Shown here: one piece after another, positions 1 to 64,000 of the stretch
Layout: each line of letters starts with the position of its first letter
Position numbering within the stretch: position 1 is the stretch's first letter
DNA from: Cucumis sativus
Taxonomy: Eukaryota > Streptophyta > Magnoliopsida > Cucurbitales > Cucurbitaceae
Assembly (NCBI RefSeq): GCF_000004075.3
Contig: NC_026659.2
Coordinates: 30,088,272-30,152,271 of the forward strand
Reading direction: 5' to 3'
DNA: 64,000 nucleotides
Translations under genes and position numbers: made by a program
The notes under the pieces: model-generated
The model's input: the letters and a program-made list of their open reading frames with translations, nothing else
Databases searched by the model: none
What the model was told of the DNA's origin: nothing

Positions 1-906
1 TATTTGGTGTTAATGCTTTAGAAGTAAGTTCTTTCAACATGTTTTCTCCTCACTAACATGTATTTTAAAAAACATTTCAGGCGGTCACTTAACATAGAAT
101 TGCACAAAGTTAAGCACACTTAACTTTGAAGTTCTTATGATTAAGTGATCGAAAAGGAAAGTGAACCTTCTTGGTATAGGTAGTGATCATGTATATATAT
201 TAAAGTGTTGACTTTTTGTTTTCATATGGATGTGTAGAACAACTTTGTGATCGAACTGGTTAGTGTAATGACAAGATGACAAGAAGAACAAAAAATGTCA
301 TTAATGTATTTTATTGTAAAAAAAAATGTAGTAATAGTGGAATATATGATAGAAAAAAAAATGTCGAATTATATGAATTCGTGACATTTTGTAATTGTCG
401 TCAATATTAAAACAATGGCATTTAATTTTATAAAAAGATGTATCACGATTGACGTATCCTTGACAAAGAAAAAATGTCAAATTATACGAATTCGTGACAA
501 TTATTTGTTGTCATAAAAAAAATATGCAAATGATGACAGATAATTACTCTAATATGTATAGGTTAATGACAATTATTTGTTTTCGTAAAAAAATAAATAG
601 TGATGGTTATTTGATGTCATAAAATATTAAATAATGACATTTATTTTCTGATATGAAAACACTTATTGTGACAATTTTTGAAAACTGTCATTGATGATCT
701 TTCCATAATAGACGATTCTATGACTATAAAAAATTGTCACATATTTTATTTACGACAGAAAATAATTGTCATTGTAGACAGTTTTTCTTGTAATTCAATT
801 CTTTTAAAAATTTTCTTAACAATGTACTTTCATGTTCTCAAAATCTCTCACATTCGACTGTGATCGTGATGCATTCACGTTCCCCTCCTAAAGTCGAGAC
901 ATTACA
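1..906 (-). mobile_element. Cassandra-type TRIM LTR with 5S-rRNA-like segment, interrupted by a CACTA relic
   Basis: Two blocks, about 1-187 and 791-906, align with the LTRs at 28010-28397, 33576-33918 and 33990-34294. The right edge on the minus strand starts TGTAATGTC, the expected TG of an LTR. Bases about 85-187 resemble the antisense strand of plant 5S rRNA: a GGTCAC block, then AAGCACACTTAACTTTGAAG, then a TTGGTATAGG block, in the same order as in 5S. A 5S-derived LTR is the hallmark of Cassandra terminal-repeat retrotransposons in miniature. The copy is cut by the window edge and split by a CACTA remnant (188-790), so whether it is a solo LTR cannot be told. There is no coding capacity, as expected for a TRIM. 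Confidence 0.72.
188..793 (+). mobile_element. Degraded right end of a CACTA transposon, same family as 57166-62429
   Basis: From about base 190 the sequence is colinear with 61669-62429 of the CACTA element. Shared blocks include TATATATTAAAGTGTTG (about 194-210), many TGTCA/GACAATTATT subterminal units (about 270-660), and the near-terminal block AAAACTGTC..TTTCCAT..TCTATGACT (about 680-725). The terminus itself has decayed: the TTGTACTAGTG of the intact copy reads TTGTAATTC here (about 788-796). No left CACTA end is present, so this is a 5'-deleted remnant. It sits inside a Cassandra LTR whose two halves resume at its edges, so it inserted after that LTR. Confidence 0.7.
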
Positions 907-1761
907 AGTTGATTCAAATTACACATAAATAAAAATAACATAAGGAATAATTATTTTTGTGTATAGTAATTAAAATGTTACCGCAACGAATAAAGTATAG
1001 GAGAGAAACACGAATAAACTAGGATCACATCTGACTGAGAGAGATCTTGAGAATATGAAAGTATAGTTAATTAAAAAATATTCAAAAGAACTAAAAGTTA
1101 ACTACATATACAATAACATGTGTACATTTTGTTTCGGTGGCTTAATTATGAAAATTTCAAAGTTGTTTAGCTCGGAGCAATATATCCTATGTTAAGTGAC
1201 GTGCAGGATAAAGCATACTGAAAATCGATAAGAAAAAATGATGCTACCACGTTGTAGGAGAACGTCGACTTTACGAAAGAGAGAGAATTTGGATTTCAAT
1301 TCAGTGCCAATTAATTCTCACACTAATATAATATTTTCGTGAAAATTGATTAATTTAGAGTGTACTCACCGTTAAATTTTCCATTTTCCATTTTAATACA
1401 TGTACAAGTTTTTCTTTCTAAACGTAGAGATTAAAGTATTATTAGGTTATAAAACTATTAATAGCAAAATTTTATTCTTAATAAGTATTTTTATCCATCT
1501 TATTAACCTTGCCTATTTTTCTTCCCATTATTTAGAATTTTAAGAAAAGAGGAAATTTTAATTTAAATGCATTAATATACTGATATTTTTTTAAAAAAAA
1601 TTATAATAATTGAGGTTGAATAGTATCATAATTATCATTATTATACGAACTTCACAACTTCTAAAAACATTTCTTGTCATTATTATTCTTGAAAAGATAC
1701 TGAAGAATTTTTTTAAAAAAAAAAGTTTTAAATCATGAAATAAAATATTTTATAAGTAAAT

Positions 1762-1818
<57 letters not shown>

Positions 1819-3720
1819 TACATATTTTCAATTACAAAAATTAAAATAATAAGAAAGCGACATAGAGATACTTTATGTATTGATACATGACCTGTCCTTG
1901 TTAAATTAATTTAATAGAGATTCATATTAATTATAAGCCTTAAATTTAATAAAATGTGTAAAGAAAAAATAAATAAAATAATTATACTTTTCTAACAATA
2001 TCAATAATTTCTTTTAGGATATTTTTCAAAACAATTTCTTTTAAGATTGTCACCTAACAATATCAATTTGTTCAAATCATGTGCTACTCTAAGTTAAAAA
2101 GAGTTTTTTTTTTTTTTTCTTCCCTTTTATTTGTTACAACATATTCATAATATATATATATATATACTTTTCTAGTGTGTGGTTTATTGTTTGTTTTACA
2201 AAAGCAATTTTCTTTCTTTTCATCCATACCTTTTAAATTCAAATTTATATTACAAACCTTACCTTATTGATAATTAATATGACATTCATAATGAATATTA
2301 TAAAAGTTTATATATTTGTAGTTAGTGAGCAAATATCTAACAACATCAAGGAAATGTCATGCTATTAATAGTATAGATATTTAAGCTATTTTAATTCTAA
2401 TTTAAAAATAAAATTAGTTCTTGAAATTAATTCTTTATATTGAGTTATTTTAAAATATATTGTTTTTTTAAATAATGACAAAAATAGAGTAGTTTGTGAA
2501 AAATGACAAAAAAAAAAATAGCATAGTTTGGTGGAAATCTTATCGATTAGGATTTTGGTTGAATTTAATTGTGAATTATATGACCCCGGTTTTGGTGCAA
2601 ATTTGATAGTCAATTGTAGCATTAACGGCAAGAACGTACACATGTATTGAAATCGTGTATTGGGTATACGATTTATGTCAAATGTCGCTAGTCATATTTT
2701 GGCTTGTAAGCATGTACCCGGTCTGCGATTTAACGAAGTCATATATCGAATGCATGACTTTGGATCTACTATTTTTATCAATAATTTCACGCTTGTCTTA
2801 TTTTTGTTAATATTTATTTTAAAAAATTTATTTATATTGGTTGAATTTAATTGGGCATTTTTATTGTCAATCTTACCATTAGAATGAAATAGAGTGCTTG
2901 TTATTGATATTGTCAAATTTCCATGTAATTTGAGATGAATTTATTTATACGAACTATTGTTCTAATCTATTGTTAGCCAAAAGTGTTGTAATTTAATTAA
3001 TTAGGGCATGAGAGATAAAAGAAAAAAAGAAAAGAAAAAACCTCTAATTAGAACTTCATTCACCCTTCTAGTTTCCATATCGATCATAAAATGATATAAG
3101 CATTAATTGCTATCTTAATTACCCTATCATTATCGTACTTGATAAGAAAAATAGATTTTTTTGCGAGGAATATTGTTAGATCTGTTCATATATTTCTATA
3201 ATTATTATTGTAATTAAAGCGTGAGGTGAGAAAATCAAATCTCTGATTTTGAAGTTGACGGTACAAACAGTATGTCACTCACGTTAGTGTTAGTGTTGAT
3301 AGTTTTATATTTTTCATTGTTTAGATTTTATTGTAAATGGTTAGTAGATTTTAAATTTTGTTAGGTTGTGTGAGTATACATAATATCGAGAGAGAGATTT
3401 TTTTTTTTTTTTTCAATATGAGATGGTTGTTAAATGTAGATATAATTATATATTATTTAGAATTCAATATTCTTCCATCCGTTCTTTTATCTCAAAAAAG
3501 CATTATTTCAACTCTTTAACTTTGAAAATATATATTAATATCTTATTTTTCAAACTCTTTAGATCAATTTATTAATGTTTGTATAAGTTGCTTTTAATTC
3601 TACTATTTTCTCACTACACTTTTTTTTTTCTCCAACTCTATTTTTTATTTTGATTCTTACAAATATTAAATATTCCTCAAATCAAGACCACTTCTCCAAC
3701 TTTTTCTCTTTTTCTACTCA
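907..3720. other. Gene-free AT-rich stretch
   Basis: No reading frame with recognisable protein content was found on either strand. The stretch is dominated by A/T runs and includes the TA microsatellite listed separately and a shorter TA tract near 2148-2166. Short frames at 2386-2916 overlap on both strands and have chance-like composition. I see no RNA gene here. Confidence 0.6.
1767..1813. repeat. (TA)n microsatellite
   Basis: Uninterrupted TA dinucleotide tract of about 47 bases. Likely to be length-polymorphic. Confidence 0.95.
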
Positions 3721-3730
3721 TCAACATTTC

Positions 3731-3796
3731 ATTTCAAACATGGTATAATAAATCAAAATGTTTATTTCAAACATAATATAATAAATCAAAATGTTT
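3731..3796. repeat. 33-bp tandem duplication
   Basis: A 33-bp unit beginning ATTTCAAACAT and ending in AAATCAAAATGTTT occurs twice in direct succession, with two differences (GG versus AA after the CAT). Confidence 0.85.
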
Positions 3797-4083
3797 ACAA
3801 AAATACCGTCTCTATAGACATTGATAGATTGATCGAAGTTCTTTCCATGCAATATTTATACCATTAATGATAAAATCTAAAATTTGGATACTTTTGTAAA
3901 TACTTTTTTGAAGAGTTTTGGTATTTATAATGATATTTTAATAATAAATTAAATTAAAAAACTAATATACATATATATATATATATGTAAAGGTTTGATT
4001 GAAGGGGTGAGAGAGAAAGGATAGATTTGCATAAGATTATGAAAGGGCAAAGTCACATGCAATTTCTCAAGAGCAAACGACAT

Positions 4084-4093
4084 GCCACGTGGC
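4084..4093. promoter_or_regulatory. Perfect 10-bp G-box palindrome (GCCACGTGGC)
   Basis: GCCACGTGGC is a core CACGTG G-box with symmetrical flanks, the type bound by plant bZIP and bHLH factors (ABRE/PIF-type sites). No gene start is recognised nearby, so its function is unassigned. An identical site lies at 29462-29471. Confidence 0.45.
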
Positions 4094-4897
4094 GGGCATA
4101 GATTTGATTTGAAAAAATAAAAATAAAAGTTTTATTTAAAATTAGGAAAAAAAGGGAAGTGGAAAAAGAAAAGGAAGAGAGAGGGAAGGGATGGGATGTG
4201 AAATTTCCATACTTTTTTATAGCAAACTCACGTGACTCACACACACACACTCTCCCCTTCTAATCTCTCTCTATTATTAGTTTGTTGGTATGACTAAAAC
4301 CAAATTTATAATTTTGCCAACAACCAGCAACTTCTTCTTTTGTAGGGGCACCCACATTTTCCCCCTACATTCAATTATTTTTAAACATTCATCAATTATA
4401 CCTTCTCTTCTAACCTTTTCTTTAATCCTCATCCCTTCTCTGTGTATTCAATCCTTCAATATTTGACTTCACTCCTTATTACTTCTCCTTATTCTACCTT
4501 ATCTTTTAAAATTTTGTTCTCAAAACAAGTACATTCTCTATACCTACAAATTTTGTTCTATTTTTTTTTTTGTATATTTAATTAAGTTCAACATTATTAC
4601 ATTTTTCTTTACCCATTGTTAAAAAAAAATATTTGGATTGGTGGGAGAATAATTGTAGCCAAAATGTAAGCTATAATCTTTTTAACTTAATAATAAGGTT
4701 GAGTTAGTTTATAGGGGAGAACTCATAAACGAATCTAATTCATAAAACTTTTATTAATTAATGAATTAACACAACTCAAATTACACGAGTTAGATTTGGT
4801 TTGGTTGATTGAATTTATTTTAACATATTTTAGTGATTGTGTCGAGAAATATGATATATTTCTTTTTAAATAATATAATTATTAAAGTTGGACAGTT

Positions 4898-4904
<7 letters not shown>

Positions 4905-4935
<31 letters not shown>
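4905..4935. repeat. Poly-T run (31 T)
   Basis: Uninterrupted T homopolymer. It could be the antisense poly-A tail of a retroposed sequence, but no body of a SINE, LINE or processed gene was identified next to it. Confidence 0.9.
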
Positions 4936-4937
<2 letters not shown>

Positions 4938-7900
4938 CTTGATATAGGGTAGTTGTATAATATTATCAACATAGGGGAGACATAAGTGATGTAAGAAGAG
5001 TTTGTGGGGGCAATGGGGAGCTCTCTTATCTTTAAAATTTATGAATGAGATTTTTAGTTTTTGAATATTTAATATAATTTTGGTGTGGGAATTAATGAGA
5101 GTAAAGTAGAAGCAAGCAAAGCAAAAGCAAACCATGTTGTCTTTGTTAATCACCTTATTGGAGGGCCATAGTAGAATATATATGACATTTAGGGTTCTAT
5201 CAAACTCATCATATATTTTCATGTCTAAACCCAATTTATTATTAATTATTGTATCTTACATATTTATATATAATATATATATATCCTATTTGTATATATA
5301 TATTCACTTCACCTTTATCTTCATGCTTCAGTAATCTTCTTAATCTTTGTTGTAATTTTTAAATATTAAACCTTGTGGATTTCATGTATAGTATTATAGG
5401 ATTTGAATCATTATTACCTTCAACTAATCATTTTATTCAAGAATTTTTTAGGTATGTCAACATAATCTTCTAAGATAGAAAATAATTCCAAAAAATAGAT
5501 TAATTTAGTTAACTTTTTTCCCTAACTTTTAAATAATGTTTCGTTTAATTTTTATTTACTTACTTTCCAAAAATTTTAATATTCTATATAATCTCAAGTT
5601 TTGTTAATTAGATCCATAATTGTGTTATTGAAATGAAAGTCATGATATAAACAACAAAACTTTTTCATCGAAAAAATAAGAAAAAGTAATTCATCCATCT
5701 TTTAAGGAGGGTGAAGTCTTTTGGATTTTTTAACATAAGATTTTCAATAATTATTATTATATAATAAATTAGAAAATCTTAATTTTTTTGCCACATTTTT
5801 TAAGTTCTCGTGCTATTCTATTCAATTCAAATGGATCAAAGGATAGTCTCATAATGACGTTACTTTTAAAAAAGATAAGAATGAAGTAATCTATTCGCTA
5901 GTCAAATTAAAAATCTTTAGAGTATAAACAACGTAAAAAATGTATAATATGACATCAATTATCTTGAACGCTTGATTTCAATTATTAATATTACATGATT
6001 TGAATCTGTATTTTTTTTTAAAAAAAAATGATACTATGCGTTAATGAAGTTTCATTTTTATTTTCAAATAATGTGCATGATAAAGTTGATATTTTCATTT
6101 ATTGATCATGATGAAAATGAGTGTTAATTGCCAATAAAATTGTATACATGAGATGACATGCATGTAGATTGGAATTTAGTGAAAGAAAAAGAGAGATTAA
6201 TTAAAGTAAAAGAATTATTATTAGTTAACTTGAAAATGGGTCCTCGTGGCTAAGCCATGCATGCGAATATCCAAAAATATTGAGTACCCTTTAGTTTGAA
6301 GGAAATGTATATATTCTTCAACTTAGACTAATTAATTAATTAGTTAGTTAAATTTAAGTTAGTCATAATTACTTAACTTTAATCCAACCCAACCTCAGCC
6401 TTTAACTTTTGTTTTTGTCCATAGTGGGAAGACCCCATGAGTCTCCGACAAATCAATCTCTATATTTGATTAATTTTACCCCTCCTCTTTAAATTTGCTA
6501 TGATTAATGATAGTTAATAAATCCCATAAACTTGATTAATTAATTACATAAAATTAGTTATTTAGTTTTTGGTAATTATAGCATAAAAGAAGTAGTGAAA
6601 AGATTGTTTAACAGAATAATATATATTTATTTTTTATTAATCTTTCCGACATGCAAATTAATGATGTTTAAGCATGCAACTTTTTTATTTATTTTCACTC
6701 ATTTCCTTTTTATGTACGGATAACCTAACTTAATTAATTTACTTAAATATAATTTTATTTATATGGTACAATTTAGTACTATATTAATTTGTGTTCATAA
6801 TGTATTTTTAAATGTATCCAAATTTATAATTAATTTCTATATATCATAATGTTATTAATAGTTTACATGTTAGATGTTTCATGAATTGAATCCATATTTT
6901 TAACTTATAATAGTTAGGAAATAGTCGATGTTCTAATTTGTTTTTGAAAAAATTAAGTGAAAATTTGTAATCTAGTGACAATTAATTTACACATTCTACA
7001 AACTTCTATATCTTGTCCCATTACATTATTGATCATCACCATGCCATTTAATTTGCTTATAATAAATGTTGCAATTTTTTTCAATCCAATCATGACAACT
7101 AAGATAGATTAGACCCTCCCACTTTAAGTACGTATACATTTTTTTTTCGTTTTAGCTCATTTTAGTTCTTATATTTTAAAAATGCTTATTTTAGTTTATA
7201 CATATTTTCAACTCGAATTCATAATAGTCATTTAACTTTTAAAATGGTCATTTTGGTTATTGTTCATTTGATTGTTGTAATTTTATTCTTTTAAAAAAAG
7301 GAAATTATTATAAATGATAAGCATCAATAGATTTTTGATTAACTTCTACCAAGGTTTTTTCTTTATAGAATTTAAATTTTTACTATATTTGGTAGTCCAC
7401 TTTACATACAATTCAACTTCTAATTTTCAAAACAATCATTTTTAAAAATAAATTCAAACACAAACTGAATTAAAACTGAAAATATGAGATGAAAAATTAA
7501 TATTTTAAACTTGAAGGAGTAACATGAACCAAACCTAAAACTATAAAAGGACTTAAAGCAATAATATTTAAACCCTTTTCTTTTGCCTTCTACTTTCAAT
7601 GTCTTTTCTATTTATTAAAAATGTTCATTTACAATTACACATTTTCTAGGGCATACCAAAACATGATAATGAGTTTCTTTTCCTTTCACTTAAGTTTAAT
7701 TTTTTACCTACAAATGTATATATTCTATTTTTTCCAAAAAAAGAAGAAATTATGTGTAATGATGACAGATTAATGAAGAAGTCTTTGATTTAAATTATAT
7801 ATAAAAAAACACTTTATAAAACACATATAAATTGATTTTTTATAAAAATATTTTAATGTGTATTTGACCCCAAAAAAAGAAGACAATTATGACTAATTAA

Positions 7901-10900
7901 CAAGAACACTTGACACTGAAACTATATTTAACTTTTAATCAAACATGATAAAATATTCCTGATAAGAAAAAAAAACCCAAATGAAAGCACATTTTAATAG
8001 TTAAAAATACCCATAAAATATAATATTAATCAAAACATGATAAATATTTCTTAAAAAATAATTTTAATGGGTCACTTTTCACTGTTCTTGGTATGAGTTT
8101 GAAGAAAAGTGCTTTCAAATTAAAATACTTATTTGTAGATAGTTTTAGAAAAGGAAAAAAGTTCTCAAGAGTATGACATTTTAAGCTTAATTTATAAAAA
8201 AAGTTTAAAATTTTCAAAATCACTTTGGATTATTTAACTATGAAAAATCTAAAAAGTGCTTTGTTTAATTAATGGAATAAAAAACACTTTTCACCCTCCC
8301 AAAATCAATTATAAACTACTTCAATAATATATTGACCTTCAATTTTCAAACAAATTTTTGGATTTGGAATCAATTTTAGTGATTAAACTTTTAAATTATC
8401 TATTTTATTTGTTATTTTTAACTCCTAATTTTTTTTATAATATCTATTATAGTTCCTAAACATTAAACAAATTAGGTTGATTTTGGTATGTATCGATCTA
8501 AATACCTACTTTCCAAATGCTTGTCTCCAATCTAATATTGCTTGAAATTTTTACATATATTTACACGTTATGAACACATACTCAAAAGTCAAAACTTTAT
8601 CATTAATTTGTTAAAAATTAAACAACATAAAGATAAAAAGACAAAATGAGATCTTAAAATGAAAGAGAATTAAAATAGATAGTTTAAAAGTTGAAGGATC
8701 AAATTCAACCACGATTAAAAAGTAATTGCATAAGGAAAATACATTTTCAAACCAAAATCTCAACCACTACAAAATGTAGCTTTTAGGAAAGGAAAAAATA
8801 ATAATTCTTGTTGTCCTTTTTGTTGGGTTCTTTTTTCCTTGAGCAAAGGCATCATTAAATGCATAGTCTTAGCAAATTAAAATTTCTTTTTTGTTTAATA
8901 TCTTAAAAAGCACTCTACCATTTTAAGGTGGATTAACCTCAACAAATGCCAAAAAGAGAAAATAATAATAATAATTAATAAAGCAAATCAAAGCAACAAG
9001 TTGATGAAGTGCTTAATTGAAAAAGATGATGTCCCATTGGCTACCAATGGCTTTTAAAATATTCACAATTTCACCTGAAAAAAGAAAAATATTATTAAAG
9101 AAAATAAAAAAGCCTTCCTTTTTGACAATTTGAATATTAAATTCACTTTAAAAAGTGTTTTTAAAAACACATAAAATCAGCAAAAACCTTACCTTTCTCC
9201 TTAATTTACTTCCACAATTTCTCTTCAACAATCCCATGTTGTTCTCTTTGACCAAATCTTGTAGATCTCTATACAAAGATCCTCCTTTCTTTTCTTTCTA
9301 CTTATTTAATCATCATCTTCTTTTGTTCTACAAGATTCTTCTTTTCCAATGAAATTTTATGTTCTTATTACACTTTTGAATCTTACAATATATATCACCT
9401 CCCCCTACTTTAATTTTGTGTTTTGTGGTAAAGAAAGTTATATATACATGCACTTCACATATATCCATATATATATATTATCTACATGTACTTTTTGTTT
9501 TGAATAATCTAACACTTTGACATTTTTATCATATCTTTGGATGTCGGTATAAGATTATGTTCATTTTCCTTTCTTGAAAAGCTTTGAAATTAGAACAAGA
9601 TATAGATAATATGCATGCATGTAGCGCCATCATTTCATTCAAATTTGAGAATATATCGTAGAATTAATGACTTTTTTTTATCTTCTATATCTAAAAGTCA
9701 TGGTAGTTTTCTACTTGGTCTCTAAATTAAAAAAAAATGACAATTCAATCCCTACTCTTAAATAAATAGTTTCAAAAATGCTTTTGATTTTGAAAAAATA
9801 TTAGAAGAGATCTAAGTGATCTTACATCTACGAGGGTTAATTAAGAAAGTGATAAGCTTCGAACACGGTAAAAAAAAAGTAGTTTATACATTTGATTTCA
9901 AATCATCTTAATGTTAATCCCTTTAAGCTTATTAGAATACAAGCTTAGTTTGTAAGAGTGATACGTAATGTTTGAGAGAGGACGAGAGAGAAAAATTATA
10001 TACGATTATAATAACTTTTACGTAATAAAATTTTTCTGCCTTATTTCATGCGGAAGTAATAGGAGTTTTATTTTATCGTGAAAAGTAAAATAAAGTAATT
10101 TGGGTGCGGTTAGGTTAGTTGAAAGTTGAAACTAACTTAGTTGGTTTAGAAGTAGGGTTAGTTTGAAAGATATTTATAAAGGGGTCAATTCAACTCCATC
10201 ATCCTTTCCTTTAAGTCTAATAGATGTGAAAAACTAATAATTTTCATCCATAAAGAGACCTTAATGCCAACATTTTTTTACTTTTTGAAAGAAAAGAAAA
10301 GGAGTGTGGGGCACAAAGTAAAATAAGATCTATTGAAGGAAAAGAAAAAGAAAGAAAAAATGAGAGAAAATCTTATTTTATTATTAATAAATCACCGACT
10401 TTTTGGTATATTTATGAAGGCAAAAAAGAAATAATAATAATTGAGAATGGTTAGGGCTTTAATTAGCTTAATTAATTTTGTTGCTAATTAGTGGTTACAA
10501 TAAGAATCCACAAGTTTAGTGTTACAATCTCTTTTATATTTTATTTTGATATCTTAGTTATTAAGTCCTGAAATTAAGGCGTGCTTATTGGTTAAACTTT
10601 ATCTAAAAGAGAAAAGAGAAAAGAAAAACCCAAAAACTTATGTTTTTATATATATAACTTTTTGGATTGTGAAATTCATTTGTTTAGATTTCAACCACCG
10701 AAACCTTTTATAAAGATTAGTTGGGGGGAGGCCGGAGGGGGTCTCTCAAAAGCTTTATAACTTTCCACAATTTCATTTTACCCTAACAATCATTCATATT
10801 GTAAAAGATTTGTTTAGTTGCTTAGTTTTAAAAATGTAATTTTCTCCTTCGTCTTTCTAAAAATATATTCATTTCATATCTTTTTATATTAGATATATAA

Positions 10901-11149
10901 TTAAATTTACTTTCATTCACTGTATTAAGTTTTTGGATTAATCGATAATTTAAGATTTTAATTCATGAGTTTAACAAGTACTTTTTTAAAAATTAAAAAA
11001 AAAAGTAGTTTTAGAGATGATATAATCTTAGAAATGATTCTTCTAATTCAAAAATGTCATATATAATTATTTAAAATGAAAATATAAAGTTATTTGGAGA
11101 CTTTTTAAACCTTATTTTTAAAAAACTCGATGATTAAAAGAATACATTT

Positions 11150-11285
11150 TGTAAACTTGAGGATCAAATGAGTTTATTCTTATAAACATAAGACTAAAAA
11201 GATACATTTTTAAAACTTAGGGACCAAACACAACACACACGTTCTTTAAAAGTTTAGGACTAAAAAGGTAACTTTTTCAAAAAAA
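11150..11285. repeat. Dispersed AT-rich repeat with 'gactaaaaaggtaacttttt' block
   Basis: Contains TATTCTTATAAAC followed by phrases such as AAACTTAGGGACCAAA and GGACTAAAAAGGTAAC. The same order of blocks recurs near 63200-63290, and a related TTTAGTTCTTATATTTTAAA phrase occurs near 7160-7190. This looks like an old interspersed element, class not determined. Confidence 0.45.
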
Positions 11286-12424
11286 AAAAAAAAACTTTAG
11301 TTTTTATATTGTATAATTAGTTTTGCACGTTGTTTGGGATTGTCCAAGACAAGGTCCAAAGTCTACATGTGGGTCCAAGTTTAACGGATATCAAGCAAGG
11401 ATGTATGGGGTCGCTCGTCCCAAAAGAAAAATACCAATGTCTTGATTGTTTAGGCTAACCAATCGAGACCGTTGGATTATACCATCAAATAAATAATAAA
11501 TTAGGTTCAAATTGATATCATTTAATCTCTAGTGCAAAAGACATGTCTAACATCACTATTGCCACATTGAAACCGTAGATGTACGTAAGAGGACTAACTT
11601 AAAATAATCTCATTTGATTTTTAAAGGAGAAAATAAATAATCTTTAAATTAGTATAGACCTGATCTTACTTTTTTTTTTTTCGTGTTGGATTGAATTAGT
11701 CACTCTTTGCACTAACTTAAGTATCAAAATATATACGATAATAAGCTTGACACCACATTGATGAAAGGATCTCGTACACACGTTAGCTTGGGAGAATATC
11801 GACCATAGCTACAGTAAAGCCTAATGCAAACGAGATCCCAACACCAACATAGTTTTTTTTTTTTTCCCTTTTTCTTTATTTTAGCTTTTTTTTTTTAAAG
11901 ATAGCATGTTCTAATAATATTAGAGAAGTAGAACATTGTTGTTGATTAACTATTAAAGGAAATTTTAATTAGGCTACAAGAGGTGTAGCAACATGCAGAT
12001 TTACGTAGGGGTCAGCGGGAATACGTATCTCCACTTATATTATCGGTTTTTGTATTTTAATATTAATTTTCAAGTGTTAGATTACGGTATATATTAAATA
12101 AAATTTTATTTTAAACAAAATATGGTTGGTGGAGAGTGGTTGTATCCCACTGTCATAACCATCAAATTGTGGATTTCAAATCTTTCCTTAAATTTTTGGA
12201 TCCCCTAGCACTTTAATATTACTATTTTCTTATACAATTATATATATTGTTTAATATAACACAACACAAATATATAATTCTTTAAATAATTATCGCAAAT
12301 ATAGTATTTTACAAAAAATATAAAATACATTGATTAACTTAAATTGAGAGGAGAGCTTATAAAAGTGTCATAAACCCTAAACAATAATAATGTTATGCCC
12401 AATAACTAATTTGACATATACTTT

Positions 12425-12531
12425 AAATATAGTAGAGTTTTTTTTTAATATAAAGTGATGTGAGAGAATTTTAATATTCGAATATAATAGAGTTTTTTTT
12501 AATACAAAGTAAGGGTGAGAATTTGAATCAC
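12425..12531. repeat. Imperfect 55-bp tandem duplication
   Basis: Two neighbouring blocks share AATATA(G/A)TAGAGTTTTTTTT followed by AATA(T/C)AAAGT and a GAGAATTT phrase, at about 12425-12479 and 12480-12531. Confidence 0.6.
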
Positions 12532-13757
12532 AAACCTCTTGATCCTTAACGTGTACAAATATTAATTTAATTAGGTTTTTGTTGATTTGAATAGAGTTAA
12601 TTATGAGCGATAACATACTATACCTACAATATCAACAATATCAAAGATGTCTTAGTGTTATTTTAAATACCTAGATTTAATATGAATGTTATTATACATA
12701 GAAATAAAAAAATATTTTAGCTACCCATTTCAAATTATCTAATTAATAAGGATGATCAACAAGTTGGCCCAAACTCTAAAAGTTGTCTATTACCCAACCC
12801 ATAGATTTGGGCTTGGATCATCTTACCTAAGGATAATCTTTTTAGGGGTGGAGTAAAATTAGTATATGTGTTGGTATTTGTTAGAGATGAGTTAAATCGC
12901 CTATTTAACCTATGTGTGAATTTTTCTACAAGTTAGAAATATGTATGGCACACACTTCTTTATTCCCTTTGTTTGATTTTATTTAAAATAAATATTAACT
13001 AAAAAGATTCAATCAACGTATGAAAGTGTTCCGGCACACGATCGGCCTCATGTTTTGTATAAACATAGAATTTTATCTTAAAATCAATCAACTGAAATGA
13101 AAGTACTCATGTTATGACATGCATGCCCTTTCGTTGGATTCACCTAAAGAACTCTTAAGCTTTTCTAGAGGATTCTCTAACTCATCTCCAATATTCTTTT
13201 TTTTATTATTAATCGTGATTGGCTCAAAAACCTTAATCTAACATGACAACGAGACAACTTAGAACCTCATCAACCAACAAGAACTGAAATGGTTTCAAAG
13301 CACCGAAGTCAACCCATAACCAATTTAATTTAATTAACAACTAATGAAATGAAAGGTGAGAAGATTATATTATTGATCCCAAACCCCATAAACCTTTTAT
13401 GATCAACATAACAAACAATCGAAGAAGACAGGACGAGTAGCTAAGGTCAATCTCTCGACAGCTTCTCAAATTTCTTATAAACCCTAACCAATATGTCATA
13501 TATTCTTTAACTCTAATTCTCACAATCACATAATATATATACGAACAATTTAATTCCCAACAGAAAAATCTTTAAAATTTGACTTTTTTGGTGTTGTGGG
13601 TCTGATTATAAATTTTTTATGTTTATTTCTTCTTTTTTAAAAAAAGGAAGCTGCATGCCCTTGGATTTTGAATAGACATGTCATTAGAAATGGTTGTGTC
13701 AAGAAGAACAAGCTAACCAACACTGTTTTTCATTCTGTCTAAATCACACCATAAATT

Positions 13758-13759
<2 letters not shown>

Positions 13760-13794
<35 letters not shown>
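13760..13794. repeat. (TA)n microsatellite
   Basis: TA dinucleotide tract of about 35 bases, uninterrupted. Confidence 0.95.
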
Positions 13795-13796
<2 letters not shown>

Positions 13797-16039
13797 TAAA
13801 AGAACAGAAACAAAATATTTTTTAAAAAAAAATAAAAAAAATTATGTAATATTGTATGTTTAATTTGTCGGTTTGGCATAAGAGTTTGTGTGGTGATTGT
13901 GTCATGAACTTGTACGGCTTCATTCACTGCTGTGTGTTTTTTGTTTGATAGAAAGAAAAATAAATAAATGAATATTGAAAGAAAAAAAGTTGATGGGTTT
14001 CTTTGGATGCGACTGATCGTTAAACAATGTTTTTCTGTCAGGTTTTTCCTCAATTATTGATATCATAAGACGTTGAATTCTGCATTATTGTTATTTTCTA
14101 ATTAGGGTTCTAAACAATGTACTGTTATTTTGGCTAATTAATGTAGAGATGGATAGCAAACTTTTTGTGAGTGTATATATGGACTGTTAATGTTTTTGTG
14201 ACGTGTATAATGCTTTTGATGTGTGGTTTCGATTGACATGGCATGCCAGTAATTTGCTGAGTTGGCTAGAGACTTGAGAATCATGTTGGTTCACTCAGTT
14301 GTTTTCGTGTGCACCTAACTATGTAAGAACATATTTAAAATGGTTTTCTAAGTGTTATTTTAATTAAAAACATTTCTAGCTACACTTAAAAAGTCCTTTC
14401 AAATTGACTTTATCAAATGATGTTTGTACATGATCACATGCTAGCTAGTAAAGTAAAGCTCAATGAAAGTGAGTGTAGAGTGCTATAAACTCTTGGGGTT
14501 CATTCTTCCTATCTTCTTTAATTATTTTTCAGTCTTCCCTTGTTTTCGTTGGTGAGTTTTGATGTATTTCATTGTGTTGTGTATTTTGAAGTTAGATATT
14601 TTTGTTATAAAATTTGATAGGTAAAGAAAGTGAAAAAATGTAATCAATCTTACTAAGAGTTCACTAATAGTGTAACCAATGTCACTAATAGAGAAAAGAA
14701 TAATATATATCATTTAATACAAATTGCAAAGACATTAATAGGATTAAAGAGTTTATGTATAGTGCAACTTCTTAAACGCCCTGTAACTCATAAATGAATA
14801 CACCTTAAGTAACCTACTCAAAGCATAAATTTTAGGCTAAAATTGCTGAAGTGATTTGTTCAGTTGTTTATATATTTAGATAGACTTAGCTTAGATACAT
14901 TGTTATATCACATGTTTGACTACTCTTTTGTAAGAATAGAAAATGGGTGAGAATCGAGGACTTAAAAAAAGATGTTTTAAGAGAAATTTAAAGTGATAGT
15001 TCATCCAACAAAACTTCTAATGGCGTATAATTTAGATTGTCTTTCTAAATATTTAAATTAGTGTTTTTTTCTAAGTCCAAAATAAGTGTTTATAAGCATT
15101 TAGAAAGTCAACTCTAACGAATTTTATAAGTTTAGGTAATATCAAGATGACTCAAGATCATGTTACCAAGAAATTAGAAAACTCCTTACTCAAAGGGATT
15201 TTTATGAACTAAATACACACCAAACTGTAAAATTCCTATTACTAAGAGTCATTGAACAAAAAATATGAAACTTATTAATATATATAGTATTTATATTAAT
15301 TATTCTTTTAATTCTGTGTTAATAATATTAACATATGATCGATATGCATGTCACTCCTCTAGAAGTGACGTAAATATAATGCTAAATATATGGGCAAAGC
15401 GAAGTCAAATAATTTTTTACAATCACTTATAGTCCCTCGTGTAAAATATTATAGCAAAGGACTTTCTTTTATTTTTAAATATAAAGGTTACATTGTAAGT
15501 AATTGATTCTCTTTGTATAAATTAATGGTTGAAAATGCATGTTATAATCCATAGGCTATGGTGATTTATAACCTGTGATTTTCTTTAAGTAATTTAAAAT
15601 AATCTTCTTGGGCTTGTAGGCCTATTCCACTTTTTTTAAAAAAAAGAAATTAATTGATTAAATATATATCATTATTAACCCATTTGATAGTAAACTAATT
15701 ATTAGGAATTGCTACAAATATATGGTTGGTGGTAACATTTTATAATAATATATGTTTGCCTATATATCAAGGTGTATATATAAACATTTTTTTTTGGAAC
15801 AAAGAGAGAAAGTTGAAGGGAAGAAGAAGAGGAATATAAGATGAGTGTGTGGATCAATTGCTTTTACATATTGGGCTTTAAGCCTTTAGGTGGACTTCCA
15901 GTTGGACTCTACAATTCAACAATAGTTATCATTGCTATTGGGCATCCAAACAAGGGATGGACAGAACTCAAACTTAAAGACTATCAAACAAACTTAATTC
16001 AGATATTATTTTCTGGTGAACCAAAATATTTAGAAATAT

Positions 16040-16420
16040 ATCGAGATATTCAATGACAGATATTGATAAACTATTATCATCTATCACCAATAGATATTGA
16101 TAAATACAAATAGACTTTCAATACGTACTGAATAGAGATATTTTGCTATATTTGTAAATATTTTTAGTAGTTTTGTTATTTAAAATAGTTATCTTTATAT
16201 TCATACTTAAAATTTATCATCAATGATAGGGGGCTGAACCTCGTAACTCTAAAATGTAAAAGTTATGTCACTCATTGTGGAGTTAAACTTGTTTTGATAA
16301 TGATAAGCTAAGTTAAACACAAAATTTTATAATTTATTAATGATAATGTGATATATTCTAAAATTTTGCTATATATATTTAAATATTTTAGTTAATTTTA
16401 ATTATATTTAAAAATAATAT
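16040..16420. repeat. Dispersed AT-rich repeat with 'ttttgctatatttgtaaata' motif
   Basis: The block TTTTGCTATATTTGTAAATA (about 16140) is followed by a related ATTTTGCTATATATATTTAA (about 16365). Before it are alternating GATATTGATA and TATCATCTATC phrases that can pair with each other. I recognise this as a phrase common in cucurbit intergenic repeats, but this is from memory and unverified. Confidence 0.35.
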
Positions 16421-17109
16421 TTCTTCTAATAACATTTTGGCCTGGACATTTTTAAAAAAGAAAATCAAGAATGGGCATAAATTACAAGTAGGTTGGATGT
16501 GATGTAAAATAAAACTATAATTTCAATCTAAATATGTTATTTAACATTTGAAATTAAAGATCTTACTTTGTCTTATATTTATAATTTAGGGGTTGGGGTT
16601 AGAAGAATGCACTACATAAATACTCTTTATATTAACACGTCTATATTTAGAACATTTTAAATATATATTATTTTTAAAAATAATGTAAAAAATATGATAA
16701 GAGATAAATTATTAACAAAAATAGAATAGTGAATGAGATATCATATCTTCTTTGTTCCATCTTTTTTTTCTTTTATATATACATATATACTAAATATCTT
16801 CACTTCCAAATTCCAATCCCAAAAATATTCTTTTAATCAAATTAATATTACCTTTCTAATTTTAATTTGATTGTTTTCTTGTTAACAAACTTTTTTATTC
16901 TTCTTTTTATATAGAGAGGAGTTAATTTTCATAAATTTAACAAATTCGTAAAATATTTACTGTCTGTAGGTGTAACAAGATGAAAATTTAGATGAAACTA
17001 GTCACTTTTTAAATTTGTTCTTTCCTCTTTATTCTCTTATCCTCTTATTTTTTTTTGCTTTTCATCATCTTTTTCTCTTCTTATGCAAACTTTTTTTCAA
17101 ACAGGTGGT

Positions 17110-17300
17110 TGAAGATCGTGTGACAAATACAAAATCATAAAAAAAAATCGTTTAGATTTGGCTATTCAAATTTAAAGGATCAAATCTCTAAAATATATAC
17201 TAAAAAAATCTTGAAAAAAATCGTTTAGATTTAGTTATCAAAAAATCTAAACGATCGTTTACTAAAATATAATCAAATCTAAACGATGACTCAAGCTCTA
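17110..17300. repeat. Cluster of AAACGAT / ATCGTTTAGATTT inverted motifs
   Basis: ATCGTTTAGATTT occurs at about 17147 and 17219, and its reverse complement AAATCTAAACGAT at about 17245 and 17275, so the copies can form small hairpins. Related ACGATCGTG and AAACGATCAT units occur at 37030-37200. Confidence 0.55.
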
Positions 17301-17375
17301 TTAAGTTTTTTTGATTAACTTTGTTGTTATTATGTCTATGAAAAGTCACTGTATATACATTATCTTCGATGAATA

Positions 17376-17457
17376 AGAGAAACAAAAATCAATTTCTACG
17401 AAGTTCGAATATTTAAAGAGAAACAAAAATCAATTTCTAGGAAGTTCGAAAATTAAG
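17376..17457. repeat. 41-bp tandem duplication
   Basis: A unit starting AGAGAAACAAAAATCAATTT and containing GAAGTTCGAA occurs twice with a 41-bp period and very few differences. Confidence 0.85.
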
Positions 17458-17793
17458 TTAAATATTCGATAGAGTTGAAAAAAACTAAAATAAAACAAAT
17501 TTAGGAAACATAAATAAGAGATTAAAAAACAAAAAGAGAGAATTGTAAAAACAATATATGTACCAACTTACAATTTAATTACTCTATTGGCTTATTAACC
17601 AAGTAATATAGTCATAAAATCAAAATCCATCGTCCAATGTGACCAACAACAACTAGAAAAAAACAATAATAAGAAAAAAGTTTATACATTTTTTTACATG
17701 TAAAATTAAGAAGTTTAAACATCAATTAAACAAATATATAGATTTTTTAAAAAAAAACTAAACTTATATCCTTCTATTCCATCCATAAGATAT

Positions 17794-17915
17794 ATTTTAT
17801 TAGAGGTGGTTAATAAGTAAATAATCACATTAACCTTCAAATTATAAATGTGATATTTTATTAAAAGTCGTTAATAAGTAAATAACCACATTAACCTTCA
17901 AATTATAAACGTGAT
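17794..17915. repeat. 61-bp tandem duplication
   Basis: Two 61-bp units (17794-17854 and 17855-17915) share ATTTTATTA, TTAATAAGTAAATAA and CACATTAACCTTCAAATTAT, with a handful of substitutions. The copies directly abut, consistent with a local duplication rather than two insertions. Confidence 0.9.
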
Positions 17916-20389
17916 CTCAATTTAATAAGAAAATATATTTTTAATATTATAACTTTAGTCGGGTTCACAATTTTTCTACCCATTTTTCTTTCATACTTTT
18001 TTTAAAATAACATTTTTTTAAAAAAAGTTCTTACATTTTTACTCTCATATTTTCGTCTAATATAATGCAATATTTATTTGTGCTTGTAGCCATAACTAAC
18101 ACCCTATTGATAAATACGTGAATCTTTGTTTTGATTTCTCTATCATTTACTCCTTTTCTATTTTATTTGTTTATCGATTTCATAACACTAAATTTGACAT
18201 GAATGGTGGAATTTCAATCATGTCATACGAACCTCGAGAAAATTATAAAAATTGTCTTAGCATATATAAACCGAAAGAAATTGAATGATGTGAAGTCAAA
18301 TGATATCAAGTTTGGTGAATATGCAAATACTTCAAATTTACTGTGGATAAGGCTTCATTACTCTTGAAATGGTAGCAAATGCATGGGATACTGATGCAAA
18401 ATAAATAGTTTAGATAATTTGTTGTACTTATTAAACGCTTTTTTTTAAAAAAAGTTTTAGATTATTAATGTGTTTTTATGTTACAATGAAGTGAAATTAT
18501 GAGATTTACTGACTCTTAAAATGTTTAGGATTATAGATCTATGCAATGCAATGTAATTTTTGAAAAGAGGGAGATGTGTAAAATGTAGAAAAAAGAGTAT
18601 TGGTACTTTCTTTTAGTCTTATATGCCATGTTTCTTTTGGGATGCATGACCTTCGCAAGTTCAGAATCATTCAAGCTTGATTTGATCAATCTTATTTATG
18701 GAACGATTCTAAAAATGATGGACTTTATTTGAGAATTTTGAGTTTAAGATTTAAAAGTGTTGTTCATCGACAATATTGTCGGATTCAATTTTTCAATTGT
18801 TACATAACATTTTACTTATGTTTTTGTTGGGTTTATCTATTTAGAATCTCTAATATTTAACATAAAAGGAAGCTTCATCCGTGCTTAATCAAAAGAAAAT
18901 TTTGAGGAGAAATGAAAAGCAACTAAAGACATTGAGACAAAGATTACAATATTAAATCAAACTTAATTTCAATGGACACCATGAATCAAAAGAAGAAAAA
19001 CAGTTGGATAGAAATTTGGTTGCTTTTTGATAGATGAAAGACACACACATGTATGTGGGACATTCTTTTTTATATATACATATATTATTACTAATTTATA
19101 AGAATGCATGTGGGACAATTGTATTTGAAGTGATAAGTTTGATTCAATTAAGAGCTTTTTACAAAGAAAAAGAAAAGATGCAATTTGATGTAAGTAGGGA
19201 AAAAGTAGTTGAAATAATATGAAAGGGCATGCCTTAAACAGTGTGTTGGCCTTTGCCCACAGCCACTGCCACTGCCCTTCTTTTTTGAGCTTTTAGGTGC
19301 ATTTGATGATGTCAAGTGCTGTTGATGGGGTCCCTAATACCCCAACTTTCCATCCTCCACACTTTCTTCTGCTTTAAGTCTAATATATAATACCCATCAC
19401 TTGCTTTTCCAATCATTCACCCCATCTTCTTAACCCACTTTATAAAGTTTGTTTATTTTATTTACAAACTGATTTTGTAATACCTCAGTTTAGTTAAAGG
19501 AGCTCTACGACATAATGGACATTCTATGACTCATGCACAAAGTAGCATAGTTAGGGAAAGAGTGAAAAGAGTCATAAAAACTCATTTTCATGTCTTTTTT
19601 TCAAGAAAAAATTGAATATATAAATGAATCTACACTTAATCATAACTTTGTTGTGTACTTAACTTAATAATGAAAATATAAAAGTTAAGTGTGTTTAGCT
19701 TAAAGCAATCTGCAAAAGATTCATCAAACATTAGTTTTGACCTTTCAAAACAGTTTACTGTGCATGATAAGCAAGGAGTACGTTATTAGTTATTAAGATG
19801 CCGTGTATGCAACAATCCATGAAGTGTAACAGATTTGGATTTTGATAATTGTAAATTTAGATTCTTGTTGTCCTTTGCCTTAAATCTATATCTGTTTCTA
19901 TGTTGTTCTTCTCAATTGTTTGGTTTGTTATCTTTTATCACCATGTATTTCATAACTAATGATGGTACAGGTAAGAACACTATAGTGGGAAAAAGGTGTA
20001 CAGTAAGTTCAAGTCTTATCATCAAGTTCTAAAAAGGCAAATTGGATCTAAGATTTTGCATCTTTTTTTCTTTTTCCTTTAGGATAATAATAAAGATGAC
20101 TTGGTAGACCAAACAGACAATTAGATAAAGAGGTTCATGCAGTGCACCATAATGTTCAATTATAATAACATACTTGCCTTTTTCCCATTGGAAATGGAGC
20201 AGTCAACATGATATAGAATAGATTGCACATTCCACATTGATATCTACAACTAGAAAGAAAAAAAAAAGAGAGAGAGAAAAAAGGATGAAAAAGAAAAAAT
20301 AAAACATCATCTAAAATGGGACCCCAAATTTGGTTTAACAACCAACAACCCCATGTTGCTCCATAGGAAAATTTTGACCCTCACCCATT
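17916..20389. other. Gene-free stretch downstream of ABCB19
   Basis: No supported gene. The region lies 3' of ABCB19 (minus strand) and its right-most few hundred bases probably include that gene's 3' UTR, but no clear polyadenylation signal could be assigned. Short frames at 19034 and 19835 have no recognisable content. Confidence 0.5.
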
Positions 20390-23300
20390 TCATATATGTT
20401 GATGTTGCAGCTGCAAAAGCCTTGAGTAAGCCCCCTCGGCTCGGCTTAGCAGCTCGTTATGGCTACCTTGTTCAACAATGCGCCCATCTTGGACCACACC
20501 AATGCTGTCCACACTCCTGATTGTGGATAAGCGATGTGCTACAACCACCGTGGTTCGGCCCCTCATGAGCCTTTCGAGAGCCTCTTGCAGCACACACTCG
20601 GACTCGGCGTCGAGGGCGCTGGTGGCCTCGTCGAGGAGGAGGATTGTGGGGTCCTTGAGAACAGCCCTAGCAATAGCTATGCGTTGTTTTTGGCCACCAG
20701 ATAGCTGAACTCCCCTTTCTCCAACTGGTGTGTTGTAGCCATCAGGTAGTCCACTTACAAAGCCATGAACATTGGCTGCTCTTGCTGCCTCTATTACTTC
20801 TGATTCTGTTGCTCCATCTTTTCCATATGCAATGTTATCAAAAATGCTGGCAGCAAATAAGGCTGGCTCTTGTTGTACTAATCCAATTTTCAGCCTCAAG
20901 GATTGTAAGTTTAGGCGTCGAATGTCCTTCCCGTCAATCATAACTTTCCCGGTAAGCGGATCGTAGAATCTCTCAATCAAAGCAATCACTGAACTCTTCC
21001 CTGATCCACTAGCTCCAACCAATGCCTGGCTCTGACCAGCTCTGATTCTCAAATTGAGATCCTTAAACACCATGACATCAGGTCGAGACGGGTATGCGAA
21101 GTCAACATGCCGTAGTTCAATTTCTCCACGAAGCGTCTCAACAGTCTCTGCCTCAGGATCATCAGGGTCAATCCTCGTTGGGCGATCGAGAATCGAGAAA
21201 ACAGAACCGATCGATTCACCACCTCTAACAATCTCGGGAGCAAGACTAACAGTTTCCGCCACAGAATTGGCAGTAACAACCAAGACAACGAAGACTTTGA
21301 TCACCTTAGAAAATGTTGATCCACCATTGCTGACCAAATGGACACCATACCACAACACTAAAGCTTCAGAAGCATAAAGAGCTAGCTGCGATATACCAAA
21401 AAGAATCCCTGCCGTTTGGCTTCGACGGAGACTCTGTCGCTGTGGGATACGAAGCTCATGGCAAAACAAAGAAAGGATCTTGTCTTGAGCATTGAAGGCA
21501 GCTACTGTTCTGATATTGCTCACACCTTCCCCTGCAATCATACTTGTCTTCGCGTGGGCCTTTGCAGTATCCCCAGCAAATCCTTTTAATGAAAGTTGCT
21601 GCATAATAAATAACAATGTTCAATTTAAGTCATTAAACTCATCTTTAATTCAAATCAACCTCACTAATAAAAGTTAAATTAAGAACAAGCTGAGTTCTAT
21701 TAACATGGGGGTTGCTCTTCTTTTTACTAAACATGGAAAAAGAAACAATGACAAAGACATTTATAAGTTGCAGAAAGTAATGTCCTTTAGCAATCAATCG
21801 TAACTTTCACTGTATTAGAAGCATGCGCAAATTTTACAATACTGTTCAACACAAGACAAATGGTCAGATTCAGTACACTATATAGTTTGAAAAAAAAAAA
21901 CCATTAGATTTAAATCACTTTAAAGAGAAATTACTATAAGAAAAAGACAACAATGTATAATGAAGTCAGTCAGTTACAGAACTCTGCAGCTAAAAATACT
22001 ATACTATACCCCTTTTTTTTTAATTTTCATGGAAAAATGTGACGAGCTAAGTTTGAAAACTTTATATTATAAGAATGAAGATCACGGGGAGTGAGAATTT
22101 AGCTGCAGTTTTTCACATGGGGTTTCTGTCAAAAGCCAGAGAAAGAGCTCGGATTTCAAGGGAGTGAAAGATGGTCAAAACTTGAATCTTTTGAATAAAA
22201 AAAAAAAATACTGCAAAGATGCAGAAGAGTCGGTGTTTGTAAACATTTCAAAACAGAGAAACCAAGAAGGAAAATAAATAGGCATTGGGCTCGAAGAAAA
22301 AAGGTAAAACCAAAAACAGAACAAAAAACGCAGAATGGATTCTACTTGAAAAAATGAAAAGGGGGTGAGGAATTTTTTAGTAAAGTTTGAATCATGTTGG
22401 AATTTCGAAGAGGTTTCTCGTTGGTTGTTTGTTTATTTTATTATTACATATTAAAATTGAAAAGCTACGAACATTTTAAATACATATATTTCTTTAATGT
22501 TTATCACTGCAAAGACTTCAGAAGTTAGTGCAGAGCAGGCACGTGCAGAGCACAGAGATGGCAAGAGTTAAATATTTCAGGTTCTTTGTCGCTTAATAAA
22601 AGAATAGGACTTCAAATGCAGTGAAGTTATATTCCAAGAGCTGTAAAAAGCAAACTTCAAAGAATCTGACCCATTTCTTCAAAGTTTCAATTTTTCACTA
22701 ACTGCAGCTTACCTTTTTAGACTAGGGTCAACTCATGCAGGACTTGAAAGGAAAGATATATAAAACTAATCTTTTTTGTGTAGGTTGTTTTAAAATGCTT
22801 TGAAATAGACATTAATGGAGTTTTGGGAAATGGGTTTTGAGTTTTGAGTTTTGAGTCGTTTTACCTGAGCCATGTTGGCAAGAACAAGTAGAGGGAAAGC
22901 TGCAAGGATGAGAAGAGAAACTCTCCATTCAACAATGAATGCAACTATGAAAGATGTGAAAAGTGAAGTCATGTTTTGTAATATCACTGATATTCTTTCA
23001 GCTATCGCGGATTTTACATCAGCTGCATCAGTCGCTAATCTTGCTGCTACTAAACTTGAGTTGTGTTCTTCTTCATCGAACCATCCGACTTCATTCCTCA
23101 ATATAGCTAATATAACACAAGAAAGACAGCAAAGGATTGGATTTATTTCACTTTCTTTTATATTAATAAGGGTTTATAAGCTCAATGATTAATGATTGAT
23201 TTTTACCTGCGAGCATCATTCTTCTGACTCTGGTTGTGAGATTTTCGCCCATGATTGTAAAGAAATAATGCTGAATTAGATAAGCTACAACTGCGTAAAC

Positions 23301-26300
23301 CCCAATCCCGATGTAGATGAAAACGAATTCCTTGATTTTCCTTTCCATGGCGGATGAATTTCTGTAATAGAAAACCTCAATCATGTTGCTCATAACAATG
23401 GCGAATGTTGGACTGATGAAACCGGAGAGAACAGACCCAACAGCTCCCATTATTGAATACGGCCATTCAGGGCCGTTGAGTTTAAGAAGACGAAGGAAAT
23501 AGCCATCTGGGGCAGGGTTTTTCCGATCGGTTTCGGCGTTCGAGACCATTTCGATTCGGCCATCAGCACCGGTGCTATACGAATAGCTCAAATTCCTGAG
23601 ACTACCGGAGCGGAGGCTTAATGATTTTGTTGATAATGAGTGGCTAAGCCGTGACGATCGTGTTCGACGTGTCGATGGATTGGAGAATTCTCTGTTTCGA
23701 ACCATTTCTTGGAATCGGATTAACGAAGAATAAGCACCGGATTTAGTGATTAGTTCGTCGTGAGTTCCTGTTTCGACGACTTGCCCCTGTTGTATAACTG
23801 CAATTGAATCGACATTTCTTATGGTTGATAATCGATGTGCGACTACCACCGTAGTTCTTCCAACCATTAAACGATCTAAAGCTTCTTGAACTATGCTCTC
23901 AGAGCCTGCATCGAGAGCACTAGTGGCTTCATCGAGAAGAAGGATTTTGGGGTTCTTCAACATTGCTCTGGCTATGGCGATTCTCTGTTTTTGGCCACCG
24001 GAGAGTTGTAATCCTCTTTCCCCCACCTGGGTTTTGATCAGAAACTTGTTATATTGTGTAAAAAACAACTAAATTATATCGATACTGAAAACTCATTCAG
24101 GTATTTTACTAACTTGGGTATCGTAGCCATTGGGGAGCAATGTGATAAAGCTATGTGCATTGGCTGCAGCCGCGGCAGCTTCAACCTCCGCCGTGGTGGC
24201 GTCGGGCTTGCCGTAGAGAATGTTTTCGTATATGGTGGTTGCAAACAAAGCCGGTTCTTGATTCACTAAACCAATTTGATCACGTAGCCATTTCAATTGC
24301 AGTGTCTTGATGTCTACATTATCTAATAAAACCTGCCCTGTTTTTAAAAGAAAACAGAAGAAATAAAGTAAGAACACAATTCACAGGTGTGTGTTGGTTT
24401 ATATGCATTGGTTTGATAATTAACCTTGATTGGGATCATAGAATCTTTCAATGAGAGAAACAACAGTGCTTTTCCCGGAACCGCTACCGCCAACAACAGC
24501 CACCGTTTTACCGGCCGGGAAGAAAATGGAGAAATCTCTAAAGATCATCACATCCGGTCTAGATGGGTAGCTAAAGGTTACATCTTTGAACTCAATGTTG
24601 CCATTAACTTCACCCAAACATTTCCCATCTAATGGGTCTTGAATTATTGTAGGCTTTTGTTTGATAATCTCCATCAATTTATACCCTGCTGCTTTCCCTT
24701 TACTAAATGCTCCCAAATTGGAAAATGACTGCCCCAAACTCCTATAGCATTACACAAAACCACATTCAACAAAAACTGTAATCCTGATGTATGATTAGTT
24801 AAACCAAAGTTTCTAATTTCTTGAGAGTCTTACATGCCACCGACGATGGCGGAGAATATAGCAGTGAAGGCTTTACCACCGTCTGTTTGTCCGTTTCGGA
24901 TGAAAACGCCAGCATACCAGAAAACAAGTGCCCAAGACATACAAGCAATGCCATAAGTGCAACCAAGACCCAACCCTTTAGCCATTCCTGCTTTGTATCC
25001 GATTTTCAAAGTGTTTTGAATTGAATCTGAATAGGAATTCAAAGCTTTGCTTTCCCCAACATAAGAGTAAACAGTTCGAACTTGAGCAATCGCCTAATAA
25101 GAGAACGTTTATGAAAGAGACATATCATGTTTATGTTCAACATACCATGTGATTGTGATTCTACTTTACTGTGGGTTTGACTAAAAAAGAATCAAACTTT
25201 GAGAAACATTAGGGAATGAAGATTAGAATGAAATTAATAGCAAAAAATGATGATCAAAACATAATTATGACATGTTGCTAAGAACAAAAAGGAAAACAGG
25301 ACAGTGAAACAGAGTTGAAACTGAAACATTACAACAATGATAGACAAGAAAGGGAAAAAAAGAAAAAATCTTTCACCTGTTCGGCAATGATGCCAGCATT
25401 TGCATAGGATTCTCGACTCTTTGAAGTAAGGCCAGTGAGAGTATAAGCATATAAACCACCAGCAAAAGCTATTCCAGGAATTACTGCTATACTCAAAAGA
25501 GCTAATCTCCATGCTGACACAAAACCCACAACCAATCCAGCCAAGAAAGTCGAAAGATAGTGAATGAAGTTCCCCACCTAAACAAAAAAAAAAAAAAAAT
25601 GAAACCCCATTTCAATAAAAAAAAGAAGAAAGATGCTTATTTTTGGTGTGGAATCAGTGTATTAATGGCGATGCTCTGCAACGGCGCATGTTAAAACTTA
25701 TCTTCTTGCTAATTTGCGCATATTGGTTTTAATTAATGAAAATAGCAACTACCCAGATGGGTATTTTGCTGAATGAAGTAATCCATTTTGCCCCTACATT
25801 AGCTACTATTAGATTTTTCTCCATTTTAGAAAAAAGAAGTTACCTTCTCACTGATTGCATCTTGTACAAGAAGAGTGTCTGTTGAAACACTAAAAACAAC
25901 ATCCCCTGTTCTTGCATCAGTGTCGAAGAATCCAACATCTTGTTTCAAAACAGCTTCTAAATACTTTTTTCTCAATGTGCTCACTTGTCTTTCCCCTGTG
26001 TACATCCAACATGCGATCTCTGTACACACAAAGATGAAGAAATTTTCATCTTTTCTGGGTTTGTAAAGAGAGAAGGAGAAGGAAAAAAACAGAGGAGTTT
26101 GTTTTCATACTTACCGGCATAGGATGAGAAACAGACAATGAGACCCAAGTACACAAAATACAGAGCATACTGCACATTAAAGGGAGAAGAAAAACAATCG
26201 GATCTGAGATCTAAAGACTAAGAAGAATAGTGAAAGAAAGAAATTGAGTTGAAATTGAGAAAACCTTAGAGACTTCAGCTGTCATTTTGTGAAAATTGGA

Positions 26301-26513
26301 TTGGTTTTTGCCGAATCCGTTAACCATTTCGCCGAAAAGGAGGAAGAAAACGGGCATGGAAGAGCCGTGGATAATGGCACCAAAACTACCAAGGATCATG
26401 AGAAACCAGTCGTATTTGTCTGCAAAAGAGAAGAGTTGGTGAAAGGGAAGGCTCTGTTCTTTCTTCTTTTCGGGCTCGGGTAATGCCTTAGGCTCTGTAA
26501 CCGGTTCCGCCAT
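20390..26513 (-). CDS. ABCB19: ABC transporter B family member 19 (auxin/brassinosteroid exporter), 10 exons, 1250 aa
   Basis: Exons on the minus strand: 26513-26265, 26169-26115, 26019-25844, 25577-25377, 25093-24834, 24741-24425, 24337-24114, 24026-23207, 23106-22865, 21598-20390. All introns are GT..AG and all phases join, giving 3753 nt. The protein has the full TMD-NBD-TMD-NBD plan of a P-glycoprotein. NBD1 has Walker [10 protein letters not shown] (about residues 398-406), signature LSGGQ (502-506) and DE of Walker B (526-527). NBD2 has GASGSGKS (1043-1050), LSGGQ (1147-1151) and DE (1171-1172). A Ser/Arg-rich linker follows NBD1. The N-terminal [10 protein letters not shown] motif, linker and length match Arabidopsis ABCB19 (about 1252 aa) closely. 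In Arabidopsis this plasma-membrane pump exports auxin in stems and is also reported to export brassinosteroids. An in-frame upstream ATG exists at 26846, but the family start is MAEP at 26513. The last intron is the longest (1266 bp). Function in this species is inferred. Confidence 0.96.
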
Positions 26514-26850
26514 TGGAGGGTCGTAGAAAAAAAACCCGATCGGGAACAGAGAGCAGAAGCAAAGGATGAAAGGGGAAGATGAATGAGTTAAAAAGAAGGC
26601 ATTGGGAATGAAAAGAATGGAAAAGAGATGTGAAGGGAAAATGGTGGAAGAGTAATGGTTAAGTGAGTGTTTAAGAGTGAGCAGTGTTGGTTGGCCGGAG
26701 AAAACAGGGGAAGAAGAAAGAGAAATGAAGTTAAGAGTGAGAGTTAGAGCAGTGGTCAAAGGTTGAAGAAGAGGAGATTTGAAGGAAGAAGTGCGTGGGG
26801 AGAATGGATTCTTATAGAGAGAGATGGGGACATTTTTATAACTCATCTTT
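26514..26850 (-). promoter_or_regulatory. ABCB19 5' leader and TATA candidates
   Basis: Upstream of the ATG the minus strand has a pyrimidine-rich leader of roughly 290-300 nt. TATAAAAATG (minus strand, 26831-26840) and CTATAAG (26811-26817) are both TATA-like. Which one is used, and the exact transcription start, cannot be decided from sequence alone. Confidence 0.45.
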
Positions 26851-26879
26851 GTTTTTTTCTTTTAAACTTTTCATTTTTC

Positions 26880-26927
26880 ATTTTTCTTTTTTCTTTTTTC
26901 TTTTTTCTTTTTTCTTTTTTCTTTTTT
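26880..26927. repeat. (TTTTTTC)n 7-mer microsatellite next to the ABCB19 promoter
   Basis: C residues occur every 7 bases at 26886, 26893, 26900, 26907, 26914 and 26921 in an otherwise all-T tract on the plus strand. It lies about 40 bp upstream of the ABCB19 TATA candidate, where it forms a GA-rich purine tract on the transcribed-gene strand. Confidence 0.9.
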
Positions 26928-28009
26928 ATTCTCTAATTCCAAACTTTTCTATTTAATCATTGTTTTAAGAAATTACCTTCCTTTGCTTCACTAATTATTT
27001 TGTTTTCCACCACAAAACTCCTCAAAATATCACTTTTATACCCAATCTCAAATTCCCTAACATTCTTATTTTGTTATCTACTTTTTACATATCTATCTTA
27101 CAACTAAAATTAACATCATAATACTCCTTTCAATTTTAGTTTATTTTCTCATGGTTGGCAACTTTCTTAGATTCACTTGAATTATGAATCACCAAAAGTA
27201 AAAATAAACTTTTTTAGCAAGGTTGTAAAATATATTTTCTCTTATTATTGTTATTAACTCTAAGTTTAATGTGTATATATATGAGTAAGATGTTAAGAAA
27301 AATGTATTGGGGACAAAATGTGATGAGGTTAAGTTAGGGTTTTTGGTTCGCATAGATTTTCGTGTACACTCAATTCCTCATTTCAAACAAATCATTTTGG
27401 AATTGATTCCATCTTTTCTTGGTAAAATGAAATCCTCTCTCTCTATACATACACACACACACACACACTATTTTGTTTTTAAAATGGCCTTCTATTTTTT
27501 CAAATAAAATAATGCATGGTTAGTTAATTTATCCTAAGCATCTAAAACAATGTAAGAAATAAGTAAAAGAGAAAGTTAGTACATGAGTTTGATATGTTAT
27601 TCACATCATCCTTCCATTATAGTATTAATTAAATTTACGTCTGCATGTCCACATATTTCTACCTTCTATAAGTTCGATATCGATAAAATAGTAAATCGAT
27701 ACTATCATAATACAACAAAAAACTATCACTTATCTAAATAATAATATAAATAACATCATGCATATAAAGTTATTGTTTAAAAATCTTTAAATAGTTATTT
27801 GCTAATTTAAAATTATTTTAATACTTTGTGTTTTTTATAATTTTTCATAAATATTTCTTAGTAATATCATCTCCCAAAAGTTAAAGGTAGTTACTGAATA
27901 TAAATTTAATATTATGTCATCAAGTGGTCTCCTTCATCACTCGATGGATGAAAAAAATCAGATAAATGAAAATCAATTTAGATTAAGAATGAAATCATAT
28001 TACAAGGCT
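26928..28009. other. Intergenic, ABCB19 upstream region
   Basis: About 1.1 kb of AT-rich DNA with a short (AC)n tract near 27449-27468. It presumably includes distal promoter sequence of ABCB19. No other gene is seen. Confidence 0.5.
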
Positions 28010-28397
28010 TTGAACACCCCAGGCCAAGATTCATACCAGGATTTGAAACTCGGATCTCCGACATTCGCCTGCATCCCCTACAACCTAACAGCATCATCCT
28101 TACTGTTCTTAAAGACTTATCAGAGTGAAAAATTTCCCCACAAACCAACACGAGTCTTTTCATCACGTTTTATCCTCACTCACATGCATCCTAAGAATAT
28201 TCCCAAAAGGTCACTCAACATAGAATTGCTCTTTGGAGTTTCTATGATTGAGCCACTGAAAAGGAAGGTGCACATTGTTGGTATATGTATTAACTTTTGA
28301 TTCTTTCTTAATATTACTTTCACGTTCTCAAAATCCCTCTTATTCAGATGTGATACTAGTTCATTCATGTCTTCCTCCTAATTTCGGGCATTATACA
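28010..28397 (-). mobile_element. Cassandra-type TRIM LTR (probable solo LTR)
   Basis: On the minus strand it begins TGTATAATGCCCG (right edge 28397). It shares with the copies at 1-906 and 33576-34294 the blocks CCACAAACCAACACGAGT, TTTTATCCTCACTCACATGC, GGTCACTCAACATAGAATTG and GGTGCACATTGTTGGTAT. The middle of the 5S-like segment (the AAGCAC..TTAACTTT box A region seen in the copy at 85-187) is missing here. No second LTR is seen within reach, so a solo LTR is likely. The left edge is approximate. A 128-codon frame through it (27914-28300) is not a gene. Confidence 0.65.
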
Positions 28398-28570
28398 CAT
28401 CACCTACATAGTTTTGGTCTACAATGTTTGTAAACTAGGACAGGTGGGAGACTTAATTATTAGGCATGTGCCCTATTATTTATACGTTTATTGTACTCAT
28501 ATATATTATTCTCTCTCATGATTAAATTCAACGTTGATTTATACCATTAGGAGTTTTAGTCCAAGTGGGA

Positions 28571-28876
28571 GTTTGTTGGATTTTGTGTTCTAAAACTCGT
28601 AGTTTGTAATCATATTCTATTCAATAAAGTTGTTATTGAGAAATTGAGTACTATAATCTTAAATCCAATAAACTAAGTCCTGAGGGTATTTTTGAGTAAA
28701 CATTAAACTTTATGTAGAGACATAAACGCGAATCGAGTTCGAGTATATTACTCAAAAATAGTCTTATGACTTAGTTTATTGGATTTAAAATTATATTTTT
28801 CAATTTATCAATAACGACTTTATTGAATAAAATATGATTACAAACTAAAAGTTTTATGACATAAAATCCAACAAAC
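28571..28876. repeat. 306-bp palindrome made of two inverted copia-LTR 5' fragments
   Basis: The left arm (28571-28699) begins GTTTGTTGGATTTTGTG and the right arm (28749-28876) is its reverse complement with modest divergence, around a loop of about 49 bp. Immediately left of the first arm is CCAAGTGGGAG, the typical polypurine tract that precedes the TGTTGG start of Ty1/copia LTRs in plants. The right arm lacks that tract. The structure is therefore two copies of the beginning of an LTR placed head-to-tail inverted, able to form a long hairpin RNA. No protein-coding retroelement part is present. Confidence 0.75.
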
Positions 28877-29461
28877 CCTTTATATCATCTTAAAATCATT
28901 GATTGAGACAAAGTCTTAAATTAATAGGTGAAGTTATATTTAATATTATACTACGTTTCTAGGAAAGTAAGATCTCAAAATATCGTATATAGTGATTAAA
29001 TAGATGATCGAGGTTTGAATCACGAACAAAGTTTTAGATATTTTGAACAAATTATTGTAAAGTAAGAAATAAATTGTACTCATGTTGAGAAGCTTTTACT
29101 CAATAACATGATAAAAATATAATAATATAACAAAGTGGAAAGTTTCTTATACAAATCTATATTTTATAATTTGAAGGGAAAAATAAATTATTTTATAACT
29201 CCATGGAATATACTTCACTGCCCACTTATTATTATTTTGGTAAGAATTTTAAAATATTCACAACAAATAAAAATTTAACTATAAAAAAAGCCTTTTTTTA
29301 AAGCTTTTCCTCTTTTTAATTTTATTTTTTTGAAAATTTTGAAATTTTTTTGTACGGTAATTCATTTTTATTTGATTTCAGGATTATTTATTTATTTATT
29401 TATATATTACTATGTCGCTTTGTGGGTTTGTATAAAGTGAAATAAAAAAGAAATGAATGTA

Positions 29462-29471
29462 GCCACGTGGC
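29462..29471. promoter_or_regulatory. Perfect 10-bp G-box palindrome (GCCACGTGGC)
   Basis: Same 10-mer as at 4084-4093. About 110 bp to its right is CTTTATTTAACATT followed by a pyrimidine-rich patch, a promoter-like arrangement on the plus strand, but no coding exon follows that I can recognise. Confidence 0.4.
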
Positions 29472-31074
29472 GGAATATGAGTGGCCAGGAATGGAGATTA
29501 ACAGTACACGACAGTGATGTTTGCTAACTTACAATACCTTGAGAATTGCATTCTGCCCCCTCTTTATTTAACATTATTACACAACCAACCCCAAACGTTT
29601 TTCTTCTTTTCCTTTTTCTCCTCTTCGAATCATTGCGGTCTTCGACCTTCTACGCCCTATTCCTATTAGATTTTCACTAATATTTTTTACAATAAAAACA
29701 CTAATACTACAAAGAATTTCCATCACACAAGGGTGTAGCCAAATTGAGAGAGAAAGGAAAAAAGGTTTTTCATAAATAATGGAAAAGAAAACATACATTT
29801 TTTTAAAAAGAAAATAAAAGTGGAGTTTTCGATTTTTTCTTCTATAATAATATAGAATAACTATCACAAATTTTACTTGCAATAGTTTTAAAATATATTG
29901 GAATCACAATTTTGTTGTATTAATATATTTTTAAAAAAAAGTAATTTATTTTAACAAAATTATATATGAATCTGTAGCTCTCTCTATTTAACTTCCCATA
30001 ATAAATGAATATATAGCAAAAATAGTATATTTTGATTTATTTATTTATTATGTTTCTAAGTATAGTACTAATGGGGTCTACGCTCAGTGAAGGACCAACT
30101 TTTGAATGGAACCTCCTCACTCATCAATCTTTAAGAACATAAAAGCTTTTTCTAAAAGAATTTAATTTTGTTTAGTTGTTCTTCAAATGTTTCTAAAAAT
30201 GATTACTTTAATATATGATATAAAATTAATATTACAAAAATATGTCCATTATTCCACCTGTGTCTAACTCCACAACCCCATTAAATAAAATACTTATATC
30301 TAGAAGGAAATTTTTTATATAATTTCTTTAAAATGTAGTATGGGTCACTATCAATTATATAAGAAAAACAAATGAAAGAAAAAGGGTTTTACATTAATTA
30401 GAGACATAGTTGGAAATCATTTTTAAATGGGGGTTTTTCTTTTTTGGTTGTTATTTAAACATATAAAGAAATTAAATAGAGAGTAATAATGGAAGTAAAA
30501 AGTAAATATAAAATAAAATAAAAGGAGTGAATAAAATCAAAAAGTTAGGTGACAGTGTAAATGATATATCCTTTAGCACTTATGCTTAGGCATGCATTGC
30601 AAATGTCATTATAGTCCTCAAAATTTCAATCTCTCATTTCTCTCTTTCTTTCTTTCTTTTTTTTTTTATTCAAATTATTAATTATCACTCTTTTTCTGTT
30701 TACCTCATAAAATAAAAATTACATGGTTATCATCAAAGGTGACATCACATGTGTATGTATAATAAAAATATTGACGTAGTAGGAATAATTCTTTTCTACG
30801 ACGGTTATGGTTGAAAATTAAAATCTCCAAATAATAGTTGAGTTTAGTACACTTTTAACGTGAGTAAAAAGATTTTCGTGAATAATTTAAGTTCATTGGT
30901 AATAATGTGAAATGTTTGGTGGTGTTTAATTTTTTTTCGTGCGAATCATTCTTCAATATCATTTTTTTTATTTTTTTAAATTTATTCTTGATTTGTATAC
31001 ATTATTGATTAATATCTTAAACTAATATATAATTGTATCAATTTAATTCCTTTAACAATTTAGATGGTTGGTAG

Positions 31075-31098
31075 TTTTTTTTTTTTTTTTTTTTTTTT
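31075..31098. repeat. Poly-T run (24 T)
   Basis: Uninterrupted T homopolymer; no retroposed body was identified next to it. Confidence 0.9.
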
Positions 31099-32242
31099 AA
31101 TTTCACTTGATTGCTTAAAAAATTCCCCCAATTAAATTATTTTTATTTCAAAATAGTCCTATCAAAGTTAGCAAGAAAGTTATCACTAAAGTCTTTATAA
31201 ATAGTAGAGAAAAATAAATAAGACAAAAAAATCCCATACAGTATAAAAAGTTAAATAAAAATATTTATGAATATCGTAAAATTTTATGATATTTATGAAT
31301 ATTTTTAATATTTTTATCATTTACAATCATTTTGATATACTGAAAGAAAGTATGATATATATTTTAAATTATAATAGAATCTACTTCAAGATATATAAAA
31401 ATTTAACAAAGAGTTTAAATTAATTCACCATTTAAGTAGAGAATTTAAAATTTTTACAAAATAAAAAGTAGATTTAGTAATATCAATACAAGCCCAACCC
31501 TTACATACAGCCCACAATTATGTAATTCAGCTACTAGGCCCAATTGGAACTGTTAAATGGTTAATTATAATTTGTATATTTCAAAAGGATCAACTATATA
31601 TATATATATATATAAACATAAAAGTAAATAAAAAAGAATGAAAATTGATGTATTAAAAAAGTGGAAACAATTGACTATACTAATAAACTAAATCAACAAA
31701 TAAAATAGAACAAAAATTTGCATTTGAAAAATGACCTTTGATCAACATTGTCGGGATTAATAATAGTGAAAGTTATGAGATTTCATATTGAATAGTCAAG
31801 TAGAGATGTAGGTTGTTTAGATCTTAATGTAATGTCATTTTCTCACATAATTATTTACTCTTATAATATAAACATTCAACTTCACTGCTTGGTAGCATAA
31901 ACATGATTCAAATTATATACTACTAAATAAAACATCTTCCTATAAAGAACATTTGATATCATCCCTCAAAGCCAACAAAAACAAATTGCTAAATGCCAGT
32001 AAATATAAATTAAAAAGAAATTGAGCATGCCAATTTCCATCATATACACATAATTAAATTTTAAAAAGACAGCCTTCCCATCAAATTCTATGACTTTTTC
32101 TTCTTGGAAATCACAACTCATTAAGGAATTTTTTTTCTCTTTGCTTTTATCAAAATTTTGTTGTATGACTATGACAGCACATTCATTGATTGAGTTAGAA
32201 TACCATAATAATTATATATAATAGCATGTTTACCCAAATTTG

Positions 32243-32272
32243 ATTAATTAATTAATTAATTAATTAATTAAT
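32243..32272. repeat. (ATTA)n microsatellite
   Basis: Seven to eight uninterrupted copies of the ATTA tetranucleotide. A shorter related tract is at about 32915-32934. Confidence 0.9.
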
Positions 32273-33575
32273 GAGAGAGAATCCAAAAGGGAAAATTTTA
32301 ATTAAGTAAATGGTTTGTGTTTGGAAAAGGAAGTTCAAAGTCCCATGAGAAGACCCCAATTGTACTTCAAATTAATAAAAAAAAAATAGAAGGAAATTAA
32401 AATCCAAAAACTCAGAACAAAGAGAGAAAAAGAAAAGACCCAATGAGTTTTGAAATTAAAAAAATGAGAAGAGGGGTGGATTAGACAGCTTTGTATTCAC
32501 TTTTGGGAACATAAAGATCTGTTTTGGTAAACTAATTTAAAACATAACTTAATCTCTTTCTCACCATCATGTTTTCTCATTCCATGTGCTCTGCCTCTTC
32601 CTATTTGGATTAATTCATTTTATTCTTTATTCTTCTAATTAAATTCATTGGTGTTGATAAGAAGAGCTTGGTGTTGTTATTCTTGATATCAATACTAATC
32701 TCATAATGTTCTTTTAAGTTATTTGTTGTTTACATATGAAAATTAAGATTGAAGAGTAGCTTTGTAGGGTGGATTGTGATAATGATCAAAGATCATATTT
32801 GAAGAATAAGAATGAGGCACATGATGATAATGGCACATGTGGGTGTCAATTAGTTGTAAATGACCAAAATCTCAAAACCCTTAGCTTTGATTCTATTTCT
32901 GCCTTTTTCTCTCTAATTAATTAATTAATTAATTGATGGACCACAATCTTTGTTGATTAACTTTTCATTTTTCTTCCTTAATTTAATCATTAAATCATTT
33001 TCTTAATTTTCCTCTAGATATATAGGATATTCAAGCACCTATGATATCTTGTTTTTAATTTATTTGGTGAGATTGGGGATAAGAGAGGTCATCAACAATA
33101 ATGAAAATATTGTTTAAATTTCTTTATATAATTATGTTTAATGGAACTTTCAAAAATTTTGCATTGGGATGCAGACATTAAATTATAATGATTTGATTTT
33201 AAATTCAATGATATGTTTTTTCTTTTTTCTTTTTTTTTTTTATGAAAAAGAAAATTATAATAAATACATGCATAAAGTAGCATAAGGTTGACTAGGTTGA
33301 ATTATGCTTGCATTAATGATATCTATTTTACATCATAATATCTAGTCTTCTCATTTAATTAATTAATTAATATGTTGCCTATAGTATAGATCTAGGTTGT
33401 ATATTTATAATTATCATATAATATAGGCATTGTTTAAAGTTTTTGTATCTTTTTTAGCAAGGTTGGAAAAAAATATATCTTTCCTTTCTTGGTCATGAAT
33501 TTATTTGGTAATAATAACTTTTATATATGATTCATCCCATGCTAATCAAAATTCAAGCTATAATAACAAAACTAT

Positions 33576-34294
33576 ATTATCAACCTCACCATTACATGTT
33601 CCAATATCCTCTTGCGATCTAATCACGTTATTTAATTACTTGTCTTAAATTACTTTTAAAAGCGAAAATTATTCATACAAACTAACACAAGTTCTTTCTG
33701 TATGTTTTGTCATTACTCACACGTTTCCTAGAAAAAATTTCAACAAATCATCCAATATAAAATTGCTCCAAGTTTCTATGATTGAGTCATAGGAAAAGAA
33801 GGTGCATCTTGCTGGTCTAAATAGTAACTTTTAATTCTTTAAGTTTTTTTTAATCAATCTCATTCAAATATGATGATATCAGTGTATTCATGTACTCATT
33901 CTAAACCTGGGTGTTACATGTCCACCAGCTTCGTCTTCATTTCTTCCTGAATCAAATTTTACTAAAAGCGGATCCACTTCAATACCATTGGTAATGCCTC
34001 AAGCTCAGGGTTAGGATAATTCAAATTTTGCACCTAGTTTTCCCTCATTTTTGCGTATTCCCTCTAAACTCGATCACATTGTCTGCTTGTCTTAAATCAC
34101 TTAATCTAAAGGTAAATACTATCCCCACAAGTCAACAAGATTCTTTCAACATATTTTATCCAAAAGAAAATACACACATTGTTGGTATAGATGATAACTT
34201 TAAATTCTTTTGAGCATTTCTTGACCATCCTCCCTCTCATCGCAAAGTGATATCCCGATTCATTCATGTATCTCTCGTAAACTTAGGTATTACA
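33576..34294 (-). mobile_element. Cassandra TRIM retrotransposon with two LTRs
   Basis: Two direct copies of the same LTR are seen: about 33576-33918 and 33990-34294. On the minus strand both start TGTAA(C/T)ACC and share a CTTAAATT/CTTAAATC phrase, CTTTAAATT-like blocks and the distal 5S-like GGTATAG segment. The roughly 70-bp interior carries TGGTATTGAAG (minus strand, 33977-33987) next to the right-hand LTR, close to the initiator-tRNA-Met primer-binding site TGGTATCAGAG. A purine-rich stretch adjoins the other LTR. Total size (about 0.72 kb) and lack of coding capacity fit Cassandra. Both LTRs have lost part of the 5S-like core. The left edge and target duplication are unresolved. Confidence 0.65.
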
Positions 34295-37200
34295 AATTTG
34301 AACAAATTAAGGGATTGTTTTGCGAGCATCTAATATGTGTTTTGTGGCAATAAATATTTTTTAGAAAAATAAAAAATATCAAAGTGTATCGATCAAAATC
34401 AACAAACCACTATAACAATTCCATGACTCTTAAAATGACATCGTTAAATTAACACCACATATATGCTATCAACCTAGGTTTATTCCTGTACCCACACATT
34501 GGAAATATATCTATCTATATATATACATACCTAGTAAAAGAAAAAGCCTTTTGAAGTTACGAAATTGTAAAAATTAACTCGTTCCAAGTTATTTCAACAT
34601 TTCAAATTCTCCCAAAATGAAACGTGACAAAGTTAGAGAAGTTAGAAATGATATTTTTAAATTTAGCATATAATGATTATTAATTGAATGGGCATTTCTT
34701 CCAACTAATATATGATGATTATGTTGATATGAAAACCAGGAAATTAAAAATGATTAGCCTTTCACATTATTTGAGCCTTCTAAGAAGAAGTATATATTAT
34801 ATGTTATGAACTTCAATATATTATTTATCTAATAACACCTAATGTTAATATACTTTAATTAAATTTTTGGTTTCGAAGTTTCCACAAAACCATGGATGTA
34901 AAGCAAAGGTTGGACATATTAAATATCAATTTTCTTAAAATTAAAGATTAAAAAAAAAAAAACTTAATTAAACTAATGTAGATTAAGATAAATAATTATA
35001 ATATGTGGTACTAATTGTAATTATGGTACCTTGCTTACCCTAATGTTATCAAATTAAAATAAATGGTTTCCTTTTAGTGATTTAATAACCTTTTGTTATT
35101 AAAATATTCTTAGGTTTGCGGCGATATTATCATTACAATTTTTACTTCTTCTTTACTCGCATGTTCATAAACCTCCTTTTCATATATATATATATTTCTC
35201 TTATTAGTCCATGTCCAACCAAAATTAATTTAGCTTCGTATTGGTATTTTGAACGTGATCATTTATAACATTTGTACTATTAATTGTTTACCATGCACAT
35301 CAATTATTTTCTTAATTGAGTCGAACGACAAATTGGAGATGTATCTAAGTGTGGAACTGTCTCCATCAACAATCGATCAACAGAGATAGAACTCGAACAA
35401 AAGCAGTAGAGAGTTAGGTTATGATATCATATCGACTTTGTATATTTTGTTTAATAATTAACTTAATCATAATAGCTTACATGTAAGAAAGAATAAATAA
35501 CAAGAAAGAAAAATAGTAAAAAGGAATTTTGACAGGTACTATTTAGAAACATGAACTATATAACCTATTTGAAGCTTTTTAGTAAGTAATGTTAAAAAAG
35601 AAAAATGGAGGCAATGAGTAAAATGAAAGTTTTAAAAGGAATTTTTAGAATATTAAGAGGAAAAATGGGTTTAGATAATTTATGGAGAAAGAAAAAGGGG
35701 AAAAGTAAGTACATAAGTTTGTGTTGATGCTTTAACAACAAACAAAAATGGGCCCAAAGTAGTGGGGGAAAGATGAGGCCCATATGTCATTTGTAAAGCA
35801 AAAGTTAATAGAGATTTTTCTTGGACTACTTTTCCATCAAATTAAACAATGCATGTGCTTTATTTCTTCCTCATCTTTGGGCCCAAATACTTTTCATGAT
35901 CCATATAAAATTTTCCTCTCCTCATTTACTCCACCTTTTCTATTTATTGTTTTTTCAACGACGAAAACGGAAACGAAAACAGCTATATAAAAATATCACG
36001 AGACATTATCATTGTATCCTACTCAAAATAAGGAACATAAAAAATCTAGAATTATCAATCCTCTAGCACTTTACGTCCAACACAGTACCTCAAGTTATGA
36101 CTAAGAAAGAAACGACTCGTAGCTCGTAGCCTCGTTCCTTAACCGAGATTTCAGAAAAATCGACAATAAATTCATTTAGTTGATTTTTTTCGTCAAACAA
36201 TTAAGATATTTAAGATATGGATGGATGGAAGAAAAATGTAGAAAGTGGTTTGGATAGTTTGATATGTCCCAACCATTATTTTGAAAGCAATGTTGGTCTC
36301 TTAATAAAATTATTTATTATAAATATCAATACCCATAGTTATCGATTATGAAAATGAAAAGGTTTAGTCTATTATTATTTTTCTTCTATCAATAAAATTT
36401 GAACTATTTCTGTTTCAAAATATTTTACCATAAATAAACTGACAACTAATTATTTAAAACTAAAAGGTAACTCTTTTTTTTTTTCCTACTAAAAGGTAAT
36501 TATTTCTGTTACGAAAATCACTTCAAATTATTGAATAAATTAGGAGACTAAAAATTAAGAATTTTTTCAAAAAGTAGAAAAAAGGAAAACAAATTACCTT
36601 GGTTCCATGAATTTTTTTCTCTATTTTTTACAATTACCCTTAAAAAGTTAGTTAAAGTATAAGTGAAGTTCATAAATTTTAACATTTGTATTAATTTAGC
36701 CAACTTCTCGAACATTTGTGTGTAGTCCCTATTGCATTTGAAATTTAAAAATCAACTAGTTCATTCTTTTTAAACAGGTAATTCCTTGTTTGTGTTAGAG
36801 AGCTGAAATTGTAAATAAATTTTGAGTTTTTTTAAAAAAATGTAATAAATCGGTAAAATATTTATACCGCATAAAACAATTTCAAAAACAGATAAAACTC
36901 GCAACCATAATAGAAAATTAAAAAAATACCTCAATCAACATGCAATTAATCAATCACACACGTGTGAGCAGTATTGTTCCAAATGTTCGTGTACTAGTCT
37001 AAATGGATGATCTATAATTGTTTGTCATGATACACGATCGTGTAATTCTTTTGAATGATAGAGAAAGACTTCAAATCTAAACAATTGTGTTTACCATGTT
37101 AAACGATCATATTTATCATAAAAAACGATCGTGTTGATTATAATAAACAATCATATAGTCTAATGTAAATGATCATTAAAAACTTCAAATCGATCGATCA

Positions 37201-38057
37201 TAAAAAAAAAAAAGTCTAAAAAACAAGGAAGAAATCATAAGAAAGAAAGAGAAGTGAGGAATCATCACAATAATCAAGAACAAGTATGAAAATTATGAAA
37301 ATAGTTACATGAGCCCTAAACATTTTTGGGTTTTGTTACATTTACGTAAAATATTCATTTTTTTTTTTTCTTCTTCGTGAAAACTGAAATTTTAGATTAG
37401 GATACAAAATTAAAGTTTAAGAACCAATTGGACAATTTTTAAGTATAGACCATGATAGATAAAAATTTGGAACTTCAAAAATTAAAACTTACAATTTAAC
37501 CGTAGAATGGATTGTATTTCACTTATATATTTTCTCTCTTGAACAAAATAAAAATGAGGAACCATAAGATTATCATCTCGGGTCTATGATAAAGTATTTC
37601 AATGACCAAAAGATCAAATCAGTTCATGAACAGATTAAGAGTGGTTTATCCATAACTCCTTTTGAATTTTAAATGAGACCATGTAATAACGATGTCAGAT
37701 CTTTTCTAAATATCCGAGTGTTAACTTGTTTGTACCTCGACTATACTAGTAAAGACAACCACCATAACTTACTGACCACTGGGCCAACTACATACAGTTT
37801 CGTGATGAGTCCTTTTCCAGCAACAATATTATGTGAAATGAAAAAGATATCATGAAATGATTGAGCTGTGTATTAAATGATATGGGGAGGCCAAAATAGC
37901 CTAGAAGATAAATAGAACATTGATGTATAAATATGGCAGCAGTACTTCAACAAGTATCACAGATTGGAACAATTGTATCCTATGTTAACCGTAATAAGGA
38001 AGGAGGCAAAAAAGGTACCTAAGGAGGGGTGTCTAAAATGGGTTTGTCCTCTACGTT
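34295..38057. other. Gene-free AT-rich stretch
   Basis: No supported coding exon. The cluster of ACGATCGTG-like motifs at 37030-37200 resembles that at 17110-17300. The right-most part (about 37870-38057) is probably the 3' UTR of the NRP gene on the minus strand. Confidence 0.5.
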
Positions 38058-41000
38058 TCACTCTTCGGCTTCATCGTCGTCTTCGTCTCCATTTTCCTAT
38101 ACATGCGTCATCAAAAAGTTTGAACAATTACTTTTGATCTTGTAGATAGGCTATATGTACAGAGCAGTTTTAAGCAACAATGAAGTTGCAAAACATTAGA
38201 CTTCGATCAAGTACAATACTTCCACAATGAACAGATTTAGAAGCTTTTAACTATTTCCCATCACTTCTAGTTAACTAGATGAAGGCTCAGGAATGATTGT
38301 CAAAAAGATGTATGTGATTCATGAATGGGAAGAGAGCAGGAGACAGACCCAAAAGAACATTAATGAGTGCAATGGTGAACGTGAAATCTAATCTTGTTTA
38401 CCTCATCATCTTCCCCATCAGAGTCCTCTTCGTCTTCATCAATATCCTGAAAAGAAATTAGAAGAAACCTCATTTTTCTTGCTAGCAAAAACTAAGACTT
38501 CCATTAAAAAACAAAAGACAACCCTAAGAAGAGCCCAAAGTACGACTATGTATACGATTGAAAGAGAAACATCCAGAAACAATGAAAAAGTAGTAATAAA
38601 AAAAAAGCAGTGAAAATTCACAACATTGCAATCTCAAACAAAATTCCCAAAACAGGAATGTGTTAGACCTCCTATAATTCATCGAAGAATAAGGCATAAG
38701 GAAGTTAGCTGATACATAACCGAATGTGAGGATCATAAGGAAGAAGGGAGTCATATTGTAAATAAGTTGGGAGGGAAAGTTAGTTTTGATATTGTAAATC
38801 AGTTCTGTGCATCCTTGAGAGATAGGGTAACAGATTGGTGAGGGAGAGTTTGTAACAATCGAATACTCAATTCGATTCGATTTCTGTAATTTGAAATTCA
38901 GCAGTAGCAATAAAGATCTAAAGACTATTATATAGATTCTGTGTTGGATTCTGAGTACCAACGAATGCAACACATCACAAGGGTAGAGAAGGTACAAAAA
39001 TAGATGGGCTATTTCCAAACTGCTACACCTTTTCAAGGAGAATACATTTCATCTGACAAATGTATTCGCCTGTCAAAGAATGCAACACTAGGGTAGAAGG
39101 TAGACACCAAGTCTTCTCAATGAATCTCACCTTCTTGGCCATCTATCGTCGTGAAAGATTTCTCTAGTCAAGCTTTGTGAGAAAATTAATAGAAGGGGAA
39201 AGCAACAGAAGCACAAAGATGGAAACAAGGACAACTAGGCACAAGGAACCAATAATGAGGCCTCCCCAATCCAACTATTCTCCTAAAAACAAACATGAGA
39301 GCTGGGAGATGTTCCCAACAGAGGCATAGTGAACAAAGGAAAAAAAATAGAGCCATTCATGTACAAGGACCGTGGAAACTGCCACTACTAACTTTCTTAG
39401 AGTCACATTTGTTATGATGCGTCCCTTAGTCACCATGATAAAAGGATTGGTATTCCAGACTTCAAAGTGGGGTAAGGAGCAGGAAAAAATAAATGGCAAC
39501 TTAGATTAATGGAACAGGGGGTGTCTCCACAAGCTGAACAACTGAAAAATAAAATGAATGGGTTCAAAGAATAGGTAAAGAAATATAAAACAAAGACGAA
39601 GGAGATTACATTGTTGAAATATTTCAAAGGATTGGGCCATAGGTCCTCTTTAATTATCTCAGCAACCTGCATTTAAGTCAAGAAACCAAGCACGTAAGTA
39701 CAAACCAAAAAAGCTAATAGACAAGACATTGTTGCATTTACAAGCCAAACGTTTATATTATTATGGGGCAGAAAGATGTTCAGACTTACTTCATCATGAA
39801 GCTCAGTGATATCTTTTTGATCGGTTTCACCAAACCAACTGAAGAAGCTGCATACATCAATATTGTGATGAACAATAGAAAATAAATATGCTAAACATCA
39901 ATATTTTTTGATCGGTTTCATTGAGGATATGAAAGAATAAATCATTGAAGTTGAGTAACAGCTCAACAGTAAAGCATAACACCAGCACGTATTGGAAAAC
40001 CAAAAGTTTCTTCCTTGAATATCTTTTAATATACTAATTAAACTTTATGTTGAATACACGGATTTAAAAATTCTTAAATGATACTATTCTACACTAGTGG
40101 CCAGAAGACTATTCATCTATTGTAGCTTTGAATAATTTTCTTTCGGTGCATTGAATAATTCATTGCACCTGTCAAGAATAAAACAATTTTTTTTAATAAA
40201 ATGGTACATTAAAATTTTTCGTGGTATTATTCTATTTTTTAAAGGATCAATTTCTAGTTAAAAATATAACTCTTCATTTGATACCTAATTGGTTTTTGGC
40301 TCTCAATGTATCAAACAAATTTCTAATAACCTTTTTTTTAAAAGAGGTTATTGTGTATTGTGTTCATAAAAAAATAGAATCAATGAACTGAATTTAGATT
40401 CTCCCACAAGCTCCCCTTCTTAGGTAAAGAAAAATCGAGGAATAGAACAGTAGTATAGAAGACGAATCTAAACTCCTTGATGCAAGCCCCACTAGACTCG
40501 AGTAGATACTTAGTGGATCTCCACTCCTGTAGTTGGGTCATTGCAATATAGGTTGGATGTCTAATGATTGAGGCGGTAATGATAGAATCTTGTACTTGAA
40601 TCATAGCTCACTTTATCGAAGCAACGGGAAAGAAGACTGAAACATGCCACTGAAAGATTCTACGAAGCAGAGGCAAAGATGATGTACGATAAGAACAAGA
40701 GTAGGTAGGGTGGGCAACTGGTCAGATCTAGTATTGATTATACATGGATGGTAATTTGAGCAGACAACTCTCTTAGGGTCCACGAATCAAAGACGGTAAA
40801 TGACATTACAGAAGAGGTGAAGCCATTGAACCCCTTCAAACATAGAATTGATAGATGACCAATTATTAAATAGTATATAGAGAGAGACTTGAATGAAACT
40901 AAGTTTTGAAACTTTTTAGGTTAACATTAAATCAGAAATGTATAAGAAAACTAAATGGTACACCACCCTTTTCACATCTTTCTGCTTAGCCCTGCGGTTG

Positions 41001-43676
41001 AGCTGAAGAGATTATTTTTCAAAATTAATCATAATTGTTGGCTTATTAACCATCATTAGTGAATCTTTACCACACAATTGAAGAAGGTAAAGCATTAGTT
41101 GAAAGGGCAGCACGTTTTAAATGTGTTAAACGTTTACAGTTTCAATTAAGGGAATTTCAAGCACTGTTTCGCTAGAGGTACCCAGGTCATTGTCAAACCT
41201 TCAGGTCCTGTGACTTTGTTCAAGATGGATGGAATAAAAAAGGAAGGGGTAAGGAAGCACCTGTCTTCAGCCAGCGGTCGTTTCTTCCCTTTCTTCTCAC
41301 CATTAACTCCGTTTGAGGCACCCTATAAAGATCACCATCGGTCATTAATTTGATCAAACAAACAATTGGAATCATTATTTTGATAGAAATAACAGTTACC
41401 GAGCCATCCTTCCACTTGATTGTTGTTCCAGTAATTTTAATTGCCCCATCTTCAAAGAATGTATATGTCTTCTCTAGCTTTCTATCTTCAAAATAAGGGT
41501 TCTCATTGAAACTCTGTAATTTTAAGGAGTTCAGTGACAGATCATTATCACATTCTGCAATTGAAGGAAGATACCAAATAGGCCAAAAAAAGTAGCATAT
41601 GAATGATGAAAATGGGCAGACACATTATAAATCAAACAAGTTAGCTGAAGCTTACAAACATGATGGAATAGCCCATCTTTACATCCTTTTGATCCTCCAC
41701 TCCAAGAGAATCTAAATGCCTAAAGATCTGTGTCAAGAATAAGAGACCAACAGACAAATGTTAAGAGTACATACTTGCACACATTTTATTAGTACAACAT
41801 CAAAAGTCTCTTTAAATTAGGATTTCAATGTAAATTGAGTATAAAAAACTTGCAGAAATATCGATTTTTCATTCAACCCACAATTAGAAATCAAATAGAT
41901 TAAAGCAAAATACCTTCTGATCTTCTTCAGTCAAAAGATCACAAAGTGCAGGATGACTCAAGAACTGCAAAAATCAAGCATTGGTCATGTACATCAAAGG
42001 GGTAAAGAAAAGTAAACAAATTATAATAAATAGTTGCACAAATAAAATGCCAATAATAAACAGAGCACTAACAGCAGTTAACCAAAAGTCTGGAATAGTT
42101 TTGATAACTTCATTCCGTTTCACATAGACAGGCTGCCTTATCTCATTATATTTCTGTTCAACTTCCAAAACTTTGTCACCTGCTTCTTCATTAACCTGTG
42201 GGATGCCAAAGGATCAAGGCTAAGTACAAGTCTACTTATTAGATATTGAGTAGAATGATGTATAAGAAATTGCATTAAATCAAATATTGGCAGAACATGG
42301 CCATGGTGATGAATATCTAGTACAAATTGCCTACCAAGTCCTAGATTTATACTCATTTTTAGATGCCTAGAACAAGAACTCAGATCATTTGACCCAATAA
42401 TGAACTCCTTAAAATCTTGAATGGAAAAGAACTTCTATTGAACTTGGGAATCATATAAATCATTTGTTCAGCATAAAAGATAAAAAAAAATTGCCAAAAG
42501 GAAAATTCTAGCTATGTAATAAAGAAAAAACTAAAACCTCATACCACTCCTTCACAAAACAAAAACAAAAAAACAAGGTGGGACAGGGTAAACCTACTTA
42601 CGAACATTGCAAACATCATACGACTGAAATAAAGATGTGTCTCACAGTGTTTTAGAAAGACCACTGAGTCGTGTGCCTAGGCATGCTTAGGTCCAAGGTC
42701 GGGCCTCTGCACATCACTTCAAAAGGCGAGGCTTCCTTACCCCACTTGAGGCGCAAGCATTAGAACCTGTGAGGCATGCTTTAGAGCCTTGAGTCTAACT
42801 CGCTGCCCCTCTTTTAAATAAAAATCTAATTTTTAAGAAAGAAACGCATGAAAATTCTTTCATTTTCAAATAGGAATGGGTATCTAATTATTTTAAGCCT
42901 TTCGTCACCTTATTATTTACCAGTACGAATCTCCGTCATATATATATATAACTTTTTACATTTTCTTTTGCAAACCTCATAATAAGAATTTAAAAAAACC
43001 ACACTTCTTTTCTCTCGTGACTTCCTTGAGCTTTAAAAGACTGAGAGATACATTCTAACTACAAATGCTAGTAAAAAAGAAACAAAATTATTTTCCTTCC
43101 AAAACAAATTAGTTGCCCATGACAATGGGCATCCCTAATTAACATAAAAGCATCAAATTGTAGGATAAAGACCTATAGAATTGTTCAAATGAATCATAAC
43201 CTAACACTTTCTGCTCAGAGAATTTAGATTAAGACTTGACACGTTATAAAAACCAGGACTGGCGTCAATTTAACACAAGTACAGTTCAGACCGCCTAAAC
43301 CACCCTCATTCCAAACAAGAATCATAAACCAAGAAAACTAGCCCTAATCGCACAATTCCATCCGTATGGTAATAATAATTTTTTTTTTTTTTTTTAAAAA
43401 AAAAGAAGCTAAAGAAGCAAGGTGGAAAAAAAACATCTACCTAACATAATTGAGCTAACATGAAAGTTGATGTAGAGAATTAAAGTGGAGAAAACGCAAA
43501 TTTAGAATGATAGGATAGGAGAAAAATGGATGCAGAAAGTAAAGGGAGAGAGAGAGGGTGACCTTCTCGAGTTCGTCTTGAACCTCCTGTAACTTCTCGA
43601 TGAAATGGACAAGCTCGACGTCAATGTGGTCAGGTTCGTCGGAGGGCTTGGATTTTTTAGGCTTATCGGCGACCAT
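38058..43676 (-). CDS. NRP1: NAP1-related protein (SET/NRP-type histone chaperone), 10 exons, 244 aa
   Basis: Exons on the minus strand: 43676-43563, 42195-42073, 41964-41914, 41727-41656, 41513-41400, 41322-41261, 39847-39790, 39666-39610, 38446-38402, 38096-38058. All junctions are GT..AG and phases join to 735 nt. The protein opens with MVADKPKK, then a long N-terminal helix (about 20-75) that forms the dimerisation backbone in this family. The NAP core follows, with [18 protein letters not shown], the [16 protein letters not shown] strand region and [11 protein letters not shown]. It ends in an acidic tail ([15 protein letters not shown]..). This order matches Arabidopsis NRP1/NRP2 (about 256 aa), nuclear H2A/H2B chaperones involved in nucleosome handling, root growth and heat response. 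NRP1 and NRP2 cannot be told apart here, so the symbol is at family level. The acidic tail is split between two very small exons (45 and 39 nt). Confidence 0.93.
42640..42810. repeat. GC-rich insert in NRP intron 1, candidate transposon fragment
   Basis: Within an AT-rich intron, about 170 bp have markedly higher GC and recurrent short phrases: GTGCCTAGGCATGC, AAGGCGAGGC, GAGGCGCAAGC and GAGGCATGC. Such AGGCG-rich pieces occur in plant introns as non-autonomous DNA-element remnants. Termini and target duplications were not resolved, so the class is open. Confidence 0.35.
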
Positions 43677-44888
43677 TTTAGAGGCGGAAACCTAGTTTTG
43701 GGAGGGAAAAGACGGTAAGTTGAAAGAGAAAGCGAAGGGAATATAAATATGTTTAGTTTTTCGGGGGGAAAAAGAGAAAAAAAAGAAAAAGAAACTGAAA
43801 TGGGCTTAACGAGGAAACGGTAGTTGCTCTCTCTCTCTCTCTCTATTCGTACGCACCAACGATGAACACACTATCTTAAGTCACAATCACTTATCCTCCA
43901 ACTAAGCTAACATTTTGCTTATATCACTTACTCCATTCAACATTCAATCTTCATCAAACATAAATCCTTCCTAAAATCTCAATTTTTATTTTTTAATTTG
44001 TATATTCTTCCCCTTTCTCTGCCCATATATATTTGTTTTATATACTATCTTAGAAATTTATGTGTAGGGCCTGAATTGTTGTCACTAAATTCTTAACAAT
44101 TTACAAGTGTCGATTTAGAAATTGATTTAGAAATTAAAAATGTTTCTTAACTTTATATCTAATCAGTTCATAATCTCAAATTATATCTTAAAATTTTGAG
44201 CTCTTAAAATGGTGACTATGTATCAATTTAAATCATAAATTTTTATAATTGTATCAATTTACAATCTTGAAGATAAAAAATTGTATTAATTATTACTTGG
44301 TTTAGAGATAATTGTTTTAATTACACTCATAAACTATCTTATTAAGTAAATTAATTTAAACACGTAACTAATATTATCTCTGAAATGATCAAGGCTTAGT
44401 CAAAGTAGGACAAGTTTGATATCTACCAATATTTAGGGTAAGGAGTGAGGTTCTAAGCACTACAACGTTGCTCAACGTAACGAACCAATAAGACATAAAA
44501 TTATTTCCAAAACAAGGAAGATATATGAAGTAAATAAGCAATAGTACAGAAGCACATATTGACTTTCATCTTTACGTAACATTTACATCAAATTCTATCA
44601 AAACCCAATATTTGATTCTTCCCATCTCTCCCATTACCAACAAGGCATCAAGTTGAAAAGTTGAATCCACCCCATGAGAACTCACCACATTTCATGCTTG
44701 CAGTTGCTGTTATAATATGAAATATGCAACTCAAAACAAACAATTTTCATGGAAAGCTTTGATTTTATACTAAAAGATCACTCATTTTACACCGTGCTTC
44801 GCTTCACTTCCATTGCTCCTCTTAATCTTCTTCTCCATTTGATTTCAAGTAGAACGTCCAAATGGTTAGTGTGTTATTAGCAAGGTTT
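43677..44888. other. Intergenic between NRP and DEG8
   Basis: Contains the NRP promoter and the 3' flank of DEG8, both minus-strand genes. A (CT)n tract (43827-43844) lies about 150 bp upstream of the NRP start codon, and ATATAAATATG (43740-43750, plus-strand reading) is a TATA-like candidate. The rest is AT-rich with nothing recognisable. Confidence 0.5.
43827..43844. repeat. (CT)n tract in the NRP promoter
   Basis: Nine CT dinucleotides on the plus strand, which is (GA)n on the NRP coding strand. GA/CT tracts are common core-promoter features in plants. Confidence 0.85.
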
Positions 44889-47800
44889 CTACTGACTTTC
44901 TTCTAATATCAACGGCAGCTCCAGACTTTGCCCTCCTCTCTTTATCTTTAAAATAACTTTGTCTCCTGCATTGTACTCATCCATTAACTTGTACAGTTCT
45001 GCTTTATTTTTTACCTGTAAACAGACGAGAAAACCATATATATCCTCAACAAACAATGGGAACTTTCTTGAATACTGTGGAGGGAATGTTCATGCTATTA
45101 TACAGAAATGTTCTCCTCGTTTAAGGCAGCAGCTGGAAATGCAACATTTTCTGGGAAAGAAAGGAAGGGCTTACTGGTTTATTATCGATGGCAGCGATGA
45201 TATCCCCAAGCACTATATTGCCTGCAAAACCTCTGGTGGTGGGCAATAGTCCGGCTTTGGCTGCAGGACTATTTGCAGGAACCTAAGGAGTCAAAGTTAT
45301 AAATAACGTCAAATTGAATTACTTGATGCATGCTAGAAGGAAAGGAACAAAAATGAAGAAGATGGAATTAGTCTTGGGAGAGTCTACCTGCAGAATTAGA
45401 GCTCCATCACGAACGTTGAGTTGATTTGTAATTAGATCAGGAGCGAAATCTACATTTATGCCAGCTCGCACGACCTGTATGAAAACCCAGAATGCTAGTA
45501 ATGAATGGTTTGAAAGCCTCACAATCTTTGTATAGTAATAAAATTAATCTTTTAAGTTAAATTATAAGTTTAGATTTGAAAACTTTCAATGTTATATCTA
45601 ATTGGTCCCTCAACTTAGAAAAAAAAGGTCTAACAAGTTCCTAAACTTTTAGTTTTATGTCTAATAAGGCTCCAAGTTTTTAATAGGTTTTTGACCTAAT
45701 CAACATTTTTTAAGAATCCACAGATCCAAACAGAGAAAAAAATTGAGAGTTGAATGTCTTATTAGATAAAAACTTCAATTTGCAAGTTTAGAGACTCGTT
45801 AGAAACATTTTAAAGTCTAAGAACTTATTAGATACAAGCAATAAATTTTTAAGTTCTAAACTTCAATTTAACCATAATCTTACACCTTAATTCACTAGAA
45901 ACCAAGATCACTTACTCTACCAAATTGGATCAACTGAGGTACAATCTTGACTACGGTTGAAGATGGGATTGCAAAACCAACACCAGCTGATATTCCTGTA
46001 AACATAATAGTACAGACTGATGTTAATCACATTCCAATTTTCTGTCGTTGAAGAGTAGAACGAGGTTAGGTAAATGTGAAAATCATATCAGCTATCCCGT
46101 CATTACAGTGAGGATTGTTGAACTGAGCATTGATGGAGAATTGGCACTTGACGGGAGAAGGATGGACATTACCTGTTTGAGTAAAAATAGCAGTATTGAT
46201 ACCAATTAAGTTCCCTTTCGAATCAAGTAGAGGACCTCCACTGTCAAAGATACAGGAAAACATGAGCTCCTAGATGTCAAAATTAAATATATGAGGTGGT
46301 AAGTAACAGATTCAGCAATCAAAGAAAGGGATAAAAAGACAATATTTGCCTGAAGAAAGAATGAATGTGGAAGAATCCATTTCGGAATGAAATTAAACCG
46401 ACCTATTCCCAGGATTGATAGCTGCATCTGTTTGGATTCCACCACCAATGGTGACACCAGTCTGACTAAAAATGTCACGATTTAGGCCACTAATGACTCC
46501 AACTGTGAGAGTATGATCAAAACCAAAAGGATTTCCAATTGCCAAACACTGTTGCCCTACTTTAAGAGAAGATGACTGTCCCACCTTGATTGGTCTCAAT
46601 AAATCGTTCGAGGCATCTACCTGCAAGGACCAAAGATTATCTCATTTTTTGTTAGACTTTTGACGGCAAGCAATAGTCTTCGAAGTCCACAACCAGTTAT
46701 AAAAATTTGTTGAGGGGAATAACAATGATAATCATGCATGCTTGAACTAATCTAAACTCATGCATCGGCTGTTCACATTAGAACTAGTAAATCTAAAATG
46801 CAAACAAACCGATGTCAGGATAAGAAATGGGTTTAATTCCATTAAAAGAAGAGTACTCAGCCCAAACTTGAGAGCAGATAAAATACTCATCCAAAAGTGA
46901 AAAATTTTCGATAAACTATAAAGCATAGGAATTTAAAGTTGACAAGCATTACCTTTAAAACAGCTAGATCCTTTGTGCGGTCTGCACCAATAAGCTTTCC
47001 TTCAAAATTCTTCTGTATCCTATTCAAAGATTTAGAAATTTGAGGAAACAGATACACGTTGTTTAGCACAGTAGTATACTGATCTAGCTTCAAGTGTCCT
47101 CACCCATCAGACGCTAAAATATTAACTCGTGCAACAACCTGCCCAGCGCTTGGATTTCTTGCAAGGGCACTAGCAATTACTGTTTAGTAATAAAAACCAA
47201 AGGCTATGAGGAAATGTTGCACTCCTTTTAGAATGACAGTATAAAGTACAATAGGTGAAATACCATAATTTGGTAAAACTACATTGCAAGATTCAGATGA
47301 TCCTTGTTGAAGTCATTCAATATGTAATTGTTTTTAGTTGTGTGTGGAAAGTCAGACCATTTCACTGGGTTGTTAAGAACACTCACCATGATAGTTTGTT
47401 ACAATATGTCCTTGATCGTCCCAGACTACTCCAGACCCATTTCCTTCAGGAATCTACGAATAATGTTTAGGGTCATTATGAAGAATATAAAAAAAGGAGA
47501 ATAATAGATGGCTTGGGATATGCCAATTTGTAATGTGTCGAAGTTGCTAATACAACGTTAACCATTGTTTCATTGCTGATTACCTCAACCATACCAGTTA
47601 CATTGAGTTGAGGACGCAAAGTCACGTCAAAAATGTTGACAACAGAGTATGTATTCTTTTCAAATAATTGGGCAATCCTTTCCTGTCAATCACATATTTC
47701 TCATTCACACGCCATGATAAATAACAACAATGTAATAAAGTTCCAAAATGAATCAAAGTAGAAAGAAAGCGAATATAAATATCAAGTGAAAAGAAAGAAC

Positions 47801-48739
47801 CTCTGTAGGAAAAAGGGATCCAGAAGGTGAAATAGTGGGAGTTACTTCATCTATGGTCACAGATGGATCGCCCAAAGCTTGAGCTGTAAATACACTACAC
47901 AGCTTGGTTATAAATAAGTTGTTTTTTTCATAAAAGTATAACTCAAAGTATAAACAGCCATATAACTCTGTACAAGTTGCTGTAAATTAACAACTATGCT
48001 TCTTAGAACCCTCAGATAAAAAATTTGCACATTTCAAGTTGAGAGGGAAGATTTGTTCATGCTGTCAGTTTCCAAACTTAACAAGTTTGCTATTTAACCA
48101 CAACATTTCATTTCCACACACAAAAATGACAAATGTAAGCGTTAGTCGCCACGACATTCCATCTTTGACATAAAAAATAACAATGACAAGTTGAGACCAG
48201 TATAGAATAACTAAATACGAGTTCACTTAACAGAGGATAAACCTGAAACTCTAGGAAAGTAGTCGAGTACCTGGAAGGATAAGGCCACAAACTCAGGGAC
48301 AAACTAACAAATAACGTCCGCCGAGTCGTGAAAAGAAATTTTCTGTTCACTACAGAACCAAGATCCCCAGAGTCGTCATCAGCCCTCCTGAATAATAATC
48401 AGCTAAATGAATTACAGAACTTCCCACAAAGTTCAAAACCAACAACCAACAACAAAACTTAAAGCTAAAACACCTATAAGCATACCAATGGCTAAAAGAT
48501 GGACAGAAAAAATGGATCAAACGATGCAATAGCACAAAGTAAAAAGGAGAGAAAAACAACCTTTGAATGAAAATGGATTCTGAAGTGCTGGGACTTGAAG
48601 TAGAAGGCTGAGAAGAAGAGCATACAGATGAGACACCATCAAAGCACAGTTCTCTCCTTCCCAACATTTGGGCCGAAGTCGAGACACCCGATTTTGCCAT
48701 CATTCGCAGTTGCGGAGCATTGCATGCCAGAACATGCAT
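44889..48739 (-). CDS. DEGP8: Deg8-type thylakoid-lumen serine protease (protease Do-like 8), 13 exons, about 473 aa
   Basis: Exons on the minus strand: 48739-48561, 48387-48243, 47902-47801 (5' edge uncertain), 47682-47584, 47453-47387, 47179-47104, 47019-46953, 46620-46403, 46240-46173, 45995-45916, 45474-45388, 45282-45175, 45014-44889. From exon 4 onward all phases fit. The trypsin-like domain has TNYH (His about 197), KDLAVLK (Asp about 240) and GNSGGPLL (Ser about 318), a complete catalytic triad. A single PDZ domain follows, including FAGNIVLGDII and the RGGQSLELPL end. The PDZ domain excludes DEG5. The QKNFEGKLIGADR segment fits DEG8 rather than DEG1. In Arabidopsis, DEG8 pairs with DEG5 in the lumen and cleaves damaged photosystem II D1 protein. 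The N-terminus is Ser-rich, like a plastid transit peptide, then TTRRTLFVSLSLSLW, like a lumen-targeting signal, with an AQA|L cleavage-like site in exon 3. Confidence 0.92.
45556..45872. mobile_element. MITE-like element in DEG8 intron 10
   Basis: Ends are imperfect inverted repeats of about 50 bp: the left reads GTTAAATTATAAGTTTAGA, and the reverse complement of the right reads GGTTAAATTGAAGTTTAGA, with matching ATCTAAT(T/A) phrases further in. The interior repeats GTCTAATA/TTATTAGA phrases. It carries no coding capacity, which suggests a miniature inverted-repeat element. Superfamily and target duplication are not determined. Confidence 0.55.
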
Positions 48740-49100
48740 TTCTAAGACCTAAATTTAGAAGTAACATAAAGCAAATTTCAAAACCAAACAAATACACAAA
48801 ATCTAGCATTGTAACGTAACAAGACTAATTTCCAAATACCCAGACGATTACTCACTTATAATTCGCCATTGAATTAATAAAGAAGCAAAAGGGGTAATTT
48901 TAAATAACCCCATTAATACTAATCACTAACCTGAAGATAAATTCTCAACAGATTCAGCAAACTGAGAGAGGCGATAACATGAAATGTTACCCAAAACCCA
49001 ATAAAGAGAAAAGAGATTAGAGAGCGAATGGGCAGTGGGTTTTTGAGATACAGTGAGTATATCAATTATACATCATCTTCTCCATCCATGGAAGCTCTAT
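48740..49100 (-). promoter_or_regulatory. DEG8 5' UTR with probable intron and a short upstream ORF
   Basis: On the minus strand, a donor CTTCAG|GTTAGTG (exon edge 48931) and acceptor AAATTTAG|GTCTTAG (exon edge 48748) define a likely 5'-UTR intron just before the start codon. The upstream leader holds an ATG at about 48988 opening an 8-codon frame that ends in TGA before the donor. This could dampen translation. Transcription start is not determined. Confidence 0.5.
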
Positions 49101-49942
49101 GGAAGTGTGAAGCTTACATGCTCCATAACCAACCACCAAGGATTAACCAATTCTCTTCTCTTAATAAAAAAAAAAAGAAAAAAAGAAAAAAAGAAAAAAG
49201 GGAATTGTCTTTGCGTTGGGGACTGTGGGTTTATTGAAAATATTGGTTGAGAACTTGAGATAAGTTTTAGAGGAGTGAGAGCATTGAGCATAGTACATTG
49301 GTGAAAAAAGGATATTTGGAAGTGTTGAATAGTTGGAATTGAAGATTGGTACCTTATGTTATGACAAAACCATTATGTAAATTTACTTCATTCCACAATT
49401 ATACAAACATTTGGGCCATTATGTACTGCTTTTATTACAATCCCTATTGCCATTTCCCTTCAAAGCTAATTTAACCTTATTTTCATACTACATACACTAG
49501 ACAAACGTAACTTTAGAATTATGGACACCTATTAAACATTTTTTTTTTAAAAAAAACATGAGTACACCACAAAAATTGAGTTATTTTATTTTATTTTATT
49601 TTTAATACAATCAAAGTTTGAAGGATGGATGTTTAAATATCTATTAAATAAGAATTTCCAAGAAAAATACTATGAATTTTTATATAAAAAAATAACTTTA
49701 GACTAATTTTAAGATTTATTGAAAACATAATAACTAAAATGATAGTTTTTGGAATAAAAATAAGTTAAATATTTTATCTAGAAACAAGACTCCATGTTAT
49801 TTATTTTTAAACTGTCTCAAAGCAAGTTTAACAATTGGAAATTAGTCTTAGGAGGAAGAGTAGCTTCAACTAAATGACTTTAACTTAGGCCTAAAAGTAT
49901 ACATTAAATAGTTATAATCTTTGGAAATTATTATATCAATTG
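49101..49942. other. Intergenic between DEG8 and tRNA-Leu
   Basis: AT-rich, with an A-rich AAAAAAG-type repeat at about 49168-49200. No gene is seen. Confidence 0.5.
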
Positions 49943-50023
49943 GTCAAGATGGCCGAGTTGGTCTAAGGCGCCAGTTTCAGGTACTGGTCCGAAAGGGCAT
50001 GGGTTCGAATCCCATTCTTGACA
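49943..50023 (+). tRNA. trnL-CAG: tRNA-Leu (anticodon CAG)
   Basis: 81-nt type II cloverleaf without intron. The acceptor stem GTCAAGA pairs with TCTTGAC, and A is the discriminator base. The anticodon stem CCAGT/ACTGG closes the loop TTCAGGT, giving anticodon CAG (reads CUG). A short variable arm, as in Leu tRNAs, is followed by the T arm ATGGG-TTCGAAT-CCCAT with the internal B box GGTTCGAATCC. A T-rich Pol III terminator (TTTCCTTTTTCTTTTT) begins within about 10 bp downstream. Confidence 0.97.
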
Positions 50024-50904
50024 TTCATTTCCTTTTTCTTTTTGAGTTATTTACCTTTTAACTCAATAATATATATTTTAATTGTTAATTTCCATTTTAT
50101 TTTTTAAAAATTGGATCGATAAAAATTGAATCTCAAACTTATATCAGTTTTCATTTTCAAGAGTCTACGAATATAAGTGGTATAGACAACTTTGATATCA
50201 TAAATGTAAATAGATTGCAAAATTTATTAATAGCAATAAAATAAGCTTTCGTAAATTAAATTTAATTTAACACTTAAACTTTTAATTAATTGAGTTTACT
50301 TAAGTTTATAGATGTTAAGAGTATCTACTAAATTAACCATAAATGAAGGTGTAATGCATTTTTCGTGCAACCTAAGGATTTTTTGCCCTATTCGAAATGA
50401 GCCCACATGCTAAGTAAATATGTTTAATAGAAATCAAGCATAAACATTACTTCATATTAAACTCAAAAAGTAAAAGGGGACAAAAACGAATATTAATTTC
50501 ATATAGCTAATTCCTATGAGGTTAGGTTGAACAAACAAAATTCTTACAAAATCAACAATTAAACAATATGAATAATGTAAAAATCTTCCAGTGTTAACTA
50601 CGTTCATAGACAGAAGGAGAACAAATATTATTAGTATGTAAAAAACATAAATTACTATCAATACTCAATTAAGAAAAACTTTTGGGGGCGTTGCCTCCTA
50701 ATTCTGTCTAAAGCGAGTCACTCCTTCAGATTGCTAAGTCGTTCTAGGTTATTTATAACATCGCAAGAGAAATTTAAGGCATTCCAACGAAAATTTACCC
50801 TTTTAAGTTTTTATTACTTTCTCTTGAAGCCAATTTTCTTTTTACAATTCAAACATAAATGCCATGAACTTGAATTTATTGATAAAAAAAAACAAAACAA
50901 AAAA
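50024..50904. other. Intergenic between tRNA-Leu and the DUF1666 gene
   Basis: About 0.9 kb, AT-rich. The right part is likely the 3' UTR of the DUF1666 gene (minus strand). A slightly GC-richer patch at 50690-50760 is unexplained. Confidence 0.45.
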
Positions 50905-53900
50905 TTATGAGGAAGAAAAGAGAAATGAAGAAGGGTGTATTTTAATCTTCCCATTTGGAAAAGTAATGCAACTCAATTTATGTTGACACCAACTTAGTTG
51001 TTTTCTTGTAATCTTCTTCATATTTAACATCCTTGACACCAACTTCAAATCCACCATTGTTAAGAAGCAAAGTTCATCATCAATTTCTTCATCTTCTTCC
51101 AATTCCTCTTTGCAATTCTTCAACATGCACTTTCTTCTCTTTACTATCTTCTTCAATTTTCTCTCTTTCTGCCAAAAAGAAAAGAAAAAACAAGTTTGTA
51201 TTTGAGTAATATAATTTAACAAAATTTCAATACATAAATGAAGTTTAATGGGAAAATAACAAACTTTTTGGAGATCTACGAGAAGTTGTGTTTGAACGTT
51301 GGAATGTGAAGGACTTGCAAATTCTTGTTTCGTTTCTAAATGACACGTTAAATTAGTCGAGATATGAACAAGTTTGTCCTTTCGAATGAACTGCCATAAG
51401 ATTCTTATCGATTCTTGTAGTATATCAATAAGTCTATCAATTGTAACTGCATTTTCCTTGTTATCTTCTTTGAACCCTCCTTCTTTCACTTCATCTTCTA
51501 CAAGCATAAAAGACAAACTTATACATAGTTAGTTTCTTTATCCACAGCTAACTATAAGAAACATATTAGATAAACATGGAGTTTTTATCTCACAAGAAAT
51601 TGACAAATGAAAAAAAAAAAAAAGAAGAAAAACTCGTGTATCTTATAGAGATCGAATGATGTTACCATCTTTCTTAAGTGAGATCCTCACCCAAATGGTC
51701 AAACAAAACTATATAATTATATACACTGTCTTCATGACTTTGCTTCTGGCTTTGATCTTTCTATTACTCTTTCTGTTACCTAATTAACATGTGATTTTCA
51801 TGACATTTTCGATATATAACATTTTAGGGGTTGTTTGCCCCGATGATTAATATAGGTCACTCTATGTTTGGCCCTAGTATTATTATAATCATAATACTAA
51901 GATTAGGATTTTCCTAATCCTATATTATGAGAATAGTTGTTCTCACCCTCCTTTCTCCTCTCTCATCTTCCTCACACCACCTCTCGTTAAACTCCAAATA
52001 TTTACCGAGTAACAATAGAAGCAAAAAGAAAAAGCATCGCTAACAAAAGCTGAAATAATAGTATGTACCTCAAACTCAGACTATTGTAATTCTTACACTA
52101 TTATAAGTCACTTATCGTCTCAAACGCCTCCTTAGATTTAAAAAATCATATCTATATTTTTACTACTAACGTACTTATTCCAAAATATAAATAATATCAT
52201 CATTTCAAACTATTTTATCTATTTGTTAATGAACAAAAAATAGAGAATTTGTACAAAAATAAATAAATAAAAGAATAAAGAACAGCCACGGAATGAACAA
52301 AAAAATCAAATTGATTTTTAAGTGTGTTTGGGTCACCAATTTCAATGGGTTATAGTTGTGACTACAATGTTCACTACGTATTCCAAGTATAATACTCAAC
52401 TATCGTTCCAAATATCCGTAAAAACACTATTGACTAATTTCAAAAGGTACTTCTAAATCATGTCTAATAATTATGATAGAAATCTATTCTAAAAGTTTAA
52501 ATATGATGTGGGACCTAAATCAAATATGATGGAACATTATGTAGGGATGAGGTTTTCGTTCTAAGTCATTACTGGCCATTGTATAAGTCAATCTTTCATC
52601 AAAGTTTTACAAAATTTTGCCTAAGAAAATAGTTTTGAAAAATTAAAGAGAGGTTAAGAATTTTAACACAAACTTTACAAAAATAGAGATTTACTGACCT
52701 TTGAGAAGAGGAACTTGAAGAAACTTTCTCCTAACAAGTCGACTTTTAACATAACATTCAACTCTCGACCCTTCTTCAATCTTTTCATTCTCCATAAATC
52801 TCTGTATCATCACTTTAAAATGCTCAAATTTCTCTGCAACTTCATTGAATCTACAACTTCCATAGTCTTCTCTCCCATAAATCTCCAAAGCTTTCTTATA
52901 TTCCCACACTATGAACTCCCAAGAAACCCATAATTGCACCACATACACCATCTCCATTTCTCCATCAATTCCTTTGTCTTCTTCTGTTTTCTTCTCTCCC
53001 TTACACACACAAAACCCCTTTGTTGAAACAGATTCCACCGACTCCTTCGATTGCATCATCTTCAACTCTGAAAAAATCGACTTGGGTCATCATTGATTCA
53101 AACAGAATTGCAAGGATGTTAAATGAAATCATGACAAGAACTGACCTTTTGCGTACGTTTTTTGACGATTTAAAATGTCGTATTTTCGCATCTTTTCTGT
53201 GTATTGCTTGTGGAATCTATGGAGTTCTTTTGTTAAATCTCTGTGGTTGAAGCTTTCTTGTTTCTTCTTCCATGGCTTTAAATCGTTTTCATTTGTTGTT
53301 ATTGAGTAATCTGTTTCTTCGGGAATTGATGGCAGCACAGATTTAGCTTTGGCTTTCATAATCTGAATTTGCAAAGCTTTTATAAAGTCATCATCTTCTG
53401 AGTCTTCCTCCTTTTCAAACTTATTTGTTTTGATAGAATCAACAAAATCACCTTTGGTGCAATCCAAATAATTTGGAGACAAATTTTCTGACCTTTCTCT
53501 AGAATGAAGAAAGGAATTTGGAGCAGGACGCGAAGGAATCGAGCTGTGTTGTTCAACAAAATCTTTCTCGTTGGCTTTGGCTTTCATATTATGGATTTGC
53601 AAAGGTTTTATAAGCTCATCAACTTCTGAGTCTTCCTCGTTTTCAAATTTATTTGTTTTGATAGAATCAACATACTCGTCTTCGATTCCGACATCATTGG
53701 TGCAATCCAAATCATTTGGAGACAAATTTTCTGACCCTTCTCTAGAATGAAGAAAGAAATCTGGAGCAGAACTCGAAGGCATCGAGCAGTGTTGTTCAAG
53801 AAAATCTTCCTCGTTTGAATCAACATTCTCTTTAGTTTTCAGAAATTCTTCATAAGTTGGAAACCGGAAGGTCAAAGCTGAAAAGGGATCTTCAGGCTGT

Positions 53901-54055
53901 TTCTCATCGGAGGCCTTGAAGTATTTGAAGTATCGGAGGAAGAATGGGAACAGACCACATAAGAAGATCAACAAAGTTTTGAAAATAACTACAAAAACGT
54001 TGCAAAAATCTTCGTTATTAAGAAAATAAAATTGGGTATTTGATAAAAGCTTCAT
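50905..54055 (-). CDS. DUF1666 / 'ribosomal protein L34Ae'-type protein of unknown function, 4 exons, 591 aa
   Basis: Exons on the minus strand: 54055-53146, 53067-52699, 51497-51265, 51168-50905. All junctions are GT..AG and phases join to 1776 nt. The protein has one hydrophobic segment near the N-terminus (about residues 18-42), then an acidic low-complexity half containing two tandem copies of an 80-residue unit (about 81-161 and 162-239). The conserved C-terminal half includes YVVQLWVSWEFIVWEYKKAL, CRFNEVAEKF, FMENEKIEEG and VDLKLVSRMLNMKKITRKQL. That half resembles the plant DUF1666 family, whose members are often labelled ribosomal protein L34Ae in databases without functional proof. 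The topology suggests a membrane-anchored protein. No catalytic motif is visible. The gene lies between two inverted tRNA-Leu genes, and its third intron (51498-52698) holds a Tourist-like MITE. Confidence 0.85.
51827..52131. mobile_element. Tourist-like MITE in intron of the DUF1666 gene
   Basis: A 305-bp insert is flanked by TTA on both sides (51824-51826 and 52132-52134). The left end reads GGGGTTGTTTGCCCCGAT and the reverse complement of the right end reads GGAGGCGTTTGAGACGAT, giving imperfect terminal inverted repeats. G-rich ends with GTTTG and a TTA/TAA target duplication are the signature of PIF/Harbinger-derived Tourist MITEs. It carries no coding capacity. Confidence 0.7.
53339..53815 (-). 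repeat. Internal tandem duplication within the DUF1666 coding exon
   Basis: Two consecutive in-frame units of about 243 and 234 bp encode near-copies. Shared peptide blocks include EQH(C/S)S(M/I)PS, FLHSRE(G/R)SENLSPN, LDCT, VDSIKTNKFE and KALQI/KPLQI..MKAKA. The upstream unit has a few extra residues (around IEDEY). DNA identity is visibly high, so the duplication is relatively recent. Confidence 0.88.
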
Positions 54056-55254
54056 CGTCGAGATAGATTTTGAAATTGGTTCCTCTGTTTTTTGATGGAA
54101 AAACAGAGCACGTTTGTGAAACCTAAGAACATGTTATTGAAACAAAATCTTGAAGATTTTTGGAAATTTTGAGAACCGCTTTAAAATGAATACGATTTGG
54201 GAAAGTTGAATTTTTTGTTTTGATTCTAAGAAATTATGGTTTAAGGAATTTGAGAGGTTATGGAAGGCGGGGGTGATGAACATGGAAATTATTTATTTCT
54301 ACAAAGAAAAAAAAAAAGGAAGAAGGAAATTAAAATTTCTATTTCTAAGTCTTAAAAAATGATATTTGTTTAGACTTTATTTTTTTATCTAAAATTTTCA
54401 TATTTAAATTTTGAGGTTGTGGTTGTGGCCACCACATATATATATAATAAATAATCTATCATTTTCATTAACAATTGACTTTGTTTTTATTGGGTATAAA
54501 CTAACCCACTTGTTTAAGAGAGTAACAATCATTTATTACTCCTAATGTGTTTTAGATGATTTTCTAAACCTTACTTGAAACTTGTAGATTGTTCTAACAA
54601 TAAACTCCAAGCATTTGTTAACCATATTTGAGATTTTTCTTTCAAAAGAAAAACGTTGTTTTAGACTTCTTTTCTTGTTCATGATTGTGTAATAAGTAGT
54701 GAGTAATATACGATGAACTAAAGTTTACGGTGTTTGGAATGAAAATCACCCCTACATAAGTGCTATTGTGTTGTAATTTGATATCTCTTTAGGGTGGATT
54801 TAGTGTTAAACCTAAGAAATTATTTGTAAAATTAGAATTGTCCAAAAAAGTATCTGTAAATTTTGTTGTTTTAGTTTTTACTATTTTCTATCCATCATCT
54901 CTTCCACATTTTGTTACAATCAATAAGAAAGCAAGTATTTTACTTTTATTCTTTTCATAAATAAATCAAATTTGTCAAAGTTGATAAAAACAACTTTAAG
55001 TCGTGAAATCATTAGTGATATAGGAAGTAAAGTTGTTTTAAGACAAAATTGTATGTATTTATTTTTTAGAAGAGATATCAAGTTGAAAAAATTGTATGTA
55101 TTTATTTTTTAGAAGAGATATCAAGTTGAATGTTGAATAGATTTAGTATTTAAGTATAAATATTACGTAAGATTTAATTTTTACGATTATTGTTAGGTTA
55201 AGGTCTAATTTTGTTAGTTTTAGAGGTTTAAGAGGCAAACAAGTAAAAATAAAA
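54056..55254. other. Intergenic upstream of the DUF1666 gene
   Basis: Contains the presumed promoter of the DUF1666 gene (minus strand) and a 43-bp tandem duplication (55044-55129). No other gene is seen. Confidence 0.5.
55044..55129. repeat. 43-bp tandem duplication
   Basis: The unit AAATTGTATGTATTTATTTT with TTAGAAGAGATATCAAGTTG occurs twice in direct succession with essentially no differences. Confidence 0.92.
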
Positions 55255-55335
55255 TGTCAAGAATGGGATTCGAACCCATGCCCTTTCGGACCAGTACCTG
55301 AAACTGGCGCCTTAGACCAACTCGGCCATCTTGAC
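55255..55335 (-). tRNA. trnL-CAG: tRNA-Leu (anticodon CAG), identical copy in inverse orientation
   Basis: The reverse complement of this interval matches the tRNA at 49943-50023 at all 81 positions, including anticodon CAG, discriminator A and B box. Downstream on the minus strand ATTTTATTTTTAC supplies a Pol III terminator. Flanking sequences differ from those of the other copy, so the identity is limited to the gene body. Confidence 0.97.
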
Positions 55336-57162
55336 TCTTTCTTGCTCAAATTTTAATCTCAAACTATATAACTAATCAAAGTAATATTTTAATATCATGA
55401 ACATGTATATAGATATAAGTATTTAGAGAATTAGTTGATAGAATATGCAATTTTCAAAAGCAGATTGAGAGAAAAACACACAAACACAATTTCTAAAAAA
55501 AATAAATAGGAAACAAAATCCTCCATAGAAAGACTCCAAAAGTGTGGTCAAATCAAGTGAGAACTAAGTTTAAAAAAGGAAAAACAGTAAGTGTACTATT
55601 TCTATTGTTACAATTAATTTAGGGTTTGCAAATCTCAAGCTTTTTCTTTAGTTTTGAGCAGAGATACATTGCATAACATAACATTATATAGCATATATAC
55701 ATATATTCAATGAATCCCATCGCTTTATATACTCTCACTCTTCTGCCAAATATTAATCCTTCTCCCATTATTAATTATACTTGTTTCTTCCTTCTCTCAC
55801 TATTACAATTTCCATTCATACTCAAACATAGTTATTCCATTTTTTAAAATATATCTTAAAATTTTATCATACTTAAACAATCCAACGTATAATCTAACAC
55901 ATCAACATATAAAGCTAAATTGGCTTTAATTTGGTCGACTTCAACCATTTTATACAAACTTTACTCGACTTCAGCCAAGATCGAGCCCAATGAATCATAC
56001 ATTTTGTTTTTTTGCAAAATGTTGTTCAAGCTAGAAAAAAAGCAAATGGATAATATTCGAAGATTTAATGAGTAAAAAACCCTAAAGAAAAAAAAGAATT
56101 CAACCAACTTGACCTTCTTATAAAACAAAGAAGAAGGAAGACATATATATATATAAGAAATTTTTTCCATGATAATAACTTTATATTAAAATAAATCTTC
56201 ATCGATCATGTGATCTACATCATCACACATGTGTTAAATACATTTATTTTGTTACTTCAAAATTAGACTATTTTATGTATCCAAAATTTGACGTCACACC
56301 CATTAAAAAAAGTGAAATAATTTTTATTTTAATTTTTGTGAGGGAGTGAGTATTAATATTAATAACAATAAACGAGGAGTATTTATAAACTAGGAGTAGA
56401 GTGCATAGGTAAAGAAGCAACATTCATTGCAAGTTGGACAACTATTTTCAATGTAAAGTATTTTAATTTCTATCGGATAACCTTTTATAATTAACATATA
56501 TCTAAATATATATTTTCATTAGAAAACAAAAAACAAAAAAAGGAGAAAAATAAAATAAAAAGATTGGATGTAAATGAACTATAATCAACTTTATGTTTTT
56601 AGCCCTAGTTAAGCTCTTAATTTCATTAAAGTGTAGCTTAAACGACTTAATTAGATTGAGGTTACAATAATATAAATACTGTTAATTACATTCAATAAAT
56701 TATAAGGTAATAATAAATGAAAATTTAATAATGAGATTGAATTAAAAGAAAAAAAATAGCAGACGTGGCCAAATGTAGAACTTGACACGTAAGTAAAAGA
56801 TTTCACCAACTTTTAAGAATATTTAAAATACAATATGACACACACAATCCAATATATATTATAGATATTAGATTACATTAGAATTTTCCTCCAACATTAT
56901 TCCTCACATGGCTCCATTTCATAAAGAGAAATTATTGTACAACTGCATTCAAAACATACATAACATATATCAAATGACACATTTTTAAACCAAGATTAAA
57001 TATCCATATATATGGACATCATTTATGAATAATTTATAATAATTATATTTATTTTATTTTCAAAACTAATAACAAATACATAGGTTCAACCACTTGAACA
57101 CTCACCACTTTATACTCTATATATAATATATTTTTTAAAGTGAAGTAATAGGATTACGAAGT
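55336..57162. other. Gene-free AT-rich stretch
   Basis: No coding exon or RNA gene recognised. The frame at 55961-56170 (minus) has no similarity I recognise. Confidence 0.5.
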
Positions 57163-57165
57163 TTA

Positions 57166-57325
57166 CACTAGAAGAAAACTACCCTACAATGACAGTTATA
57201 TATCTCAAAAAATGAATGGAAAAAAAAAAAACTGTCACGAAATATAAAATTTCGCGTTTTTGGCGGGAAAAGACGGAATTTTTCGGAAAACACTTTTCGC
57301 GACAGTTATTAACTGTCATAGAATG
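57166..57325. repeat. CACTA left terminus and subterminal repeats
   Basis: CACTAG terminus followed by GACAGTTAT, ACTGTCACGAAA, TCGCGACAGTTATTAACTGTCAT and related units in both orientations. Such arrays are the binding sites of the TNPA-type protein in En/Spm elements. Confidence 0.85.
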
Positions 57326-57394
57326 TTAGGGTTAAAAAATTTTTCTTTTTTCCTTTTCTTTTCTTTTTCCTTTTTCTTTCTTTTCCCTATTTCC

Positions 57395-58008
57395 TTCTTC
57401 CTCCCCGTGCGTCCTTCCCCTTCTCCCCAATCGCAACTGCCGCGCCTCTTCTCCTTCCTCTCGTACGCCGCGACGACTCCACCGTCTCCTTCTCCCTTCC
57501 CTTCCGTTTCCTTCCTGCCGCAGCCCAGCCGCAGCCAGCCGTCTTTCTCTTCCATTTTCTTCCCGCCGTAGCCCGCGATCTGCCGTCTCCATCTCCGGTT
57601 CGCGAAGCAACCTTGCAGCAGTCGTCCCGCGCGCCGATCTGCCATCTCCATCGCCGGTTCTGTCTTCGTCGAAGCCCGAGCCGCCGTGTGAACCAGTAAC
57701 CGCCACGTTCGCCGCTCACAACCGCCACGTTCGCCGCTCACAACCGCCGTGAAGCCAGCCGCGCAACCTTCGTTCCAACCGCTGCACTGCCGCACGATTC
57801 TCCGGCCACGTCTTCTTTAGCCGACCGCTGACCGACCCACACTTAGGATTTTGCTGCGAGTTCGACAGTCGTGCGTTGAGTGTTGGGAGTAACCTTGGGC
57901 TCCCTTAAATTCACAACCAAATTGTGAATTGTTGAGGGTTCAGTTCGCCAATATTTCGGATTTGATTCATTGGATTTAGTCGATTGAAGAATTTGCATAG
58001 AAATCGAG
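57395..58008 (+). other. GC-rich exon-like island captured in the CACTA element
   Basis: About 57395-57850 is strongly GC-rich and pyrimidine-rich (CCGCCGTC, TCTCCATC, GCCGC phrases), in sharp contrast to its surroundings. It is followed by a leader-like stretch ending in the donor ATCGAG|GTAAGAG at 58008/58009 (plus strand). A 21-22-bp unit CGCCACGTTCGCCGCTCAC is tandemly repeated at 57701-57744. It looks like the 5' UTR or first exon of a host gene that was picked up, together with its splice donor. Long frames on the minus strand (57316-57795) are low-complexity and not considered genes. The parent gene is not identified. Confidence 0.5.
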
Positions 58009-59329
58009 GTAAGAGATTTTCTACTGGACTCAATTGTGATTGTGAACTGTATGTGTGTTGAATGTATACTGTGGTTTGACTGAAAATATATATGAATGCA
58101 TGTGAATTGAAGTAGACATAACGTCGAATGTATATCGTGAATGTCATGGAAGATATATATAAGTGTGTGTATGTTGACAGGACAAAGATTGTAGATTGTG
58201 TTGGTATGAGATATAGATATGAACTTGTGATTCTCGTTTAGATTGGGTGTACGATTACGCTAAAGTATGATTGGGTTAATAAGGATTGGCCTGTTTCTTG
58301 TTTGTTGTTTTTTCTTAGTAATGGTAGTGTGTGAAAGGGAATTTGATAACTCTATATATTGTTTAATTATGGTTTTGAATTCTGTTTTGTGTCTTTAAAA
58401 GGACGTTGAACTTCAAAATCGTTTTAATAGGGTCCTTGAACTTTGATTTTTTCTTTAGGGGAAGGGGTGTGTAAGGGATTTTGATTTTAGTCATTGAATG
58501 CCAGTGTGTAGCGCCCACCTCCAGGTGACGGATTTTCAGCAGCCACCGTCGCCCTCTTCCAATTTTGTTTTCGACAACCCTCTCTATTCTATGTTGCTGT
58601 TTCCAATGGGGTTGTATTATCTTCTGGAGTATACATGTTGGATTTGTTGTAGATGTAGCCATGGTTGCTTCCTCCTTCGTTGCTTATTCTTAACTTCATG
58701 TAACTTATAGCCATCTAATTCGTTTCTTCTTCCTATTTTTTCTCCTCTTCTAATGGCATCTTTCATTCTCTACATCCAACTTGCGCAACCGTGATATATT
58801 CTCCAAGGTAAGTATCTCTTTAATGGACGTCAAAAGACTGCATCTTGAAAAATGATTTCATCCAAGATATATTCATATGGGCTTTTTTATTCCTTTGAAA
58901 GAATGCCATTCATATATTACACATCCTTATACCTGAGTTTACAAGGTTGTTATAGTACTTTCGCGTTTCATGAGTGAAAAGATAGAATCAAGTTGCGGAA
59001 TTACGTTCATTTTTAGAGCTCTTAAGTGATTGAAGATAGTTGATGTATATTTATTTTCTCAAAAGTCACATTTTTTGCAAGTTTGGTTTACTTTGGATTT
59101 ATTAAAGATAATACCAGTTCACTTATTGATTCCATTCATTCCCGAAAAAATTCTTTAAAAAAATTTAGTTTAACACCAAGAATCGCTTTGAGGATTTATC
59201 TCCTTAAGGGTTGTCGGAACCATATACTGAACATCTACAATACGTTTGATCATAGTTAACTTTACAATGATCTAGTTGATAGTCTTCCTATTTGTTGAGC
59301 TTCTCTTTTAGATTGAAGGAAAGGGAAAG

Positions 59330-59420
59330 ACTTGGCTAGGTTGTGGCAAGCAAACTTCTTCGCTATTATGTGGAGAAATTTAGAGGGGAGGCTAGGGAGT
59401 TAGAGAGTTTTTTTGGAAAA
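59330..59420 (+). pseudogene. Possible LINE reverse-transcriptase tail fragment
   Basis: The plus strand reads roughly LWQANFFAIMWRNLEG, then a stop, with RVF a little further on. This resembles the W..NFFAI.W..W.ER..RVF pattern near the zf-RVT end of plant LINE-type reverse transcriptases. It is short, interrupted and decayed; the assignment rests on pattern memory only. Confidence 0.3.
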
Positions 59421-59559
59421 AAAAAAAAGAGACGGGACTTTACATTAAGAGAATGAAAAAAAAGACCAATGTTCAAAGAAGTGAAAAAGAGCAACATAGC
59501 ACAAAAAAAAGACATAGGAACATAATGCAAAAAGTAAGCTAGAGAGGTGATAAGGATAA

Positions 59560-59745
59560 TTAGTATATTTTAGTTAATTGGTTAATTGTCTTATTTTCCT
59601 GTAAGGCTATAGATAGCCAATTTAGAGTGTATTTGAACCTCTTGAATATCTTTCCAATATAGAACGTTGTTCTTGGAGAGCTTTTTCTCATCTCTAAGGA
59701 ATGAGATTTCTCTTGTTCCAGAATGGATTTGGCATGGTACTCCAA
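59560..59745 (+). mobile_element. Copia-type LTR 3' part with primer-binding-site remnant, inside the CACTA element
   Basis: Order of phrases: TTGTCTTATTTTCCTGTAAG, GGCTATAGATAGCC, TTCTTGGAGAGCTTTTTCTC, then TTGGCATGGTACTCCAACC. In plant copia elements the LTR end is followed by TTGG..TGGTATCAGAGC (initiator-tRNA-Met site); here GGCATGGTA is kept and the rest has diverged. No gag/pol follows. Probably an acquired or nested fragment. Confidence 0.45.
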
Positions 59746-59900
59746 CCTGCTGCATCAAGAGGTTTAATTATTCAGTTTGGGCATTGATCACTAGGACTTT
59801 TTGTAATTGTGATAATGATCTTGTTCTTTTTTATTAGATTGTTTTATGTGATTAGTCATTGACTCCTTTTTATGAGTATTACGTTTTTTTTGTTTTTCTT

Positions 59901-59980
59901 ATTGCAATTTGGTTTTGGTATTTCTGTTGTATGTCTTTTTATTATTATTATTGCAATTTGGTTTTGGTATTTCTGTTATG
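59901..59980. repeat. Direct repeat of 28 bp, 50 bp apart
   Basis: The phrase beginning ATTGCAATTTGGTTTTGGTA occurs at about 59902 and again at about 59952, separated by a short (TTA)n-containing spacer. Confidence 0.8.
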
Positions 59981-60186
59981 AATAGAGTTTTGTTTGCCCT
60001 TGGTTCTTTTATTTTTTCAATAAACGTTCGGTTGCTTAAATAAAATGGTTCTCTGGACAGAAGTGAATTGTGAGTTTACTGAATTTGGTAAATTTAGAAG
60101 CATTCCTCTGTGCATCCTCTAGTAGATTTTGGATTTTCCTCTTCCACTGTAATGGAATTGGACCGAGAAAAGTTAATGTGTTCCAG

Positions 60187-60291
60187 TTATTTTACGGTGC
60201 TGGCACTTACATGTTTGGAATTGATGATGAACGAATAATTGATGCTACAAGGGCTGGAAGCATTGCTCATCTGATCAACCACTCTTTCGAA
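60187..60291 (+). pseudogene. ATX-type (trithorax) SET-domain exon fragment carried by the CACTA element
   Basis: The plus strand encodes LFYGAGTYMFGIDDER followed by IIDATRAGSIAHLINHSFE, then the donor GAA|GTATGTATT (60291/60292). An acceptor-like TTCCAG lies just upstream (60181-60186). GAGTYMF.IDDER.IDATRAGSIAHLINHSCEPNC is the core of the SET domain of plant ATX1/ATX2-type H3K4 methyltransferases. The conserved cysteine of the NHSC motif is phenylalanine here, and the continuation exon (PNC..) is absent or decayed (a weak AACTGTTGCTCC echo lies near 60528). A single exon piece with a hit in a structural motif inside a transposon indicates a non-functional captured fragment. Confidence 0.8.
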
Positions 60292-61473
60292 GTATGTATT
60301 ACTTTAACAATTGATTTACTTTTTATTTTTTCCTTTTATGTTAATGTTCTTTATCCTCATGAGATGACTCATTAAATTATGTGTCAATAGAATTATCTTA
60401 TATCATAGTGCTCTATGGAGATGAATGCAAGTTAGCTAAATTTTTCCTTAGATGCTTGAAAGTTAGAAGAGAAATTTAACTCCGGTTTTTCTCTCATGGA
60501 CTAAGCTATCTTATTCTTACACAGTAACTGTTGCTCCTCACAGAAGTGTTCAAGGATAAATAAAGGTTCATATTAGAAGTGGACGTCCATTAGTTTTGGT
60601 ATGTATGTAAATTATTTTAAATCTAAGTATCTGATTTCCTAATAGTTGAAAACCTTAGTTTATTGACAAGAAATCAAATGGTTACTTCTGAAGTTGGTTG
60701 ATTGTATTTGGTTATGTCTACTAATGAGAATGACTTTACCTTAAGGGGATAGACTTTAGTTTTGGTATCTCCAATTGAGAATTTAGCCATTGTGCTTACT
60801 CTTTATGGAGTATCTAAAGACAAGAAATCGACACTCCAATGCTATGAAAATTTTCCTATAAGGTAACATTTATAGTCTCATGTTCATTTGGTATGTTATT
60901 TTATTTGCTTACTTTGTAATACTATTCTATTTTAGAGCTATTTAGTCAATTGATTGTAAATTCTGACTACAGCTGATGATATGTGGGGAAGATATTCATA
61001 GTTCATCTTTATTGGCGATGATTGCATAATACAAACTGTTTAACTCTAAGGATTACAAATTGTCGTACATGTATTGTCGTAGGCTGTTTTGTTCTAAGGA
61101 CTAGGAACAACCCAAGAAGTTGTTCAATTTGCAGTGGCCATTTGGTTGGACGTTCTTCTTCTCCTTGATCTCTTTCTCCTCTTCTTAGGAACTTCATTTT
61201 CATTATCAGATTTGAAGAGGGACCACCATGAGTGGGGTAGTAAAATGAATAGAGAATGGGAGAGTGAGCTGGGTATGTTTTTGGTATGTGTATTCTAGAG
61301 AGAAAGAGTAGCAGCATGTTTTTGTTTGCTGTGTTTGCCTAATATAGTCCTCATGGTCTTCTCTTTTCATTTCATGGAATCAAGTGTTGAAGTTCTTGTT
61401 TGTGTTCTGTATTTTGTTGAGACGTTAATTTAGTTATTCATTGACTGTACGTATGTGTTATGGATTCTTTGTA

Positions 61474-61640
61474 GGTTCAACTGGAGTCGACAAGTTCATG
61501 AGTTTTGTTTCAAATATCATTTCCAGAAACGAACATTCTCGGTTGGTCCAGTCAAATATATTCGAATGCTAGTTAAGATATTTTTTTATTAAGGGTTAGT
61601 ATTTCGTACATGTGGATTAATGAAACTTGTATTAAGATGT
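61474..61640 (+). other. Probable 3' exon of the CACTA-borne chimeric transcript
   Basis: An acceptor TTCTTTGTAG|GTTCAACTGG is followed by about 150 bp of mid-GC sequence without a long frame. It could be the last exon of a transcript starting near the GC-rich island. This is inference from splice signals only. Confidence 0.3.
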
Positions 61641-61849
61641 ACAAATATTATAAATCGTATTATAGTGTATATATATTAAAGTGTTGGCTATTTTCTTGTA
61701 CATTGGTGTGAAACTTGTATAATTTCAAATTTGTCATTCTCAGCTACATTATTGTCATTCTAATGGTTCGTGTAATGGTGGAGCTGCATGGAGAACAGAA
61801 TAAAACTATAAGAAATTGAGAAATGCGATAGTTAATAGTTGTTGTAAAT

Positions 61850-62429
61850 TGGAGAACGATGACAATTATTTAACAAGATAAATTGTCACGATTGCTCTAT
61901 ATGTGACAGGAATAACATGTCGTCATAAGATAAACAATGACAATTTTTTTTTAAAAAACTGTCACGATTGCATTATATTTGACTGGAAAAAAATGTCGTC
62001 AATGGCAAAACAATGACATTTAATGTTATCGAAAAACTGTCACGATTGCACAATCGTTGACTGGAAAAAAATGTCGTCAATAACTAAACAATGACATTTT
62101 TACAAAAAAAAAACTGTCGCGAAAAACATATTCATGACAATTAATACATGTCACGATAATAGAATTCGTGACAATTATTTAACTGTCGTTAATAAAGAAA
62201 TGATGATAGTTATTGAATGTCATAAAATAAATTATGACAGTTATTGAATGTCGTTGAATGTTGATTAACGACATTTATTTCATGTCATAAAACAACCTAT
62301 TGCGACAGTTTTCAAAAACTGTCGTCGAAGGCCTTTCCATGACTCCCGCTTCTATGACTGAAAATAACTGTCGCGAAATCCGTTCGCGACAGTAAATAAC
62401 TGTCGTCGTAGCCCACTTTTGTACTAGTG
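61850..62429. repeat. CACTA right subterminal repeat array and terminus
   Basis: Dense array of short units in both orientations: AACTGTCACGATTG, GACAATTATTTAAC, GACATTTA, ACTGTCGCGAAA and similar, spaced about 15-40 bp. It ends with GTACTAGTG at 62429, followed by the TTA duplication. The array matches the decayed one at 270-790. Confidence 0.9.
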
Positions 62430-62432
62430 TTA

Positions 62433-64000
62433 GTTTAGATTATTACAAAATAAATTTTGTAAAATTTTTTATTAAATCATAAACAATTTTTATTTGAGAA
62501 TTATATTTTTGGGTATGTTTCTATTTGACACAATCAAATAATCAATCTTCTAATATTCATAACTTGAATGCATTTTTTAATATCATATTATTGTTTTTTT
62601 AAAAGAGATATCATATTGGTGAAAAAACGAGTAACAACTAGAATACAAAAATCGAGAAAATATAATATTTAAATACAAATAAAAAATAAGAATATTCTCA
62701 AATTTCCTCTAAGTAATTTGAAAAATCTTGGAATGTATGTTGTCCCTTACAAATCCGCTATTTACCGACAATTTGGCAAATAAGATGTGAGATTACTTGT
62801 CAACTAAAAATTCATATTTACATCACACGTGAATTAAATAAGTGATCTTATTTGGACACTAAATGTTTATATATATAGTAAAACACATGATACATGGTGA
62901 ACACTAATACTAGTGATCTTAACCTAATGAGCATTTATATTTTATCTTAATATTTATTTCATGTAAAAGTAAAAAAAAAAATTAAGTGCGACTGAAACAA
63001 CATAGTTAATGTTGAATGAAAATTACTCTTCTTCTACTCCTCAAGTTTTTTTTTAAGGATATGTTCATGGTTTTGTAAGTTCTAAAAATATATTATTAGT
63101 TCTGATGTTTACAAGAACATTATAATATATTTACTTTTACTTTTTTTTTTAAAAAAATATTTTAAACTTATTTTTAAAAATTCAATATTTAAAAGATATG
63201 AAACCAAATAAATTATTCTTATAAACTCGAGGACTACAAAATAAACACAGATTCTTAAAAAATTGATGACTAAAAAAGGTAACTTTTCCATTAAATATTT
63301 ATTTATCGAACACTATAACATACTTTTCTATTGAAGTAAAGTTATCGCCAATTATTTTAAAAATGAGGAAGAATTTGAAACTAAATCTTAACATTACCAA
63401 ACAGAAACGTATACAAATATATATTTTACAAACATTAACATAAGAAAAGATTTTGGAAATATTCCTAAACATATAACATCAGAATATATGAAACTCTTCC
63501 CATTCATATCTGCAAATATGTCCATCTTACTTAGAACACAAGCATGAAAAATTTAGTAAAAAAAAGGAAAAGAAAAAGAAATTCACATCCCATTATTATT
63601 TAGCTAATTTGCAGTAGAGTCAGCTAAGAAAAATGAAAAAAGAAAAAGCAACCATGATTTATTTATTACACTTACACACAACATTTTTTTATAAACAAAA
63701 GTATTAAAAAATAAACAATAAATAGAATGTATTATTTAATATTATTAAATATTATTATTAAACATGAAGGCTGCCACATTCAATATTACGCGGTTTTATT
63801 TTTAAAGATAAAAAAGAATTTTTAAAAATATATTTCATTATTTTATTTTATTTGGAAAAAGCATGCTGTTGCTGTACTTATTATTTAATGCTATTTTTTG
63901 ACTCTTTTCCCACTCCATTTCTTCTTTTCTTTTTTAATTTAAGTTCTCACCATTTTTGTTTTTTGTTTTTTTGTTTCAATTTTCTCTCTATTTAAACTCT
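62433..64000. other. AT-rich intergenic end of window
   Basis: No supported gene. Near 63200-63290 the dispersed GACTAAAAAAGGTAAC repeat recurs. The last bases (about 63900-64000) have a pyrimidine-rich patch and CTATTTAAAC, which could be the core promoter of a plus-strand gene starting beyond the window. That last point is weak. Confidence 0.4.

Follow-up and report, generated by a model that had tools for sequence, protein, structure and literature searches.

A non-autonomous Pack-CACTA transposon of cucumber with fragments of a BONZAI gene and an ATX-type SET gene

Towards the right end of the window, by which we mean the whole 64,000-nucleotide stretch of cucumber DNA analysed here, exon-like pieces lie between two CACTAG motifs. 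Is this a complete transposon, what moves it, and where does its load come from? Positions 57166-62429 are a real CACTA transposon of cucumber, of the cut-and-paste kind: the ends, the TTA duplication and a length of 5,264 bp were all confirmed exactly. Its outer features are as follows.

57163..57165, no strand: left copy of the target site duplication, TTA, read from the letters
57166..57179, + strand: left terminus CACTAGAAGAAAAC, found 92 times in the genome as an exact match
57180..57340, + strand: left subterminal TGTC/GACA region, from repeat counts
60993..62429, + strand: the element's own 3' region, common to transposase-bearing copies
61840..62415, + strand: right subterminal TGTC/GACA array, from repeat counts
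62416..62429, - strand: right terminus, CACTAGTACAAAAG read inward, from the exact-match count in the genome
62430..62432, no strand: right copy of the target site duplication, TTA, read from the letters

An earlier note on this DNA had claimed a complete CACTA element with CACTAG ends, a TTA duplication and TGTC/GACA arrays, and all of these were verified. The end alignment that it proposed (57166-57200 against the reverse complement of 62395-62429) gave the shared CACTAG and a repeat that is imperfect, the terminal arms 57165-57202 and 62393-62430 being 76% complementary over 38 nt. TGTC and GACA occur together 26 times in the last 600 bp (shuffle mean 6.3, maximum 12) and 4 times in the first 200 bp (shuffle mean 0.7, maximum 3; 200 shuffles in each case), and this excess is absent from the middle of the element (18 against a shuffle mean of 22.2). 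Inverted CACTA ends, a 3-bp duplication, subterminal arrays and same-ended relatives coding for tnp2 place the element in the CACTA (En/Spm) superfamily, in which 3 bp is the usual length of the target duplication.

We then considered whether there might be no transposon at all, just a decayed piece of a gene with CACTA motifs on either side by chance. The left terminus occurs exactly 92 times in the genome, against 4 for a reversed-pattern control, and the right one 99 times, against 1; as these counts far exceed the controls, the ends are not chance. Left and right ends on one strand less than 20 kb apart form 55 pairs, one of them completed by hand with a right end taken from a separate search, so that the further copies predicted by the earlier note do exist. 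Moreover, a perfect 3-bp duplication flanks 16 of the 17 other copies with both ends read, the sole exception being L041, whose flanks hold no matching duplication; the TTA flanks can hardly be the coincidence that the note had allowed for. Since three of the 17 (L033, L037 and L039) are second copies at like flanks, the count per independent site is 13 of 14, or 14 of 15 with the window's own copy. In addition, uninterrupted empty-site counterparts at paralogous places match the joined flanks of three sister copies. For L027 (60+60 bases), 40 of 40 scored places cross the junction at 100%; for L026, which has the same cargo as the window copy, 39 of 40 do so at 85-92%; and for L031 one place does so at 88%, with 3 extra bases. 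The empty sites expected by the earlier note were thus recovered for these three copies and not for the window's own, whose flanks gave no match among 40 scored places, all of them occupied by other copies' repeats. Multi-copy ends, target duplications and empty sites refute the chance-motif explanation, for which no supporting point was found and which we regard as virtually impossible. Single ends were also seen: a right end alone at C1:12777578, and a copy (L044) whose left terminus is missing.

As to what moves the element, a tnp2 transposase is encoded by relatives with the same ends that measure about 7-12 kb. At least 11 of the 55 end pairs enclose a same-strand Transposase_21 match that lies 1.9-2.8 kb in from the left end; this is a lower bound in which 49 of the 151 Transposase_21 matches, plus one dummy entry, were entered by hand, and in which one pair spans 17.8 kb and may be a wrong pairing. 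One such frame (L046) matches Transposase_21 with an E-value of 3.5e-94, together with DUF4218 and Transpos_assoc. Within the element (C5:30145437-30150700) no Transposase_21 appeared among the 151 matches listed (150 of 435 candidates scored), and its forward stop-to-stop frames reach at most 138 amino acids, the three longest lying in the GC-rich leader and the fourth, of 102 amino acids, covering the SET exon. Both results bear out the claimed lack of a transposase, and the element is non-autonomous because its same-ended ~7-12 kb relatives carry the enzyme. What is observed here is the sharing of ends; a tnp2-type transposase of these relatives, supplied in trans, would excise the element, and its reinsertion would make the 3-bp duplication.

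Our reading, to which we give a probability of about 0.93, is that of a non-autonomous Pack-CACTA with the ends of a resident family, a tnp2 enzyme acting in trans, and DNA-level fragments of two host genes plus repeat pieces between the ends. One host-gene fragment belongs to a BONZAI copine gene and the other to an ATX/trithorax-type SET gene, both oriented along the element's own leader.

57341..57843, + strand: GC-rich, C/T-rich leader, part of the element's own 5' end; copies with other cargo have it too, and a transposase-bearing copy has it in patches
57758..58276, + strand: leader/intron block common to an L050-type high-copy repeat, with donor GAG|GTAAGA after 58008
58582..59171, + strand: captured BONZAI (copine)-like gene piece, intron-exon-intron, matching C3:6370825-6371412 at 92%
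58760..58807, + strand: BONZAI C2-domain exon fragment with 16 open codons and 3 amino-acid changes
59221..60998, + strand: block common to C7:7761500-7763290 (L047) at 96.5%, L047 being without a CACTA 3' end
59295..60582, + strand: captured ATX/trithorax-type SET methyltransferase gene piece, introns included, matching C6:2279600-2280768 at 88% and 93%
60196..60291, + strand: SET-domain exon fragment, 32 codons, with R to G, V to I and NHSC to NHSF
60773..60998, + strand: repeat piece with a further match at C4:9091115-9091341 (93%); L047 has it joined to the ATX piece already

The GC-rich island had been described as an exon-like part of the cargo. That view was abandoned: the island recurs in family members whose cargo differs and, with a patchy identity of 72%, in a copy that has an 823-aa transposase frame, and it is therefore not cargo of this element. 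Parts of it are shared with L050-type repeats, which are LTR-like and gave 537 first-look candidates; among the 40 matches listed, six pairs on one strand are spaced 4.1-6.9 kb apart. The leader block of the element is without one precise 85-nt GT-AG intron that L050 has, and its donor after 58008 is intact and shared with L050. It is conceivable, though quite unlikely, that this block is the correctly spliced form of an LTR-like repeat leader with the next donor kept, the cargo having been assembled partly from RNA and joined to host pieces, one of them pre-duplicated on chromosome 7; if so, a DNA transposon would have acquired its promoter, first exon and donor ready-made and would act as a mobile promoter-exon cassette. 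Among the matches listed, 58277-58581 occurs in CACTA copies only.

The capture of host-gene DNA was borne out by loci elsewhere in the genome for both pieces. For 58582-59171, C3:6370825-6371412 is the only non-CACTA place among the matches listed, and the exons of that locus (L048) match Protein BONZAI 1 (7e-48). The exon's donor AAG|GTAAGT is present in the element (GTAAGT at 58808), and its acceptor, GCAG in the parent, reads GCAT. The earlier note had overlooked this second host gene. The SET-domain exon that it did report was found at 60196..60291; the exons of the C6 gene (L045) match KMT2A/MLL SET chains and Pfam SET (3.6e-18). Here too the donor, GAA|GTATGT, is kept (GTATGT at 60292), and the parental acceptor AG reads AC at 60194-60195. 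The stretch 59295-59892 already adjoins the SET exon in the C6 gene and therefore travelled together with the gene piece; it may be what the earlier note called a retroelement piece.

By which route did the ATX piece arrive? In a three-way count, L047 and the element agree against the C6 gene at 77 sites, the other groupings having 18 and 15. L047 also has the same lost SET acceptor, and it runs on beyond 60998 into the L049 repeat. Because of these three features, the piece probably reached the element through the chromosome-7 duplicate and not straight from the gene, an order of capture suggested by comparison of the copies. A one-step capture, in which gap repair or template switching at the time of transposition copied the cargo straight from both genes, would fit the right cargo junction, where just ~3 nt are common (TAT at 60993-60995), but the site count, the shared lost acceptor and the continuation into L049 make it rather unlikely. 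Separately, C7:7762187 was considered as a decayed CACTA copy, which is disfavoured because the sequence passes the junction into the L049 repeat; no exact terminus was found within 1 Mb, a search that mutated termini would escape.

We next turn to whether the element could act on host transcripts as a mobile exon trap, in which the leader promoter and the 58008 donor would drive spliced chimeric RNAs, altering host transcripts or yielding small RNAs that target the ATX and BONZAI genes. Three parts of the splice chain proposed in the earlier note are present, namely the two donors that follow 58008 and 60291 and an AG at 61473-61474; the acceptor that the note placed at 60187 is not parental, the AG at 60185-60186 being new and nine bases upstream of the destroyed inherited one. 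The leader donor common to L050, the intact GTAAGT and GTATGT, the SET exon inside a 102-aa open frame preceded by a new AG, and the precedent of Tgm-Express1 in soybean (PMC1947982) would all suit an exon trap. Nevertheless, mutation has destroyed the parental acceptor of each captured exon, which makes a neat splice chain doubtful; moreover, both exons carry amino-acid changes and no sizeable chimeric ORF was found among the forward frames, their length and position being as given above. We thus hold the exon trap to be somewhat unlikely. The Pack-CACTA is most likely transcribed rarely or never, and silenced; its cargo would be a passenger giving no functional protein, and the element may give rise to small RNAs directed at the parent genes.

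Lacking its own transposase, carrying host-gene fragments and belonging to a family whose precise insertion is seen in the paralogous empty sites of three sister copies, the element is a well-resolved new example of the known Pack-CACTA kind, and its biology is ordinary. The Tpn1 family of morning glory comprises En/Spm-type elements that capture host genes, and our element resembles it in both respects as that family is generally described. Pack-CACTA elements have been described in Arabidopsis, maize and rice (PMC8903248), and their mechanism is summarised elsewhere (PMC13317346). The cucumber element shares with those of PMC8903248 the CACTA ends, target duplications, lack of transposase, coding-gene fragments, multiple copies and sometimes several source loci; it differs in its host (cucumber and Cucumis are absent from the main text of that paper), in the genes captured and in its 3-bp duplications, against the 5 nt given there for maize and rice CACTA elements. 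Tgm-Express1 (PMC1947982), a 5.7-kb CACTA element, likewise carries parts of introns and exons from several host genes, five as against the two identified here; for it, insertion in a gene and spliced chimeric RNAs were shown, whereas in the cucumber element the inherited acceptors are broken. Among the titles and abstract openings listed from open-licence papers no report of this element was found; one cucumber paper mentions Pack-MULEs (PMC6305189).

One genome here gives a nearly complete gene-capture history, with transposase-bearing relatives, source-like loci, a likely intermediate, a near-identical burst and empty sites, and the order of the capture steps is therefore testable with pan-genome data. 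It also follows that what looks like an exon inside an element of this kind may belong to its own leader, or may be an exon with splice sites already broken.

Regarding the spread of the cargo, a 701-base query (59900-60600) gave 16 genome matches, 12 in CACTA copies, the window included (9 full-length and near-identical, 3 partial), and 4 elsewhere. The near-identity of the nine full-length matches suggests a recent burst. The window copy and L026 show 0 differences over 3,235 core bases. The ends diverge more than the cargo among copies. Exchange of ends between copies was considered as the cause and is weakened: at 66 biallelic end sites in six SET-type copies (leaving out the same-site copies L033 and L037, L044 with no left end, and gapped sites or those with more than two alleles), the minor allele, arbitrary at 3:3 sites, recurs in ten other aligned copies at 11 and not at 55, although copies outside the alignment could hold the remaining alleles. 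L028 and L041 form class C, and six frames of L041 matched no Pfam family. A DUF751 exon is present in a sister subfamily; the DUF751 frame of L030 had no credible relative among solved structures, and a 55-aa frame of L030 gave a weak match to designed PPR proteins.

The CACTA element is real, ordinary and unusually well documented, and its kind is already known. It shows the Pack-CACTA features examined, as set out in the consulted portions of PMC8903248 and PMC13317346, in agreement with the name proposed in the earlier note; the closest single element in the literature consulted is Tgm-Express1 (PMC1947982, consulted in part). The claim of a complete element was borne out on reading the sequence. 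The window corresponds to C5:30088272-30152271 (C1, C2 and so on being contigs of the same assembly), and the element and its captured pieces are:

57166-62429: CACTA element, 5,264 bp, TTA on either flank
57758-58276: leader/repeat block, 95-97% to the high-copy repeat L050
58582-59171: captured BONZAI piece, 92% to C3:6370825-6371412
59295-60582: captured SET-gene piece, 88% and 93% to C6:2279600-2280768
60773-60998: repeat piece, found on C4 too

The subterminal TGTC/GACA arrays described earlier were also recovered, with enrichment at the element ends and none in the middle. Further copies, which the earlier note had proposed to seek, were found in the 226.6 Mb (88 contigs) searched: the exact left terminus occurs at 92 sites, against 4 for its reversed control, and the exact right terminus at 99, against 1. 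Used as queries, the left 601 bp gave at least 57 matches and the right 600 bp at least 41, both being lower bounds because 40 candidates were scored, of 506 and 466, respectively. Left and right termini lie on one strand less than 20 kb apart in 55 pairs, including one right end added from the right-600-bp search. On the left side, copies with other cargo share 57166-57726 or more with the element; on the right, the shared sequence starts at 61261 or 60993.

Both ends could be read in 17 other copies from 20 fetched 10-kb stretches (L025-L044; L038, L043 and L044 were excluded, as one end is missing), and a perfect 3-bp duplication was present in 16 of them, the single exception being L041. 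The flanks of L033 equal those of L032, those of L037 equal those of L030, and L039 flanks are 97% like those of L027; when each such pair is counted once, the duplication stands at 13/14. The L032/L033 element lies on different contigs (C5:17641103 and C2:18328109), as does the L030/L037 element (C3 and C19), and this flank sharing reflects either recent segmental duplication or assembly duplication. Regarding empty sites, joined flanks of L027 matched across the junction at 40/40 scored places (100%), those of L026 at 39 of 40 (85-92%, with some few-base indels) and those of L031 at one of 40 (88%, with 3 extra bases); scored matches came from these three copies only, as repeats filled both lists of 40 places. 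The insertion site of L027 and L039 is a very high-copy, nearly identical, satellite-like repeat on at least five chromosome-sized contigs.

We then considered the origin of the cargo. The C3 locus, whose exons encode a BONZAI 1-like copine, is the only non-CACTA place listed for 58582-59171 (40 scored of 433 candidates). The SET-domain exon fragment reported earlier was confirmed by its match to the C6 gene, at which the exons that follow, when joined by eye, supply the remainder of a trithorax-type SET domain end. As both gene pieces retain intron sequence, they were captured as DNA. A C7 block (C7:7761500-7763290) shares 96.5% identity with 59221-60998 and continues into the C4-type repeat past the element's junction. 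When the element, C7 and C6 are set side by side, 77 sites unite the element with C7 to the exclusion of C6, against 18 and 15 for the two alternative groupings. Judging from these sequences, the C7 block or its ancestor is the likelier immediate source of the SET piece. About 3 nt are in common at the right cargo junction. In the leader, an 85-nt GT-AG intron held by L050 (L050:330-414) is missing at an exact gap (57957-57959), and looks as if spliced out. Among 40 listed L050 relatives, six same-strand pairs lie 4.1-6.9 kb apart, a spacing that suggests, short of proof, that these repeats are LTRs.

A search with 59900-60600 gave 16 genome matches. Nine are full-length in CACTA copies, including the window's own and L044, which has no left terminus; three further CACTA matches are partial, with the right end alone seen for C1:12777578; and four lie elsewhere (C7:7762187, C6:2280173, C7:12837088 and C6:5538528). 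Six copies show 0-6 differences from the window in the approximately 3,235 bases of 58026-61260, while the cargo diverges by 7-12% from the source-like loci, indicating that the burst is younger than the capture. L025, L034 and L044 form a second SET type, with 45-47 differences, mostly in one stretch replaced there.

The ends (57166-58025 and 61261-62429) were more variable than this core in L026, L029, L032, L033, L035 and L036. The window and L026 differ at 27/2,005 end positions versus 0/3,235 core positions (Fisher 5e-12), and every pair of the first SET type shows an end excess of about 4x or more. Even the same-site pair L032/L033 has 5/2,018 end differences versus 0/3,281 in the core (Fisher 0.008), with 0 substitutions over approximately 4 kb of flanks. 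Of 66 minor end alleles, 55 are absent from ten other copies. A plain explanation would be assembly-polishing errors in the high-copy ends; alternatively, the ends may be truly hypermutable. The excess is not universal: between the first and second SET types it was not clear, in part because of the replaced stretch, and pairs of a sister subfamily were mixed, with an excess in L030/L037 (15/1,727 end versus 5/3,394 core), hardly any in L030/L039 (32/1,705 versus 51/3,306) and the reverse in L027/L039 (6/1,708 versus 32/3,306).

In this sister subfamily (L027, L030, L031, L037 and L039), the cargo is different and includes a DUF751 exon (Pfam E 8.5e-7 in L030; a family also named Ycf33), indicating that CACTA elements of this family acquired host DNA of more than one kind. 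An 801-base stretch of its cargo has 11 genome matches, five partial at 79-87% and six near-identical, five of the latter being read as CACTA and the sixth, C2:11596819, known from the match alone. At L030:1037-1474, the DUF751 exon is fused to the CACTA leader in a 146-aa open frame.

In the window's element, no forward stop-to-stop frame exceeds 138 aa. The GC-rich leader holds the three longest of these and also the longest frame on the reverse strand (166 aa); the fourth-longest forward frame (102 aa) spans the SET exon. In the BONZAI exon, the acceptor is destroyed (GCAG to GCAT) and a donor survives. The SET exon also retains its donor. Its inherited acceptor is lost (AG to AC at 60194-60195), and the acceptor that the earlier note placed at 60187 is indeed an AG, but one newly created by a base change nine bases upstream. 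On these grounds, we read the cargo as a probable passenger.

The Transposase_21 profile has at least 151 genome matches, and at least 11/55 end pairs enclose one in the same orientation, 1.9-2.8 kb inside the left end, a lower bound as 49/151 places were compared with end pairs. Ten of these pairs measure 6.9-11.6 kb; the other, of 17.8 kb, may be a wrong pairing. The first 4.6 kb were read of one of the 11 pairs (C1:13737379, 9,959 bp), which has a GC-rich leader and an 823-aa frame, counted from ATG, with Transposase_21, DUF4218 and Transpos_assoc. Its first 60 bp are nearly identical to those of the element, its left 0.7 kb are 72% identical, in patches, and its right 600 bp 98%.

Two host genes were also observed in the window:

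20393-21619, minus strand: ABC transporter exon (ABC_tran and ABC_membrane)
50908-51528, minus strand: DUF1666 protein
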